Assembly: GCA_002726205.1 (NCBI GenBank)
Contig: PBSL01000057.1
Location: 1-64,000 of the forward strand
Reading direction: 5' to 3'
DNA length: 64,000 bases
Source of the DNA: Planctomycetaceae bacterium
GTDB lineage: Bacteria; Planctomycetota; Planctomycetia; Planctomycetales; Planctomycetaceae
The translations under genes were made by a program, and so were the position numbers. Shown piece after piece: positions 1 through 64,000 of this stretch. How positions within the stretch are numbered: the first letter of the stretch is position 1; every line of letters begins with the position of its first letter. The notes beneath the pieces were generated by a model. That model saw only the letters and a list, made by a program, of their open reading frames with translations, was not told the DNA's origin and did not search any database.

Positions 1-1863
1 CCCGAGATCGCCACGATCGCTGGCCCGCAACTGGTTGTTCCCGTGGACAACGCCCGCTATTGTCTCAACGCGGCCAACGCCCGCTGGGGCAGCCTCTACG
101 ACGCACTCTATGGAACCGACGTAATTCCCCACGAGGACGGTGTTTCCGCGGATGGGTACGACCCGGTGCGGGGGGCACAGGTGATTGCCCGGTCCGAGGA
201 AATTCTCGATCAGCACGTCGGGCTGGCCTCGGGAAGCTACTCCGATGTCGTCGCCTTTCGAACCGAAGCCGGGCAAGACGGGCGGCGGCAGTTGCTGGCG
301 GATCTTTCGGGAGGCGAGGCAACGGGGCTGGCCGATCCCGGGCAATTCGTCGGGTACAGCGGAACGGCTGATGACCTGGCGGGCATCCTGCTGCGCCACA
401 ACGGCCTGCATATCGAGATCCAGGTCGATCGCGACCATCCCGTCGGCAAGGATCATCCGGCCGGTGTCAGGGACGTGGTCGTTGAAGCCGCGATCACCAC
501 GATCCAGGATTGTGAGGACTCGGTCGCAGCAGTCGATGCCCGGGACAAGATCCAGGTCTATCGCAACTGGCTGGGACTGATGAAGGGTGACCTGGCGACG
601 AGTTTCCAGAAAGGAGACGAGACGGTCTCCCGCTCGCTGAACCCTGATCGGATGTTCACCGCGGCCGATGGTGGTTCGCTGACGTTGCCCGGTCGCAGCC
701 TGTTGCTGATCCGCAACGTTGGGCTGCACATGTACACCGACGCGGTGACAACCATCGAGGGAGCCGAGATTCCCGAGGGCATGCTCGACGCGATGGTGAC
801 CGTGCTGGCGGCCGTCCACGACTTGAAGGCTTCGGGGGAATTTCGCAACAGCCGCAGTGGCAGCATCTACATTGTCAAACCCAAACAGCATGGTCCTGAC
901 GAGGTGGCTGCGACGGTCGAGTTGTTCGAACGGGTCGAACAGGCACTGGGCCTGGCGGCGGATACGATCAAGATCGGGATCATGGACGAGGAACGCCGCA
1001 CGTCGGTCAACCTGGCCGCCTGTATCCGCGTGTCGCGGCAACGCGTCGTGTTCATCAACACCGGTTTCCTGGATCGCACCGGGGACGAGATTCACACGTT
1101 GATGGAGGCCGGGCCGGTTGTGCCCAAACCCGAGATCAAGAACACCACGTGGTTGGCCGCCTACGAGGACAACAACGTTGATGTGGGCCTGGCGACGGGG
1201 TTCCATGGCGTGGCACAGATCGGCAAGGGGATGTGGGCGATGCCGGACCTGATGGCCGAAATGGTGCGGACCAAGAGTGGGCACCCCCTGGCCGGGGCCA
1301 ACACGGCCTGGGTTCCCTCGCCCACTGCCGCGGTCCTGCACGCACTTCACTATCACGAAGTCGACGTCGCCGCCCGACAGCAGGAACTCTCGCAACGCCG
1401 GGCCGCGGCCCTGGCCGACGTGTTGACTCCCTGCCTGCTTGGTGATCGGCGGGTGACCGACGAGGAGATCGGCCGGGAACTCGAGAACAACGTGCAGGGC
1501 ATTCTCGGTTACGTTGTTCGTTGGGTCGACCAGGGCGTGGGATGCTCGAAAGTTCCCGATATCAATGACGTGGCCCTGATGGAAGATCGTGCCACGCTGA
1601 GAATTTCCAGCCAGCATATTGCCAACTGGCTGCACCACGGTCTGGTGACCGAGCAGCGGGTCCGGGAGACGTTCGAACGGATGGCCGGTGTCGTTGATGC
1701 GCAGAATGCCGGTGATGCCGCCTATCGACCGATGGCCCCGGGTTTCGACGGGATTGCCTACCAGGCGGCGCTGGCGCTGGTCCTGGAGGGACGGGACGAA
1801 CCCAACGGCTACACCGAGAGGGTGTTGACCAGCAACCGCCGGCGAGTCAAGCAGGAGGCGTGA
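1..1863 (+). CDS. glcB: malate synthase G, C-terminal part (5' end outside window)
   Basis: This enzyme condenses glyoxylate with acetyl-CoA to malate, the second step of the glyoxylate shunt, in the cytoplasm. The frame is open from base 1, so the gene begins upstream. The 620 residues present compare with about 720-730 for the family, so roughly 100 N-terminal residues are missing. The first in-frame GTG (base 43) is internal: the residues before it, [10 protein letters not shown], are family sequence. Recognisable blocks are [19 protein letters not shown] near the start, [31 protein letters not shown], and the active-site block [12 protein letters not shown], whose Asp (codon 1585-1587) corresponds to catalytic Asp631 of the E. 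coli enzyme. The VGCSKVPDI cysteine is also kept. The family assignment is very secure. No isocitrate lyase gene lies in the window. Confidence 0.97.
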
Positions 1864-1914
1864 TCACCTCGTCGGTGATTCTCCGGGCAATCTGTTGCGG
1901 TGTCCCGGTTGATG

Positions 1915-1943
1915 CAGACATCGCCGTACGGGCGACATATAAT
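1915..1943 (+). promoter_or_regulatory. candidate sigma70-like promoter upstream of the first DUF1501 gene
   Basis: A perfect TATAAT (1938-1943) is preceded at 17 bases by CAGACA (1915-1920), which matches the last four bases of TTGACA. The spacer contains the near-palindrome TCGCC-GTACG-GGCGA (1921-1935). The site lies about 75 bases upstream of a good Shine-Dalgarno/ATG pair, which suits the DUF1501-SGNH-PSCyt cluster that follows. Planctomycete promoter consensus is poorly defined, so this is only a candidate. Confidence 0.35.
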
Positions 1944-2044
1944 GAAGGGCCGATAGGTGGGTCGGTCGAACGTGGGTTGCTCGCACGAGCCTCTCGAAAG
2001 TCGAACGGAGAATCACGATGGCTGCCAACCGCTGACATCATGCG

Positions 2045-3502
2045 ATGGTCAATCGACGCACGGCCGTGCAAGCAGGCGCCATTGGCCTGCTGGGGCTGGG
2101 AACGAATCATCTCGAGTCCTTGCGGGCGGCCGGGGACGTGCCGCAGGAATCCCAGGCGACGCCGCCGACGGCCAGGTCGTGCATCTACATTTTTCTTTCC
2201 GGTGGTCTTTCTCAGCAGGACAGTTTTGATCTGAAGCCGGAGGCGCCGGACACGGTCCGGGGGGAATTCAACCCGATTGACACGGCGACTCCCGGAATCC
2301 AGATCTGTGAACACCTGCCGTTGCTGGCCCAGCGGAGCCGACACTGGTCACTGGTTCGCTCGCTGACACATCCGACCAACGGCCACACGCTCGGCCACTA
2401 TTTCATGTTGACCGGTCGCTCGGTGAAAACACCGCTTTTTCGCGGCGATCGCAAGCCCCGTCCCACCGACTGGCCCTCGATTGCCTCGACCGTCGGTGAC
2501 GCGGTCCCGCGGATGACCGGCGAACTGCCCAACAATCTGCCTCCGGCCGTGATGTTGCCCGAGAGGCTGGTGCACTGGTCCGGCGGCGTGATCCCCGGTG
2601 CCTACGGAGGCCAGATGGGATCCCAGCGTGATCCTTTCATCATCCAGGCGGTGCACTACGGTGACCCGTTCTGGCGTGGAGCCTATCCGGAATACACGTT
2701 TCATCAACTTCCGAAGAAGAAGGCGACATCGACGCCGCCGACGGTTTTCCAGGCGCCGAGCCTGAAGTTGCCCGGCGAGGTCAATGGCGGTCGATTCGGG
2801 AGTCGCCTGGACCTGTTGACAACGATCGACCGGCAACGGCGGGCACTGGAAGAATCCGCGGCCGGTCAGTCCTACGACCTGCATCGGCAGAGTGCCATTT
2901 CGCTGCTGGCCAGCCAGGAGGTCCGTCGGGCGATCGACGTGACCAATGCCGACCCGAAACTCCAGGAACGCTACGGCAAGAACAGCTTTGGCTGGAGCCT
3001 GTTGATGGCCTTCCGGATGGTCGAGGCGGGCGTGCCGATGGTCCAGGTGAACCTGGGCAACAACGAGGGCTGGGACACTCATGGGGAGTCGTTCTGGCGA
3101 TTGAAGGAGAAGTTGCTGCCACCGACAGACCGCGCCCTCTCGGCCCTGCTTGATGACCTTTCCGAGAGTGGGCTGCTGGATTCGACCATCATTGCGATGG
3201 GGGGAGAGTTCGGTCGGACCCCGAAGCTGTCGCTGCTGCCGGAACACTACAACCAGCCGGGCCGGGATCACTGGGGGGCGGTGCAGACGCTGTTCTTTGC
3301 TGGTGGGGGAGTGCGGGGCGGCAACGTCGTCGGGGCTTCCGACAAGCTCGGTGGCTACCCGGTCGCCAATCCTCAGAAACCCGAGAACATGGCGGCGTCG
3401 ATCTACAGCGCGCTGGGAATTCCGCGGGATGCCGTCTGGAAGGACGAGGTCGATCGTCCGTACCACATCTACCACGGGCAGCCGATCGATGGACTCGTCT
3501 GA
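2045..3502 (+). CDS. DUF1501 family secreted protein (alkaline-phosphatase-like fold)
   Basis: DUF1501 proteins are abundant in planctomycetes, usually exported by the Tat route and usually beside PSCyt (DUF1549/DUF1553) genes. Their substrate is unknown. At 485 residues this is a full-length member. It has an N-terminal RR plus hydrophobic stretch (NRRTAVQAGAIGLLGLG), GWDTHGES near residue 342, GGEFGRTP near 385 and GRDHW near 406, the conserved metal-site-like motifs of the family. The ATG at 2045 lacks a Shine-Dalgarno. A stronger initiation site (CGGAG before ATG 2018) is in the same frame but is cut off by TGA at 2033-2035 (see findings). The next gene starts at 3489, overlapping this one's stop, so translation is probably coupled. 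Confidence 0.85.
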   Translation: MVNRRTAVQAGAIGLLGLGTNHLESLRAAGDVPQESQATPPTARSCIYIFLSGGLSQQDSFDLKPEAPDTVRGEFNPIDTATPGIQICEHLPLLAQRSRHWSLVRSLTHPTNGHTLGHYFMLTGRSVKTPLFRGDRKPRPTDWPSIASTVGDAVPRMTGELPNNLPPAVMLPERLVHWSGGVIPGAYGGQMGSQRDPFIIQAVHYGDPFWRGAYPEYTFHQLPKKKATSTPPTVFQAPSLKLPGEVNGGRFGSRLDLLTTIDRQRRALEESAAGQSYDLHRQSAISLLASQEVRRAIDVTNADPKLQERYGKNSFGWSLLMAFRMVEAGVPMVQVNLGNNEGWDTHGESFWRLKEKLLPPTDRALSALLDDLSESGLLDSTIIAMGGEFGRTPKLSLLPEHYNQPGRDHWGAVQTLFFAGGGVRGGNVVGASDKLGGYPVANPQKPENMAASIYSALGIPRDAVWKDEVDRPYHIYHGQPIDGLV

Positions 3503-5342
3503 CGGCCGGTTGTCGTTGATGGCGTGGCTGGCGATCGCCTGGTTGGCCCTGGCCGGGTCGGCGGTTGCCGCGAGGCCCCTGCACGTGGTCACCCTTGGCG
3601 ATTCGATCACCAAGGGCGTGCGTTCCGGGGTGACCGCCGAGCAGACGTTCGCATCGTTGCTCCGGGTTCGCCTGGAGGCCGATCGGCCCTCGGTCCGTGT
3701 GACCAACATCGGCATCGGCGGTGAACGGACCGACCAGGCTCTGGGACGGCTCCAGGCGGTTCTGGACCTCAAGCCCGACCTGGTCACGATCATGTACGGG
3801 ACCAACGACAGTTACGTCGATCGCGGCCGCACGGCGGGCCGACTCTCGCTGACCCGGTACCGCGAGAACCTGGTGACCCTGGTGACCGAACTGTTGCGAC
3901 GCGGCATCGTTCCGGTGTTGATGACCGAGCCGCGGTGGGCCGCTGACGCCGGGACCAACGGCCTGGGGGAACATCCCAACGTCCGGTTGGCCCTGTACGT
4001 TGATGCCTGCCGTAGCGTGGCTGCCGATTGGCGGGTTCCGCTGGTCGACCACTTTGCCGCCTGGGGCGCGGCGTCGCGGAAGGGCGTGAAACTCAGCGGC
4101 TGGACGACCGATGGATGTCATCCCAACCCGACCGGTCACGGGAAGATCACCGACAGCCTCTTCCCGGTCATCCACGCTGTGATCTCGCCTGGACCCCCGC
4201 TGCCGAATCCGATTGACAGGCCCCTGAAGGTGGTTTGTTTTGGTGACAGCGTGACCGGTGTTTATTACCACACCGGCAGCCGGAGGGCCTACACCGACAT
4301 GCTGGGGGTGGCGCTGGGACGCGGCAACCCGCGGGCGAAGGTCACGATGGTCAACGCCGGAATCAGCGGGCACACGACGGCCATGGGCCTGTCCCGCATC
4401 GATCGTGACGTGCTGGCCCACAAGCCCGACGTTGTCACGATCATGTTCGGACTCAACGACATGGTCGGCCTTTCCCTCGAACAGTACCGGGAGAATCTCA
4501 CGAAGATCATCACCCGCTGCCGGGCCGCCGGGGCGCGCTGCGTCCTGGCCACGCCGAACAACGTGATCGAGACACCTCGACGTCCCAGTGCCAGGCTGGT
4601 GAAGTTCTGTGACGTTGTCCGCCGTCTTGGACGGGAACTCCGGGTGCCAGTCGCTGATTGCTACCGAGAATGGCAAGCGGTGCGACATCACGACGGGTTT
4701 GCCTGGCGGCTGTTGATGAGTGACGAGATTCACCCGAACATGGATGGGCACAAGCGGATCGCGACCCTGTTGGCACAGGCGATTGGAGGGCGTCGAATTG
4801 ACCTGGCCGACGTGCCGTCGCCATCGCCGTCGATCCCGCGAACTCTCTCGTTGCTGAAAGCCGGCCGCCCGGTTCGTGTGCTGGCGATGGCCCCCTACGA
4901 CACGCTGATCGAGCCGGCCTTGAAACGGCTGGTTCCCGACGCGCGGGTCGAGGTGACCCGCTGGGACGTGACCGGAAAGTCGGTGGCCGTTCTTGAAAGT
5001 GAAGCCCGGAAACGGATCGGGCATCGTCGTGTTGCCGACCTGGTCCTGCTTGCCGTTCCCCGGTCAGCGGCGGCCAGGTCTCCCGAGGCATTTGTCAATT
5101 CCCTGGCCTGGATCATGAACCACTCCCTGAGTTTCTCGCACCAGCAATGGGATTGCGTTGTCGTGCATCCGTCGGTTTCGGCCGGGTTTGCCGACAAACC
5201 GGCGTCGCTGGCTCGCGATCGACTGGTTCGCCAACTGGTTGCCGCCCAGGATCTGGACCTGATCGATCGGCCGGCCGGCAACCGTGAAGCGGTGGCCAGG
5301 ATCCTGGATAAGTGGCTGGCCCGGCAGTGGAAGTCGCGATGA
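3489..5342 (+). CDS. tandem double SGNH/GDSL hydrolase, exported
   Basis: The protein of 617 residues holds two complete SGNH esterase-type domains. Domain 1 has GDSIT at about residues 37-41 (nucleophile Ser), GTND near 103 and DGCHP near 207 (catalytic Asp/His). Domain 2 has GDSVT near 251, GLND near 320 and DEIHP near 411. About 180 further residues follow without these motifs. A short hydrophobic N-terminus (MAWLAIAWLALAGSAVAA, beginning at the internal ATG 3519) looks like a signal peptide, so 3519 is an alternative start. The 3489 start overlaps the stop of the DUF1501 gene before it, and the ATGA at 5339-5342 couples it to the PSCyt gene after it. The likely role is extracellular or periplasmic deacylation of carbohydrate. 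The substrate is unknown. Confidence 0.88.
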   Translation: MDSSDGRLSLMAWLAIAWLALAGSAVAARPLHVVTLGDSITKGVRSGVTAEQTFASLLRVRLEADRPSVRVTNIGIGGERTDQALGRLQAVLDLKPDLVTIMYGTNDSYVDRGRTAGRLSLTRYRENLVTLVTELLRRGIVPVLMTEPRWAADAGTNGLGEHPNVRLALYVDACRSVAADWRVPLVDHFAAWGAASRKGVKLSGWTTDGCHPNPTGHGKITDSLFPVIHAVISPGPPLPNPIDRPLKVVCFGDSVTGVYYHTGSRRAYTDMLGVALGRGNPRAKVTMVNAGISGHTTAMGLSRIDRDVLAHKPDVVTIMFGLNDMVGLSLEQYRENLTKIITRCRAAGARCVLATPNNVIETPRRPSARLVKFCDVVRRLGRELRVPVADCYREWQAVRHHDGFAWRLLMSDEIHPNMDGHKRIATLLAQAIGGRRIDLADVPSPSPSIPRTLSLLKAGRPVRVLAMAPYDTLIEPALKRLVPDARVEVTRWDVTGKSVAVLESEARKRIGHRRVADLVLLAVPRSAAARSPEAFVNSLAWIMNHSLSFSHQQWDCVVVHPSVSAGFADKPASLARDRLVRQLVAAQDLDLIDRPAGNREAVARILDKWLARQWKSR

Positions 5343-8300
5343 AGCGTGTCGCCGTTTTTCTGCCGACCATCGTTTTCCTGGCGGCCTGCTGTTCCCACTG
5401 GACGGGGGCCACGAGGGCAGAGGCGGCCGGTCGCGCCGATGAACTCGCGAAGTTCGAGAAGCGGATTCGGCCACTGCTGATTGCCCGCTGCGGCAAGTGT
5501 CACTCGGGCAAGGCACCAAAAGCAGGGCTTGATCTGCTCGACGCCAAGCGATTGATGGCCGGTGGCCGATCCGGTCCGGTGATTGTTCCCGGCAACGCGA
5601 CCGGCAGCCGCCTGGTCCAGGCCGTCCGGCGTACCGGCCGGGGACGAATGCCTCCCGACAAGCCTCTGCTGGATTCTCAGATTGTCGACCTGGTGACCTG
5701 GGTCCGCAACGGAGCGGTTGTTTCCGGACCTCTCTCCGGCGACCGTCGTCGGGGGGGTGATCGAATCACCGAGGGAGATCGCGAGTGGTGGTCGTTTCGG
5801 CCCGTCGTCGCGGTGCCGGTTCCCGGGAGCGACTCGCCGGACCGCTGGTCGCGGTCGCCGATTGATCGGTTCGTTCTCGCCCGGCTCGTCGAAGAAGGCC
5901 TCCGCCCCTCCGAACCGGCTGACCGCCGGACATTGCTCCGCCGCGCGACGTTTGACCTGTGGGGAGTCCCACCAACTCCTGAGGAAGTCGAGGCATTCCT
6001 GCGGGATCGGTCCCCGGAGGCCTTTGCCCGGGTCGTTGATCGCCTGCTGGCATCGCCCCGTTACGGAGAACGCTGGGGCCGCCACTGGCTGGATGTCGTT
6101 CGCTACGCCGACACCAACGGCGGTGGGTTCGACTATGTTTATCCCAACGCCTGGCGATACCGCGACTACGTGATCGCGTCGTTGAATCGCGACCTGCCCT
6201 ACAACCGGTTCCTGGTCGAACAGATCGCCGGCGACTTGCTGCCGCCTGCTGACGACGACGAGACGGCGATCGCGCGACTGGTGGCGACCGGGTTCCTGAC
6301 ACTTGCCCCCAAGGGACTGGGGATGCAGGACAAGGAACTGATGGCGATGGATGTCGTTGATGACCAGATCGATGTCGTCGGTCGTGCGTTGATGGGATTG
6401 ACGTTCTCGTGCGCGCGGTGTCATGACCACAAATTCGATCCGCTGCTGATGACCGACTATTACGCCCTGGCGGGCATCTTCCGGAGCACGGTCTCGCTGA
6501 CGAAGTTCGACAAGAATCCCTCGGGGTGGCCTGAACGGCCCGTGGAGGCTCCCTCGGTCAAACGGGCCCGGCTCGAGCACAAGCGGCGGGTCTCGGAGAA
6601 CACCACCGCCATCGACGGGATCGTCTCGGTACACAACCGCCAACTTGTCCAGGATGCCCGTCGTCGATTGGTCGAGTACCTTTTCGTGGCTGCGGCGGTC
6701 TACCATGCCGGTGAGGGGAAATCGGCCGTGGCGCATTGGCCATTTGATTCCATTTCCGGCGCCACGGTAAGTGCGACCGCCGGCCCGGTTGGCCGCCTGT
6801 CCAACACGTCGGGCAAGGCCGATGGCCCACGGCCGCTGCTGGTCGATGATGGGAAAATTGGGAAGGCTTTGAGGTTTTCCGGCCAGGGTGCGATTGTCGA
6901 TGTCAAACCCGGTCAACTCGACGTGGTCTCGCTGGGAAAGACCGGGGACTTCAGCGTTTCGTTGTGGCTGAGGGCTCCCAGCGGCTACAAACCGGCCACA
7001 GCCGACTCGATTGTCAGTGCAAAGTACAAGTCCTCGATGTGGTTCATCGCCCTGCGGCCGGGTGGTTTCAACGGCATTTATCTCCGGCACTACAACGGCA
7101 AGGCCGCGGTCGACATCAAGCCGTCCACCGACCAGTTGCCGCGGCTGACCGACGGTGGTTGGCATCACGTCGCCTTCACATCCGATCGCGACGGTTCCGG
7201 CCTGGTGTATCTTGATGGTCAGCCCAGCGGTCGAACCGGGATCAAGCCGGTCAGCGGCACGGCCGATTACAGCAAACCGGAGTCGCTGCGGATCGGGGCA
7301 TCGATCAACGGTTTCCGTGGCGACCTGGACGATGTCGCTCTCTGGGATCGCGTGCTGGAACCAGCCGAGATCGGGGAACTGTTTCGACTGGGGGGCCGTA
7401 AGGAATCGCCGGTGGATGTGGCAGCGATCCAGCGGCGGCGGGTGACCAGCGATGGAAGACCGTCGATCAAGGACCTGCTCGGGAAGCACCGGGTGGTACC
7501 GAGCCTGGCACGCCGACTCGCCCGCGAATTGAATGCCTCGGCCGGCCGCGAGGAATCGCCATTGTTTCGGCTGACCGTGCGGCGTCCCGTGTCGCTTGAA
7601 GAGGTCTCGAAGCTGGTCGACCTGGAGAGCCCGGCACTGGCAAAGCGGCTCGATGCCAAGACGACCCCCCTGGTACCCGGGACCGACGCTGCCGGTTTTT
7701 ACCCCGACGCCGTTCGCGGAAAACTCGAGAATCTGCAGAAGACCGCCCGGCAATTGTCTGGCGTTCGCTTTCCCAAGCCGGGGATGGCGATGGTTGCCTT
7801 TGACGCCGGGACACCGGCCGACATCGCGGTCCACGTCGCCGGCAGCACGAAGCAACTGGGAGCGGTGGTGCCTCGTGGATTTCCCAGGGTCCTGGGAGGA
7901 CCGGGGCCGGTGATTGGATCCGGGAACAGTGGTCGCCTGGAGCTGGCGCGCTGGTTGACCAGGCCCGGCCATCCGTTGACCGCCCGCGTGATGGTCAATC
8001 GTCTCTGGCAGTGGCACTTCGGTGAAGGCCTGGTTCGCACGCCGGACAACTTCGGTCAACTCGGCGAGGAACCCACGCACCCGCGGTTGCTCGACTGGCT
8101 GGCGGCGACGTTTGTAGGAGACGGCTGGTCACTGAAGCGATTGCATCGCCGCATCATGCTCTCGTCGGTTTATCGCCAGGCCAGCACGGCGCGGCCTGAT
8201 TCGATCGTGGTCGATGGAGACAACCGCTGGTTGTGGCGGATGAATCGTCGGCGGTTGGAGGCCGAACCGTTCCGGGACGCGATGCTGTCGGTCTCGGGTC

Positions 8301-8785
8301 ACATCGACCCGGCACTCTACGGGACGTTCCAGACCTGGAAAACCGGTGATTTCAGTATCAATGACACCAACCAGGAAATCGCAAAATTCCAGACACGTCG
8401 CCGCAGTGTCTACCTGCCGGTCGTGCGAACGTCGCTGCACGAGATGATGGAACTGTTTGATGTCGGCGATCCGAACTCGATCACCTCGCGTCGATCCGCC
8501 ACCACGGTGGCTCACCAGGCACTGTTCCTGATGAACAGCCCGTTCGTCCAGGCCCGATCACGTGGGCTGGCCGCTCGGGTGATTGCCGAGGTTTCCCGGG
8601 AATCCGAACGGATTGAACGCGCGTGGATGCTGGTGCTGTCGCGTTTGCCCCGGCCGGCCGAACGAACCCGTGCCGTGGAATATCTTGCCGCGGCCCGGAA
8701 GCAAAATGGTGGTGATGACCAGTTGGCCTGGGCATCACTGGCATGGGCCTTGTTCAGCCTCAACGAGTTCCTTTATGTTGACTAG
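5339..8785 (+). CDS. PSCyt1-DUF1549-LamG-DUF1553 protein
   Basis: This 1148-residue exported protein has the planctomycete cytochrome-type architecture. After a signal-like N-terminus comes a PSCyt1 c-type heme site CGKCH (residues 51-55). A DUF1549 region follows, with the diagnostic SPIDRFVLARL and RRATFDLWGVPPTPEEV. A second CxxCH (CARCH, about 358-362) sits inside it. A LamG/concanavalin-like domain spans about residues 461-682 (AVAHWPFD to DVALWDRVLEPAEI). DUF1553 lies near the C-terminus (MVNRLWQWHFGEGLVRTPDNFG; LKRLHRRIMLSSVYRQAS). The LamG module suggests carbohydrate binding. Function in the family is unproven; two heme sites suggest redox chemistry outside the cytoplasm. The start at 5339 overlaps the previous stop (ATGA). 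Confidence 0.92.
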   Translation: MKRVAVFLPTIVFLAACCSHWTGATRAEAAGRADELAKFEKRIRPLLIARCGKCHSGKAPKAGLDLLDAKRLMAGGRSGPVIVPGNATGSRLVQAVRRTGRGRMPPDKPLLDSQIVDLVTWVRNGAVVSGPLSGDRRRGGDRITEGDREWWSFRPVVAVPVPGSDSPDRWSRSPIDRFVLARLVEEGLRPSEPADRRTLLRRATFDLWGVPPTPEEVEAFLRDRSPEAFARVVDRLLASPRYGERWGRHWLDVVRYADTNGGGFDYVYPNAWRYRDYVIASLNRDLPYNRFLVEQIAGDLLPPADDDETAIARLVATGFLTLAPKGLGMQDKELMAMDVVDDQIDVVGRALMGLTFSCARCHDHKFDPLLMTDYYALAGIFRSTVSLTKFDKNPSGWPERPVEAPSVKRARLEHKRRVSENTTAIDGIVSVHNRQLVQDARRRLVEYLFVAAAVYHAGEGKSAVAHWPFDSISGATVSATAGPVGRLSNTSGKADGPRPLLVDDGKIGKALRFSGQGAIVDVKPGQLDVVSLGKTGDFSVSLWLRAPSGYKPATADSIVSAKYKSSMWFIALRPGGFNGIYLRHYNGKAAVDIKPSTDQLPRLTDGGWHHVAFTSDRDGSGLVYLDGQPSGRTGIKPVSGTADYSKPESLRIGASINGFRGDLDDVALWDRVLEPAEIGELFRLGGRKESPVDVAAIQRRRVTSDGRPSIKDLLGKHRVVPSLARRLARELNASAGREESPLFRLTVRRPVSLEEVSKLVDLESPALAKRLDAKTTPLVPGTDAAGFYPDAVRGKLENLQKTARQLSGVRFPKPGMAMVAFDAGTPADIAVHVAGSTKQLGAVVPRGFPRVLGGPGPVIGSGNSGRLELARWLTRPGHPLTARVMVNRLWQWHFGEGLVRTPDNFGQLGEEPTHPRLLDWLAATFVGDGWSLKRLHRRIMLSSVYRQASTARPDSIVVDGDNRWLWRMNRRRLEAEPFRDAMLSVSGHIDPALYGTFQTWKTGDFSINDTNQEIAKFQTRRRSVYLPVVRTSLHEMMELFDVGDPNSITSRRSATTVAHQALFLMNSPFVQARSRGLAARVIAEVSRESERIERAWMLVLSRLPRPAERTRAVEYLAAARKQNGGDDQLAWASLAWALFSLNEFLYVD

Positions 8786-8848
8786 TCACGGTTGCAACCG
8801 GCGGGGTCTTGTTCTGCCCCACCTGAAAACCCGAAGGTGTGTTCGTTC

Positions 8849-10294
8849 ATGACCGAGACGCGGCCGATCGATCGTCGCCTGCTAGCCGGGCTCAGCCGTC
8901 GAGAATGGCTCGACCGGGCCGGGTGCGGATTCGGTGGCCTGGCGTTTTCTGCACTGGCGACCGGCGAGAGCCTGGCGGCGACCGCCGACCGCTCCCTGAC
9001 CGTTCGAACGACTCATTTCCCGGCCCGGGCCAAGCAGGTCATCTTTCTCTACATGCACGGTGGTTGTTCGCACATCGACTCGTGGGATCACAAGCCGGCG
9101 CTGGTAGCACGCGACGGCCAGACCTTGCCGCAGTCGGTCAACACGGATCGCAACAAGTTCAACCAGGGCCTGGCCCGGATCATGCAACCGCCCTGGCGAT
9201 TCCGGCAATACGGTGACAGCGGATCGTGGGGCAGTGACCTGTTTCCGGAAATCAGTGCCCGGGCCGACGACCTGTGTTTCCTGTACTCGATGTACAGCAA
9301 CAACAATGCTCACACGCCCGCGACGCTGGAACTGCATACCGGTTCGCAGACGTTGATGCGACCCAGTGTCGGTTCATGGGTGACCTATGGTCTTGGCAGT
9401 CGCTGCGACAACCTGCCGGGGTTCGTCACGATCTGCCCGCCGTTGACCTACGGTGGGCAGCGGAATTTCGGAGCGGCCTTCCTGCCCGCGGTTTACCAGG
9501 GGACGATGGTCGGAACCAATCGGCTGCCGGTGGCCAAGGCCGAAATTCGCAATATCACAGCCGTTCGATCGGCCCGTGAGCAGAGGCGGTTGATCGACTT
9601 CATCGCCGCAGGCAACAGCGAACAGCAACAACGGGATGGCCGCGACAGCACGCTGGAGGCCCGGATCGCCTCCTTCGAACTCGCATTTCGAATGCAGCAG
9701 GCAGTACCCGAGGTCCTGGATATCTCCGAAGAGACACCGGCGACACGCCGGCTTTACGGGATCGACGACAAGCTGACCGAGAACTACGGTCGCGAGTTGC
9801 TGTTGGCCCGTCGAATGATCGAGCGGGGTGTGCGGTTTGTGCATGTCGCCCACACCGGTGGTCGAGGAGGGCGTTGGGACCAGCACAGTGCTCTGAAGAA
9901 ACGTCACCAGGAGAATGCCCGCAGTTGCGACCGGCCGATCGCCGGCCTGGTCCAGGACCTCAAGCAACGCGGACTGCTCGACGACACGCTGGTTGTCTGG
10001 AGCACCGAGTTTGGACGGACTCCCGAGCGACAAAACACGACCGGCCGGGGCCACCACGCCCAGGGGTTCACGTTCTGGTTGGCCGGTGGAGGTGTGAAGA
10101 CAGGTTTCGGGTACGGGGCCACCGACGAGTTTGGTTACCACGCGACCGAAAATCCCGTCAGTATTCACGATCTGCACGCGACGATCCTGCACCTGCTTGG
10201 CCTGGATCACACGCGACTGACCTACCGTTATTCTGGACGGGACTTTCGCCTGACCGACATCCACGGACGGGTCGTCTCGGAAATCATCGCCTAG
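8849..10294 (+). CDS. DUF1501 family protein, Tat-exported
   Basis: A 481-residue DUF1501 protein immediately downstream of the PSCyt gene, the usual genomic partner. The N-terminus has a twin-arginine signal, SRREWLDRAGCGFGGLAFSAL. The conserved blocks include IFLYMHGGCSHIDSWDHKP (N-terminal metal-site region), GGRWDQH, STEFGRTPE and GRGHHAQGFTFWLAGGGVKTG. I chose ATG 8849 over an upstream TTG/ATG because it begins just before the Tat motif; the longer frame adds 19 residues that do not look like signal sequence. It is a paralogue of the genes at 2045 and 10374. It probably works on or beside the PSCyt protein outside the cytoplasm, but no activity can be named. Confidence 0.88.
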   Translation: MTETRPIDRRLLAGLSRREWLDRAGCGFGGLAFSALATGESLAATADRSLTVRTTHFPARAKQVIFLYMHGGCSHIDSWDHKPALVARDGQTLPQSVNTDRNKFNQGLARIMQPPWRFRQYGDSGSWGSDLFPEISARADDLCFLYSMYSNNNAHTPATLELHTGSQTLMRPSVGSWVTYGLGSRCDNLPGFVTICPPLTYGGQRNFGAAFLPAVYQGTMVGTNRLPVAKAEIRNITAVRSAREQRRLIDFIAAGNSEQQQRDGRDSTLEARIASFELAFRMQQAVPEVLDISEETPATRRLYGIDDKLTENYGRELLLARRMIERGVRFVHVAHTGGRGGRWDQHSALKKRHQENARSCDRPIAGLVQDLKQRGLLDDTLVVWSTEFGRTPERQNTTGRGHHAQGFTFWLAGGGVKTGFGYGATDEFGYHATENPVSIHDLHATILHLLGLDHTRLTYRYSGRDFRLTDIHGRVVSEIIA

Positions 10295-10373
10295 CCCAGG
10301 CTCGCCGTTGAGCCGAAGGCAGTTTGTTGCCGATTGGCTTTATGGGTACAATGACCCACTGAAGGAGTCACGG

Positions 10374-11804
10374 GTGAAACGTTCGGCATTCTCCTCTGTT
10401 GTGCAAGCCGGTCCGCCTGGTTGTTCCGGATTCCGTGCCTGGCAGCGGATGACGCGCCGCGAAGCATTGCGGATCGGTGGCCTGGGCGGCGTGGGATTGA
10501 CGTTGCCGGAGTTATTCCGTCGGCGGGAGGCGATGGCAGCCGGGCCCGTGGCCACGGGCACATTCGGACGTGCCAAGACGGTCATCATGCTGTTCCTGCA
10601 CGGTGGGCATCCACAGCAGGAGACCTTTGATCCCAAGCCCGAGGGACCGTCGGCGGTGCGGGGAGAGTTCGGGGCGATTGCCACGAGTGTTGCGGGTGTC
10701 AGGTTCAGCGAGGTGCTGCCGCTGACGGCGGGGATAGCCGATCGCCTGGCGATCGTGCGTTCGATGAGCCACGAGAACCCAAACCACGTCCAGGCCTGCC
10801 TGCCGGCCCAGACCGGTCACGCGCATCCCAAGGGATTTCGTTCACGCGGTGACTTTCCACCGTCGGCCAGTGATTTTCCGCCCGTCGGAGCGGTGCTGGA
10901 TTCGGTGCGGCCGGCCGATGGTGACCTGCCGACCTGGGTTCGAGTCGGGCCATTGATGCGACGCAGCAACGGCACGACCCTGCACGGACAACTGCCGGGG
11001 CTGCTGGGAGCGGCCCACTCGAGCTTCGTGGTGAACCAGCCGTTGACGGCCCCTGACGTGAAAATCCAGGCCATCCGCCCCAACAACGACCTGACATCGG
11101 TTCGGCTGACAAGCCGGCGGGATCTCCTGGTGCAATTCGATCAGCAACGACGCCTGATCGACGAAGTGGCCGCGGCGCAGAACCTCGACCGCTTCTACCA
11201 GCGGGCCTTCAACCTGCTCAGTTCACCACGGACCCGCAACGCGTTTGCGCTGGCCAGTGAGCCGCAGGCTCTAAGAGATCGTTACGGCAAGACCGAGTTC
11301 GGGCAGCGCTGCCTGCTGGCTCGTCGCCTTGCCGAGGCCGGCGTGCCGATGGTCAACATCAGCTACTGTCACACACCTCGTGGCAGCTGGGACACGCATG
11401 GTCGCAATTTCTCGAAGATGAAGGACTCGCTTGGTCCCACACTGGACCAGTCGCTGACGGCATTGGTCGAGGACCTGGGTGAGCGGGGGATGCTCGACGA
11501 AACACTGGTCGTGGTTAACGCCGAGTTTGGGCGGACACCCAAGATCAACGGCAATGCCGGTCGTGACCACTGGCCCTGGGTGTACTCTCTGGCGCTGGCG
11601 GGGGCTGGAGTCCATGGGGGAAGTGTCCACGGTGCGTCGGACGAATCGGCCGCCTATCCTGTTGCCAACCCGCACGACCCCGCGGATTTCGTGGCGACGG
11701 TGTATCACCTGCTGGGGCTGCCGCCGGAGACGATGATTGCTGATGCCACCGACCGGCCACTCCGCGTGGTTCTTGGTCGGACGATCGCTCCCCTGTTGTC
11801 CTAG
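10374..11804 (+). CDS. DUF1501 family protein, Tat-exported (GTG start)
   Basis: A 476-residue DUF1501 protein. The start is GTG 10374: AAGGAG at 10362-10367 sits six bases before it, whereas the longer frame from 10308 has no such signal. The Tat-like signal is MTRREALRIGGLGGVGLTLPEL. Family blocks are VIMLFLHGGHPQQETFDPKPEGP, SWDTHGRNF, NAEFGRTPKINGNAGRDHW and GASDESAAYPVANP. It follows the 8849 gene by 79 bases and ends only 30 bases from the convergent esterase gene. The three DUF1501 proteins at this locus differ enough from each other to be old paralogues rather than recent duplications. Confidence 0.88.
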   Translation: MKRSAFSSVVQAGPPGCSGFRAWQRMTRREALRIGGLGGVGLTLPELFRRREAMAAGPVATGTFGRAKTVIMLFLHGGHPQQETFDPKPEGPSAVRGEFGAIATSVAGVRFSEVLPLTAGIADRLAIVRSMSHENPNHVQACLPAQTGHAHPKGFRSRGDFPPSASDFPPVGAVLDSVRPADGDLPTWVRVGPLMRRSNGTTLHGQLPGLLGAAHSSFVVNQPLTAPDVKIQAIRPNNDLTSVRLTSRRDLLVQFDQQRRLIDEVAAAQNLDRFYQRAFNLLSSPRTRNAFALASEPQALRDRYGKTEFGQRCLLARRLAEAGVPMVNISYCHTPRGSWDTHGRNFSKMKDSLGPTLDQSLTALVEDLGERGMLDETLVVVNAEFGRTPKINGNAGRDHWPWVYSLALAGAGVHGGSVHGASDESAAYPVANPHDPADFVATVYHLLGLPPETMIADATDRPLRVVLGRTIAPLLS

Positions 11805-11818
11805 GTTCGCGAATCCGG

Positions 11819-11830
11819 CCCGTCGACGGG
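11819..11830. terminator. palindrome at a convergent gene junction, possible bidirectional terminator
   Basis: The 30-base gap between two convergent stop codons contains the perfect 12-base palindrome CCCGTCGACGGG. It could form a short GC-rich hairpin in transcripts from either side. There is no U-tract, so factor-independent termination is uncertain. Confidence 0.25.
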
Positions 11831-11834
11831 GCGG

Positions 11835-13823
11835 TCACTTCCGGCGATCGAGGTGGACCAGTCGTCGGGGGTGGACGAGGGCTTCCAGCTGCGGGATGTC
11901 GAAGTGTTGCAGCAAACCGAAGCAGAACAACTCGGGCGCCTTGTTGACGCCGATCTTGCTTTCGATCACCTGCTTGAGACTCCGGTAACTCCCGTACAGC
12001 GACACGTCACCGATCGCTTCCGGTTCGAGTCCGGCGGCCACCAGCGTGGCCAGGGCAACACGCGGCCCGATGGCAACGACCCCGCTGGTGTGGCGGTGCT
12101 GTTTGCTGCTCCAGGCGGCGACCGCTCCCAGTTGCCGGGCCTGCAGTCCCAGTGGCCGATCCCCGACGGTGGAGACCAGCAACGCAAACAGGTAATCCCG
12201 GCCCCCGATGGCCGATTCGCCGAGATAGAACGGATCGACGGCGAGTACGCGGTGTCCGTTCCGCAACAGTGATTCGGCCGTCTCCGAAGCCGCTGCCCGC
12301 CCTTTTTCGGCCACGAGGATGGTTGTCCGTGCCGGAGTGCCCCGGACGAGTTCCACGACCGGGACCGTCCAGTCTCCGCCCATCTGCAGTTTCCACAACA
12401 GCGCCCGCGTGCGACCGGCTCCCTCGCCCTGGATTCGTTCGTTGACCAGGCTGGCGCTGGCGGTGTAACGCCGGGATCGCACGATCCTGGCCAGCCTGTC
12501 GCGAGCCGGCATCTGCCAGGCCTGCCGGGCGTCGGCGGTTGTCCCGGCGTCGGGGACGGTGGGGTTGAGCGGCAGCCGCGAGGCAAGGGCCTGGGCCAGC
12601 GAGACAAAAGTGGCGTTGTCGTCGGGAATCGTCACGTGCAGTTCGGCGGTGGTCTTCAACTCGGATGCCACATCGATCTCGCGGGCGTCAAAGTCCTCCT
12701 GGTCCGGAAAGAAGTGAACTCCGAACATCCGGTACAGGACTTCGCGGTTGTCGCGGCCGAAGTTGTGGGTACCCGGTGCGAAGTTGATGTGCGCCCAGAG
12801 GTTCCCGCGCCGACCGTAGAGCTGGTAGATCGGCCGGGCGGCTTTCAGCAGTGGTGGCAGGGCATGGCCGGCGGCAAAGCAGCAATCGTCGATGGCATTG
12901 AAGGTCAGCAGTGTCGGCCGCGGTGCACGCAGGGCGGTCAGGTGCGAGTAGTCGCCAACGGTTGCCATGTCGCAGGGAGCTTGTTCGGAATCACCGAGGT
13001 CGTCGAAGTTGCGGGTCCGGGTCAGGACGCTCGAGTAGCCGGCAACCGGATCCGAGAGTGTCACGCGGGGATCCAGGGCGCTGATGGTGATTGTCTGCCA
13101 GCCACCGCCGGAGAGTCCCGCGACAGCGACCCGCTTGGGGTCGGCGTGCGGATGCGAGAGCAACAGGTCGAGTCCTCGCGACATCGACAGGTAGAACGGA
13201 GCGAGTCCGCTGGTGCCGCAGAGGTTGAGTTGATTCATCAGGTAGTGGCCGTAGCCGTCGCGGTGCAACTGGCCCATTCCCAGCCACTCGACGTTCAAAG
13301 CCAGCATGCCTCGCCTGGCCTGGTTGATGCAGCGGATTTGCTTGTAGTCGGCCGCCTTGCCCTGGGGGCGGTCGTGGCCGTTGACGTTGAGCACGACCGG
13401 GACGCGGCCCTTGAGCGTTTCGGGTTCATACAGCAACGCCGGAATCCACAATCCCGGCAGTGCTTCGAAACGGACCTTTCGGATCCGGTACCCCGGCCCG
13501 CCCGGAATCGTCTCCATCCATTGCACACCCGTTCTGGCGGTTCGCCATTCCCGGGCGGCTCCCCGGAACACGATCTCGTCGAGCATGCGTTGGCGGAGAG
13601 TTTTCGCGTAGGCCTCCCACTGCTCTTTCGAGGTCACCCGGGGCATGGGGGGCACCCGGCTTTCGGTGAACCGGATCAGTTCGGCCCGCGGGGTGCCCGG
13701 TGCAAGAATCCTCGTTTGCAGCAGGTCCCTGACCTGGGATTGGGCGAGGTGGGGCCAGGTGACGACAAGCAGCAGGATTGCAAAGAGCAACCGGGGAACT
13801 TCGTGGCGCGGGCAGGAGGACAT
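11835..13823 (-). CDS. acetylxylan-esterase-like alpha/beta hydrolase with a second degenerate hydrolase domain
   Basis: A secreted 662-residue protein; the N-terminus LLFAILLLVVTWPHLAQSQ is a signal peptide. The first half resembles acetyl(xylan) esterase-type alpha/beta hydrolases: VVLNVNGHDRPQGK, then the nucleophile elbow AGLSGGGW (Ser238), an acidic residue in NAIDDCCF (about 312) and His353 in APGTHNFG. The second half (about 490-662) again has hydrolase-like strands (TTILVAEKGRAA, HRVLAVDPFYLGES, GVVAIGPRVALATLVAA) but no nucleophile elbow. It appears to be a non-catalytic repeat. Such enzymes remove acetyl groups from plant or algal polysaccharides, which fits the SGNH and sulfatase genes nearby. 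It is convergent with the DUF1501 cluster. Confidence 0.82.
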   Translation of the reverse strand: MSSCPRHEVPRLLFAILLLVVTWPHLAQSQVRDLLQTRILAPGTPRAELIRFTESRVPPMPRVTSKEQWEAYAKTLRQRMLDEIVFRGAAREWRTARTGVQWMETIPGGPGYRIRKVRFEALPGLWIPALLYEPETLKGRVPVVLNVNGHDRPQGKAADYKQIRCINQARRGMLALNVEWLGMGQLHRDGYGHYLMNQLNLCGTSGLAPFYLSMSRGLDLLLSHPHADPKRVAVAGLSGGGWQTITISALDPRVTLSDPVAGYSSVLTRTRNFDDLGDSEQAPCDMATVGDYSHLTALRAPRPTLLTFNAIDDCCFAAGHALPPLLKAARPIYQLYGRRGNLWAHINFAPGTHNFGRDNREVLYRMFGVHFFPDQEDFDAREIDVASELKTTAELHVTIPDDNATFVSLAQALASRLPLNPTVPDAGTTADARQAWQMPARDRLARIVRSRRYTASASLVNERIQGEGAGRTRALLWKLQMGGDWTVPVVELVRGTPARTTILVAEKGRAAASETAESLLRNGHRVLAVDPFYLGESAIGGRDYLFALLVSTVGDRPLGLQARQLGAVAAWSSKQHRHTSGVVAIGPRVALATLVAAGLEPEAIGDVSLYGSYRSLKQVIESKIGVNKAPELFCFGLLQHFDIPQLEALVHPRRLVHLDRRK

Positions 13824-14197
13824 CAGTCATCTCACAACGAACGAGAACCGGAAACGGTCCCTTCACTCCAGGCGTGGCGGGACCGGGCCGTGATTGTGCC
13901 CTTTGAGCGGGCCGGCCCGCAAGCAGCGACGGCCACGCGACAGCAGAAAAACCTCTCGCAGGCCGACGAACGGGCTCGAACCGACTTCCCCGAGGTCGAT
14001 GTGCCGTCGCTTGTCGGCTGCGAGAAGCTCGTCCCCCCCGACGAACCACGTCAGTCGGTTGAAAGGCCGTGGCTCGCCCGAGTCATCGCCTGTTGCCGGA
14101 GCGCGATCGGGGAGCGAGGGGGCGTCGTCTACAGCGTGCGATTGTTGGGTAAAACGTTTCCGGGGCTTGTCGTTGGTGAGAGTGAAGACCAGCGGTG
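13824..14197. other. 374-base gap with no supported gene
   Basis: This is the only stretch over 300 bases without a gene. Open frames cross it on both strands, but their translations are Arg/Pro-rich, lack any family motif and run antisense into the neighbouring esterase gene, so I read them as GC-driven noise. I see no tRNA-like cloverleaf, repeat array or strong terminator. It presumably carries the promoter of the esterase gene. Confidence 0.5.
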
Positions 14198-14431
14198 CTA
14201 GTTCGCGTCGTCGTCGCTGTCGTCCTGCTGTTGTCTTTGCGAATAGGCCCGTTCGGTGTTGTAGAGCAGGAATTCGGGGCCGGCCGGGAAGAACTGGACG
14301 TCATCGCGGAGGTAATACCCCGACGGCAAAGTCTGGCCACCGACGGTCGTCTGGCAGCCGGTCAGACCCATCGTGGTCAAGGCGACCAGTAGCAGCAGTC
14401 CGCTTCCAAGCCGTTTCCAGGACGTCTTCAT
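14198..14431 (-). CDS. small planctomycete lipoprotein
   Basis: A 77-residue lipoprotein. MKTSWKRLGSGLLLLVALTT is a signal sequence ending in the lipobox LTGC, with Cys26 as the lipidated residue. The mature part, QTTVGGQTLPSGYYLRDDVQ and onward, is short, followed by FFPAGPEFLLYNTERAY and an acidic Asp-rich tail. I recognise this GCQTTVGGQTLPS pattern as common in planctomycete genomes, with no known function. The ATG at 14431 is chosen because the signal peptide starts there; the longer frame adds 33 residues without signal character. It lies downstream of the GspE-like gene on the same strand and probably sits in the membrane facing the periplasm. Confidence 0.75.
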   Translation of the reverse strand: MKTSWKRLGSGLLLLVALTTMGLTGCQTTVGGQTLPSGYYLRDDVQFFPAGPEFLLYNTERAYSQRQQQDDSDDDAN

Positions 14432-14572
14432 ATCGAGTCGAGCCTCTGGTTTCTGCAACGGGGGCCACAATGTCGGCCAACACCTATACAGATCGGCCGT
14501 TACAACCAGAAACTTCGGAAAAACCGGCAAGTTTTAACACCGGCTTGCTGACCGAGGGCTGCCCCCAATCGG

Positions 14573-15925
14573 TCAATTCCCCTTGAAGGCTCGCTGCAGT
14601 TCTTCCAGCGACGTGGTTCCGTCGGCAACCAGCCGCATCGCGTCGTTCTTCAAGGTCCGCATTTTTTCGGTTCGTGCCTGCTCTCTGAGTGCGGTCGCAT
14701 CAGCGCCGCCGGCCAGGAGCCCCTGCATTCCCTCGGACATCTCGATCAACTCGAAAATCGTGGTTCGCCCGAAGTAGCCCGTGTCGTCACAGGTCGTACA
14801 CGGCTCCCATTCCTCGCCCTTGGGAAGAGGCTCCACCGGTGGGCTGGCCTTGCGGTACAGCACTGTGATCTCGTCGGCTTTCAAGCCGATCTTCTTCATC
14901 AGCTTGGGGCTGGGTTTGAAGGCTTCCTTGCAGTCGTTGCATAACTTGCGGATCAGCTTCTGGCTGAGAACGCCACTGAGCACCTTGGCGGCAAGTGCCC
15001 CGTCGCCAAGCCACTCGGCCATCTGCAGGATCCCCGTGGCGGCGTCGGCGGCGGTGATCTCGGAGATCATCACCGCATCGTCATAGAAGCCAGCCACGAC
15101 CCGGGCATCCTCGGCGTTTCGGATCGGGTCGAGCAGGATCACTTCGGCCTCGACGCGGATGCATCGCCTGAGCGTTTCCTGCAGGTCGTGGGTCGGGTCG
15201 GTGTCGAACGTGGAGATGTTGAGCAGCGATCTTCCCTCGGTGTCTCCGATCGTGAAGATCACGTGGAGGTAGGCGTCAAGTCCTCTGACCGACGCATACA
15301 ACGTGGTGGTGATGCCGGTTCGTGAGGGTCCGCAGACCAGGAACAGTTTCTTGCGACCCGAGGTCAAATTGCGGATCGCGAGCTTCAGCTCCGAAGGCAT
15401 CCCGATGTGTTCGGGCTTTTCGAGTTTCTCGTCGAGGTTCCGGATGTAGACCAGCAACCGTTCCATGCCCCCGGCCACCGGTGTGGTCATCGTCTTCAGT
15501 TCGAATTCGTCTTCGCCCACCGAGGCCTTGACGCCACCGGACTGGGGCTGGGTTCTTTCGGAGATGTCGAGTCCGCAGAGAACCTTGGTCATCTGGGTCA
15601 TGGCGTGGGCACGTTGCTTGGGGACCCGACCGGCCGGGATCGCGACCCCGTCGATCAGAAAGGCAATCGTGGCTCGGTCGCCCTTGGGCTCGATCCGGAT
15701 CGTGTCGGCACGCCGTGTGACCGCGTCGGTGAAGAGTTCCTTGAGGGGTTCCAGCGCGATCTTGACCAGCTTGGCGTTGGCTTCCATTTCCGGTGGGACA
15801 CCGTTGAGTGCCCCCTGGAATCGGATCAACTCGACCTCGGCTTCTTCGAGAATCTCAGCCTGCTTCTTCTTGCCGAATTTGAAGATCACCTGAAGGCTCC
15901 TGGGAATCACGATACCGGGGGGCAT
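14573..15925 (-). CDS. GspE/PilB-like type II/IV secretion ATPase homologue with degenerate nucleotide site
   Basis: A 450-residue member of the GspE/PilB secretion ATPase family by overall pattern. An N-domain has ADTIRIEPKGDRATIAFLIDG and GLDISERTQPQSG, the ATPase core follows, and there is a tetracysteine zinc site (CNDC near 329, CTTC near 377) followed by GYFGRTTIFELIEM. The nucleotide site is broken. Walker A reads GPSRTGITT (about 197-205), with Ile where the lysine should be. The Walker B region reads VILLDPIRN instead of the usual GEIRD type. The His-box TLHTNDA is replaced by ISEITAADAA. It is therefore probably a catalytically dead paralogue, perhaps a regulatory subunit. Start 15925 lies 13 bases after the dapA stop; a start further upstream inside dapA is possible but unlikely. 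Confidence 0.8.
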   Translation of the reverse strand: MPPGIVIPRSLQVIFKFGKKKQAEILEEAEVELIRFQGALNGVPPEMEANAKLVKIALEPLKELFTDAVTRRADTIRIEPKGDRATIAFLIDGVAIPAGRVPKQRAHAMTQMTKVLCGLDISERTQPQSGGVKASVGEDEFELKTMTTPVAGGMERLLVYIRNLDEKLEKPEHIGMPSELKLAIRNLTSGRKKLFLVCGPSRTGITTTLYASVRGLDAYLHVIFTIGDTEGRSLLNISTFDTDPTHDLQETLRRCIRVEAEVILLDPIRNAEDARVVAGFYDDAVMISEITAADAATGILQMAEWLGDGALAAKVLSGVLSQKLIRKLCNDCKEAFKPSPKLMKKIGLKADEITVLYRKASPPVEPLPKGEEWEPCTTCDDTGYFGRTTIFELIEMSEGMQGLLAGGADATALREQARTEKMRTLKNDAMRLVADGTTSLEELQRAFKGN

Positions 15926-15938
15926 CAATTCTGCCACG

Positions 15939-16838
15939 TCAGCCGTTCTCGGACAACAGACCGTATCCACACAACGTGGCCGAGAGCTTCTCCTGTTCGG
16001 CGTCATCCAGCGGCGTCATCGGCAGGCGGACCTCGCCGGAGTCGCGACCGAGCAGCTGCATGGCCGCCTTGATCGGAATCGGATTTGTCGCCAGTCCCAG
16101 CAGGTCGCGGCAGAGCGGAAACAGGCGGGTGTGCCAGTCCTGCGCCGTGGCCAGGTCGCCGTTGTCGAAGGCCACGAGCATCGCCTTGACATCGTCGGGG
16201 ATGATGTTTCCGACGACCGATACAACGCCGCGGCCTCCGATTGACAGCAGCGGCAGCGTGAGGCTGTCGTCGCCGGAGAGGATGGTGAGGTCGGAGATGG
16301 CCAGGATCTGTGAAGCCTGGTCCATCGAGCCGGTCGATTCCTTGACCGCCACGACGCTCTCCAGTTCACCAATCCGGGCAATCGTCTCGGGTTCGATGTT
16401 CTTGGCCGTCCGTCCCGGGATGTTGTAGAGCACGATCGGCAGATCGACGGCCTCACAGACGGCCCGGTAGTGCTGGTAAAAACCCTCCTGCGTCGGCTTG
16501 TTGTAGTAGGGGGCTACCATCAGCGATGCGTCGGCACCGACCGACTGGGCGAACTGGGTCAAGCGGATCGCCTCGGAAGTGCTGTTGGAACCGGTGCCGG
16601 CCATCACCTTGATCCTGCCGGCCGCCTGTTCGCACACGATTCCGATCACCTGTTCGTGTTCGTCGTGTGAGAGTGTCGGGCTCTCCCCGGTCGTTCCGAC
16701 CGGACTGAGGCAATCGGTTCCCGACTCGACGTGAAAGTCCACCAACGCCCGAAGTGCCGCCTCGTCGATTTCTCCATCAGCGAATGGAGTGACCAACGCC
16801 ACGGTCAACCCGGCAAAGCTCTCGCCCTTTCCCACCAT
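15939..16838 (-). CDS. dapA: 4-hydroxy-tetrahydrodipicolinate synthase
   Basis: Class I aldolase that condenses pyruvate with aspartate semialdehyde, the first committed step to diaminopimelate and lysine, in the cytoplasm. The 299-residue length is normal for the family. Key residues are in place: GTTGE (Thr49/Thr50), YYNKPTQEG, Tyr138 in YNIPGRT, Arg143, and the Schiff-base Lys166 in VAVKESTG. The related KDG and N-acetylneuraminate lyases share the fold, but the [11 protein letters not shown] and YNIPGRT context favours DapA. It is followed after 13 bases by the GspE-like gene and preceded by the dehydrogenase gene, so these three may be co-transcribed. Confidence 0.93.
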
Positions 16839-16907
16839 CGTGTTCCTCTTCCCACAAGTCCGGCTGTCTGCCTGTCGCCCAGCGGCCTCCCCGGGTCCTG
16901 TCGTGGT

Positions 16908-17825
16908 TTACCGGTTGTGCCAGTCGACGCCCGAGGCGGCTGCGAGGGTCAGTTCCAGGGCGTGTGTCCCGTCCCGTCCGTGGCCCTGGGCCTGAAGGCC
17001 GAGGTAGAGCTGGTGCGAGAGCGCCAGGCCGGGCAAGGAGAGCCCCAGGGATTTCCCCTCCGAGAGCGCGATGCTCATGTCCTTGATGAAGTGTTCGACA
17101 AAGAAGCCCGGATCGAAGTTGTTCTCCATGATCCGCGGGCCGAGGTTCGAGAGAGACCAGCTGGCGGCGGCACCACCGCCGACCGATTGCAGGACCGTCG
17201 GCAGGTCGAGTCCAGCCTTCTGGCCGTACAGCAACGCCTCGCAGACACCGATCATGTTCGTGGCGATCAGGATCTGGTTGACCATCTTCGTGTGCTGGCC
17301 GGCGCCGGCTCCGCCCTGGTGCACGATCGTACTTCCCATCGCATCCCAGCATGGTTGCAGGGCCTCGACAACCTCCTGGTCGCCACCGATCATGATCGAC
17401 AGCGTGCCGTTGGTGGCACCAACGTCACCACCCGAGACCGGCGCATCAACGCTGGAAACACCCCTGGCGGCAGCGGCCTGGTGGATTTCCACGGCCAACG
17501 ACGGTTCGCTGGTCGTCATGTCGACAAGCACGTTGCCTTCCTTTGATCCGGCCAGCGCGCCGTCATCGCCGAGAATCACCTCGCGAACATCGGCCGGGAA
17601 ACCGACGATCGAGAAGATGACATCCGAGGCTTCGGCGACGGCCCGGGGAGAATCGGCCCAGCTGGCGCCCTTGTCGAGTACGCCCTGGGATTTTTCCTTC
17701 GTGCGAGAATACACCGTGGCGGAAAAACCCGCGTCGATCAGATGGCCGACCATGCTGGCTCCCATCACGCCGGTGCCGATCCAGCCAATCCGGGTTTCAC
17801 CGGGGACAATCGTTGGAGCTGCCAT
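16908..17825 (-). CDS. NAD(P)-dependent beta-hydroxyacid dehydrogenase (3-hydroxyisobutyrate dehydrogenase / tartronate semialdehyde reductase family)
   Basis: A 305-residue cytoplasmic oxidoreductase of the beta-hydroxyacid dehydrogenase family. The N-terminal Rossmann motif is GWIGTGVMG (about 14-22). The substrate block [17 protein letters not shown] and the catalytic lysine in GQHTKMVNQ (about residue 180) are intact, and a [13 protein letters not shown] helix follows as in the family. Substrate cannot be fixed from sequence: 3-hydroxyisobutyrate, tartronate semialdehyde and succinic semialdehyde reductases all look like this. Given the glyoxylate-shunt gene and sugar-acid genes in the window, tartronate semialdehyde reduction is plausible but unproven. 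The ATG at 17825 is preferred because the frame upstream of it has no family sequence. Confidence 0.88.
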
Positions 17826-17956
17826 GTCGAGAATTCCGTGTTGGATAGCGGGAGAACGCCAGCTGAAATCGTGAAAACCGTGGTGACCTGGCAATCGAGG
17901 TCAACAGCTTCACGATCGGGCGCGAACGGCCAGTCTAGCAGAGCCTCCGGGCAAAT

Positions 17957-19078
17957 TCACTCTGCAGCAGCATCGGGCGGAGGGTCGCAGCGCAGGTCAA
18001 AACGTTCACGCAATGCCGGCGGGAGCAACGGACAAGCCTTGGTCGGACGGGTAAACAGACGGTGTCGGATGCGGGCGATGACATCGTAGGCAAGATCCCG
18101 CAGCGGGCGTGGAACCAGTCGCGCGACGCCGGCCAACAGCCGCCACCAACCGCCCAGAGAGCGTCCCAGTCCCAGGATCGCGTCGGAACGGGTCAGGACC
18201 CTGGAGTCGGGCGTGACCACGACAATGCTCTCGGGCAACGTGGCCGCGATCGAGGGTTCGACGACCTCGCGGAATGCCTTGCCTGCCAGCGGTGCCAACC
18301 GCAGGACCGTCGGATCGCGGTCCTCGGCCAGTACGATGCGGACAAAACGGTGACAGAGGCCGCACTGGCCGTCGTAGAACAACCAGGCCGGCGGGTCGGT
18401 CGCGTTCGGCGAACGGGACGACCGGCCCGCTGCGATCCAGGTGGGATCCAGGGCAAGCAGCCAGGCCGGAACCGAAGCGAGCAGGATCCAGGGAAGTGTA
18501 CCGGCGGCGGCCAGCACCAACCCGGTCAGCCCTGCCAGCAGCCAGGCCCACGAGCGGGTTCGGTTTCCGGCAGCCAGCACGGTCGTTGCGACCAGGCCGG
18601 CTCGCGACAGCAACCTGATAATCGGTTCGCTGGCTTCGATTCGTGGATCGAATGCGGCCATGACCATCGCCAGCAGCAGGACACCCCAGGCACAACGGTA
18701 CAACCACGTGGGCAACGTCCAGCCACCGTCGGGATCGGTCCGGCCCCGGGCCATCACCGAGCCAAAGGGGGCCGGTGGTGCCAGCCCGTGCAGCAGCAGG
18801 ATCGCGACCAGTGGCCAGGCGGAAGTCGGCAGCTCAGGATCGCGAAAGACAAGCACTCCCATCAGGGTCGCCAGTACCAGTGCCGCCGGACCGTCCCACC
18901 AGCCCAGGATGCATACCAGCGACAAGGCGATCGTGGTCCCGGAAAGAACCAGCGTGGCGACGTCACCCTTGCAGCCGACCAGCTGCCACACCGACAGGCC
19001 GAGGACCAATGATCCCATCAGCGCTCGCCAGAGGCTGTACTGGCCTCCGGTCCAACCGTTGCTCTCCGGTCTGCTCAT
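17957..19078 (-). CDS. membrane protein fused to a C-terminal DCC (DUF393) thiol-disulfide domain
   Basis: The protein of 373 residues has two parts. The first ~210 residues are hydrophobic, with about six to eight potential membrane segments (for example VLGLSVWQLVG, LVLSGTTIALSLVCIL, WAWLLAGLTGLVLAAAG). The C-terminal part is a DCC domain starting FYDGQCGLCHRFVRIV (about 232 onward). This is the DxxCxxC motif that names the family, followed by LRLAPLAGKAFR and SDAILGLGRSLGGWW. DCC proteins are thioredoxin-fold predicted oxidoreductases, usually stand-alone at about 130 residues. Fusion to a membrane module suggests action at the inner face of the membrane. Function is unknown. Confidence 0.82.
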   Translation of the reverse strand: MSRPESNGWTGGQYSLWRALMGSLVLGLSVWQLVGCKGDVATLVLSGTTIALSLVCILGWWDGPAALVLATLMGVLVFRDPELPTSAWPLVAILLLHGLAPPAPFGSVMARGRTDPDGGWTLPTWLYRCAWGVLLLAMVMAAFDPRIEASEPIIRLLSRAGLVATTVLAAGNRTRSWAWLLAGLTGLVLAAAGTLPWILLASVPAWLLALDPTWIAAGRSSRSPNATDPPAWLFYDGQCGLCHRFVRIVLAEDRDPTVLRLAPLAGKAFREVVEPSIAATLPESIVVVTPDSRVLTRSDAILGLGRSLGGWWRLLAGVARLVPRPLRDLAYDVIARIRHRLFTRPTKACPLLPPALRERFDLRCDPPPDAAAE

Positions 19079-19139
19079 CGCGCGGGATTAAACCACCAAG
19101 CCGACAGGCAGGCAAGAGCGGCCATGGCCGTCGATCTCC

Positions 19140-19829
19140 TCAGGGGCGGGTTTCGGATGGATCCGGCGACCGAATCGGATCGCTGATGACTCCCGAGAGG
19201 TGTTGGACCCAGGCCGGAGGCAGGTTGGCCAACACCCAGCTGGTTCTTGATTTCCGCTGCCGGCGATGCTTTCTCATGATCGTCTCGATCTGGTTCACCC
19301 GTTCCCGGTCGTCGCGGCCGGAAACGGCCTTTCGCAATGGCCGCATGAACATGTATTCGAAATACGACAGCGTTCCCTCGGGGCTGAGCAACCGGAAGTA
19401 GGCGTCGAACAACTCGGCAACCAGTTGCTGGGAAAAGTTGTTCATCGGCAGCCCCGAGATGATGATGTCGTAGGGCTCTTCGGCCGTGTAATCCTGCAGG
19501 GGGATCGCGTGGATCCGGGACGAATCGCTCATCCGGGCAAATGGCGGGTCGTCGAGAAAGCGGCTTTCGAGAACATCGGCGAAGGCCTGGTTGATCTCCA
19601 CCAGGTCGAATCGGTCGCCCGGCTCAAGCAGATCGACGATGCGTCGAGTGACCGCGCCGGTTCCCGGTCCGACTTCGAGTACCCGGATGGGGTGTTGGGA
19701 TCGAGATTTCAACGCGACCAGCGGACCCGTCTGTGCGCGGGCCAGAAAACGACTCGACGGAGCGATGGCTCCGGTCGTGTGATAGTGCTCGCGAACCTGG
19801 CGAAAGAACGCCAGCCGATCTCGCCCCAT
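19140..19829 (-). CDS. SAM-dependent methyltransferase, phospholipid N-methyltransferase-like
   Basis: A 229-residue class I methyltransferase. The start HYHTTGAIAPSSRFLARA matches the opening of bacterial phosphatidylethanolamine N-methyltransferases of the PmtA type and the related rRNA adenine dimethylases. SAM motif I is LEVGPGTGAVT, motif II region is FDLVEIN, and post-I is YDIIISGLPMNNF. The short length and the PSSRFLA block favour lipid methylation (phosphatidylcholine or related headgroups) over rRNA methylation. It acts at the cytoplasmic membrane face if so. The gene sits between the DCC fusion and the EF-hand gene, all on the minus strand. Confidence 0.75.
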   Translation of the reverse strand: MGRDRLAFFRQVREHYHTTGAIAPSSRFLARAQTGPLVALKSRSQHPIRVLEVGPGTGAVTRRIVDLLEPGDRFDLVEINQAFADVLESRFLDDPPFARMSDSSRIHAIPLQDYTAEEPYDIIISGLPMNNFSQQLVAELFDAYFRLLSPEGTLSYFEYMFMRPLRKAVSGRDDRERVNQIETIMRKHRRQRKSRTSWVLANLPPAWVQHLSGVISDPIRSPDPSETRP

Positions 19830-19847
19830 TGTTCCTGTCCGACCTTC

Positions 19848-21032
19848 CTAGTCGCGGGCCGTTTGCCGGAGACCTCGTCGAAATTCCTCGGCGGTGACGA
19901 CACCATCGCTGTTGGAATCGAGTTGTTTCAGGCGGTTGACGAGCAGGTTGGGGATCTCGGTTGCCTCGATCTGGCCATTGCCATTCCTGTCGAACCGTTC
20001 GAACAGCCGCGTGTTGGCCGCTGGTCTGCGAAGATCGTTCGAGGGCCGGGCTGTCGGCGGGCTGGCCACGCCGGGACGTGGGCGTGGATCTTGCGGACGC
20101 GGGTCGGGTCGTCGGTCGGCACCGTAGATTTCACGAAAATCCAGCGTGCCGTCACCGTTGGCATCGAGTTGTTCGAAGCGATCGCCGGCCCGGGAAAGCT
20201 CCTCGCGGCTGAGCCGGCCATCACGGTTTTGATCCAGCAGTCGTGCAGCGGGCCGGTCGGCGGCCGGGGCGGGGCGACGTTCGGTCGCCGTTGGCGACGC
20301 CAGCGACTCAAGGAATTCCTTTCTGGAGATCGCCTCGTCGGGTTTCTTGTTCATCCGGCGGGCCAGGAACGTGAACAGTCCGCGGGACGTTTCGGGGAAC
20401 TCCCGCGCGTTGAGTTGTCCGTCCTTGTCCCGGTCGAGCCGGTCGAAGAGTTTCTCGCGGCGGGCACGATCGGCCTGTGGTGAGGAAGAAGGACGGGATG
20501 CAGCGGGCCGACGCCGAAAGTACCTCGCGAAATCTTCCTTCGACAACGCATCCTTACCAAGCCGTTCAAGCAGTGCTTTGACACGCTCACGCTCGGACTC
20601 GGGGAATTCCTCCACGACCAGCTGCCCATCCTTGTTGCGGTCGAAGCGGTCAAAGACCTGTCCGGGACCCACATCCCCGCCTCCGGAACTCCTGCCGCTG
20701 CGACTTCTCCCGGACCGGGAACGCGTCGGCGGAGTTGTCTTGGCGTCGTCGGCCAGCGACGAAAGAAACTCCTGGCGGGTGAGTCGACCGTCCTTGTTGC
20801 GGTCACCGATCCGGAGCAAACGGGCGAATGATCGGGCCTGGGCTTCGGGGATCTCCTCGGCGACCAGCACGCCGTCGTTGTTGCTGTCGAGCTTGCGGAA
20901 CAATTGTGCGGGAGCATCGACGGCCGCCGCCTTGGCCGGGGCCGGTTCTTGTGCGGGCCGGTTATCCTGGCTGGACGCGGGCCCGGCCAGGACGCCGAGC
21001 AGGACGATGGTCGGGATGAGTCGGACAGGCAT
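19848..21032 (-). CDS. secreted protein with eight EF-hand loops
   Basis: A 394-residue exported protein (signal MPVRLIPTIVLLGVLAGPASSQ). It contains eight canonical EF-hand calcium loops: DSNNDGVLVAEE, DRNKDGRLTRQE, DRNKDGQLVVEE, DRDKDGQLNARE, DQNRDGRLSREE, DANGDGTLDFRE, DRNGNGQIEATE and DSNSDGVVTAEE. These are separated by Arg/Ser/Pro-rich linkers. The expected role is calcium binding in the periplasm or cell wall. No enzymatic domain is visible. The ATG at 21032 is chosen because CCGGAG lies six bases upstream; an in-frame TTG two codons earlier is less likely. Confidence 0.85.
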   Translation of the reverse strand: MPVRLIPTIVLLGVLAGPASSQDNRPAQEPAPAKAAAVDAPAQLFRKLDSNNDGVLVAEEIPEAQARSFARLLRIGDRNKDGRLTRQEFLSSLADDAKTTPPTRSRSGRSRSGRSSGGGDVGPGQVFDRFDRNKDGQLVVEEFPESERERVKALLERLGKDALSKEDFARYFRRRPAASRPSSSPQADRARREKLFDRLDRDKDGQLNAREFPETSRGLFTFLARRMNKKPDEAISRKEFLESLASPTATERRPAPAADRPAARLLDQNRDGRLSREELSRAGDRFEQLDANGDGTLDFREIYGADRRPDPRPQDPRPRPGVASPPTARPSNDLRRPAANTRLFERFDRNGNGQIEATEIPNLLVNRLKQLDSNSDGVVTAEEFRRGLRQTARD

Positions 21033-21184
21033 GGTCAACTCCGGTGAGTGTCAGAGCAGAACAGCGAGGATGCCTGCAAGCGGCGTGTCGATTGCAGCAG
21101 GCCCCGGGAGAGATCAAACACCGGGCACGCGGAAATGTTCCGGCACCCGCTGTCGGGTCTCGTTCGAGTTCATGTCGGACCAGT

Positions 21185-22993
21185 CTATGGCGTCTTGTCT
21201 CTCAGTGAGAATCCGACCATCACCGCGCCGTTTTCGTCCGGGACCACGTAGCCACCCGAGGGCCTCAGGTACTTCTCGATGACCTCGAAGGGAGGCAGCT
21301 TCGTGAAGTCGATCGGCACCGGGTTCGCATCGGCTCCAGGGAAACCGGCTCCGGGAGCCGCTGGTGGGAAGCTGCCGGAACGAAGGAGATCGTAGACAGT
21401 TTTCAACTGCGAGCTCTGCTTCGCGTAGGAGATCATCGACGCCTTGGCCGGAAACGCCGAGGCCAACCGTTTGTAGTCGGAGGAAGCCGAGAGAGGATCG
21501 TTGTCGGCCCGGATGGTCTGTTCGATCATCGTGGCGGGACTGGCGATCATCAGGTTGCCCTGGGTGATCGAAAGACCCAGCGAGGTCAAGCCGGTCGTGG
21601 TTGAGAGTGCGGCCGGAAACGGAATCTCGTAGATCGTCTCGCCCCGGAATTGCCGGGTCTCGACCGGGCTTCCGGGGGTGTTGATCAGCTTGTTCAACGT
21701 GGCCTTGAGCCCGTCGGTGTTCTTCACGCCCAGGGCTAACAGGAACTGGGTACTCAGAGCCCCCCCGGCGGTAGCCTTGCCCTCGCCACTGACAACCTGG
21801 ATCCGACCCGAGAGGTGGTCGAAAAGGTCCTTCTTGGGGTGGATCATTGGACCACCCGGCTGCTGGGCCAGGTCGTCGACGAGCCGGTCAAAGGTGCCCG
21901 GTCCCTGGGGATTGAAGGAGTCGACCAGTTTGGAGACTCCCCGCCAGGCCGCTTTCAGGTCCCAGTTCATCGAATTGTAGGAAACGGTGTTGGCAGGGAC
22001 CCATTTCGGTGGCGACTGGGCAATCGCCGGGAACTTCAGCAGATCCAGGGCGCCGTCGCGAGGGGCTTCGACGTACACCATCGTCCGACTGATTTGCTCG
22101 AATTTCGGAGTCATGATGTTCATCGTGCCGCCGATGGCCTTGATCTTGTCGAGCCCCAGTGTCGGCAGGAACCCCAGGGCCAACTGGGCCTGGAAGTTGT
22201 TGGGATCGACGGCGTTCATCAGGCCCTGGACGGCCCCGATCGGGTTGAAGTACCACTCCATGACCGGTTTTGCACCGTCCCCGGACCCGTTTTTCGCGAT
22301 GTAGCGGTAGACCGGATTGCTGGCAAAAGTCGAGGTGTGCTTGCCGTCCCAGCGCGCCAGGATCGTTCGCAGCGTCTGGGTCCCGTTGCCCAGGACAAGC
22401 GTGGTGTCCTTGGTGAACCAGCCGATCCGGGTCAACGACGTGGGAACGCTGGGGCCGGCGCCGACATCGGGATCACCGGCGGGTGGTTTGGGCAGATCGA
22501 AATTCGAGATCGAGACGCCAGCGGATTCGACCTGGGTCTTCTTGGCACCGTTTTGGGTCAACCCGTCAGAGAACTTCGTCAGCAGCGTCTCAACCGTCGC
22601 GCGGTTCTTGCCGAAGTCGAGCAACACGACCCAGCCCGGTGCCCGCGTGGCACCGACGAACAACGCCAATGACACCTCGCCACCGGGAATCGCGAGAAAC
22701 TGATCCATCGAGATGCCGGCGGTCGCCTGGAAATTGGTCGAGATCGCCGTCAGCCCTTTCTTGACGTCGCCGACGAAGTCCGCCAGGGCCGGATCCTTGA
22801 TCATGCGGCCGAACGACGACTGGCCGAAACGCTTCTTGAAGTCGGCAACATCAGGTGCTGTCAGGTAGACAACAACCTCGGGTGGCAAACGTCTTGCCGC
22901 CGGAATTCCAGCCGCTTCGGCCGATTGAGGCGAGACCAGCAGCGAGAGCAAGAGCAGGCCGGCCAGTCCCCGGTGAACGAGAGTGCGAATCAT
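21185..22993 (-). CDS. large secreted protein, DUF3352-like
   Basis: A 602-residue exported protein with signal MIRTLVHRGLAGLLLLSLLVSPQSAEA. The body resembles planctomycete DUF3352-type proteins: PPEVVVYLTAPDVADFKKRFGQSSFGRM near the mature N-terminus, then GWVVLLDFGKN, TKDTTLVLGNG and a repeated FPAKASMISYAKQ-type pattern, all beta-rich without catalytic motifs. I am moderately sure of the family and cannot assign a function. The start at 22993 is set by the signal peptide; the longer frame (to 23143) has no signal character. It is the last gene of a minus-strand unit with the protease and cytochrome genes. Confidence 0.62.
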   Translation of the reverse strand: MIRTLVHRGLAGLLLLSLLVSPQSAEAAGIPAARRLPPEVVVYLTAPDVADFKKRFGQSSFGRMIKDPALADFVGDVKKGLTAISTNFQATAGISMDQFLAIPGGEVSLALFVGATRAPGWVVLLDFGKNRATVETLLTKFSDGLTQNGAKKTQVESAGVSISNFDLPKPPAGDPDVGAGPSVPTSLTRIGWFTKDTTLVLGNGTQTLRTILARWDGKHTSTFASNPVYRYIAKNGSGDGAKPVMEWYFNPIGAVQGLMNAVDPNNFQAQLALGFLPTLGLDKIKAIGGTMNIMTPKFEQISRTMVYVEAPRDGALDLLKFPAIAQSPPKWVPANTVSYNSMNWDLKAAWRGVSKLVDSFNPQGPGTFDRLVDDLAQQPGGPMIHPKKDLFDHLSGRIQVVSGEGKATAGGALSTQFLLALGVKNTDGLKATLNKLINTPGSPVETRQFRGETIYEIPFPAALSTTTGLTSLGLSITQGNLMIASPATMIEQTIRADNDPLSASSDYKRLASAFPAKASMISYAKQSSQLKTVYDLLRSGSFPPAAPGAGFPGADANPVPIDFTKLPPFEVIEKYLRPSGGYVVPDENGAVMVGFSLRDKTP

Positions 22994-23149
22994 GATGATG
23001 TGGTCCCAACTGCTGGAAGTGAAGAAATGCAAGTCGCCAACGGCTTCGGAAGTCAAACCACCGTTGCCTGAAGTCGTGGTTGTATTGTCGGTGATCGGGT
23101 TTTTTCTTGGCAAGCCTTCGGGACCGGTTTCTGGACCGGTCACCGGGAA

Positions 23150-24139
23150 TCACTTGCCAGGGCCACCCGTCGGTGGTGGCTTGGGGTTCTTTCGCCGCGG
23201 AGCATCCTGGTAGCGGAATCCCGTGTTCGGGTTGTCCTTGTCGAATGCCCAGGCATCGTTGTTGTCGAGGAAGTGCTTGACGTAAGTGGCCGGAATCGCA
23301 AATCCCAGCCCTTCGCCGGCGGGGATTCCCATGTTCGTCACGCCGATTACCTCGCCGCGACTGTTGAACAGTGGGCCCCCACTGTTGCCGGGATTGATCT
23401 GGGCGGTCATCTGGATGTAGGCCAGCCCGCTGAAATTGCGGTTGCGGGTACTGACGATACCTCGTGAAACACTGCGTTCCAGGCCGAGCGGATTGCCGAT
23501 CGCAAACACCTCGTCGCCCTCGCGGTGATCGTGCGCGCCGGTCAGGACAACCGGCTTGAACGGCAGATCCTTCTGCACGGGGATTTCCAGCAGGGCCAGG
23601 TCGAAAAACGGATTCAACGCCAGGATTTTCACCTTGTCGATCCGGCGTCTGGTGAACTTGCCCTGCTTGTCGCGGTCAAAGACCACGACCGCGATCCGGG
23701 TTTCCTTTTCGACGACGTGGTAGTTGGTGACGCACAGGCCCTGGACATTGAGGATGAAGCCCGAGCCGAGGCCGCTGGTGGTCTGGACCAGGACGACACC
23801 GGCACCGAATTGCCGTGCGAGTTCCTTGATCGGCTTCGCCGTCAGTCGGCCCGTGGAGTAGATACGGTTGCGTTTCAGTTTCGCCGCCGCCTCGGCCTTG
23901 GCCTTCACCGGGCCCTTCGTCCGTGAATCGATTTTCGCGACGGGGATCCGTACGACGTCGATACCCAGGTCGATGTAGAGGGCCGCCCCGGTTTCCTTGA
24001 GCACCGGCGCTTCGATCTTCTGGCCGGTCTTGAGCGTGATCACATCGCCGGAGGCCGGGATCACCGTGGCGATCAGTACGATTGCCAGTGCCCGGCGGAC
24101 CCCCGGACGCATCCCGCCGAAATTGGTTGCCTTCGTCAC
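23150..24139 (-). CDS. HtrA/DegP-like S1C serine protease without PDZ domain
   Basis: A 329-residue exported trypsin-fold protease. The catalytic triad is visible as His in VTNYHVVE, Asp in FFDLALLE and Ser in GNSGGP, with the typical AIGNPLG and GLGFAIPA blocks. There is no C-terminal PDZ domain, unlike classical HtrA; the tail ends in a Pro/Lys-rich stretch. An N-terminal extension ([18 protein letters not shown]...) may recognise a partner or anchor. GTG at 24139 is preferred as start because GGAGG on the minus strand ends six bases upstream; the adjacent GTG at 24142 is only three bases away, and ATG 24112 is a third option. The stop of the cytochrome gene lies inside this initiation region, so the two are translationally coupled. 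Role: periplasmic protein quality control (family knowledge). Confidence 0.87.
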
Positions 24140-24142
24140 CAC

Positions 24143-25186
24143 TTACCTCCGCCCCATATGGCACCGTGTGCACAGTTGGTCGATTGCCGAGATGGCCTTG
24201 TCGTAATCCTCGAACTTCTCGTTCTTGATTGACACTTCGATTGTCTGGCAGGCCTTGAGCATCTGGTTGGCGTACTTGACGAAGTCCTCGTCGTCGGAAA
24301 AGCCGTAGCCTTCTTCTTCGATCACCCGGGCCATGACCGCCAGGATCGCCGCCTCGTGCCGCACCCGCTCGGAATTCTCCTTGTAGGACTCCTCGTCCCG
24401 GGCGTTGGTCTGGATCCACTTGAAGCCCTGGTCCATCCGCTGCATCACGCCGCCAAAGGAGGCGACATCCGAGAACACCGCCTGGTCCTTCGACTCGGGC
24501 AATTCTGCAGGTTCACTGCCGTCGAGAATCTCAACGATCTTCTCGAATGGCCCCTTGACCTGTTCAAACGACTTGCGACCCCGGGCAAGGTCGTTGCTGA
24601 ACATCTGTGCGGACAGGTCACGGACGAATTTCGCCTTGGTTTTCCAACTGACCTTGCCGGGATGCCTGGCGGCCACATCGGCCAGTACCGCCAGTGTGGC
24701 TCCGTGAGCCGGGATGGCGACCATCCCCGAGTTGAACTTGCCGACGTTCTGCAGGTGGCCGGTCAACTCGTTGCGGATTTTCTTGATCTCGCTGCTGAGT
24801 GTTTCGATCGTGATCAGCGACTTCCAGTCGGCGACGGCCGAAGCGGTGGACTTGGTCGCGTCTTTCCCGGCGGCGGTTTTCGGGGTCGCCGAGGGGGATG
24901 CGGCCGCGGGGCTGTTGGCGGCCTTGGCTCCGCCACCGACGGGACGCCGGTCGGTGGCCACCTGAAGCGGGTCGGGGAAATAAATATCCTGGGGCACCTC
25001 GCCGATCCATTTCTTCCCGTCGATGACACGAACGACCTGCTGCCCGCCCGTCGCAGCGGCGACCGGAGCCCCGGGATCTGCCGCGACCGGACCCGCACCA
25101 CCGTCGGCGGTGGGTGTGTCCGGCTCGCCGCCACAGCCCGGCAGCAGGCACGCGGTGACGAGCAGAGCAAGGCAAACTCGAGACAT
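24143..25186 (-). CDS. c-type cytochrome lipoprotein with C-terminal heme site
   Basis: A 347-residue lipoprotein: signal MSRVCLALLVTACLLPGC with the Cys as lipid site, then a low-complexity Ala/Pro/Gly linker to about residue 120. The rest is helical and ends QLCTRCHMGRR, with a CxxCH heme-c site (Cys339-His343) within nine residues of the C-terminus. A heme site at the very C-terminus of a helical domain is the arrangement of class II cytochromes c (cytochrome c'), so I infer that fold. It is membrane-anchored and probably electron-transfer or gas-binding. It is followed by the protease gene with a stop codon that overlaps the protease Shine-Dalgarno region. Confidence 0.72.
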   Translation of the reverse strand: MSRVCLALLVTACLLPGCGGEPDTPTADGGAGPVAADPGAPVAAATGGQQVVRVIDGKKWIGEVPQDIYFPDPLQVATDRRPVGGGAKAANSPAAASPSATPKTAAGKDATKSTASAVADWKSLITIETLSSEIKKIRNELTGHLQNVGKFNSGMVAIPAHGATLAVLADVAARHPGKVSWKTKAKFVRDLSAQMFSNDLARGRKSFEQVKGPFEKIVEILDGSEPAELPESKDQAVFSDVASFGGVMQRMDQGFKWIQTNARDEESYKENSERVRHEAAILAVMARVIEEEGYGFSDDEDFVKYANQMLKACQTIEVSIKNEKFEDYDKAISAIDQLCTRCHMGRR

Positions 25187-25247
25187 GAAACGTCGCACCG
25201 GTTGTGAAAAACGAAAAGGCACTGCCCCTGCCGGGAGGCTGTCGTTG

Positions 25248-25276
25248 ATTATGGGGGCCGACCGGCGACGAGGCAA
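25248..25276 (-). promoter_or_regulatory. candidate promoter for the cytochrome-protease unit
   Basis: On the minus strand, TTGCCT (25276-25271) and CATAAT (25253-25248) are separated by 17 bases. They match the sigma70 boxes at four and five of six positions. The site is about 60 bases upstream of the cytochrome start, in the 275-base divergent gap. Confidence 0.45.
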
Positions 25277-25461
25277 CATCCCCATCCATCTCGGCGGGCC
25301 TCACAATCGTTACAACCCGAACGCATTCTCTCGATCAGCCCGGTTTCCCCAACGGACAGCTCTTCCGTCGCTTATCCAGCCAGCGGTAAAATGGCGTTCC
25401 GCGGAAACGGCCAGTGTTCCTGCAGGGTTCAACAACGGGACAGGCCAGGAGAGAAAACACC

Positions 25462-26223
25462 ATGAAACGCCTTGCCACTTCAAACTCGAATTCTCGTCAC
25501 TCGTGCTGGACACTCTGCACGATGTGTGTCACTGCACTCGTGACGATGACGGCTACCGGTACGCTGATTGCCGGCCAGCCGGTACGAAACCACCGCGTCG
25601 CAGGGGCCCCGTTGTTTCTGCTGCCGCCGGCTCCTCCCGCCGCGCAGAAGCAGAAAAAGTCGGACACTCCCGTTCCGGTTCCCAAGGTCATTCCGCGACA
25701 GGCGCCCAAGCCGGGGACGCCCGCTCCTGCTCCAGCAGATCCAGCGCCAGCCTCCCGCTTCAACGTCGGTCCGACGATCATCGTCCCGGCGGTTCGGCTC
25801 TACAGGTGCGTGAAGTACAAGGACGTCGACGAGATTCCCGAGGATGCCATTCCGCTGGTCATCCAGGTTCCCGACCCTCGCGGGATTCCCTCGTTCCGGG
25901 ATTCCCTCATGCAGCCGATCGCAGGCTGTGCGTTCCCTCGCGGCTGTGCCTACCCTCGTGGCTGTGCCTACCCTCGCGGCTGTGCCTACCCCCGTGGCTG
26001 TGCCTACCCCCGTGGCTGTGCCTACCCGGCCGGTTGTGCCTACCCGGCCAGGCCGCGGATGGTCAGCATCAAGATCTGTGCCCCGAAGTGTGCCGTCGAA
26101 TGCCTGCGAGTCGGGCAGCACGTCTGGCTGAGCCGCAGGCTGCGGTATGACTTCGGCGACTTCAAGGTCGACATTCGCCTGAAGACCAACGGCTGGATCG
26201 AGGTCGATTACCAGGACGACTGA
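25462..26223 (+). CDS. secreted protein with seven cysteine-rich hexapeptide repeats
   Basis: I do not recognise this 253-residue protein. Near the N-terminus is a hydrophobic segment (LCTMCVTALVTMTATGTLIAG) that looks like a signal peptide. A Pro/Lys/Ala-rich linker follows to about residue 90. Then IIVPAVRLYRCVKYKDVDEIP leads into seven tandem hexapeptides of the form GCA(Y/F)P(R/A), nucleotides 25924-26049. After the repeats come four more cysteines (KICAPKCAVECLRVG) and a C-terminal domain, DFGDFKVDIRLKTNG. The repeats put one Cys every six residues, which suits disulfide cross-linking or metal binding in an extracellular layer. The start at ATG 25462 follows AGGAG by nine bases. Confidence 0.6.
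   Translation: MKRLATSNSNSRHSCWTLCTMCVTALVTMTATGTLIAGQPVRNHRVAGAPLFLLPPAPPAAQKQKKSDTPVPVPKVIPRQAPKPGTPAPAPADPAPASRFNVGPTIIVPAVRLYRCVKYKDVDEIPEDAIPLVIQVPDPRGIPSFRDSLMQPIAGCAFPRGCAYPRGCAYPRGCAYPRGCAYPRGCAYPAGCAYPARPRMVSIKICAPKCAVECLRVGQHVWLSRRLRYDFGDFKVDIRLKTNGWIEVDYQDD
25924..26049 (+). repeat. seven tandem 18-base repeats inside the cysteine-rich gene
   Basis: Seven contiguous 18-base units encode GCAFPR, GCAYPR (four copies) and GCAYPA (two copies). Neighbouring units differ mainly at third codon positions, and the array is in frame throughout. There are no spacers, so it is a coding minisatellite and not a CRISPR array. Confidence 0.9.
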
Positions 26224-26240
26224 CGGGCCGGGGGGCGGGA

Positions 26241-27524
26241 CTAGAAGGGGGCTTCCTTCGAGTGCACCGCGGCTTGCAGCACCCGCCCGCGGAGATCGGC
26301 CCATTCGGCCGATCCGTCGTTGGCGATGTGTTCGAGGTTGATGCCCCGGGGGAAGAACGGCAGGCGACCGGCTTGCCAGTCTTCCCAGTACTGCTGGCAG
26401 TGGGCGTAGTAGGTCGTCGTACCCGAGGGCCAGCGGAGGGCGATCAACAGGTCGGGATGCGGGTAGGGCTTGTCCTTGGGTTCGCAGGCGAACAGCTCGA
26501 TGGCTTCCTCGTCGAGTTCGATTCCCAGTCCCGGGCCCTCGGGGACCGGGCAGAGACCGTTGGAGACCGGCAGCGGTGTGCTCACGCAGTCCCGCTCGAA
26601 GAGCTGATGGCAGTTGACACTCGGCCAGCGAGCGTGCTCGAGGACCGCACCCCAGTGCAACGCGAAGGCGGCGGCGACCTTCGAGCCGACGATCTGCAGG
26701 AAGAACGACTTGTTGAACTCGCGGCAGACCAGTGCATCCTGTTGCATCTTGGTTGCACCACCGGTAACGACGAACCCGTCGACCATTTCCTCGCGGATCG
26801 CCGTTTCCAGTGACGGTTCGCCGGGGTGGTTCTGGGTGTGCATCGAGATGGGCACGTGCGTGTGTTGCCGCAGGAACGTGTAGCCGGCCACGTCATGGTG
26901 CGGAATCGGGCTCTCGAACATCACCACGTGGTGGAATTGTTCAAGTTCCTTGAGTAACCGTGTCGAGTGGGCGGTGTCGATGCCGAAACCGTTGAAGTCC
27001 ATGTCGACCTCAAAGTGTTCCGGCAGGCTGGCACACAGTTTCCGGGTGTTCTCGATCAGGTCCCACCACGGCCGGCCCTTGGTCTTGAAGGCCGTGTAGC
27101 CGTTCTCGGCGGCCAGTTTCGCTTCGCTGATCCAGTCCTCGGCCGAGAGGTCGATGTCCCACCAGCTGATGTGACAACGGTCCCGGACCGGTTGTCCCAG
27201 CAGTTGCCACAGCGGGCAGTCGGCCGCCTTGGCGGCTGCATCGAACAGGGCGATCTGCAGTCCGGCCCCCAGGTCGTCGTCCCACATCGTTTCGGCAGGG
27301 TGCTTGCCGATCACCTTGGCCTTCGACGCGTCGCTGGTCGTCTCGTCGCCCCAGGTGTAATAGACCATCGTCTCGCCGATGCCGACCACACCCGAATCGA
27401 GAGTGACCCGGACGATTTCGAACAGCGTCCAGTGAGGAATCTCACGGACCATGTGCCTGGCCGGAGTCTCCCGCAGCGGCAGGTCGACCCAGCAGGTCTC
27501 GATGCTCTTGACGTTGTGTGACAT
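26241..27524 (-). CDS. enolase-superfamily enzyme (mandelate racemase / muconate lactonizing type)
   Basis: A 427-residue cytoplasmic enzyme of the MR/MLE branch of the enolase superfamily, probably a sugar-acid dehydratase or racemase. Visible features are the capping-domain start (MVREIPHWTLFEIVRVTLDSG) and the KxK motif in FKTKGRP. Two metal-ligand regions follow, EVDMDFNGFG and VMFESPIPHHD. The third expected acidic ligand is not obvious: the strand reads PISMHTQNHPGEP. The next gene in transcription is a sodium/solute symporter reading upstream on the same strand, and the two together suggest uptake and catabolism of a carboxylated sugar. Substrate cannot be read from sequence. Confidence 0.82.
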   Translation of the reverse strand: MSHNVKSIETCWVDLPLRETPARHMVREIPHWTLFEIVRVTLDSGVVGIGETMVYYTWGDETTSDASKAKVIGKHPAETMWDDDLGAGLQIALFDAAAKAADCPLWQLLGQPVRDRCHISWWDIDLSAEDWISEAKLAAENGYTAFKTKGRPWWDLIENTRKLCASLPEHFEVDMDFNGFGIDTAHSTRLLKELEQFHHVVMFESPIPHHDVAGYTFLRQHTHVPISMHTQNHPGEPSLETAIREEMVDGFVVTGGATKMQQDALVCREFNKSFFLQIVGSKVAAAFALHWGAVLEHARWPSVNCHQLFERDCVSTPLPVSNGLCPVPEGPGLGIELDEEAIELFACEPKDKPYPHPDLLIALRWPSGTTTYYAHCQQYWEDWQAGRLPFFPRGINLEHIANDGSAEWADLRGRVLQAAVHSKEAPF

Positions 27525-27533
27525 GGTCTTCCT

Positions 27534-29735
27534 TCAGGCTCCGATTCCCGCGGCCCAGACCGCTACGCCGATGATCGCAAAGCAGACCAGCACCGAGATC
27601 ACGAAACCGATGATGTCCTCGCCAGTGGGCTTCTGGAACTCCAGTGAACTGTTCGGGAAGAGTTTTACCCGCTCGCAGGTGCTTGGATCCGCATAGGCCG
27701 ACTCCAGTTTCAGGCGGTCCTGCTCGGGATCGGGATCCACGGGAGTTTTCATCTTGGCGTAGTAGCGGTCCAGGCCCTGCGACGAGTTCCTGCGGGTGAC
27801 CAGGCTGGCGATGATCATCACCAGGAATGGCATCACGATCTTGGGGACGAGCTCGAGGGCGTTGAGGGTCGAGGGCGACTTGCCGGCCAGGTCCAGGTTG
27901 AAGGGCCGGTAGAAGATCAGGTTGAGTTTCAGGTTGCCTTCACCCCGCAACCCGGTGCCGGCCGGATAATCGAGTGTTTCACGTGTCGTGTGCTCGTCAA
28001 TCTGCTCGCTTGCCACCACCGTCTTCTTGGCTGCCGAATCGACCGGTACAAGGTTGTCCCAGTAGATGCTGACACTCTTGTTTTCGGTTGTCTTGGGCAA
28101 CCGCGTCGTTCCCGCCACGATCTCCTGCATTCCCTGGGGGCCGGGGATGAAGATCTTGCCCGGCGAGATCCGCTGCGGCTTGTTCATCCGGTGTTCAATC
28201 AGCTTCTCGTCCGAGAGCCCCTGGCTCGCCTCGGTCCACTCGTTCAACGAGCTGGCGAAACGCCGACGGAGCATCGACTTGGAGACGACTTCCATCGAGG
28301 TTGTTCGCGTGTGCGGTGTACGGCTCATCATCGCCTGGTCTTCGCGCCAATCGCTGAAGACCTTTGGTCCGAAGAACGGGATCAAGAAGAAGAACAACAG
28401 ACAGTAAGTCACGGTGATCCAGGCCCCGTGTTTTGTGCCTCGTCGCCAGTACATGCCGACCCAGAAGGGGGCGGCAAAGACCAGGGGGAACCAGAAGGTC
28501 AATTCAAGTTGTCCGAGCATGTCGTAAACTGTCAGCGAGAAAATGACCGAACCGGCGACGACGATCATGCCGGTCAGCCGTCCGGTCCACAGGCATTCCC
28601 GCTCGCCCGCGTTTGGCCTGAGGAACGGTACATAGAGGTTGCGGACGATCAGGCCGGCACCGACGACCATCTGGGCGTCGACACTGCTCATCAATGCCGC
28701 CAGCAGGCAGGCCAGCATCAGGCCGCGAAAGCCCGGGCCAAGCAACTGCATCGAGGCGTATCCCCAGGTCTGGTCGGGGTTGTCGACCAGTTGTGGCACG
28801 TCGGCGTACAACGTCGCGGCGATCAACGCGGTCAGTACCCAGCCGAGCGTGCAGAACCGCTTCAGGAAATTGCCGACCACCAGGCCGATCCGCGCGTTGT
28901 ACTCGGTCTTGGCCGATCCGCCCCCGGTGGCGATGAAGTGCGGTTGCACGACGATGCCGGTCAGGTTCGCCAGCACGACGGCCAGCACGTAGTAGAGCGA
29001 GAACTGGGCGGCGGTGCCGCCGACGACATCGAAGAACGACTCGGGCAACTGGTCATGCATGACCTCGAAACCGTTCTTTCCGTCAGGATTGAGCTCCGGG
29101 TTGGCGGTCAGCTTGCCGAGTCCGATCGGGATCAGCATGACCGAGAGCCCGATGATGCACAGGCCCTGGATCAGGTCCGTGAAGTAGGCTGCCGCCAGCC
29201 CACCGGCGATCCCGTACACCACGACCACCACCCCGATCACCGGGATCAGGACGTACTTCAATGCCACGGCGGTTCCGAATACGGTGATCGTCTCGCCGAT
29301 CATCGGCTCGGCCGTCTTGGCGATCGCCGAGAAGAACATCGAGCCGTAGATCATGAAGAAGAAGACACCGAAGACGCTGTAGGCAGCACCCAGCCAACGC
29401 GACTCGTATCGCTCGACGTACCAGTCGCCCAGTGTCAGGTGACGCATGCGCCGGTACCAGACACCGGTGATCCAGTAGAAGGGGGTGACGAACAGCCAGA
29501 ACATCGTACTCCACATGCCGCTCATCCCGCCGGTGAACGTGGTTCGGCCGGTGTTGATCGGGTCGCTGGAACCGGTCCCCGCCCCGAACGCGGCGAACGT
29601 CTGCAGCAGCTTGCCGAAGGAGCGGCCGCCGAGGAAATAGTCCTCCTGCTGCTTGATCTGTCGCGAACAGTAGACCCCGATGCCGACCATCATCAGGAAG
29701 TAACCACCCAGGACGAGATAATCAGCGGACGCCAT
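27534..29735 (-). CDS. sodium:solute symporter (SSF family) with large internal insertion
   Basis: A 733-residue inner-membrane transporter of the SSF family. It has the usual opening LVLGGYFLMMVGIGVYCSRQIKQQEDYFLGGRS and the conserved SSDPINTGRTTFTGGMSGMW region, with about eleven or more membrane segments. The standard SSF length is about 500-580 residues. Here an unusual hydrophilic stretch of roughly 165 residues (about 458-625, including ENKSVSIYWDNLVPVDSA) interrupts the C-terminal membrane part before LELVPKIVMPFLVMIIASLV and a last segment near the end. Likely substrate is a sugar acid or sugar, given the neighbouring enolase-superfamily gene. ATG 29735 is chosen because AAGGA lies upstream and the longer frame has no membrane start. 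Confidence 0.87.
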   Translation of the reverse strand: MASADYLVLGGYFLMMVGIGVYCSRQIKQQEDYFLGGRSFGKLLQTFAAFGAGTGSSDPINTGRTTFTGGMSGMWSTMFWLFVTPFYWITGVWYRRMRHLTLGDWYVERYESRWLGAAYSVFGVFFFMIYGSMFFSAIAKTAEPMIGETITVFGTAVALKYVLIPVIGVVVVVYGIAGGLAAAYFTDLIQGLCIIGLSVMLIPIGLGKLTANPELNPDGKNGFEVMHDQLPESFFDVVGGTAAQFSLYYVLAVVLANLTGIVVQPHFIATGGGSAKTEYNARIGLVVGNFLKRFCTLGWVLTALIAATLYADVPQLVDNPDQTWGYASMQLLGPGFRGLMLACLLAALMSSVDAQMVVGAGLIVRNLYVPFLRPNAGERECLWTGRLTGMIVVAGSVIFSLTVYDMLGQLELTFWFPLVFAAPFWVGMYWRRGTKHGAWITVTYCLLFFFLIPFFGPKVFSDWREDQAMMSRTPHTRTTSMEVVSKSMLRRRFASSLNEWTEASQGLSDEKLIEHRMNKPQRISPGKIFIPGPQGMQEIVAGTTRLPKTTENKSVSIYWDNLVPVDSAAKKTVVASEQIDEHTTRETLDYPAGTGLRGEGNLKLNLIFYRPFNLDLAGKSPSTLNALELVPKIVMPFLVMIIASLVTRRNSSQGLDRYYAKMKTPVDPDPEQDRLKLESAYADPSTCERVKLFPNSSLEFQKPTGEDIIGFVISVLVCFAIIGVAVWAAGIGA

Positions 29736-29891
29736 GGTGGGGTTATCCTTGAGGGGGTTGGCAATGGCCGCCGGCGAGCGGACTGCGAGCAAGGTAACGG
29801 GGCACCGGGCTGGTTGCAAACCTTCCGGCCCGGTCGGCGGCGGTCCCGGATTCCTCTTTCACCACAGCAGGGAAACAGTTATTCCATTGCC

Positions 29892-31307
29892 ATGGCCGAC
29901 ACGTCCTCACCGACCCTGCGCCCCGGCGCCCGCGTCACCGTGATGGGATTGGGCAGCTTCGGAGGTGGTGTCGGGGCCGCCAGGTTCCTGGCCGGCCGCG
30001 GGGCCCAGGTGACCGTGACCGATCTCCGCGACGACGAGGCACTGGCCGACTCCTGCCGGCAGCTCGACGGCGTGCCCGGGATCAACTGGCGATTGGGAGA
30101 GCACCGCGAGGAAGATTTCCGGGACGTCGACCTGGTCGTGGTCAACCCGGCGGTTGCCTCCGAGAGCCCGTGGGTCGAAATCGCCCGCCAGTCCGGCGCG
30201 TTGCTCACCACCGAGATCGGCCTCTTCTGGCAACTCAATCCTGGACGGACCATCGCCGTCACCGGCAGCAATGGCAAGTCGACCACCGCGGCCATGATCC
30301 ACGCGATCCTCGACGCCGGTGGGGAAGGCCGGACCTGGCTGGGCGGCAACATCGGTGGCAGCCTGCTGGAACAACTCGACGCGATGGCATCCACCGACTG
30401 GGTCGTGCTGGAATTGAGCAGTTTTCAACTGGAACACCTCGACCGGCAGAAGGCCGCCGCCGAGATCGCCGTCGTGACCAATCTGACCCCCAATCATCTT
30501 GATCGCCATCACACGTTGGATGCCTATCGCCACGCCAAGCAGGCGATCCTGCGCTGGCAATCTCCGGGCCAGGCCGCCGTCCTCTCCAGCGACGATCCGG
30601 ATGTTGCCGGCTGGACGACCGCCGGTTGCCGTCTCGGATTTGGCCGGGATACCGGTTGCGGTGCGGGGGTGTTTCTGGGCGAGTTCGCTGACGCTGACCA
30701 GGCAGCGATCGTCCGGGTGGGCGAGGTGTCACGGGAAATCCCGCTGGGCGGCTGGGTAAGAATTCCGGGTCGTCACAACCTGCACAATGCCGCTGCCGCC
30801 ACGGCGGCGGCGCTGCTGGCCGGTGCCGGGATTGCCGACGTGCGACGTGGCCTGCAGCAATTCGCCGGTCTGCCTCATCGCCTGCAGCTGGTTGCCGAAT
30901 GTCGAGGACGCCGTTTCTACAACGACTCGCTGGCGACGACGCCGGAATCGGTGGCCGTGGCCCTGGCGGCCTTCGATGACCCGGTGGTGCTGTTGGCCGG
31001 GGGTTACGACAAGCAGATTCCGCTGGCCGGACTGGCCGACTCGATCGGTGAACATGCCAAGGCGATCGCGCTGATGGGAGAAACCGCCGGCATGCTGGAC
31101 CGGCACCTGGCCGACCAGGGCAACCAGATTCCGCGTTCGGTGTGCGGTTCGCTCGAGCAGGCTTTCGCCTGGGCCATCGCGCAGTCGTCACCCGGCGACA
31201 ATATCCTGCTCTCGCCCGGCTGCGCCAGCTACGACTGGTTCACGAGCTTTCGCGAGCGAGGCAAGGCGTTCGAACAACTGGCGCGGGGGTGGCGGCAGGC
31301 AGCCTAA
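29892..31307 (+). CDS. murD: UDP-N-acetylmuramoylalanine--D-glutamate ligase
   Basis: Adds D-glutamate to UDP-MurNAc-L-alanine in peptidoglycan precursor synthesis, in the cytoplasm. The 471 residues hold the three Mur-ligase domains: N-terminal VTVMGLGSFGGGVGAARFLAGRG, the central ATP site GSNGKSTT (125-132, Lys129) with LELSSFQLEHL and NLTPNHLDRH, and the C-terminal domain with GRHNLHNAAAA, FYNDSLATTPESV, LLAGGYDKQ and LLSPGCASYDWF. The Asp/Ser/Thr and the YNDS(K/L)ATxP motif are MurD-specific. The ATG at 29892 starts the conserved N-domain; a longer open frame upstream is antisense to the symporter and spurious. It ends convergently with epmB, sharing the overlapping stops CTAA (31304-31307). 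A planctomycete having MurD agrees with the finding that the group makes peptidoglycan. Confidence 0.95.
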   Translation: MADTSSPTLRPGARVTVMGLGSFGGGVGAARFLAGRGAQVTVTDLRDDEALADSCRQLDGVPGINWRLGEHREEDFRDVDLVVVNPAVASESPWVEIARQSGALLTTEIGLFWQLNPGRTIAVTGSNGKSTTAAMIHAILDAGGEGRTWLGGNIGGSLLEQLDAMASTDWVVLELSSFQLEHLDRQKAAAEIAVVTNLTPNHLDRHHTLDAYRHAKQAILRWQSPGQAAVLSSDDPDVAGWTTAGCRLGFGRDTGCGAGVFLGEFADADQAAIVRVGEVSREIPLGGWVRIPGRHNLHNAAAATAAALLAGAGIADVRRGLQQFAGLPHRLQLVAECRGRRFYNDSLATTPESVAVALAAFDDPVVLLAGGYDKQIPLAGLADSIGEHAKAIALMGETAGMLDRHLADQGNQIPRSVCGSLEQAFAWAIAQSSPGDNILLSPGCASYDWFTSFRERGKAFEQLARGWRQAA

Positions 31308-32305
31308 ACCAGCCGTCGCTTCGATGACTCGCCGGATTGTTCACGGACATAACGCGGCACGGCATAGCCGGGCAGTCGCCGCTCCAGCTCGGCAATCAGG
31401 GCACGCCCGACCGACTCGTCGGTCTCGAAATGCGCTGCCCCGGCCACGCGATCGAGCTGGTGCAGGTAGTAGGCGACGACGCCGGTATCGGCCAGCCGCG
31501 AGCAGAGGGCCTCGAGCGTGTCGGCGTCATCGTTGACACCGGCCAGCAGCACGGCCTGGTTGAGCACCGTCAGGCCCGACCGCACGAGCCCGACCAGTGC
31601 CTCGACACAATCGCCGACGACCTCCGCCGGATGATTGGCGTGGACGACCACGATCGGAGTCAGCCGTCCGGACTGCAGCCGCCGGCACAGTGCCGGTGTC
31701 ACCCGGCTGGGCAGCACGATCGGTAACCGGGTGTGAATCCGCAGGCGGGCCAGGTGAGGGATGGCATCGAGCCGGTCAAGGAGTTCACCCAGCCGGGCAT
31801 CGGTCAGCATCAGTGGATCGCCACCACTGAGAATGACCTCGCGGATCGAATCGTCGGCCTGCAACGCGGCAATCGCCGGCTTCCATTCGTCCAGCCGCCG
31901 GGGTTCCCGGCCGTAGGGATAGTGCCGTCGGAAGCAATAGCGACAGTGCACCGCACAACTGCCGGTGCTGACCAGCAACGCCCGCCCGGCGTACTTGTGG
32001 ATCAGGCCGGGGGTGCGCCGGGCGGCCTGGTCGCCGACGGCGTCGATCGTGAATCCCTCGACCCGGTCGTGTTCCCGCACGTCGGGCAAGACCTGCCTGA
32101 GCAGAGGGTCGTGCGGGTCACCGGGCCTCATTCTTGCCAGGAAACTCTCCGGGACCATCACGCCGAAGAGTTTCGCGGCCGGGTGGTCCGCCAGTGACGC
32201 GGGCAATTCGAGCCGTTCGAGCAGTTGCCCGGGATCGCGAATTGCCCGGGCCAGATCACGATGCCAGTCGGCCGCGGCGCTGGCCGGAGAGGGTCGCGGT
32301 GTCAC
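31304..32305 (-). CDS. epmB: EF-P beta-lysylation protein EpmB (radical SAM, lysine 2,3-aminomutase family)
   Basis: A 333-residue cytoplasmic radical-SAM, PLP-dependent aminomutase. EpmB converts alpha-lysine to beta-lysine, which EpmA attaches to elongation factor P. The radical-SAM cluster motif is CAVHCRYC (Cys117, Cys121, Cys124), followed by RRHYPYG. The conserved EVILSGGDPLML, RLRIHTRLPIVLPSRV and YYLHQLD blocks mark the KamA/EpmB family. The assignment to EpmB rather than generic lysine 2,3-aminomutase rests on the short length and on the divergent neighbour efp (starts 94 bases apart). The GTG at 32305 is preceded by GAGG at five bases. EpmA is not in this window. Confidence 0.88.
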   Translation of the reverse strand: MTPRPSPASAAADWHRDLARAIRDPGQLLERLELPASLADHPAAKLFGVMVPESFLARMRPGDPHDPLLRQVLPDVREHDRVEGFTIDAVGDQAARRTPGLIHKYAGRALLVSTGSCAVHCRYCFRRHYPYGREPRRLDEWKPAIAALQADDSIREVILSGGDPLMLTDARLGELLDRLDAIPHLARLRIHTRLPIVLPSRVTPALCRRLQSGRLTPIVVVHANHPAEVVGDCVEALVGLVRSGLTVLNQAVLLAGVNDDADTLEALCSRLADTGVVAYYLHQLDRVAGAAHFETDESVGRALIAELERRLPGYAVPRYVREQSGESSKRRLV

Positions 32306-32347
32306 GTCGACCTCGGTTCCGTCGTTAAAGGTGATGTGCTAGTCTGG

Positions 32348-32370
32348 CTGGCCCGATCAGGGGTGGCCAG
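32348..32370. repeat. inverted repeat in the epmB/efp divergent gap
   Basis: CTGGCC (32348-32353) and GGCCAG (32365-32370) form a perfect 6-base inverted repeat around an 11-base loop in the 94-base gap between the two divergent starts. It could be an operator or a structure in the efp leader. The evidence is pattern only. Confidence 0.3.
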
Positions 32371-32399
32371 AGAATAGCCGTTGACCACGGAAACGACCA

Positions 32400-32969
32400 A
32401 TGCCGCAAATTAACACGGGCGACTTTCGCAAGGGCGTCAAGGTGGTTCTCGACGGTGAGCCCTACGAGATGTTCGAGTGCAACTTTGTCAAACCGGGCAA
32501 AGGCCAGGCGCTCTACAAGACGAAGCTCCGCAATCTGCTGAAAGGTACGATCCTGGATCGGACCTACAAGAGCGGCGACAGTCTCGAGGGAGCCGACGTG
32601 CACCGCGGTGAGGGCCAGTACCTCTACCATGACGCCAGCGGCTACATCTTCATGGACAATGAGTCCTACGAACAGCACACGCTCGAGGCCGACGTGTGCG
32701 GTGACCAGGTGGCGTTTCTGCTCGAGGGAGCCCAGGTCGGAATGATGTACTGGAACGGGCAGTTGATCTCGATGTCGCCTCCCCAGCACGTTGTGCTCGA
32801 GGTGACCCAGACCGAGCCGGCCGCCAAGGGCAACACGGCAACCAACGTCACCAAGCCGGCCACGGTAGAAACCGGTGCGGTGGTGCAGGTGCCAGCCTTC
32901 ATCAAGGAAGGCGACAAGCTGAAGATTGACGCCGAGGCCGGGACATATATCGAGCGGGCTCGCGACTAG
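32400..32969 (+). CDS. efp: elongation factor P
   Basis: EF-P relieves ribosome stalling at polyproline stretches. The 189-residue length and three-domain pattern are standard. The modification loop reads VKPGKGQA with Lys34 in the E. coli-type position, and domain 2/3 contain TYKSGDSLEGADV, YLYHDASGYIFMDNESYEQ and TGAVVQVPAFIKEGDKLKIDAEAGTYIERA. Lys34 plus a divergent epmB gene supports the beta-lysine modification route (inference). It is followed by miaB 30 bases downstream on the same strand. Confidence 0.97.
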   Translation: MPQINTGDFRKGVKVVLDGEPYEMFECNFVKPGKGQALYKTKLRNLLKGTILDRTYKSGDSLEGADVHRGEGQYLYHDASGYIFMDNESYEQHTLEADVCGDQVAFLLEGAQVGMMYWNGQLISMSPPQHVVLEVTQTEPAAKGNTATNVTKPATVETGAVVQVPAFIKEGDKLKIDAEAGTYIERARD

Positions 32970-32999
32970 ACGGTCCGAACGGATCGGGGTCTTCCTGGA

Positions 33000-34538
33000 A
33001 TGCCGACGACCCACAACCAGCTGTTGTTTCTCGAAACCGTCGGCTGCCAGATGAACGTGCTGGACAGCGAGCTGGTTGTCGCGGCGCTGCGGGCCGATGG
33101 GTTCGAGCTGACCGATCGCCTCGAGGATGCCGACACGGTGCTGTTCAACACCTGCAGCGTTCGCGAGCATGCCGAGCACAAGATCTACAGCGAACTGGGC
33201 CGGTTGAAGTACAGCAAGCGGCAGCGGCCGGAGCGGGTGATCGGCGTCTTCGGCTGCATGGCACAGAAAGATCAGGAACTGATCTTCCAGCGGGCTCCCC
33301 ATGTCGACCTGGTGGTGGGCACCGGACAACTGGCCGAGATTCCCCGGCTGGTTGCCGAGGCCCGTCGCAGCCGGCGGCGGGCGCTGGCGGTCAGCCTTGC
33401 CCGGACAGGCGGCAGCCGCGACGAGGTGGCCGGGAGCTTCGCGAGCTACGATCCACTGCGCGATCCGACGATGCGGCCCAGCCCCTTCCAGGCCTACGTC
33501 CGCATCATGATCGGCTGCGACAAGTTCTGCACCTACTGTGTCGTGCCGACGACCCGCGGGCCCGAACAAAGCCGGCCCCCGTCGCAGGTCATCGCCGAGG
33601 TCCGGGCACTGGCCGGCCAGGGGGTGCGCGAGGTGACGCTGCTGGGCCAGACCGTCAACAGTTATTTGCATGTCGAGAACGGTCGCAACTGGCGGTTGGC
33701 CGATCTGCTCGGGGCCATCCACGACACCGGGGGGATCGAGCGGATCAAGTTCGTGACGAACTTCCCCCGCGACATGAGCACCGACCTGCTCGAGGCCATC
33801 CGCGACCTGGCCAAGGTGGGCCGTTACCTGCACGTTCCGGTCCAGTCGGGATCCGACGCGGTGCTGAAACGGATGAAGCGGGGCTACACCGTCGAGGAGT
33901 ACCGCGAGATGATGGCGAGAATCAGCGAAACTGTTCCCGGTTGTGCCGTCTCCAGCGACTTCATCGTCGGCTTCTGCGGCGAAACCGACCAGGATTTCCA
34001 GGCCAGCGTGCAACTGGTCGAGGAATGCCGGTTCAAGAACAGTTTCATCTTCAAGTACAGCCCGCGGCCGGGCACGATGGCCGACTCGAATCTCGAGGAC
34101 GACGTTCCCGAGGCGGTCAAGCGCGAGCGGAACGCGCGGCTGCTGGAACTGCAGACGGCCATCTGCGAGGAAGACAACGCCGGGTTCATCGGGCGGACCG
34201 TCGAGGTGCTCGTTGAGGGACCAAGCAAGACGGCAAGAAAAAGGCTCAAACGCCAACAACCCGAAACCCCCCAGCACCCGGTTCCCGGCGTGGAGATTGA
34301 CAGCGAAGGTGACGGGACGCCGGAGACGCTGGCACCGGGCCCGTTTGGTGCTGGACCACTGCAACTGGTCGGGCGAACCGATTGTGACCGGATCGTGGTC
34401 TTCGACGGCAACCCGCGGTTGGCCGGGTCACTGGCGAACATCTCGATCGACGATTGCACGGCCACAACGCTGATCGGCCGGATTGTCACTCGCGAGGTTC
34501 GGCATACTCCACTGGTGGAACTTCCGATCGTCGGCTAG
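33000..34538 (+). CDS. miaB: tRNA-2-methylthio-N6-dimethylallyladenosine synthase
   Basis: Radical-SAM methylthiotransferase that modifies A37 of tRNAs reading UNN codons, in the cytoplasm. It carries two iron-sulfur clusters. The N-terminal cluster ligands are Cys16 (GCQMN), Cys52 (NTCSVRE) and Cys86 (GCMAQ); the radical-SAM cluster is CDKFCTYC (Cys173, Cys177, Cys180). KFVTNFPRDM, HVPVQSGSD and the C-terminal TRAM domain complete it. At 512 residues it is longer than usual: an insertion of about 40 residues (roughly 410-450, Pro/Gln/Glu-rich) sits inside the TRAM region between VEGPSK and GRTDCDRIVVF. Confidence 0.94.
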   Translation: MPTTHNQLLFLETVGCQMNVLDSELVVAALRADGFELTDRLEDADTVLFNTCSVREHAEHKIYSELGRLKYSKRQRPERVIGVFGCMAQKDQELIFQRAPHVDLVVGTGQLAEIPRLVAEARRSRRRALAVSLARTGGSRDEVAGSFASYDPLRDPTMRPSPFQAYVRIMIGCDKFCTYCVVPTTRGPEQSRPPSQVIAEVRALAGQGVREVTLLGQTVNSYLHVENGRNWRLADLLGAIHDTGGIERIKFVTNFPRDMSTDLLEAIRDLAKVGRYLHVPVQSGSDAVLKRMKRGYTVEEYREMMARISETVPGCAVSSDFIVGFCGETDQDFQASVQLVEECRFKNSFIFKYSPRPGTMADSNLEDDVPEAVKRERNARLLELQTAICEEDNAGFIGRTVEVLVEGPSKTARKRLKRQQPETPQHPVPGVEIDSEGDGTPETLAPGPFGAGPLQLVGRTDCDRIVVFDGNPRLAGSLANISIDDCTATTLIGRIVTREVRHTPLVELPIVG

Positions 34539-34605
34539 CGTGATATCAGGTCATGCCGGTGGGCCGTTGCATCGGAGTCGGTTCTCGACGTGCGAGTTTC
34601 TCGAT

Positions 34606-35079
34606 ATGGACAACCAAGAGAACCAGCCTTACTACGAGAGCCCGATAAAGTTTGACCCCAGTCGTATCCGTGCCGCGGCCGTTTATTGCAGCGACGGGCG
34701 ATACGGCGAGCAATTTGATGACCTGATGCATACCTCGCTGAAGTTGCCCCGGTACGATCGCCTGGCGGTGCCCGGCGGCGCGGCCTGTCTTGCCCGTCAT
34801 TTTGCCATCTACCGCGAGGAAGAAGGTGTCTCGGAACAGTTGCGGTTCCTGGTGGATGTTCACGGTCTTGAACGTGTCGTGCTGATTGCCCATGACGAAT
34901 GCGCTTTTTATACGCAGCGATTGCAGGTGTCTCCGCTCCAACTGGAGGCACAGCAACGAGAAGACCTGGAGAAAGCCGTTCAACGTGTCAGGACCATCGG
35001 CCCGGACCTGATTGTCGATGTGTTCTTTGCCCGCAAGAAGGCGAGTGGGGCGGTTCACTTTGAAGCCGTTGCGTTTTAG
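34606..35079 (+). CDS. short beta-carbonic-anhydrase-like protein
   Basis: A 157-residue protein with the zinc-site pattern of beta-carbonic anhydrases: YCSDGRYGEQF (Cys28, Asp30, Arg32, the C-x-D-x-R motif) and LIAHDECAFY (His96, Cys99, the H-x-x-C motif). It is shorter than typical beta-CAs (about 200 or more), lacks a clear N-terminal helix arm and ends in a Lys-rich, beta-strand C-terminus (VDVFFARKKASGAVHFEAVAF). It may bind zinc and act on CO2/bicarbonate, or be a degenerate relative. ATG 34606 is supported by the fold starting there; no Shine-Dalgarno is obvious. Confidence 0.65.
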   Translation: MDNQENQPYYESPIKFDPSRIRAAAVYCSDGRYGEQFDDLMHTSLKLPRYDRLAVPGGAACLARHFAIYREEEGVSEQLRFLVDVHGLERVVLIAHDECAFYTQRLQVSPLQLEAQQREDLEKAVQRVRTIGPDLIVDVFFARKKASGAVHFEAVAF

Positions 35080-35145
35080 GCAACCGTGTGCCACAACCGG
35101 CCCGATGAGGTTTCCGGGAGCAATTCCGACCGGGAGTAGAATTCC

Positions 35146-37116
35146 ATGGTACCGTCCAGGTCTCGAGACAGTCGCCGGATCGCAGTCGTCCTGGCACTGC
35201 TGGCTGTTGGTTTCTGCCGCGGCCCGATCGTGGCCGCGGATCGCCCGTCGGTGATCGGAAAGCGGGTCGGCGACTTCACACTCGACGACTACCGCGGCAA
35301 GAGCCACTCGCTTTCGGATGTTGCCGCGAAACCGATCGTCGCGGTCGTATTTCTGGGCACCGAGTGCCCTCTGGTGAAGCTCTACGCACCGCGGTTGGTT
35401 GACCTGGAACGTCGTTACCGTGACCGCGGGGTGACGTTTCTCGGGATCAATTCCAACTGCCACGATTCGATCACCGAAGTGGCCGCGTATGCCCGGCGGC
35501 ACGGGATCGGGTTTCCGTTGTTGAAAGATCTCGGCAACCGCGTCGCCGACAGGATCGGGGCCCTGCGGACACCGGAGGTCTTTTTGCTCGACCGCAAGCG
35601 GGTGATCCGTTACCACGGTCGGATCGACGACCAGTACGGGGTCGGCTACATCCGGGACAAGGTCGGGTCGCGCGACCTGGAGAACGCGATCGATGACCTG
35701 CTGGCCGGCGTTGCGGTCAGAACGCCCCGGACCACGGCCGAAGGCTGTTTCATCGGCCGGTTGAGGACGCCGAAGGCCAACGCCCCGGTGACCTACTCGA
35801 ACCAGATTGCACGGCTCTTCCAGCGTCGCTGTGTGGAATGTCACCGCGAGCAGCAGATTGCCCCGTTCGCGTTGACCGAGTACGACGAGGTGTTTGGCTG
35901 GGCCGACACGATCGAGGAAGTCGTGCAGGATCAGCGGATGCCGCCCTGGCATGCCGACCCGAAGCACGGTCACTTTGCCAATGATCGCCGGTTGAGCGAT
36001 GAAGAAAAACAGCTGATCTATCGTTGGGTCGCCGACGGGGCACCCGAGGGTGACCGGCGGGGCCTGCCGCCTTCCCGTGAATATCCCAGCGGGTGGCAGT
36101 TGCCTTCACCACCGGAGTTGGTCATCCCGATGAGAGGCAAGCCATTCAAGGTTCCGGCCGAGGGAGCGGTGAGGTACCAGTACTTCCGTGTCGACCCCGG
36201 GTTCGAGAAGGATCGCTGGGTGCGGATGGCCGAGTTGAAGCCGGGCAACCCCGCGGTGGTGCACCACATCCTGGTTTTCGTGCAGGCACCACCGGGATCA
36301 CGGCTCGGAAACGCGGCCAGCCGGCAGGGAGCTTTTCTGGCCGCCTATGTACCCGGGATGCGGGTCCGGGCCTATCCGGCCGGCATGGCAAAACTGATCC
36401 CGGCCGGGTCGAAACTGGTTTTCCAGGTCCACTACACCCCGATCGGCTCGCCTCAGCAGGACCTCAGTCATCTCGGAATGATCTTTGTCGAGCCGAAGTC
36501 GGTGACGCACGCGATCGTGACCCGGCAGGCAAGCAAGCACCGTGGCCTGTTGATCAAGCCGGGTGACCCCGCCAGCCGTCACGAGGCCACGTCGCAGCGG
36601 TCACCGGTCGCGGTGCAGTTGCTGAAATTGATGCCGCACATGCACCTCCGCGGGAAGTCGTTTCGCTACGAGGTCCGGTTTCCGAATGGTCGCAGGGAGA
36701 CGCTGCTTGAGATCCCACGCTACGACTTCAACTGGCAGACCGCCTACAGCCTGAAGACGCCGTTGACATTGCCGGTCGGGGCGCGAATTCACTGCGTGGC
36801 CACGTTCGACAACTCCGAGGCCAACCTGGCCAACCCCGATCCGACGGCGACGGTTCGCTGGGGTGACCAGACCTGGGACGAGATGATGATCGGCTATTTC
36901 GATGTCGCCGTGCGACGCGACCGTGTCGGCAAGCAGCCACCGAGCGAACGCCAGCTGCGAATGGCCACCAAGCTGGTCCGCCGCCACGACAAGAACAAGG
37001 ATGGCAAGGTGGAACGCAAGGAACTGCCCGCGGCACTGGTGAAGATCTTCGACCGGCTCGATCTCGATGACGATGGCATGCTGACGGTCAAGGAACTGGC
37101 CCGTTCGATCGACTAG
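35146..37116 (+). CDS. redoxin - cytochrome c - Cu-monooxygenase-like - EF-hand fusion
   Basis: A 656-residue exported protein with four modules. After a signal-like N-terminus (RRIAVVLALLAVGFCRG) comes a thioredoxin/AhpC-TSA redoxin domain (IGKRVGDFTLDDYRGKSHSLSDV, FLGTECPLVKLY with Cys74). Then a heme-c site CVECH (229-233) with PPWHAD. Then a region like copper type II monooxygenases of the peptidylglycine-hydroxylase fold: VVHHILVF (about 371), QVHYTP and PHMHLRG (about 497) supply His/Met ligand candidates. Last, two EF-hand loops, DKNKDGKVERKE and DLDDDGMLTVKE. A combination of redoxin, heme, copper and calcium sites suggests extracytoplasmic redox work. Function is unknown. GGGAG lies nine bases before ATG 35146. 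The 3' end shares a CTAG stop with the convergent SDR gene. Confidence 0.8.
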   Translation: MVPSRSRDSRRIAVVLALLAVGFCRGPIVAADRPSVIGKRVGDFTLDDYRGKSHSLSDVAAKPIVAVVFLGTECPLVKLYAPRLVDLERRYRDRGVTFLGINSNCHDSITEVAAYARRHGIGFPLLKDLGNRVADRIGALRTPEVFLLDRKRVIRYHGRIDDQYGVGYIRDKVGSRDLENAIDDLLAGVAVRTPRTTAEGCFIGRLRTPKANAPVTYSNQIARLFQRRCVECHREQQIAPFALTEYDEVFGWADTIEEVVQDQRMPPWHADPKHGHFANDRRLSDEEKQLIYRWVADGAPEGDRRGLPPSREYPSGWQLPSPPELVIPMRGKPFKVPAEGAVRYQYFRVDPGFEKDRWVRMAELKPGNPAVVHHILVFVQAPPGSRLGNAASRQGAFLAAYVPGMRVRAYPAGMAKLIPAGSKLVFQVHYTPIGSPQQDLSHLGMIFVEPKSVTHAIVTRQASKHRGLLIKPGDPASRHEATSQRSPVAVQLLKLMPHMHLRGKSFRYEVRFPNGRRETLLEIPRYDFNWQTAYSLKTPLTLPVGARIHCVATFDNSEANLANPDPTATVRWGDQTWDEMMIGYFDVAVRRDRVGKQPPSERQLRMATKLVRRHDKNKDGKVERKELPAALVKIFDRLDLDDDGMLTVKELARSID

Positions 37117-38033
37117 CCGGCCGGCGATGCCAGCACGTGCCGCAACGCCTGCTCCAGGTCCGGGTACGCGAAGGTGAATCCCGTGTCGGTGAGCGTGCCG
37201 GGCCGCACCCGTGTGCTCGACAGCAACAGCTCGTCGGCCATTTCTCCAAGCAGCAACCGGGCCGCGAACGCCGGCATCGGCAGGACGGTCGGGCGACCCA
37301 GCACCCGTCCCAACGCGGTGGTGAACTCGGCGTTGGTTGCCGGTGTCGGTGCGACGGTGTTGACCGGACCCTCGACGTTGTCGCTGGTGATCGCGTGACG
37401 GATGGCGGCGACCACGTCATCGATCGCGATCCAGCTCCAGTGTTGTGACCCGCTGCCGACCCGACCACCCAGGCCCAGCTTGAAGGGAAGCAGCATCTTC
37501 TGGAGTGCTCCTCCCCGGGACGACAGCACCACCCCGATCCGGGGGTGGACCACCCGGATCCCAGCCGTGCGGGCCGGTTCGGCTGCCGTCTCCCAGTCCC
37601 GGCAGACCCCGCACAGGAAACTCGACCCCGCAGGCTGCGACTCGTCCAACCATTCCTCGCCCCGGTCACCGTACCAGCCGATCGCCGAAACCGAGATCAG
37701 GACCCGGGGAGGATCGGCGAGTTCGGCCAGGCTGCGGGCCAGCAGTCCGGTGCCGTCGACACGGCTGTCGCGGATCCGGGCCTTGCGAGCCGCCGTCCAG
37801 CGCCCCCCGGCGATGCTCTCGCCGGCCAGGTGCACGACCGCGTCCAGCCGGCCGGTCGAGGCGAGCGTTTCCGAATCGATCACCCCGGCTGCCGGATCCC
37901 AGCCGACGATCGCCTCGCGGGGCTGTTCGGGCTCTCGTCGGACCAGGCGGACCACCTCGTCGCCGTCGATTCGCAAGGCCTCGACCAACGCCGACCCGAC
38001 CAGACCCGTTGATCCGCTGATCAGTACCTTCAT
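37113..38033 (-). CDS. TIGR01777-type SDR epimerase-like protein (YfcH family)
   Basis: A 306-residue cytoplasmic short-chain dehydrogenase/epimerase-like protein. The Rossmann motif is GSTGLVGSAL (residues 7-16). The family blocks VVHLAGESIAGGRWTAARKARIRDSRV, SVSAIGWYGDRGEEWLDE, RIGVVLSSRGGAL, GSGSQHWSWIAIDDVV and the C-terminal LLSSTRVRPGTL are typical of YfcH/TIGR01777 proteins, whose substrate is unknown. The start is ATG 38033; the longer frame upstream has no family sequence. Its stop codon overlaps that of the convergent redoxin fusion gene (bases 37113-37116, CTAG). Confidence 0.88.
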   Translation of the reverse strand: MKVLISGSTGLVGSALVEALRIDGDEVVRLVRREPEQPREAIVGWDPAAGVIDSETLASTGRLDAVVHLAGESIAGGRWTAARKARIRDSRVDGTGLLARSLAELADPPRVLISVSAIGWYGDRGEEWLDESQPAGSSFLCGVCRDWETAAEPARTAGIRVVHPRIGVVLSSRGGALQKMLLPFKLGLGGRVGSGSQHWSWIAIDDVVAAIRHAITSDNVEGPVNTVAPTPATNAEFTTALGRVLGRPTVLPMPAFAARLLLGEMADELLLSSTRVRPGTLTDTGFTFAYPDLEQALRHVLASPAG

Positions 38034-38224
38034 GTCGGGGTGTCCTCGATGGTGGGATTGGTGTGCGACACGACGAACGATTCGAAGTCTCACCAACCTT
38101 TCCGCAAGGACGGCGGGAAGGCAACCGGGAACAACAGGAAAAATGCGGGAGCGGCCTTCCTTGAAAACTCATCTCTGCACCTGCATCCTGAAGCCGCTTT
38201 GTTCGACTCCATGGAGCCCACACC

Positions 38225-39370
38225 ATGCCGACCCCGACTCGCCTGGCGACCGTTGCCCTGTTGCTGCTGCTGACGGCCTCGATTGTCACGGCCGCGGAAT
38301 GGAAGAAACACGTCATTCACTCCGGTGTTCACACGGTCAACGCCGTGGCGGCTGATTTCACCGGTGACGGCAAGATCGACATCATCGCCAACAGCGACGG
38401 CAAGACGCGGCTGTTTTCCGGTCCGGGCTGGAAAGAGACGATCATCGAGTCGAATCCCCAGCACACGTGCATCCATGCCGAATTCATGGACGTCGACCGC
38501 GACGGAGACCCCGACTGGATCGGGGCCCGTTACCGTCCCGGCCTGGTCTACTGGCTGGAGCGTCCCAAGCGACCGCTGGAGGGGCCGTGGAAGTTCCACC
38601 TGATCGATGACCAGGTCAACGGCATCCACGGATTGCTCAAAGGTGATGTCGATCGAGACGGTCACCCCGACCTTCTTGCCAACAGTGCCCAGCCGGTTGG
38701 CCGTTTTCCCAACTCGCTGGCGTGGTTGAAGGTTCCCAAGCGTCCGCGGCGAGCCGATCGGTGGCATCGTCACATTTTCGCCGACGGCGACGCTCCGGGA
38801 CTGTCCCATTACCTAGGCTTCGGTGATGTCAACGGCGACGGACGACCCGATGCGGCCAGCGGGGCCAAGGGGGGGCCGACCGATAAGACGAAGATGGGGA
38901 ACTGGTTCGCCTGGTGGGAGGCCCCTCGCGATCCGACGAAGGTCTGGACCAAGCACCTGTTGGCCGACGACCAGCCCGGCGCCACCAATATCCAGCCGGC
39001 CGATGTCAACGGTGATGGCAAGACCGACTTCATCGCCAGTCGCGGCCATGGCGTGGGAGTGCTGTGGTTCGAGGCACCGGGTTTCAAGATCCACGAGATT
39101 CACGCGACGCTCAAGGAACCGCATTGCCTGGTCGTTACCGACATGGACGGCGACGGGGACATCGACGCGATCACCTGCGGGTACGGCAGCAAGGAGGCCT
39201 GGTGGTTCGAGAATGATGGGAAGGGGCGTTTCCGGAACCACCTGGTCGCCCGCGACCAGGAATCCTACGACATCCGCGCCGTCGACATCGACGCTGACGG
39301 GGACCTCGATATTCTGATTGCCGGTCGGGCGAGCAAGAACGTGGTCTGGTACGAGAGTCCGCTGAAGTGA
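38225..39370 (+). CDS. secreted FG-GAP/VCBS repeat protein
   Basis: A 381-residue exported protein (signal MPTPTRLATVALLLLLTASIVTA). It has about seven calcium-binding repeats of the type DxDGDGxxD: DFTGDGKIDI, DVDRDGDPDW, DVDRDGHPDL, DVNGDGRPDA, DVNGDGKTDF, DMDGDGDIDA and DIDADGDLDI. This is the pattern of a seven-bladed beta-propeller as in integrin-like FG-GAP proteins. It is probably surface-exposed and binds calcium, and may bind polysaccharide or help carry it. GGAG lies eight bases before the ATG. The GTGA overlap with the next gene (39367) couples translation. First gene of a plus-strand operon. Confidence 0.88.
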   Translation: MPTPTRLATVALLLLLTASIVTAAEWKKHVIHSGVHTVNAVAADFTGDGKIDIIANSDGKTRLFSGPGWKETIIESNPQHTCIHAEFMDVDRDGDPDWIGARYRPGLVYWLERPKRPLEGPWKFHLIDDQVNGIHGLLKGDVDRDGHPDLLANSAQPVGRFPNSLAWLKVPKRPRRADRWHRHIFADGDAPGLSHYLGFGDVNGDGRPDAASGAKGGPTDKTKMGNWFAWWEAPRDPTKVWTKHLLADDQPGATNIQPADVNGDGKTDFIASRGHGVGVLWFEAPGFKIHEIHATLKEPHCLVVTDMDGDGDIDAITCGYGSKEAWWFENDGKGRFRNHLVARDQESYDIRAVDIDADGDLDILIAGRASKNVVWYESPLK

Positions 39371-40788
39371 AACGCTATGTCGGCATCACCGTGCTGGGAG
39401 ACTTCATTCTCAGTGAAGGCGTCGCACCGGTTCTCGACAACGTGACCGCTGCCGGAGCCACCGCGGTGGCGTTGAATCCCACGGTCACCGCCGAAGCCGC
39501 CGAGGGGGAGGGCAGTTTTCAGCCCCCCGACGATGCCGGCACCAGCCCGCGGCTGTTCGACAGGCCATTGTTTGGCAAGCGGTCGCTGTGGGTTCGCAGC
39601 CAGGTCAGCTACCGGCCCGACGCCGATCTCTACGCCGACGGTTCCTACCTGCCCCGGACTCCCGGCGACCTGACCGAGGCGCACGGGCCGCTGATCGAGG
39701 AGTTCATTGCCGCGGCACGAGGTCGCGGGCTGGACGTGTTTCTGCAGGTCCCCGCGGCACGGCCTTCCGGGCTGCGGGACGAGGACCGGCCGCGACTACC
39801 CGACGGCGAGATTCCTCCCGGTCGGATGGCCGATACGGCCAGCCTGGCCAGCCCGGCCGTGAGGGCCTGGAACCGTGGCCATGTCGCCGACCTGTTGAGA
39901 CAGTATCCCGACGTGACCGGGTTCCGGATCGATTGGCCCGAGTACCCCTGCTACACCTGGGGCGAGGTCTTCCAGGACTTCGGCGAGCATGTCCAGACCT
40001 GGGCCGGACAGCAGGGCTTTGATTTTGCAGCGATCCGTGATGACGTGGGCGCCCTGAAGACGTGGCTCGAAACGGCGTTGGCCGACGAGGACCTCGACGA
40101 ACTGGCCGATCGCGATCGCGGTCGGTTTCGGCTGTGGCGCGAGGCGGTGGCGCATCCGGGCGTGGTCGAGTGGCTGCGGCTGAAGGCGGCATTGTCGGTC
40201 GACCTGGTGCGGTCCTGGCGCGAGGCGATTGATGCGGTCGACCCGGGCAAGCAGTTGATGTCGCATGCCTTCATGCCACCCTGGACCTTGCTGACCGGGC
40301 TCGATTTTTCCGGGGTGGCCGAGTTCTCCGAGGCGGTTTCGCCGAAACTCTACACGATGCACTGGGCTCAGATGGTCACTTTCTGGGGTACGGAGTTGAT
40401 CAGGCAACGTCCCCAGCTTGACGAAGGCCGACTCGTGCGGGCGTTGATCAGCCTGCTCGACATGTTTGACGGCAGCGTCGACGACCCGGGCGGCGAGACG
40501 TTGGCCGACTACCGCTATCCCGAACCGCACGAGCCGCACCCGGTGTCGGATTCGGCCCAGCGTCGCAAGATCGCCCAGGCGACCGCTGCTGTCGGTCAGC
40601 GGGCCGTCGTCTACCCGCTGGTCCACGGCTACGGTCCCGACGACGATTTTCACCGACGACTCAGGATTGTCGCCGACAGCACCGCCGCCGGTGTCTGGAT
40701 CAACCGCTACGGTTACCTCGGCGATCCGAAACTGCAAAGCATTGGCAAGTTGTTTGGGCCGGAAAGCGATCGGGAACACCAATCATGA
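39367..40788 (+). CDS. putative glycoside-hydrolase-like TIM-barrel protein
   Basis: The 473-residue protein starts with GTG at 39367, overlapping the stop of the FG-GAP gene. It has the look of a TIM-barrel glycosidase: LDVFLQVPAARPSG, then DVTGFRIDWPEYPCYTW (a strand ending in candidate acidic residues), GVVEWLRLKAALSVDLVRSW, SPKLYTMHWAQMVTFWG and AAGVWINRYGYLG. No signal peptide is seen, so it may be cytoplasmic. I cannot place it in a named GH family. Context (sulfatase, propeller, PLD nuclease, DUF1501) suggests degradation of a sulfated polysaccharide. Its stop overlaps the PLD gene start (ATGA at 40785-40788). Confidence 0.6.
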   Translation: MKRYVGITVLGDFILSEGVAPVLDNVTAAGATAVALNPTVTAEAAEGEGSFQPPDDAGTSPRLFDRPLFGKRSLWVRSQVSYRPDADLYADGSYLPRTPGDLTEAHGPLIEEFIAAARGRGLDVFLQVPAARPSGLRDEDRPRLPDGEIPPGRMADTASLASPAVRAWNRGHVADLLRQYPDVTGFRIDWPEYPCYTWGEVFQDFGEHVQTWAGQQGFDFAAIRDDVGALKTWLETALADEDLDELADRDRGRFRLWREAVAHPGVVEWLRLKAALSVDLVRSWREAIDAVDPGKQLMSHAFMPPWTLLTGLDFSGVAEFSEAVSPKLYTMHWAQMVTFWGTELIRQRPQLDEGRLVRALISLLDMFDGSVDDPGGETLADYRYPEPHEPHPVSDSAQRRKIAQATAAVGQRAVVYPLVHGYGPDDDFHRRLRIVADSTAAGVWINRYGYLGDPKLQSIGKLFGPESDREHQS

Positions 40789-41474
40789 ATCCTCAACAGA
40801 TCCGTCAGATGCTCGTCCAGACGCTCGACGATCGAAAACTGACCCGCAGTGAACGTAAGGCCATGGACCAGATTCTCGATCACCTCGATCCCGATCCGCA
40901 CGCGCTGGCCTTGTACCGGAGCGTGGCCTTTGACCTGGCGCGGGAAACGCTGGTCGATCCTCACTCGGTCGAGTTGCTGGAATGGCTCGAGGATGTCGTC
41001 CGGTTGCTGGAATCGTCGAAAGAGTCCGGCGGGCCACCGACGGTGGCCGAGACGCACTTCGCGCCCCGCGATGACTGCCCGTCGAAGATCCGCAGCCTGT
41101 TGGCCCGGGCCCGCAACAAGGTTGACATCTGCGTGTTCACGATCACAGATGATCGCATCAGTGACGCGATCATCGAGACCCACCAGCGGAAGGTGAGCGT
41201 GAGGGTGATCAGCGATGACGACAAGTCCGGTGATCGGGGCTCGGATGTCGACCGTCTCCAGGCGGCAGGAATCCCCGTGCGGATCGATCGAACTGACGAC
41301 CACATGCACCACAAGTTTGCCCTGTTCGACCACCGCCTGTTGCTCAACGGCAGCTACAATTGGACCCGTTCGGCCGCCAACCGCAACCAGGAGAATTTCC
41401 TGGTAAGTGGTGAGCCTCGATTCGTCGAGGAGTTTTCTCGACTGTTTGAACGTCTGTGGGAGCAGTTCTCTTGA
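40785..41474 (+). CDS. phospholipase-D superfamily protein, single HKD motif
   Basis: A 229-residue protein with one HxKxxxxD motif, HHKFALFD (His175, Lys177, Asp182), followed by LNGSYNWTRSA. This is the layout of single-HKD Nuc/PLD6-type enzymes that dimerise to build an active site, and of bacterial nucleases or phosphodiesterases. The N-terminal ~80 residues form a helical domain (LDDRKLTRSERKAMDQIL), reminiscent of TerB-like sequence but not certain. No signal peptide. Its start overlaps the previous stop (ATGA), and its stop TGA overlaps a TTG start at 41471. A DNA/lipid phosphodiesterase within a polysaccharide operon is unusual. Confidence 0.78.
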   Translation: MNPQQIRQMLVQTLDDRKLTRSERKAMDQILDHLDPDPHALALYRSVAFDLARETLVDPHSVELLEWLEDVVRLLESSKESGGPPTVAETHFAPRDDCPSKIRSLLARARNKVDICVFTITDDRISDAIIETHQRKVSVRVISDDDKSGDRGSDVDRLQAAGIPVRIDRTDDHMHHKFALFDHRLLLNGSYNWTRSAANRNQENFLVSGEPRFVEEFSRLFERLWEQFS

Positions 41475-42106
41475 AATTCTCGAATTCTCCGACATCACCG
41501 GCCCCCCGGGCACCCGGTTGCACCCGCCGCGGTTTCCTGCAGACCACCGCCGGTGTTGCCGCCGGATGGGGAACCGTGTGTCTGGCTTCACGGGAATCGG
41601 CGGCCAGCGTGCCCGCAGGAATTGAACTGGAGTCGTTGCGGGAGACGATCGAGGATCGGCCGGGGACGCTTGTCGCCCGCGCCGTGTCGCGGGGCTGGAA
41701 GGTCGTGCGGGATGACACCGTGATGAGCCGTCCCGAGAGTTGGCAGCGGGAACTGGCCGAGGCGTTGGCAAGGCATCGGCTCGAACTGGCCGCGATCGAG
41801 GCGGTTGTCGATTTCGGTCGTGTCACGTTCGCCTCCGATCGAGACGTTGTCCGTTGCGAGGTGCTTGGCCGCCTCGCGTCGGCGGTTGGCCGGGCACGGG
41901 AACTGAGGTGTCGTCACCTGCTGGTCGTGCCCGGACTGGTCCCGCGGGGGATTTCCGACGCGGTGATTCGCGTTCGTGTTTCCGCGTTGCTGGCCGAGTG
42001 CCGTCAACGGGCGGGGCGGGCGGGAATGCACGTCGTGGTCGAACGGATCGACCGGGGCGCAGATCACCCGCGGCTGATTGAACGAGGACTGTGTCTTGAT
42101 GTGTGA
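41471..42106 (+). CDS. truncated Tat-targeted xylose-isomerase-like (AP endonuclease 2) protein
   Basis: A 211-residue protein. The Tat-like signal [22 protein letters not shown] is followed by the first two-thirds of a sugar-isomerase-like TIM barrel ([48 protein letters not shown]). It stops about 80-100 residues earlier than a complete domain (usually around 280 or more), just where the sulfatase gene begins. The C-terminal metal ligands are therefore absent and catalysis is doubtful. The start is the TTG at 41471: GGGAG at 41458-41462 is eight bases upstream and TTGA overlaps the PLD stop. The GTG at 41456 has no such signal. It may be a binding protein or a decayed gene. Confidence 0.55.
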
Positions 42107-43496
42107 TTCACCACTGGTTCGAGGCGTCCACCACCGGGCGATTGTCGTGCTGGCCCTGTCCTTGGCCTCGGTTGTCGGGGTCGGGGTGACCGCGTTGGCG
42201 GCTCCTCCCAACGTGCTACTGATCCTCGTCGATGATCTCGGCTACGGCGACCTGTCGTGCTACGGCGCCCGGGACATGAAGACACCCCACCTCGATGGGC
42301 TGGCCGCGTCGGGGATCAGTTTCACTAACTTCTATGCCAACTGCCCGGTTTGCTCACCGACCCGCGCGGCGCTGCTGACGGGTCGCTACCAGGACCTGGT
42401 GGGTGTGCCCGGCGTGATCCGGACACATGCGGACAACAACTGGGGATACCTGCGGCCCGAGGCGGTCCTGCTGCCCAGCGTGATGAAACGCGCCGGTTAT
42501 CACACGGCGATGATCGGCAAGTGGCACCTGGGTCTTGAATCTCCCAACCTCCCCAACGACAGAGGTTTCGAGTTCTTCCACGGGTTCCTGGGCGACATGA
42601 TGGACGACTACTACAAGCACCGTCGCCATGGCATCAACTATATGAGGAAGAACGAAAAGACGATCGATCCGCCCGGTCATGCCAGCGACCTGTTCACCGG
42701 TTGGACGGTCGATCACCTCAAGGCGATCGCCGCTTCGCAGGACAAGCGGCCTTTCTTCCTGTACCTGGCCTACAACGCGCCCCACACGCCGATCCAGCCA
42801 CCGGAGGATTGGGTGCAGCGGGTCGTGAAGCGCGAGTCGAAGATCGATCGGCGGCGAGCCCGACTGGTGGCGTTGATCGAGCACATGGACGCCGGCATCG
42901 GTCGCGTACTGGAAACGCTCAAGACGACCGGGCAGGCCGGCAATACCCTCGTGATCTTCTCGTCGGACAACGGTGGCCAACTCAGTGTCGGGGCCAACAA
43001 CGGGCCGGTCCGCGATGGAAAACAAAGCGTCTACGAGGGCGGCCTGAGGGTTCCCACGTTTGTCTCGTGGCCGGGTCGGATCAAGCCGGGTTCCCGCACC
43101 GATTTCATGGCGCTGTCGATGGACCTGTTTCCGCTGGTCTGCGAGGCGGCCGGGATCCGACCGCCGGTGGGCATCGAGGGCCGCAGTTTTCTGCCCACGC
43201 TGCTGGGCAAGTCCCAGGAGCGGTTGCGGACGCTGTGGTTTTTCAGCCGTCGCGAGGGGGGCAGGCGGTACGGTGGCAAGACGATCGAGGCGGTGCGGCG
43301 GGGGCCGTGGAAACTGTTGCAGAACAGTCCATTCCAACCGCTGGAGTTGTACAACCTCGAGACCGATCCCCGGGAACAGAAGGATCTTGCCCGGACCAAT
43401 CCGAAAGTGTTTCGCGAGTTGTCCTCGGCGTTGCGGAAGCAGTTGCAGCGTTACGGCAAGGTGCCATGGCAGAAGCCGGTTGGTCGGGTAGAATAG
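42099..43496 (+). CDS. type I sulfatase (CSPTR, formylglycine type)
   Basis: A 465-residue exported alkaline-phosphatase-superfamily sulfatase that hydrolyses sulfate esters of sugars. The N-terminus is hydrophobic ([21 protein letters not shown]). The active-site signature [16 protein letters not shown] contains the Cys that is oxidised to formylglycine. Also present are [20 protein letters not shown] (metal-binding Asp pair), [11 protein letters not shown] and FSSDNGG. The ATG 42099 overlaps the end of the preceding gene by eight bases. A longer frame from TTG 42078 is less supported. Maturation needs an anSME or FGE that is not in the window. Confidence 0.94.
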
Positions 43497-43527
43497 GCGG
43501 ACGGATTTCAGCTTGCGGAGCGTCCAG

Positions 43528-44937
43528 ATGCTGACCATTCCCGGAACCTCGAGCCGGTACTGTGACGGAATTTCCCGTCGCAGCTTCCTGGAGATCGGTG
43601 GACTGGGACTGGGAGGCGCGGCGTTGCCGCGGTTGTTGGAGGCTGCCGACCGGTCGGGAAACCGGCAGGCCCCGAAGAACATCATCATGGTGCTGCTGCC
43701 CGGGGGACCGTCTCACATCGACATGTGGGACCTGAAACCGGAGGCGCCGGCCAATATCCGGGGCGAGTTCTCGCCGATTGCCAGTTCGGTGCCGGGTATC
43801 GAGATCTCCGAGCTGTTTCCACGGACGGCGCGGATGATGGAGAAGCTGATCGTGCTCAGGACGCTGGTCGGCATCCGCGACGATCACAACGTGCACTGGT
43901 GCGTGACCGGTCGCACGACGCATCCTCAGCAGACCGGCTCACGCGAAATTCCCGGGTATGCCGCCGGCGGCTGGCCCAGCCTTGGCGCGGTTGTCTCGAA
44001 GGTCCATGGACCCCGTCGTGTGGGTGTGCCTCCCGTGGTCGATCTCGCTCCGGCCTACTATGACGCACGTTTCGTCAACAGTGTCGGGTTGGGACAGGGG
44101 GGGTACCTCGGTGCGGCCCATTCGGCTTTCGAGACCGCGACGGTCGACCGCAGCAACATGGCTCTCAACGGCGTCAGCCTCGATCGGCTTTCCGACCGCC
44201 GCAGCCTGCTGACATCGTTTGACCGCTTTCGCCGCTCTGCCGACGTCACCGGGATGATGGACGGCCTGGATGTCTACGCTCGACAGGCGTTCGAGATGAT
44301 GACCTCACCTCGCCTGGCCCGGGCTCTGGATCTTTCGCAGGAAGACCGGCGTTCGTGGCGGCGATACGGGTTGGACGGGATCCCGGAATCGGTGCGGGCC
44401 GGCAACAAGCATCTCGACCAGTTCCTGCTTGCCCGGAGGGTGATCGAGGCCGGGGCACGCTGTGTGACACTGTGCTTCAGCCGCTTTCCCTTCGGCCGGA
44501 TGCTCAAGGGCGACTACAACTGGGACTGGCACAAGGACAACTTTACCGAGGCCCGGGCCACCCTGCCGATGCTTGACCAGGGCGTGGCCGGGCTGATCGA
44601 GGATCTCGAGCAGCGGGGATTGCTCGAGGAGACGATGGTCGTTGTCTGGGGCGAGTTTGGACGTACGCCGCGGATCAACGCCAATGCCGGCCGTGATCAC
44701 TGGCCCCGGGTTGCCGCCGGCCTGCTGGCCGGAGGCGGGTTGAGAGCCGGGCAGGTTGTGGGAACGACAAACCGAAACGCCGAAGAACCCGTGGATCGAC
44801 CGGTTGATATCCGGGAAGTCTTCGCCACGCTCTATCACCAGTTCGGTATCGACGTGCGGACGACCCTCTTCACCGACCTGTCCGGCCGACCGCAGTACCT
44901 CGTCCCCGATGCCGGCCCGATGCCGGAGCTGGTCTGA
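43528..44937 (+). CDS. DUF1501 family protein, Tat-exported
   Basis: A 469-residue DUF1501 protein, the fourth in the window and the last gene of the sulfatase operon. Before the Tat-like signal ISRRSFLEIGGLGLGGAALP lies the block CDG; Cys a few residues before the twin arginine also appears in other DUF1501 proteins. Family motifs are IIMVLLPGGPSHIDMWDLKPEAP, NWDWHKDNF (the GWDTHG-type position), WGEFGRTPRINANAGRDHW and LLAGGGLRAG. The ATG 43528 has GGAG seven bases upstream. Located 31 bases behind the sulfatase, it probably works in the same sulfated-glycan pathway. Confidence 0.88.
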   Translation: MLTIPGTSSRYCDGISRRSFLEIGGLGLGGAALPRLLEAADRSGNRQAPKNIIMVLLPGGPSHIDMWDLKPEAPANIRGEFSPIASSVPGIEISELFPRTARMMEKLIVLRTLVGIRDDHNVHWCVTGRTTHPQQTGSREIPGYAAGGWPSLGAVVSKVHGPRRVGVPPVVDLAPAYYDARFVNSVGLGQGGYLGAAHSAFETATVDRSNMALNGVSLDRLSDRRSLLTSFDRFRRSADVTGMMDGLDVYARQAFEMMTSPRLARALDLSQEDRRSWRRYGLDGIPESVRAGNKHLDQFLLARRVIEAGARCVTLCFSRFPFGRMLKGDYNWDWHKDNFTEARATLPMLDQGVAGLIEDLEQRGLLEETMVVVWGEFGRTPRINANAGRDHWPRVAAGLLAGGGLRAGQVVGTTNRNAEEPVDRPVDIREVFATLYHQFGIDVRTTLFTDLSGRPQYLVPDAGPMPELV

Positions 44938-45030
44938 CAGGCGACGACGCCCAACGGCGGTGAAAGTTATTTGCTGTTTTCCCGCGGGGCCGGTGCGACG
45001 AGAGTGCTGAGGCGATTCTCATCGGGTCGG

Positions 45031-45058
45031 TTGACTGCCGGAAAGATCAGTGTAGGGT
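45031..45058 (+). promoter_or_regulatory. candidate promoter for the first MoxR operon
   Basis: TTGACT (45031-45036, five of six) is followed after 16 bases by TAGGGT (45053-45058, only three of six). GATAAT at 45064-45069 is a better -10 box but at 27 bases is too far. The site lies 65-90 bases before the moxR ATG in a 185-base gap, where a promoter is expected. Confidence 0.3.
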
Positions 45059-45122
45059 GATGCGATAATGGTCCGGCCAGGAGGCTGGTCGAATTGCAGG
45101 ATCGCGTTGTAGCGAGGGAGCC

Positions 45123-46160
45123 ATGGCAACGGACGTGAATGAGACCGGAAAAGGTGCTGACCAGGTCGACGAGCAGGACCTCAAGGCGGCAGACCAGGCG
45201 GCCGAGATCTACGGGAAACTCCGGGAAGAACTCAGCCGGGTGATCGTCGGACAGGACGAGGTTCTCAAGCAGGTCATGATTGCCCTGTTTGCCCAGGGGC
45301 ACTGCCTGCTGGAAGGTGTTCCCGGGCTGGCCAAGACCCTGATGATCAGCTCGATTGCCGAGATGCTTTCGCTGAAATTCAGCCGGGTCCAGTTCACTCC
45401 TGACCTGATGCCCAGTGACATCGTCGGCACCGAGATCCTCGAGGAGGAAGAGGGAACCGGGCGACGGCAGATGAAGTTCGTCAAGGGGCCGATCTTCGGC
45501 AATATCATCCTCGGCGACGAAATCAACCGGACCCCGCCGAAGACCCAGGCGGCGTTGCTGCAGGCAATGCAGGAATACGAGGTCACGATTGCCGGCCAGA
45601 CCTTCGGGTTGGACCGGCCGTTCCTGGTCCTGGGGACGCAGAACCCGATCGAGCAGGAAGGAACCTACCCGCTGCCGGAAGCACAACTCGACCGGTTCAT
45701 GTTCCGGATCCTCGTCGATTATCCGACCTTCGAGGAGGAACTCCAGATTGCCGAGGTCACCACCTCCCAGGAGAAGGTCGAACTCAACGCTTTGCTCGAT
45801 GCCCAGGAGATCATGGGGTTGCAGCAGGTGGTGCGGAAGGTGATCGTCAGCCGCAGCATCGCGGCCTACGCGGTCAAGTTGGTTCGTGGCACGCGGCCCG
45901 ATACCGACGACTCGCCGGACTTCGTCAAGAAGTACCTGACCTGGGGTGCGGGGCCGCGGGCCTGCCAGGCCCTGTTGCTGGGAGCCAAGGCCAACGCCTT
46001 GCTCGAAGGCCGGTTCAATGCATCGATCGAGGACATCAAGTACGTCGCCTTCCCAGTGCTCAGACACCGGCTTGTCACCAGCTTCTCGGCAGAAAGTGAC
46101 GGGGTCACCACCGACAGCATCATCCGGGACCTGTGCGAGATGACCAGCGAGGATCTGTAG
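45123..46160 (+). CDS. MoxR family AAA+ ATPase (first copy)
   Basis: A 345-residue cytoplasmic AAA+ ATPase. Walker A is GVPGLAKT, Walker B LGDEINR, sensor-type blocks [15 protein letters not shown] and [25 protein letters not shown], all diagnostic of MoxR. MoxR proteins act as chaperones that mature partner proteins carrying VWA domains. Here the next genes encode DUF58 and two VWA proteins, so that is the expected role. GGGAG lies just before the ATG. This copy is paralogous to the one at 59935. Confidence 0.94.
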
Positions 46161-46202
46161 CCGGCAGCTGGTCGGCCAGTCCCTCCGACGCGTTCTCGAT
46201 TC

Positions 46203-47111
46203 ATGAATCAGGCCACGATGGCTGCAAAACAAAAATACCTTGATCCCGCCGGGCTCCACCGGGTTGGCAACATGGAGCTTGTGGCCAAGCAGGTGGTCGA
46301 GGGTTTTCTGACCGGTCGGCACCGCAGCCCTTACCACGGGTTCTCCGTCGAGTATCTCGACCACCGGGCCTATACGCCCGGAGACGAGATCCGCAACCTT
46401 GACTGGAAGATCGTCGCCCGCAGCGACAAGTACTACGTCAAGCTCTACGAGGATGAAACCAACCTGCGGGCCTACATCCTGTTGGACTGCTCGAGCTCGA
46501 TGAGTTTCACCTCCGGCGAACAAAGCAAGCTCAGCTGGGGAGCCTACCTGGCCGCCGCGCTGACCTACCTGCTGATCCGGCAAAACGATGCCGTGGGGCT
46601 GTTGCAGTTCGACACCGGCGTGAGATCCTTCGTTCCTCCCAAGGCGCACCCGACCCAGTTTCGCCGAATCCTGGAGTCGCTCGATGACGTGGAACCGGGA
46701 GGGGAAACCGATCTCGGTGCCGTGCTGCACGAGGCGGCCGAGCGGACCAAGCGACGGGGACTGATCATCGTGATCAGCGATCTGATTGACAACGAGGAAG
46801 CGATCGCCAGCGGGTTGGGCCATTTCCGGCACAACAACCACGAGGTCATCGTGTTCCACACCATGGATCCCGCCGAGCTCGAGTTTCCGTTCGATCGCCT
46901 GACCCGCTTCAAGGACATGGAAGGGGCTGGACGCGTCGTTGCCAATCCCAAGAGTCTCCGGAGACGGTACCTCTCGCGGATCGGCCAGTTCACCGACCAG
47001 GTCAAACGTGATTGCATGGAGCGAAGGATCAGTTACGAGCTGTGCGATACCTCTCAGCCCTACGACCGCTTCCTGGCCTCCTACCTCGACAAGCGATCCC
47101 GAATTTTCTGA
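46203..47111 (+). CDS. DUF58 domain protein with MIDAS (first copy)
   Basis: A 302-residue DUF58 protein, usual partner of MoxR. DUF58 has a VWA-like fold; the metal-ion-dependent adhesion site DxSxS is Asp95, Ser97, Ser99 (LLDCSSSMS). The family motif RSPYHGFSVEYLDHRAYTPGDEIRNLDWKIVARSDKYYVK is complete, as are LIIVISDLIDN and a C-terminal YDRFLASYL. It lies 42 bases behind moxR and is predicted cytoplasmic or membrane-associated. A slightly later ATG (46218) is an alternative start. Confidence 0.92.
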   Translation: MNQATMAAKQKYLDPAGLHRVGNMELVAKQVVEGFLTGRHRSPYHGFSVEYLDHRAYTPGDEIRNLDWKIVARSDKYYVKLYEDETNLRAYILLDCSSSMSFTSGEQSKLSWGAYLAAALTYLLIRQNDAVGLLQFDTGVRSFVPPKAHPTQFRRILESLDDVEPGGETDLGAVLHEAAERTKRRGLIIVISDLIDNEEAIASGLGHFRHNNHEVIVFHTMDPAELEFPFDRLTRFKDMEGAGRVVANPKSLRRRYLSRIGQFTDQVKRDCMERRISYELCDTSQPYDRFLASYLDKRSRIF

Positions 47112-47162
47112 CCAGCCAGCACGGTCGACGCTGTTCTTCATGGAAAATCACGAGTAGCACTC

Positions 47163-49643
47163 ATGAGCGGATTGGCCGGCCTGTTCACGAACCCGTTGCT
47201 GTTGTGGTTCCTACCGCTGGCGCTGATCCCGGTCCTGCTGCACCTGCTGACACTGCATCGGCTCAAGACGGTCGAACTCAGCACGTTCCGGTTTCTCTTC
47301 GACAGCTACGTCCAGCAGCGACGCCGGATGAAGTTCCTCGAATGGCTGATCGCGCTGCTGCGGACACTGTTCCTGCTGTTCCTGGTGTTCGCGATTTCCC
47401 GGATGCGGATGCCCGATTACTGGGAGACACTCTTTGGCGGGGGGGCCGGTGGCCGCGATGTCGTGCTGATGCTCGATACCTCGGCCAGCATGGGGGCCGC
47501 CACCGATGGGCGAACGGCCCTGGAACGGTCGCAGGAAGCCGCCCGCAAGGTTGTCGAAAAACTCCAGCCCGGCGACCACGTGACGGTGATCCGGGTTGAT
47601 GAACGGCCCGAGCAGTTACTGAGACGTTTCCAGGCATCGACCGAAGAGATCCAGAACGAGATCGACAACCTCGAGACGGGGCCCTCGCGGGGGAATCTCT
47701 ACGCCGCCTTCTCGCAGTTGTTTTCCGGCGATTCGCCAGAAATCTCGAAGCTGAAGAATCCCCAGGTCTTCCTGTTCACCGATCTGCAGCAAAGCGGTTG
47801 GGACGAGTTCCGCGGCGGCGAGACGGCCGTCAAGGTGCCCGCCGGGACCGACCTGCGGGTGGTCAACGTCGGCTCGGGACGGCCGCTGGACAACTACGCG
47901 GTTGTCGGCAACCCGCCGGCGCAGTCCCGCGTGATCGTCGGTCTGCCGGTGACACTCAGGCCGCGGGTCGCCAACTTCTCTCTCTCCAGGAACACGTCGT
48001 CCGATTTCGCCGTGACGATCAGTATCAACGGCCAGCAGGTCGATCGGCAGCCGTTGAGCGTCAAGGCGGGCAAGACCGAAGAAGTGGAAGTGATCTACAT
48101 GCCCAACCAGCCGGGCATTCTCAAGGGGCAATTCGAGATCACCGGGGACCCGTTCCTCGACGACAACATCTATCGTTTCACGCTCGACGTTCGACCCCAG
48201 GTCCAGGTGTTGCTGGTCAACGGCAACCCGGCCCCGATACCCCTGGATGACGCGGGGCTGTACGTCCGGACGGCCCTGACGGCCACCAATACCGGAGACG
48301 ACGAACCCGACGGCGATGAGAAGCCGGCGGAAGCGGCCGACCCGGCGGCCAAGGATCTGGGACCGGGCCGGGAGTTTGTCAGGGCCCTGGACGTTCACGA
48401 GCTTCCCGAGGCCCAGCTCAACGCCGATGCCCTGGCCAGAGCGGCCGTCGTGATCCTGGCCAACTGCGGCAGCCTGGACGCCGCCCGTTTCACGCTGCTG
48501 CGGAACTTCGTCAACAAGGGTGGCGGCCTGATCGTGCTGCCCGGTGACAAGGTCGCTCCCGATGTCTACACCAAGCAGTTTTTCCCCGACCCGAACGATC
48601 CCAAGACACCGTTGCTGGCGGCCACACTCGGAGTTGCCGTCGGCGATCCGACCAAGACCGAGACCTTCTCGAAGTTCTCCAACATCGACTTCTCCAATGC
48701 GATCCTCTCGGTCTTCGACGCCGGCAAAACGCCCTACCTGACCCGCGTGCAGGTGTACCGTCACTTTGCGCTGACGCTTCCCGAGGAACGAGGCAGCAGT
48801 TGGCCGCTGATCGCCTTCGCCGGCACCGACGCACCGGCGGTCATCGAGGGAAGTTACGGCGACGGGCGCGTCGTGCTCTCGGCCTTCGCCTTCCACTCGA
48901 AGTGGTCCAACCTGCCGATGCGACCCGAGTTCGTGCCGCTGGTGCTGAGGATGGTCAGCCAGGTCATGAAACGGCCCGAACTCGACGGTCCCAGCGTCGT
49001 GCCCGCCGGCGGGACGGCGGAGTTCTTTGCCGAGGAGGCCGGTTGGGATCCGGTTTCGGCCAAGGTTGAAAATCTCACCACCGGCGTCCCCACCCCGCTC
49101 GAGCAGTTTCAGCGGTCGAAGTCCCGTCTGGTCGGTGCGTTCGACCGAACCATCAGCCAGGGGTTTTATGATGTCGAGGTCAGCGGTGGCAGTACGGCCC
49201 GTCCCAAGCAGGGGAAATTGGCCTTCGCCGTGAACCTGGCCAGCGGCGAATCGGACTTTCGGACACTCGGCGGCAATCTGCCCACGACCGACGATCCCGA
49301 TGCCATGACCGGGCGGATGGAACGGGTCGGCACCGAGGTGGCCACGATGCTTGACGGGCTGGTTCCCGGCGAGACGCTGCAGGTGGTCGACGCCACGGCC
49401 GAGGCCCAGCAGCAGTACGGAGAACCGGGACAGCAAAGCGAGATCTGGCGTTGGTTGATCTTCGTGATGTTCATCGTGATCGGTGCCGAGTTCCTGCTCT
49501 CGACCCTCAGTGGCCAGGTCGCGGAGGGCGAGGAAGACGGGGCCCTCGAGAAAATCAAGCAACTCAGTCCCGGAGGTTGGGTTGGCCGCATGACCGGCGC
49601 CGACGTCACCGAGGAGGCACCAACTGGGGCGGCGGCCGAGTGA
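47163..49643 (+). CDS. BatA-like membrane VWA protein (first copy)
   Basis: An 826-residue protein with an N-terminal BatA membrane segment (GLFTNPLLLWFLPLALIPVLLHLL) and a second helix near residue 65. A VWA domain follows with MIDAS MLDTSASMG (Asp105, Ser107, Ser109). The middle part has a glutamine-amidotransferase-like pattern (VILANCGSLDAARFTLLRNFVNKGGGLIVLPG), and a final membrane helix (WRWLIFVMFIVIGAEFLLSTL) lies near the C-terminus. Most of the protein is therefore periplasmic. It sits between DUF58 and the 1309-residue gene and is a likely substrate or partner of the MoxR chaperone. Confidence 0.86.
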   Translation: MSGLAGLFTNPLLLWFLPLALIPVLLHLLTLHRLKTVELSTFRFLFDSYVQQRRRMKFLEWLIALLRTLFLLFLVFAISRMRMPDYWETLFGGGAGGRDVVLMLDTSASMGAATDGRTALERSQEAARKVVEKLQPGDHVTVIRVDERPEQLLRRFQASTEEIQNEIDNLETGPSRGNLYAAFSQLFSGDSPEISKLKNPQVFLFTDLQQSGWDEFRGGETAVKVPAGTDLRVVNVGSGRPLDNYAVVGNPPAQSRVIVGLPVTLRPRVANFSLSRNTSSDFAVTISINGQQVDRQPLSVKAGKTEEVEVIYMPNQPGILKGQFEITGDPFLDDNIYRFTLDVRPQVQVLLVNGNPAPIPLDDAGLYVRTALTATNTGDDEPDGDEKPAEAADPAAKDLGPGREFVRALDVHELPEAQLNADALARAAVVILANCGSLDAARFTLLRNFVNKGGGLIVLPGDKVAPDVYTKQFFPDPNDPKTPLLAATLGVAVGDPTKTETFSKFSNIDFSNAILSVFDAGKTPYLTRVQVYRHFALTLPEERGSSWPLIAFAGTDAPAVIEGSYGDGRVVLSAFAFHSKWSNLPMRPEFVPLVLRMVSQVMKRPELDGPSVVPAGGTAEFFAEEAGWDPVSAKVENLTTGVPTPLEQFQRSKSRLVGAFDRTISQGFYDVEVSGGSTARPKQGKLAFAVNLASGESDFRTLGGNLPTTDDPDAMTGRMERVGTEVATMLDGLVPGETLQVVDATAEAQQQYGEPGQQSEIWRWLIFVMFIVIGAEFLLSTLSGQVAEGEEDGALEKIKQLSPGGWVGRMTGADVTEEAPTGAAAE

Positions 49644-49689
49644 ATCTCGGAATTGAAGCAACCACATCAGGACGCGGTCGAGACCGCAA

Positions 49690-49718
49690 TTGACAACGGT
49701 TCGCGTCCAGCATTCAAT
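49690..49718 (+). promoter_or_regulatory. strong candidate internal promoter before the 1309-residue gene
   Basis: TTGACA (six of six, 49690-49695) and TTCAAT (four of six, 49713-49718) are separated by exactly 17 bases, in the 138-base gap ahead of the large gene. It would let the downstream part of the operon be expressed separately from moxR. Confidence 0.5.
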
Positions 49719-49781
49719 ACACGTCAATAGACACGAGCCGACACGGATGGATCGGCGGGTATTCTCTCGAAGAGGCGACTC

Positions 49782-52700
49782 ATGACGAGCGAACATTCCA
49801 GTAACGGTCACGGTTCTGTCAGTCCCGTGGGGGCATCCTCGGGGACGGACACGAAACCACTCCGCGAGTTGGTCGCCCGTACGCGGCGGCTGCTGCGTTC
49901 GACGTGGGTCCTGACGGGCCTGCTGGCCAGTTTTGGCCTGGGGCTGCTGCTGCTGGTCGGATCGGCGATGACTGATTTTGTCGTCTCGTCGGCGGCTCCC
50001 TCGGATTGGACCTGGCTGAGAACCCTGGCGCTGGTGCTGCTGGTGGTTCCTACGGCCTGGGCCGTTGCCGTCGGTGTCCTGCGACCGTTGTTGCGTCGTC
50101 TCTCGAATGTCCTGGTGGCCCGGCGGATCGAGACCGAGTTGCCGGCGATTCACAACCGGTTGGTGACCTGCATCGACCTGGAAGACGAGGAGCAGCGGGT
50201 GCCGGTTTCGCAGGCCTTCCATCGCCGGTTGGTTTCGGAAGCCCTGGAGCGAATCCGGGAATTTCACCCGAGGCAGGTACTCGACATCCACAAGCTTCGC
50301 CACGCCGGCCTGGTGGCGATTGTCGGAACGTTGGCCCTGGCAGTCATATTCATCCCGGGCGTGACCACCGCGATGGAGCGGGTCTTTAGCCCCTTCGACG
50401 ACATTCCGCCCGCCGGTCACGCGTCCTACAACGTCGAAGTCGGCAACACCGATCAGATGCGTGCAGGCGACGGTTCGGTTGTCCGCGGCGATGATATCGT
50501 CTTCCAGGTGAAACTGACCGGCGGCAGCCTCTACGAGGACGAGCGGTTGGAACTGGCGATCGAGACAGTCAACGACAAGGGCGAAGCCGTGACGATCCGG
50601 CACACCCTGCCGGCATTTGCTGCCCTCGACGACGCGGACCTGTCGCGGACCGTGCTCAAGGGGCTGGAACACGATTTCCATTACCGCGTCAGCGGTGGAG
50701 GAACCTACACGCGACGATTCGAAGTCAAGATACTGGCCCGTCCGGAGATCGTGGGGGTCAAGACCGAGTTGGCCTTCCCCGACTACATGGAGAAACAGCC
50801 GTTGGTCTCTGAGGTAGCTGATGTCGAGGGACCCGTCGGCAGTACGGTCACCGTCAATGTGAAGGCCGAGGGCGATATCAAGGAAGGCTGGGTCGAGTTC
50901 CTGGAAGCCAGGAGCCGTCGCGTGACGGTTGCCGATCGTCCCACACGGACCTGGTTTGCTGCAACACGTCCCGATGGATCGACGCCCAGCGGAACGTGGC
51001 AGGAAGAATCACTGGACGGAAAGGCGGCTCACACCGATCCAGCCAACAGCGCCGTTCACGCCCACGGGTTCACCAAAGCCGCCGAGCCCTTCCAGGTGGG
51101 GACCAACGAGGTGCTCTTCGCCGATGTCTACCTGCCGCCGGACCAGGTGCCCCGCGAGATCATGCTCAAGTGGAACGACGGCCAGGGCTGGGAACACCGT
51201 GCGTTCTGGGGCGAGGACCTGGTCGGCGAGGGCAAGCCGGGTACCGCGTCGCGTTATCACATCGGACCGCTTCCCCAGTCGGGTCGGCTGGTGCGGCTGG
51301 AAGTGCCGGCGGCCGTCGTCGGACTGGCCGGCCGGGCGATCAATGGCATGATGTTCACACTGCACGGTGGCCAGGCCGTCTGGGGTTCGGCCGGCACGCT
51401 GCCTCCGGGAGAAGAGATTCGGACCGAACTGGTCCCGATCAAGGACATGAAGTTCAAGCTGACCAAGCTGACCCCCACCGAAGAGCTCAAGGAAGGGCAG
51501 CAACACTTCTCGGGCACCTTCCCGCTGCTCGACAACGGACTGTACAGGGTCCAGCTCAGAAACGATGCCAACCGCTTCAACAAGCAGATGGCCGAGGCAC
51601 GGATCGTTGCCATCCCCGACAGCCCACCGCAGGTCATCATCGAACGCCCACGACAGACACTCGTGCTCAGCCAGCCTCAACCCGTCCCCATCTCGATCAC
51701 CTCCTTCGACGATTACGGTGTCAAGGACATCGTGCTGTCGGTCAGGATCGATGACCAGGAGACATTCAGCGGCGAGCCGATCGTGACGCTCAGTCCGCCA
51801 CTGCAGAACGATCACCGCGACGTCACCCTCGATCTTTCCCAGCGCGGGCTCAAGGTCGGTGGTACGCTGACCTACCGCGTCGCGGTTCGCGACGGGAAGG
51901 GCCAAAGCGGGCAGACGGTCGATTACGTCATCCAGATCAAGGACGACAAGGCCGCCGAAGACAAGCAGTTTGAACAACTCGAGAAGGAAACCGACACCTT
52001 CCGTGACAAGTTCATCGAGCTCGTTGCCCAGCAGAAGAAGGTCCAGACCAAGTCGCAGGAACTCGAGAAGAAGTACAAGAAGTTGACCGAGAAGATCGAG
52101 AAGGCCCAGGACGAGGCGGCCAAGGAACAGGCCGAAAAGAAGGATCCCGCCGACGAGAAGGCCAAGAAGGATGCGAAAAAGGAGAAGAAAAAAGACGCCA
52201 AGGAAGATCCCGACCAACCCAAGCCCGTCGAATTGAATCCGGAAGAGCAGAAGGAACTCGATGCCCTGAAGAAGGAAATCGCCGAGCTGGCCGCGCAGGA
52301 GACCAAGAATGTTGCGCTCGCCGAACAGGTCAAGACCGACCTGAAGGCACTTGCCGAGAAGGCCGAGAAGAACCAGCTGGTGCCGCAGCAGGTCACCGAG
52401 CAGATGAAGCAGATCGAAAATGCCTTCGAGAAGGCGGCCATCGATCCGCTCAAGAATCTTGTCCAGCAGATGAAGCAGGCCACGCAGCCCAAGCAGCAGG
52501 ACACCGCTCTGCCCGAGATCAACAAGCAGGCCGAGCGGGTCCAGAAGGATCTCGAGGCCCTCAAGAAGCGGATGGATTCGCTCGCCCGGGCCCAGCGAGA
52601 CAGCCGGCAGGATCTCAACCAGGCAATGAAGGACCTCAAGAAGGATCTGCTCGAACAAAATGCCGAGCTGACTCGCGACGCGCTCAAGGAGCTCAAAGAC

Positions 52701-53711
52701 TACCTCAAGGCGATGGAGAAAGACCTGAAGGCCGTCATGGGCAAACAGGAAAACCTGCTCAAGGACAGCCAGGCGAACCTGTCGTCGGAGGACCTCAAGA
52801 AGGCACTGCAGGCCGAACAGGAGAAGCTCAGCCGCGAGGCCGAAAAGAAACTCGACAAGACGGCCAAATTGCTCGACGCCAAGCGGATGCCACGACAACC
52901 GTTCTTCCCCGGCCGTCCCTACAAGCCCGAGGACGAGGCCTACAAGGTGCCGCCCAAGGAACAGGACAGCGATCCCGAACCCGAGGACAAGAAGGGCAAG
53001 AAGGAGAAGGACGCCAAGGACAAGAAGAAGAAGAAAAAGGGAGACAAGGAAGAGCCCGAAGAGGACTTTTTCCTTCCGGCCCTGCGTGGTCTGCGTGCAG
53101 AACTCGATCCCCGGTTCGAGAAGATGATCCGGCAGATGAAAAAGAAGCTCGAGCAGCAGAAGAAGGGCGAAAAGGGAGACCCCGAGCAACAGGAACGAAA
53201 CCGTCAGCAGGCGCAGCGGCTGCAGGAACTGGATCTCGCCCAAAAAGCTCTGCAGAGCGATCAGAAATCGCTCGAGCAACTCCAGCAGGAACTCCAGCAG
53301 GCACAACAGCAGCAACAACCGCAGCAACAACCGCAGCAACAACAAAGTCTCGAACAGTTGATGCAGAAGGCGTTGATGCAAAAAGCTCAGAAGATGATGA
53401 AGCGGATGCAGCAACAGGGGCAGACTCCTCCCCAGCAACAACAACAACAACAACAGCAGCCACCCGAACCGACACTGGCCAATCAGTTGCTCGGCAACCT
53501 CAAGCCCGACGGCCAGGGGACCGAGGAGGTTCTCGTGGAACTGAGCAAGCTTGACGTGTCAACACGTCGAGTGATCATGAAGATGCAACCCAAGGAACGG
53601 GAAGAACTCTTGCAGGGACTGCGCGAGGAAGGTCCGAAGGCCTACCAGGGATTCATCCGCGACTATTTCAAGAAGTTGTCGCGGGCCCGGGCGGCCAAGC
53701 CGGGAAAGTGA
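49782..53711 (+). CDS. giant membrane protein with Lys/Glu coiled coils and Gln-rich tail
   Basis: I do not recognise a named family with confidence; the N-terminal part resembles DUF4175-like large bacterial membrane proteins. The 1309 residues comprise two or three membrane helices (about 41-63, 75-100 and 176-194), then a long beta-rich extracytoplasmic region to about residue 720. From about 725 to 1150 the protein is a charged coiled coil (for example LEKKYKKLTEKIEKAQDEAAKE). Lys-rich low-complexity stretches follow, and a Gln-rich segment lies near 1170-1230 (nine Gln encoded by CAA/CAG at 53433-53459). It sits between two VWA genes of the MoxR array. Probable role: a large envelope scaffold or channel, by inference only. 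Confidence 0.6.
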   Translation: MTSEHSSNGHGSVSPVGASSGTDTKPLRELVARTRRLLRSTWVLTGLLASFGLGLLLLVGSAMTDFVVSSAAPSDWTWLRTLALVLLVVPTAWAVAVGVLRPLLRRLSNVLVARRIETELPAIHNRLVTCIDLEDEEQRVPVSQAFHRRLVSEALERIREFHPRQVLDIHKLRHAGLVAIVGTLALAVIFIPGVTTAMERVFSPFDDIPPAGHASYNVEVGNTDQMRAGDGSVVRGDDIVFQVKLTGGSLYEDERLELAIETVNDKGEAVTIRHTLPAFAALDDADLSRTVLKGLEHDFHYRVSGGGTYTRRFEVKILARPEIVGVKTELAFPDYMEKQPLVSEVADVEGPVGSTVTVNVKAEGDIKEGWVEFLEARSRRVTVADRPTRTWFAATRPDGSTPSGTWQEESLDGKAAHTDPANSAVHAHGFTKAAEPFQVGTNEVLFADVYLPPDQVPREIMLKWNDGQGWEHRAFWGEDLVGEGKPGTASRYHIGPLPQSGRLVRLEVPAAVVGLAGRAINGMMFTLHGGQAVWGSAGTLPPGEEIRTELVPIKDMKFKLTKLTPTEELKEGQQHFSGTFPLLDNGLYRVQLRNDANRFNKQMAEARIVAIPDSPPQVIIERPRQTLVLSQPQPVPISITSFDDYGVKDIVLSVRIDDQETFSGEPIVTLSPPLQNDHRDVTLDLSQRGLKVGGTLTYRVAVRDGKGQSGQTVDYVIQIKDDKAAEDKQFEQLEKETDTFRDKFIELVAQQKKVQTKSQELEKKYKKLTEKIEKAQDEAAKEQAEKKDPADEKAKKDAKKEKKKDAKEDPDQPKPVELNPEEQKELDALKKEIAELAAQETKNVALAEQVKTDLKALAEKAEKNQLVPQQVTEQMKQIENAFEKAAIDPLKNLVQQMKQATQPKQQDTALPEINKQAERVQKDLEALKKRMDSLARAQRDSRQDLNQAMKDLKKDLLEQNAELTRDALKELKDYLKAMEKDLKAVMGKQENLLKDSQANLSSEDLKKALQAEQEKLSREAEKKLDKTAKLLDAKRMPRQPFFPGRPYKPEDEAYKVPPKEQDSDPEPEDKKGKKEKDAKDKKKKKKGDKEEPEEDFFLPALRGLRAELDPRFEKMIRQMKKKLEQQKKGEKGDPEQQERNRQQAQRLQELDLAQKALQSDQKSLEQLQQELQQAQQQQQPQQQPQQQQSLEQLMQKALMQKAQKMMKRMQQQGQTPPQQQQQQQQQPPEPTLANQLLGNLKPDGQGTEEVLVELSKLDVSTRRVIMKMQPKEREELLQGLREEGPKAYQGFIRDYFKKLSRARAAKPGK
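53433..53459 (+). repeat. short CAA/CAG microsatellite
   Basis: Nine consecutive glutamine codons (CAG, six CAA, two CAG) inside the Gln-rich tail of the giant gene. Such runs can change length by slippage without frameshift, because the unit is three bases. Confidence 0.8.
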
Positions 53712-53749
53712 CTCCGTGAGCGGCTCATGGAGGGGGGCAGTTTCTGTCA

Positions 53750-56182
53750 ATGCTTGAGTGGTTGTTGAAGTCGATCGGTGTCGCCGACGAGTTGGTCGAG
53801 AACGTTTCGGACACTCACGTCGCGTTTCAGCGTCCCCTGTGGCTGTACGCCCTGATCCTGATGATCCCGGCCGCGTGGTTCATCTACGTCCGGCAGCGGG
53901 AAAACCTGGCCACGGTTCGCAAGGGCTTTCGCATTGCCCTGACGGCCACCCGGGTCTTTATCCTCGTGATGCTGATCCTCGTCCTGGCAAGCCCGGTGTT
54001 GAGGCTGACCCAGGACATTGACAAGAAGCCGATCCTGGCAGTCCTCTTCGATGCTTCGCAGAGCATGCAGCTTCCGGCAGGGCCCTTCGAGACGGAAGAA
54101 CAGCGGTTGACCGTGGCCCGGGCGGCGGGATTTGCGGCGGCCGACGAGGGGGCGTTGGACGCGGAAGTCCGCGAGACGATCAACGGCTACGGTCGGGTCC
54201 AGTTGGCCCAGGCCGCCGTTCGTGTTGCCAAGCCAGAGGTGTTCGACAAGCTGACCGAGAAATACGACGTCCAGTACTTTGCCTTTGCCCGCCGACTGGC
54301 GGACCTGGGTGTCTTCAGCGACGATCCCGAGTCGAAGACGATCACCGTCGATCAGCCCAACGCATCGTACCTGGGAGACGCGGTACTGAGCGTGCTCGAC
54401 CAGGCCTCCGGCCAGAGGGTTTCGGGCCTGGTGGTGTTTTCCGATGGTCAGAATCCCGGCGGGGCCAGTCCCGCCGATGCCGCATCGGCGGCGGTGTCCT
54501 ACCGCAAGGACGGCGCCCCGATTTTCACCGTCCCGGTCGGATCGACTTCGGAGATCCAGGATGTGGCGATCGTGGATGTCTACACCCCGGGCATGGTCGC
54601 GATCAAGGACACGATCCGCGTGCACGTGACAATCGAGTCTCACGGGTTCGAGGGCAAACCGGTCAAGGTCCAGTTGGTATCGCACACGCGGGCGGCCGAA
54701 ACCGTGCTCGCCGAAAAGGAACTGGTGCTCAGCGGGACCGAGCAACAGCAGGTCGAGTTGACTCACGTTGCCGAGACGGTGGGACCGCAGTACCTGGAAG
54801 TGCGGGTTCCCGAGCAACCCGGTGAGAGCAAGCAATTGCGTGCCAACAACCACGACATCGCCTACGTGCGGGTCAACGAGGAGAAGTTGAAGGTGCTGCT
54901 GCTGGATGGCCGGGCCCGCTGGGACTTTCGCTTCCTGAAGAACGCCTTGCGGCGTGACACCGGCGTCGCGGGTCGGCTAAGCGAGGACGACCCCGAGGTG
55001 CTGCTCGAGGCCGAATGGCGGCGGCAACCGGCCAAGGTGCAGGCCGAGGCGTTTCCCCGCACGATCGAGGAAATCGGTGAATACGACGTGATCATCCTCG
55101 GAGATGTTTCGCCGGAGTTGTTGACCAGGGAACGCGAGGATCTGCTGATCCGGGCTGTCCAGGAACAGGGGGTCGGGCTGATCGTCGAAGCCGGGACCGA
55201 GCACATGCCGCATGCCTACGGGCCGGATTTCCAGGAGCTGCTGCCAGTGGTCGTCAAGGAGGGCGTCGCCGGCCGCGAGGCCAAGGTGTTTGAACCCTTC
55301 CGGATGGAAGTGTCCGCCGACGGATCGCTGCACGAGACGATGAGGCTTTACGACGATCCCGGTCGCAACCAGGTGGTCTGGAGTCGCATGCCACCTTATT
55401 ACTGGTGTGCCGCCGTCGAACGGCCGGCCGCCGGCGCCACCGTGCTGGCCTGGAATCCCTCGATCCGGTTGCCCCAGGGCAAGTTGCCCCTGATCAGCTG
55501 GCAGTTTGCCGGCAAGGGGAAGGTGATGTTCGTCGCCACCGATTCGACCTGGCTGTGGCGACGGACCGTCGGCGACCGTTTCTTCTACAAGTTCTGGGGG
55601 CAGAGCCTGAGGTTCATGGCACCGCGGGACGACGAGGCGGGGAAGAAGAGTTGGATCGAGGTGCAGCCGGTTCGGGTGCAGCCAGGTGAAGAAGCCCGGA
55701 TCGAGATGATGGCCTTTGCCGACGCGGAGGGAACCCCCCGCGAAGACCTCACGTTGCCGGTGATCATCAATGGACCCGGCGGCAGCAAGACGGTTCAGCT
55801 TGAACGCGACAAGAAACGCAGGGGCCGTTTCACCGGCCGCTTTCTGCCCGAAGAAGCCGGCAAGCATTCGGTTTCCTTCATGCCGCCCGGCGGAGATGAA
55901 ACGCAGGGGGCCGAGGCACTGTTGAACGTGATGGTGGCTCCCGAGGAGTTCCGCCAACCACAACTCAACCGGGCCACGCTCCAGGGGCTGGCGCAGGCCA
56001 CCGGCGGGAAACTGCTGGAACTGGATCGACTGGCCAGCCTGCCACCGCTGCTGAAGGGCCAGGCGATGAAGACGCGGCGGCAGGACCAGGCCACGATCTG
56101 GGACAACTGGCTGATGCTGGTACTGCTGGTCCTCGTCTACTCGATCGACGTCGGCATCCGCCGGCTGATGGGACTTTCCTAG
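53750..56182 (+). CDS. VWA-type membrane protein with amidotransferase-like domain
   Basis: An 810-residue protein. Two membrane segments near the N-terminus (LWLYALILMIPAAWFIYV; IALTATRVFILVMLILVLASPVL) lead into a VWA-like domain with MIDAS LFDASQSMQ (Asp101, Ser103, Ser105). A class-I-amidotransferase-like region (YDVIILGDVSPELLTREREDLLIRAVQ) and beta-rich modules follow, and a C-terminal helix (NWLMLVLLVLVYSIDVGI) ends it. It is distinct from the 47163 protein and is the second VWA partner in this operon. The Shine-Dalgarno GGAGG lies upstream of ATG 53750. Confidence 0.8.
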   Translation: MLEWLLKSIGVADELVENVSDTHVAFQRPLWLYALILMIPAAWFIYVRQRENLATVRKGFRIALTATRVFILVMLILVLASPVLRLTQDIDKKPILAVLFDASQSMQLPAGPFETEEQRLTVARAAGFAAADEGALDAEVRETINGYGRVQLAQAAVRVAKPEVFDKLTEKYDVQYFAFARRLADLGVFSDDPESKTITVDQPNASYLGDAVLSVLDQASGQRVSGLVVFSDGQNPGGASPADAASAAVSYRKDGAPIFTVPVGSTSEIQDVAIVDVYTPGMVAIKDTIRVHVTIESHGFEGKPVKVQLVSHTRAAETVLAEKELVLSGTEQQQVELTHVAETVGPQYLEVRVPEQPGESKQLRANNHDIAYVRVNEEKLKVLLLDGRARWDFRFLKNALRRDTGVAGRLSEDDPEVLLEAEWRRQPAKVQAEAFPRTIEEIGEYDVIILGDVSPELLTREREDLLIRAVQEQGVGLIVEAGTEHMPHAYGPDFQELLPVVVKEGVAGREAKVFEPFRMEVSADGSLHETMRLYDDPGRNQVVWSRMPPYYWCAAVERPAAGATVLAWNPSIRLPQGKLPLISWQFAGKGKVMFVATDSTWLWRRTVGDRFFYKFWGQSLRFMAPRDDEAGKKSWIEVQPVRVQPGEEARIEMMAFADAEGTPREDLTLPVIINGPGGSKTVQLERDKKRRGRFTGRFLPEEAGKHSVSFMPPGGDETQGAEALLNVMVAPEEFRQPQLNRATLQGLAQATGGKLLELDRLASLPPLLKGQAMKTRRQDQATIWDNWLMLVLLVLVYSIDVGIRRLMGLS

Positions 56183-56215
56183 GCACTTGTTCTCTCTTGA
56201 CGGAACTGACCACGG

Positions 56216-57340
56216 ATGACGACTCGACACAACAGATGGCATTCCGCGGCAATCGGCGCCGCGCTGCTGATCGCGGTGACCTGGGGACTGCAGACGGCCG
56301 GAATCGGTCATGAAGCCCGGGCGCAGCCGAAAAAACCCGCCGCCAAGGCGGCGACCGCCGAGATCCTGACCGAAACGCAGATCATCGAACGCGTGATCGG
56401 GTCGATCGATCGCGCGGTCAAGTACCTGGCCAGCGTTCAACGACGCGACGGATCGCCGATGGACGGCGCCTGGGATGACTGCAACGCGCCCAACGCGATG
56501 GCCCTGCTGGCGATCATGGGGCGAGGCCACGTGCCCGGCCGCGGACCCTACGCCGACGTGATCGAACGTGGCAAGAAATACCTGCTGCGGACCCAGGACG
56601 CCAACGGTGTCTTCCGGTCCAAACGCATCGCCGGCAGCGGACCCATGTATTCACACGGGCTGACCACGCTGTGCATGTCGGAAATGTACGGGATGGACCC
56701 TGACCCCGAGCTCGAGGAAAAACTCCGCAAGGCGGTCGACCTGATTGTCCGCTGCCAGTCGAAAGCCGGGGGCTGGCGCTACCAGCCAAACCCGAGTACA
56801 CAGGATGTCAGCGTCACGATCATGCAGATTGTTGCCCTGCGGGCAGCCAACAACGCCGAGATCCCCGTGCCGCAGAAGACGATCGACAATGCCGTGAAGT
56901 ACATCAAGAGTTGTGCGCATCCCAAGGGGGGGTTCGGTTACACCGGGCCTGCCCAGGGGCCACATACCACCGCGGCCGGGATTCTCTCGCTGCAACTGCT
57001 CGGGCACTACAACGACCCGACTGTCACCAAGGCTCTTGACTTCATGTCGAAGATCCCGGTGACCTGGGGCAAGGCTGGCGGCGTTACCTACTTCTATTAC
57101 TTCCACTACTATGCGATCCAGGGAAACTACCAGGCCGGTGGCAAGTACTGGAACCAATGGCATCCGAAGGTCCGCGAGATGTTCCTGGAACACCAACTCG
57201 AGAACGGCAGTTGGGATGCGCCGGCCGGCGGCATGTCCGAATCAGCCAACGTCGTCGGTGCCAACGGTGTTTACTGGACGGCGATGGCCTCGCTGGTGCT
57301 GGAGGTCTACATGCACTTCTTGCCCGCCTACCAACGGTGA
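56216..57340 (+). CDS. alpha/alpha-toroid (squalene-cyclase/prenyltransferase-like) protein, exported
   Basis: A 374-residue exported protein, N-terminal hydrophobic segment then repeats of the prenyltransferase/squalene oxidase type: AVKYLASVQRRDGS, GKKYLLRTQDANGVF, AVDLIVRCQSKAGGWRYQP, AVKYIKSCAHPKGGFGYTG and a last block HQLENGSWDAP. Each is a Q-rich helix followed by a W/F-containing turn, the alpha/alpha toroid pattern also found in complement-type thioester domains. Key catalytic residues of true cyclases (DxDD) are not seen, so it is unlikely to be a terpene cyclase. It is the fifth gene of the first MoxR operon. Confidence 0.72.
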   Translation: MTTRHNRWHSAAIGAALLIAVTWGLQTAGIGHEARAQPKKPAAKAATAEILTETQIIERVIGSIDRAVKYLASVQRRDGSPMDGAWDDCNAPNAMALLAIMGRGHVPGRGPYADVIERGKKYLLRTQDANGVFRSKRIAGSGPMYSHGLTTLCMSEMYGMDPDPELEEKLRKAVDLIVRCQSKAGGWRYQPNPSTQDVSVTIMQIVALRAANNAEIPVPQKTIDNAVKYIKSCAHPKGGFGYTGPAQGPHTTAAGILSLQLLGHYNDPTVTKALDFMSKIPVTWGKAGGVTYFYYFHYYAIQGNYQAGGKYWNQWHPKVREMFLEHQLENGSWDAPAGGMSESANVVGANGVYWTAMASLVLEVYMHFLPAYQR

Positions 57341-57345
57341 TCTCG

Positions 57346-58125
57346 ATGGCAAAGTCGACACCCCCGCGATTCGCCTGGTTGGTCTTGGCTGTTGTTGCCG
57401 CCGGTTTGACGCCACCGGCTTTCGCGCAGAATTCTCCGAGGATTGTCGGAACCGTTCAGCCGGCGCGAGGCCTGACCGGGGTTGCCGCGATCGATCGCAA
57501 GGCGAAAAAACGCGTGGTTGGCAAGATCGTCGATGCTGCCTCCGGGCGATTCGCCGTCGCCGGCCTGACGCTCGGACGGCGGTACGACCTGCAACTGGAT
57601 TTTGGTCCGCAACGCCGACTCGAGGGCATTAACCTCAAGGTTCCGCGGTCTGATTACGTCGAGGAGCAACCGTTGGCAGCCGAGGATGTGAAGGTCATCC
57701 GCGAGAAAGTGCTGCGGCTCAACAAGTTCGAGGACGTGGTCGAGATCCTCGTGATCCAGGGCAACATTCAGCACGCGGCGATCCTGATCAACAAGCTCCG
57801 CACCCGTCCGTTCTTTGGTTCCAAGCCCGGCGAGATCATCTGGCGGGCCGAACTCTGGCATTTCGAACGGCCCGAAGAGACGTGGTTGAAGCGAAGGGAT
57901 GAATTGTTTACAGTCCTGTACCGCCAACGCATGCCCAAACGCCGATATGTTCAGAAATCGGTGACATTTGATGCGGGGCTGGGCGGTCTTGAGGTATCAT
58001 CAAAGCGGCCGCGGGTCGATACAGGCCGTATCGTGGCTCCATCAACGAAGGTGGGGGTTCGGTTGCGGAAGGTGAAATCGGCCGGAAAAGTCGATGGTGA
58101 GGATGCCAGACGAGAGCGGAAGTGA
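57346..58125 (+). CDS. hypothetical exported protein
   Basis: I do not recognise this 259-residue protein. It begins MAKSTPPRFAWLVLAVVAAGLTPPAFA, a signal peptide, then a beta-rich part with LGRRYDLQLDF and the helical ENLQKLNKF-like stretch VLRLNKFEDVVEILVIQGNIQ. Towards the C-terminus it is basic (RRYVQKS, KRPRVDTG, DARRERK). ATG 57346 is preferred; GTG at 57337 overlaps the previous stop and is possible. It links the toroid gene and the DUF4159 gene and may be a small accessory of the array. Confidence 0.55.
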   Translation: MAKSTPPRFAWLVLAVVAAGLTPPAFAQNSPRIVGTVQPARGLTGVAAIDRKAKKRVVGKIVDAASGRFAVAGLTLGRRYDLQLDFGPQRRLEGINLKVPRSDYVEEQPLAAEDVKVIREKVLRLNKFEDVVEILVIQGNIQHAAILINKLRTRPFFGSKPGEIIWRAELWHFERPEETWLKRRDELFTVLYRQRMPKRRYVQKSVTFDAGLGGLEVSSKRPRVDTGRIVAPSTKVGVRLRKVKSAGKVDGEDARRERK

Positions 58126-58130
58126 AAGAT

Positions 58131-58160
58131 AGTGAGTGATCGTGAGTGATAGTGAGTGGT
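58131..58160 (+). repeat. three tandem 10-base repeats
   Basis: Three imperfect copies of a 10-base unit (AGTGAGTGAT, CGTGAGTGAT, AGTGAGTGGT) lie between the hypothetical gene and the DUF4159 gene. They contain stop codons and are probably slippage-derived spacer DNA. Confidence 0.7.
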
Positions 58161-58227
58161 TGAAGTTGAACCGGTCAGCGGAGCCGGTGGTGTTGGATGC
58201 AGATATTCCCAGGTGGAGGAAAAGGCC

Positions 58228-59769
58228 ATGACACCCGTAAGAATTCCTGTGAATCGAAGATTCGACGGATCGGTCGTGACACGGTTGATGAAACTGGGGG
58301 TCGTGTTGATGACGGCCGTTGGTTTGGCCGCGATGGCAACTGCGCAGTCCAAGCCCGGTCGTAAGCTGGGCACCTGTGGCCCGCCTCCTCGCAAGAATCC
58401 CCAGCGGCAGACTTCCGCCGAGGGATTTCCGCCGTTGCCGCTGCCGGTGACTCCTTTGCGACGCAGCGAGCCCAAGGCCGAGCCGGCGCCACCGTTGATG
58501 ATCGCCAAGCTCGAATACGGCACGACACAAGACTGGAACACCGATCCCGGTGATGTCGACAACCTGATGCGTCACTGCCGCTATGAACTGGGCCTGTGGT
58601 ACGGCTGGCGTCATCTCTCGATCCGTGAGGTTGTTGCCAATCACAAGGCGAACAAGAAGACCAAGATCCCGATCCTCTATATCAGCGGCCACGACACGTT
58701 CGGGTTCAATCCCGACGAACGCGCGGCGATCCGGCAGTACGTGATCGACGGTGGCACGTTGCTGGGAGATGCCTGTTGCGGTCGCGAGGAGTTTCGGCGG
58801 TCATTCATGGGCGAGGTCACGCGGATGTTTCCGCAGCGAACCTTCGACCGTCTTGAGATCGACCACCCGATCTTCCGGGCCTACCACAAGTACACCAACG
58901 TCCATTACCGTCGTTTCGAGGACGGCGTGCAGCACGATTTCCAGGCTCCGCCGAACCTGCTGGGGATGAACATCGGTTGCCGTACCGCGGTTGTGCTGAC
59001 ACCGTGGGACATGAGCTGTGGTTGGGACGAACACGTGCACGCGCACGGGTCGCGGCTGCTGCCAGGTGACGCGATCCGACTGGGGATCAACATCATCAGC
59101 TACGTCGCCGGGCTCAGGCAACTTGGAGAGGTCCAGGCGGTTACCCGCGAGGTTCAGGCGCCGGTTCGCCGTGCCCGCCAACGGTTCCAGATGGCGCAGT
59201 TGAAGCACGACGGCGACTGGAATCCCGATCCCAACAGTACCCAGCAGTGGTTGCGGCACCTCGCCGTCGATTCGAGCCTTGCGGTCAAGTTCGATCTGCG
59301 TGGTGTCGAAGCGACACCGCAGCGGTTGGTCAACTTTCCGTTTGTCTACATGACCGGCCACCGTGATCCGAACCTGGGCCAGGCCGAGATCGTCGCGCTG
59401 CGGGCCCACCTGCAGGCGGGGGGGTTCCTGTTCATCAACAACTGTTGTGGCCGCAGCGCGTTCGACCAGCATGCCCGTGGACTTGTCTCGAACCTGTTCC
59501 CCCAGCTGAAACTCGAGCCGGTTGCCACCGACCACGACCTGTTGAAGTCGTTCTACAAGGTCGGCAACGTCCGCGATCGGCAAAGTGGTGCCGACCGGCC
59601 ACTGGAGCTGCTGGGTGTCACCTTCAACAAACGGCTGGTGCTGGTCTATTCCCGGCACGACATGATCACGCATCTCAAGCAGGTCAGCGATCCGTACGGC
59701 AACGGTTACGATGCCGAGAGCTGCCGCCGGTTGGCGGTCAACATCGTCGCCTATGCCCTGCAGAATTGA
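58228..59769 (+). CDS. double DUF4159 protein, exported
   Basis: A 513-residue exported protein with two consecutive DUF4159-like (amidotransferase-fold) halves. Half one has ILYISGHDTFGFNPDERAAIRQYVIDGGTLLGDACCGREEFRRSF; half two has FVYMTGHRDPNLGQAEIVALRAHLQAGGFLFINNCCGRSAFDQ. Both keep GGxL-x-(D/N)-x-CCGRxxF and an acidic residue followed by H(P/D) (EIDHPIF; ATDHDLL). The two CCGR motifs show an internal duplication. DUF4159 proteins occur with MoxR/VWA genes; their function is unknown. The start at ATG 58228 has GGAGGAAAAGG immediately before it. Confidence 0.82.
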   Translation: MTPVRIPVNRRFDGSVVTRLMKLGVVLMTAVGLAAMATAQSKPGRKLGTCGPPPRKNPQRQTSAEGFPPLPLPVTPLRRSEPKAEPAPPLMIAKLEYGTTQDWNTDPGDVDNLMRHCRYELGLWYGWRHLSIREVVANHKANKKTKIPILYISGHDTFGFNPDERAAIRQYVIDGGTLLGDACCGREEFRRSFMGEVTRMFPQRTFDRLEIDHPIFRAYHKYTNVHYRRFEDGVQHDFQAPPNLLGMNIGCRTAVVLTPWDMSCGWDEHVHAHGSRLLPGDAIRLGINIISYVAGLRQLGEVQAVTREVQAPVRRARQRFQMAQLKHDGDWNPDPNSTQQWLRHLAVDSSLAVKFDLRGVEATPQRLVNFPFVYMTGHRDPNLGQAEIVALRAHLQAGGFLFINNCCGRSAFDQHARGLVSNLFPQLKLEPVATDHDLLKSFYKVGNVRDRQSGADRPLELLGVTFNKRLVLVYSRHDMITHLKQVSDPYGNGYDAESCRRLAVNIVAYALQN

Positions 59770-59787
59770 CCGCTTGATCTGGAGAAA

Positions 59788-59919
59788 ATGAAGCCGCCGC
59801 AAGGGATTGCCGGCGGTCTCTGGCCCAGGACGGGCACACCCGCACTCTGGTGGACCCGATACCTGGAACCTGCCGTGGTCCGGCCTGTTGGTCGGTGGCA
59901 GGCGCCGTTTTTGGCGTAA
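59788..59919 (+). CDS. candidate small protein of 43 residues
   Basis: A short open frame (MKPPQGIAGGLWPRTGTPAL and onward, rich in Trp, Pro and Arg) starts with ATG 59788 three bases after GGAG, and ends 15 bases before the second moxR. It fills most of the 165-base gap, so translation could keep the operon covered. The GGAG spacing is short and the codon content may be chance, so it may equally be non-coding. It overlaps the hairpin at 59793-59816. Confidence 0.25.
   Translation: MKPPQGIAGGLWPRTGTPALWWTRYLEPAVVRPVGRWQAPFLA
59793..59816 (+). terminator. GC-rich stem-loop after the DUF4159 gene
   Basis: GCCGCCGCAA and TTGCCGGCGG pair with one bulge around a GGGA loop, giving a stable hairpin 24 bases behind the stop codon. 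No T-run follows, so it may be a weak terminator, an attenuator or an mRNA-processing site between the two MoxR sets. Confidence 0.35.
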
Positions 59920-59934
59920 CGCAAGGAGACCGCA

Positions 59935-60972
<1,038 letters not shown>

Positions 60973-60973
60973 G

Positions 60974-61882
60974 ATGGCCACTGCCAGCCCCACCCAGTTC
61001 AAGTACCTCGACCCCCAGGCGCTGGGCCGCCTGAAGAACCTCTCGTTGGCCGCCCGGTTGGTCGTCGAGGGATTCTTCGCGGGGATGCACAAGAGTCCCC
61101 ATCGCGGGTTTTCCGTCGAGTTCGCCGAACACCGCGAGTACACCCCCGGTGTCGACCCGCGGCACATCGACTGGAAGGTCTTCGGTCGCCGCGACAAGTT
61201 GTACGTCAAGCAGTACGAGGAGGAAACGAGCCTGCGGTGCTACATCGTGCTCGACAAGTCCAACTCGATGTCCTACGGCACCGTCGGCGGGATGAGCAAG
61301 CTCGAGTACTCCAGCTTCCTCGCGGCCAGCCTGGCCTACCTGGTCGCCTTCCAGCATGACGCGGTCGGCCTGATCACGCTCGATGACGAGGTCCGCGACA
61401 TGGTGCCGCCTCGCCAGGGACCGGGACACCTGCGGGTGTTGATGGATCGACTGGAAGCGATCGAGCCGGGTGGAGAAACCAGCCTCGCCGAATCGTTTCA
61501 CCAACTCGCCGAGACGATCAAGCGTCGCAGTGTCGTGATCATCATCTCGGATCTCTTCGACGATCCCGATGCGATCGTCAGTGGGCTGAAGCACTTCCGT
61601 CACCGCAAGCACGACGTGATCGTCTTCCAGACACTCGACCCCGACGAGTTGTCGTTTCCCTTTGACGATGTCAGCCGGATCGAGGACATGGAGACCGGCC
61701 GCGAGATCACCAGCGACCCGCGGGCCTTCCGCAACAGCTATCTCGAGGAACTCGGCCGCTTTCTCGACACGCTGCGGGAAGGGTGCCTGACCTCGCACAT
61801 TGACTACTCGGTGGCCGAAACCGGCACGCCGTTCGACCAGTTCCTCGGGGCCTACCTCGCCCGCCGTCACCAACTGATGTAA
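60974..61882 (+). CDS. DUF58 domain protein with MIDAS (second copy)
   Basis: A 302-residue DUF58 protein; the ATG 60974 follows the moxR stop by one base. MIDAS is VLDKSNSMS (Asp94, Ser96, Ser98). The family blocks HRGFSVEFAEHREYTPGVDPRHIDWKVFGRRDKLYVKQYEEE, VVIIISDLFDDPDA and FDQFLGAYL are complete. It has the same length as the first copy and the same place beside MoxR, with clear divergence. Confidence 0.92.
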   Translation: MATASPTQFKYLDPQALGRLKNLSLAARLVVEGFFAGMHKSPHRGFSVEFAEHREYTPGVDPRHIDWKVFGRRDKLYVKQYEEETSLRCYIVLDKSNSMSYGTVGGMSKLEYSSFLAASLAYLVAFQHDAVGLITLDDEVRDMVPPRQGPGHLRVLMDRLEAIEPGGETSLAESFHQLAETIKRRSVVIIISDLFDDPDAIVSGLKHFRHRKHDVIVFQTLDPDELSFPFDDVSRIEDMETGREITSDPRAFRNSYLEELGRFLDTLREGCLTSHIDYSVAETGTPFDQFLGAYLARRHQLM

Positions 61883-61918
61883 CTTTTCCAGAGACCGTTT
61901 CGCCGGGTTCATGCCACG

Positions 61919-64000
61919 ATGTTTGGACTAACGACACCGCTGTACCTGGTCGGCCTGCTGTCGGCGGCGATTCCCCTGCTGATTCACCTCAGCCGGTCAC
62001 GCAAGACCCGCACGCTGAGATTTTCGACCACGCGGTTCCTGACCGACCAGTTCCTCCGCAGTTACCGGATGAGCCGCCTGAAGGAACTGCTGCTGCTGGC
62101 TGCCCGGATGGCGTTGTGCGCCTTGCTGGCGATGACGTTTGCCGAACCGTTCTTCAAGGGAGCGCCCGCAGAGGGAGATGCGAGCCAAAGCCGGTCGGTG
62201 GTGATCGTGCTCGACGATTCGGCAAGTATGCTCTACCGCGATGCCGATGGGGGGACATTGCTCTCGAGAGCCGCCCGCGAGGCCGCCGCGGTCATCAAGG
62301 AACTCAAGCCCTCCGACTCGGCCTCGATCGTCCTGGCCGGCCGACGCGCCGGCGGGCCACTGGCCGAATATCGCGAGCCGACGACCGATCGGGCCGCAGT
62401 CGAGAACAGCCTGCTGAGCCTGGCCGACACGGCCAACAGCGCCGATGGTCTTCCTGAAGCCCTCGGCACTGATCTGCCGGGGTCGGTCCTGCTGGCAGAC
62501 CGGATGCTCAAGGATCGAGACGAGGCGAGCCACGAAATCTACGTGTTCAGCGATTTGCAGCGACGAGGATTCTCGGCACCGGCCCTGGCCGGGGAAAGCG
62601 AGGCGAGTTTCGATGCGCGGGTCGTGTTCGTGCCGATTCGACCGACCGCTCCCGTCAGCAACCTCGCCATCACCGCCGTCCAGTACGGAGCGGTGCGTCC
62701 GATGGCCGGCATTCCCTTCTCGATCAGGCCGCATATCCGCAACGACGGCGCGCAACCCCGGTCGTGTACCGTCAGCCTGCATGTCCGCGCGGCCGAGGGG
62801 GCCGATGACGTGGACGACGAGGGCTACCGGAAGGTGGCCGAGCAGGAGGTGCCCGAGCCGATCGAGTCGGGTCGCTGGGGCGTGTTGACCCTGCATCACA
62901 CGTTCAATGACGGAGGCTGGCAATCCGGCTACGTCGCTGTCGATGACGAGCGACTGACGGCCGACAACCGGCGGTACTTCTCGTTCGAAGTTCTCGAAGC
63001 CGTCAACGTCGTCGCTGTCAACGGCTCTCCCTCGTCGATCCGCCGCAAGGACGAACTTTTCTTCCTGCAGGCGGCGCTCTCGGCCGGCGGCAGCGAGGTC
63101 AACCCGATCGAGGTCCGAAGCGTCCGTGTCAATGCGTTCCAGGCTGCCCCGCTCGAGGATGTCCGGCTTGTCGTGATGGCCAATGTCGAGTCGTTGCCCG
63201 AGGCGGCCGTGGCAAAACTTGAACGGTTCGTTGATCGCGGTGGCAGCCTGCTGGTCTTCCTGGGCAACCAGGTGCAGCCGGCCTTCTACAACAAGCGACT
63301 GGCCGATCCAAGTCTCACCCGTGGCGGCCTGCTGCCGGCGACGATCTCCGGGGCCGTTCCCCAGGGGCAGGCCGCCGACAACGCAACAGCCGCCACGATC
63401 GGCGACTTCTCTGCAGATCACCCGGCACTGGCCGGTTTCAGCACTGGCGAAACCGGTACCCTGGGCGGGATCACGCTCTCGACCTACTGGAAACTCGATA
63501 CGGCCACCACCAGGAATACCCGTGTGCTGATGAAGACCGACGGTGGCGATCCGCTGCTGTGTGAACGCAACTACGGCGGCGGTCGCGTGGCCCTGTTTGC
63601 TTCCAGTTGTGATCGCGATTGGACCAACTTCCCGGTTCGTCCCGCCTTCCTGCCGTTCGTGTACCGGCTGGTGGGGCACCTGGCGCAGTCGGCCAGCGGT
63701 CAACAGACCGATTCGGTGGCCAGCGGCAGTAACTTCTTCCAGACCGGGCAACCGCTTCGCCAGGCCGTTCCGGTGGGCGGCCAGGCCCAGCGGCTGCGGA
63801 TCGTCAAGCCGGACCGATCGACGGGAGTGTTCTCGGTGTCGAGCGATCCCACGTCCCGTGAGGTCGCGTTCTCCGAAACCGGGCAACCCGGCGTCTACCG
63901 TGTCGAGGCTCCCAATACCCCCCAGGCCGGACGTTCGTTTGCCGTCAATCTCGAGGCCGGAGAAAGTGACCTCGTGTCGATCGATACCGGCGAGGGTGAC
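61919..64000 (+). CDS. BatA-like membrane VWA protein (second copy), truncated by window end
   Basis: Open to base 64000 (694 codons visible). The start is ATG 61919, 36 bases after the DUF58 stop, translating MFGLTTPLYLVGLLSAAIPLLIHLSRSRK, a BatA-type N-terminal membrane anchor; the second helix (LLLLAARMALCALLAMTFAEPFF) follows. The VWA domain has MIDAS IVLDDSASM (Asp99, Ser101, Ser103). Further on are an amidotransferase-like region (VRLVVMANVESLPEAAVAKLERFVDRGGSLLVFLG) and GGGRVALFASSCDRDWTNFP. It is the counterpart of the 47163 gene. Confidence 0.88.
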   Translation, partial: MFGLTTPLYLVGLLSAAIPLLIHLSRSRKTRTLRFSTTRFLTDQFLRSYRMSRLKELLLLAARMALCALLAMTFAEPFFKGAPAEGDASQSRSVVIVLDDSASMLYRDADGGTLLSRAAREAAAVIKELKPSDSASIVLAGRRAGGPLAEYREPTTDRAAVENSLLSLADTANSADGLPEALGTDLPGSVLLADRMLKDRDEASHEIYVFSDLQRRGFSAPALAGESEASFDARVVFVPIRPTAPVSNLAITAVQYGAVRPMAGIPFSIRPHIRNDGAQPRSCTVSLHVRAAEGADDVDDEGYRKVAEQEVPEPIESGRWGVLTLHHTFNDGGWQSGYVAVDDERLTADNRRYFSFEVLEAVNVVAVNGSPSSIRRKDELFFLQAALSAGGSEVNPIEVRSVRVNAFQAAPLEDVRLVVMANVESLPEAAVAKLERFVDRGGSLLVFLGNQVQPAFYNKRLADPSLTRGGLLPATISGAVPQGQAADNATAATIGDFSADHPALAGFSTGETGTLGGITLSTYWKLDTATTRNTRVLMKTDGGDPLLCERNYGGGRVALFASSCDRDWTNFPVRPAFLPFVYRLVGHLAQSASGQQTDSVASGSNFFQTGQPLRQAVPVGGQAQRLRIVKPDRSTGVFSVSSDPTSREVAFSETGQPGVYRVEAPNTPQAGRSFAVNLEAGESDLVSIDTGEGD

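Follow-up and report, generated by a model that had tools for sequence, protein, structure and literature searches.

What does a member of the GspE/PilB family do when the residues that hydrolyse ATP have been replaced: is its gene decaying, or does the protein work without catalysis? Catalytic motifs are the usual means by which the motor ATPases of pili and secretion systems are recognised. The question is raised by a minus-strand frame at 14573–15925 of the window (the whole stretch of Planctomycetaceae DNA that was analysed, 64,000 nucleotides), which a preliminary description had read as a GspE/PilB homologue with a destroyed ATP-binding site, selected as a pseudo-ATPase and lying between dapA and a lipoprotein gene. 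The features of the locus are as follows.

15939–16838, minus strand: dapA, the upstream neighbour (PF00701)
14573–15889, minus strand: pseudo-ATPase coding sequence, T2SSE/GspE-PilB family, 438 aa, GTG start preferred (PF00437, orthologue N-termini, AGGAG)
15800–15889, minus strand: N-terminal tail, consisting of (M)IFKFGKKK, an acidic linker and LIRFQGALNG, without a membrane segment (alignments)
15305–15331, minus strand: degenerate Walker A, GPSRTGITT, with Ile in place of Lys but the loop glycines and Thr intact (counts in 63 orthologues)
15116–15142, minus strand: degenerate Walker B, VILLDPIRN, with Pro at the position of the catalytic Glu (orthologue counts and PilB mapping)
15041–15064, minus strand: former His-box, SEITAADA, lacking His and carrying Glu277 in the 438-aa numbering (orthologue counts)
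14936–14959, minus strand: KLIRKLCN, with the inter-subunit Arg equivalent to PilB R455 and the start of the first zinc CxxC (counts and PilB mapping)
14789–14803, minus strand: region of the second zinc pair, PCTTC (each Cys in 62/63)
14198–14530, minus strand: small downstream lipoprotein-like ORF, 110 aa, no Pfam match over cut-off

Homology to GspE and PilB was borne out by a full-length match of the ORF to PF00437 (T2SSE; 151 bits, E 5e-44, cut-off 24.9) and by alignment of residues 60–443 with PilF, GspE and PilB of known structure. Against the NCBIfam equivalogs GspE, PilB and ComGA, the protein scored 185 bits at best, under the curated cut-off of 630. The frame is open for 450 codons, as had been described; given the conserved (M)IFGFGK start of the aligned orthologues and an AGGAG seven bases upstream of the GTG at 15889, translation probably begins there rather than at the ATG at 15925, which would shorten the coding sequence to 14573–15889 and the protein to 438 aa. 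Both the tetracysteine zinc site (CNDC...CTTC) and the C-terminal GRTTIFELIEM reported earlier are present in the protein. A structure prediction from a three-sequence alignment (the window protein, L069 and L070) reached a pLDDT of 33 and a pTM of 0.19.

Comparison with 63 aligned orthologues revealed that the catalytic losses, which had been read correctly from the single sequence, are shared across the family. None of the 63 has intact Walker motifs. The Walker A lysine is absent from every orthologue, its position being taken by Val in 44, Thr in 10, Leu in 7, and Ile and Ser in one each; both loop glycines are kept in 63/63 and the following Thr in 61/63. The position of the catalytic glutamate after Walker B is Pro in 56 of the 63 and Glu in one, and the former His-box contains a His in none, with a new Glu277 in 62. 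The single sequence with Glu at the catalytic position (L059, genome G303; GELDG) also lacks the Walker A lysine.

Mapping of the family to Geobacter metallireducens PilB (chain 5tsg_B; offset 20), with residue roles taken from the literature (PMC5424180), agreed at twelve of twelve literature-named reference residues and extended the list of losses beyond the preliminary description. The catalytic E395 position is Pro, and the Mg-coordinating Asp-box glutamate (E357), both His-box residues (H413 and H420) and the contact threonines T327 and T411 are lost. Of the arginine-finger positions, R271 is Arg in 16/38 and R286 is Arg or Lys in 28/38, the window protein having Lys and Tyr. The inter-subunit arginine equivalent to R455 is Arg in all 63 orthologues, and each of the four zinc cysteines is kept in 62. 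Compared with PilB and GspE (PDB 5TSG, 4KSR, 1P9R and 5OIU), the window protein thus shares homology over the whole domain, including the tetracysteine site and the R455-type inter-chain arginine, but lacks the Walker A lysine, the catalytic and Asp-box glutamates, the His-box and the N1 domain, and has no pilus or secretion genes nearby.

At a threshold of E <= 1e-62, orthologues were found in 161 of 170 Planctomycetaceae genomes, representing 57 of 58 genera. The nine genomes without a full orthologue are all draft assemblies, and at least three of them (G362, G385 and G357) hold truncated or split copies. The closest named relatives are Planctomycetaceae genomes from metagenomes. Close orthologue pairs have dN/dS values of 0.03–0.27, and in the tree all pseudo-ATPase copies form one clade with support of 100/99. 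These results uphold the earlier view of a selected pseudo-ATPase: judged from its sequences, the gene is a family-wide conserved pseudo-ATPase under purifying selection, predicted not to hydrolyse ATP, and very probably encodes a functional component with a non-enzymatic task instead of being in decay. That the gene is decaying, was lost recently or is misassembled has the missing catalytic residues and nothing further in its favour; the loss of the same residues across 63 orthologues, frames that are open with rare exceptions, the low dN/dS and the near-universal presence of the gene in Planctomycetaceae already contradict this reading, making it highly improbable. One orthologue (G365:C828:2677-4035), in a draft genome that is 62% complete, has one in-frame TGA, which is probably an assembly error.

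The surroundings of the gene were also as described. The dapA assignment was supported by PF00701, and the other flank carries the 110-aa lipoprotein-like ORF. A second T2SSE gene was not found on the contig of the window, and the listed ORFs of the window showed no prepilin motif, in agreement with the earlier remark that the window has no other secretion or pilus gene. Across 24 orthologue loci, no pilus or secretion gene family recurred; the dapA cluster was near the orthologue in 11 and ORFs like that at 14198–14530 in 6. In 13 of 19 genomes the orthologue has dapA close by on its own contig, an arrangement that speaks for vertical inheritance and carries no functional hint. A functional link to dapA was considered and rejected, as the arrangement looks like inherited gene order and about one genome in three lacks it; dapA is probably a conserved positional neighbour and not a functional partner.

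A point beyond the preliminary description is that the nearest kin of the window protein is, with good support from sequence comparison, not PilB or GspE but an active, membrane-anchored paralogue that we call TM-GspE, a GspE-like protein of about 600 aa with N-terminal hydrophobic segments and a PF00437 ATPase domain. The copy in the same genome as the window lies at 9606–11429 of locus L116, on the minus strand, and is 28% identical to the window protein (alignment A2), or about 29–34% over the ATPase region. The two proteins have derived sequence in common, including segments that are absent from PilB: AKEL..DA..RRA, KPxPxLLxKxGLP...YRPP and a C-terminal RLVxxGxTSxxELxRxxK are shared, and the LIRFQG of the window protein (LIRFQGALNG in its tail) aligns with the PIRFxGKS (GPPIRFxGKS) of TM-GspE. 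In genomes without a full pseudo-ATPase copy, a profile of the pseudo-ATPase family scored TM-GspE at about 324–339 bits, whereas no other T2SSE protein exceeded about 224 bits. In the tree, the pseudo-ATPase clade is on the TM-GspE side, with PilB and GspE at the far end. Two degenerate TM-GspE sequences (L036 and L039) have long branches and an unsure position, and may have been placed next to the window family by long-branch attraction.

The window protein resembles TM-GspE in ATPase-domain layout, N2 start, linker, C-terminal motifs and zinc cysteines; it differs in that TM-GspE is membrane-anchored and, in Planctomycetaceae, keeps its catalytic residues, whereas the window protein has neither property. 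Its tail of about 50 residues has no N-terminal membrane segments, and it has no neighbouring CvpA-like gene. It looks like a duplicate of TM-GspE that lost the membrane segments. The zinc cysteines are lost in one pseudo-ATPase (L029, genome G152) and in one TM-GspE (L156, genome G311).

TM-GspE itself belongs to a gene set that occurs in several planctomycete families. A CvpA-like membrane protein adjoins it, with PF02674 above cut-off in L117 and below in the genome of the window, and a gene for a PilT-like ATPase is nearby in about half of 20 genomes, with an intact Walker A in the PilT-like neighbours checked. The set of PilT-like, TM-GspE and CvpA-like genes was seen in the window's own genome (L116:8845-12625, on G000:C21) and at L117, L119, L120 and L124–L131, with no pilin gene seen alongside in the loci that were read. 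Literature searches found no description of this set, nor of planctomycete pilus ATPases, of CvpA with PilT or of pseudo-ATPases of the GspE/PilB family. The conserved pseudo-ATPase also draws attention to this planctomycete set of TM-GspE, CvpA-like and PilT-like proteins.

The role that we favour, at slightly less than an even chance, is that the pseudo-ATPase, arising by duplication of TM-GspE, is a non-hydrolysing subunit, ring or regulator of the TM-GspE/CvpA-like/PilT-like machine, a proposal in which function, oligomerisation and partnership alike are what we infer. A membrane-anchored TM-GspE would have duplicated, and the soluble copy would have dropped both the anchor and ATP hydrolysis while retaining the fold and the ring-forming features; the product would act as a dead ring, subunit or regulator, with the energy for the machine coming from TM-GspE and/or the PilT-like ATPase. 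This role is suggested by the origin of the protein, the kept ring contact and zinc module, the purifying selection and a precedent in PilT: a PilT with a dead Walker A supports PilU-driven retraction, which deletion of pilT does not (PMC6821130). As in the type IVa pilus pair PilT and PilU, the proposal involves paralogous motors in which a hydrolysis-dead ring is still useful (PMC6821130); unlike the case here, wild-type PilT and PilU are both catalytically active, the dead PilT is an engineered mutant, and the pair belongs to another branch of the family. Evolutionary rates of the pseudo-ATPase covaried weakly with those of TM-GspE (r 0.32, permutation p 0.02) and of the PilT-like protein (0.28), compared with 0.60 for the pair TM-GspE and CvpA-like. 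The absence of gene linkage to TM-GspE, CvpA-like or PilT-like, none of which lay beside the pseudo-ATPase gene in any locus examined, counts against a partnership, and the weak covariation may do so too. Two genomes, G299 and G308, keep TM-GspE with no pseudo-ATPase copy detected, which argues that TM-GspE does not strictly depend on the pseudo-ATPase.

Because the P-loop skeleton is kept, the protein might still bind a ligand that it does not hydrolyse. A second reading, to which we give about half the probability of the favoured role, is that this ligand is a nucleotide or some other phosphate compound, which the protein would sense in order to regulate pili, secretion or other processes. 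The near-invariance of the skeleton (both glycines and the Thr) despite loss of the lysine would fit such a sensor, as would the newly near-invariant Glu277 beside the old site, since an unconstrained site would be expected to drift; however, the Walker A lysine, Asp-box glutamate, His-box and catalytic glutamate are all gone, the R271 and R286 equivalents are only partly kept, and the glycines may serve loop structure only. We consider it unlikely that the partner is instead an ordinary PilB or GspE motor of type IV pili or type II secretion, with the pseudo-ATPase as a mixed-ring subunit or inhibitor. The genome of the window does encode several PilB/GspE-like motors that are intact, along with pilus or secretion clusters, and such motors share the family and the inter-subunit arginine with the window protein, but sequence comparison places the latter much nearer to TM-GspE than to any PilB or GspE, and no pilus genes adjoin it in the loci examined.

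A shade less likely still is that the protein has left pilus-like machines altogether and taken up a scaffolding role in a planctomycete pathway unrelated to them, as its orphan location, its lineage-specific conserved N-terminal tail, the new Glu277 and the weak rate covariation with TM-GspE would allow. Against this reading, the protein still has the motor family's ring-contact arginine, zinc module and C-terminal domain, which suggests that an oligomer and a docking surface still matter.

A lineage-wide core gene with the body of a motor and no catalysis offers a natural test of what such rings do beyond burning ATP, and a catalytically dead ring that regularly forms part of the working machine would, if true, be a new architecture in the type IV filament motor family. 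Planctopirus limnophila is a genetically tractable planctomycete for which a genome-wide transposon screen has been published (PMC10632474), and it could be a testing ground for the pseudo-ATPase if an orthologue there is confirmed; the gene is not named in the main-text passages found for that screen.

Loss of catalysis in this subfamily extends beyond the window protein and its orthologues. Catalytic residues are kept in all Planctomycetaceae copies of TM-GspE examined; in seven or more further families of planctomycetes, TM-GspE proteins lack residues of Walker A, Walker B or the His-box (degenerate at L124, L126, L158, L167, L171, L172, L178 and L179; partly altered at L159). The PilT-like neighbours at L124, L125 and L126 retain their P-loops. 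Together these losses and the kept P-loop suggest, as a pattern rather than a demonstration, that the GspE-like ring of the TM-GspE system can function without hydrolysis. A planctomycete motor complex of PilT-like, TM-GspE and CvpA-like proteins, with no adjacent pilin gene, might tend to turn one GspE-like ring dead, the anchored copy in several families and a soluble duplicate in Planctomycetaceae, a generalisation that we regard as doubtful. The degenerate TM-GspE proteins of the other families belong to the same subfamily as the window protein and have likewise lost catalytic residues, but they keep the membrane anchor, and those at L124 and L126 adjoin PilT-like and CvpA-like genes.
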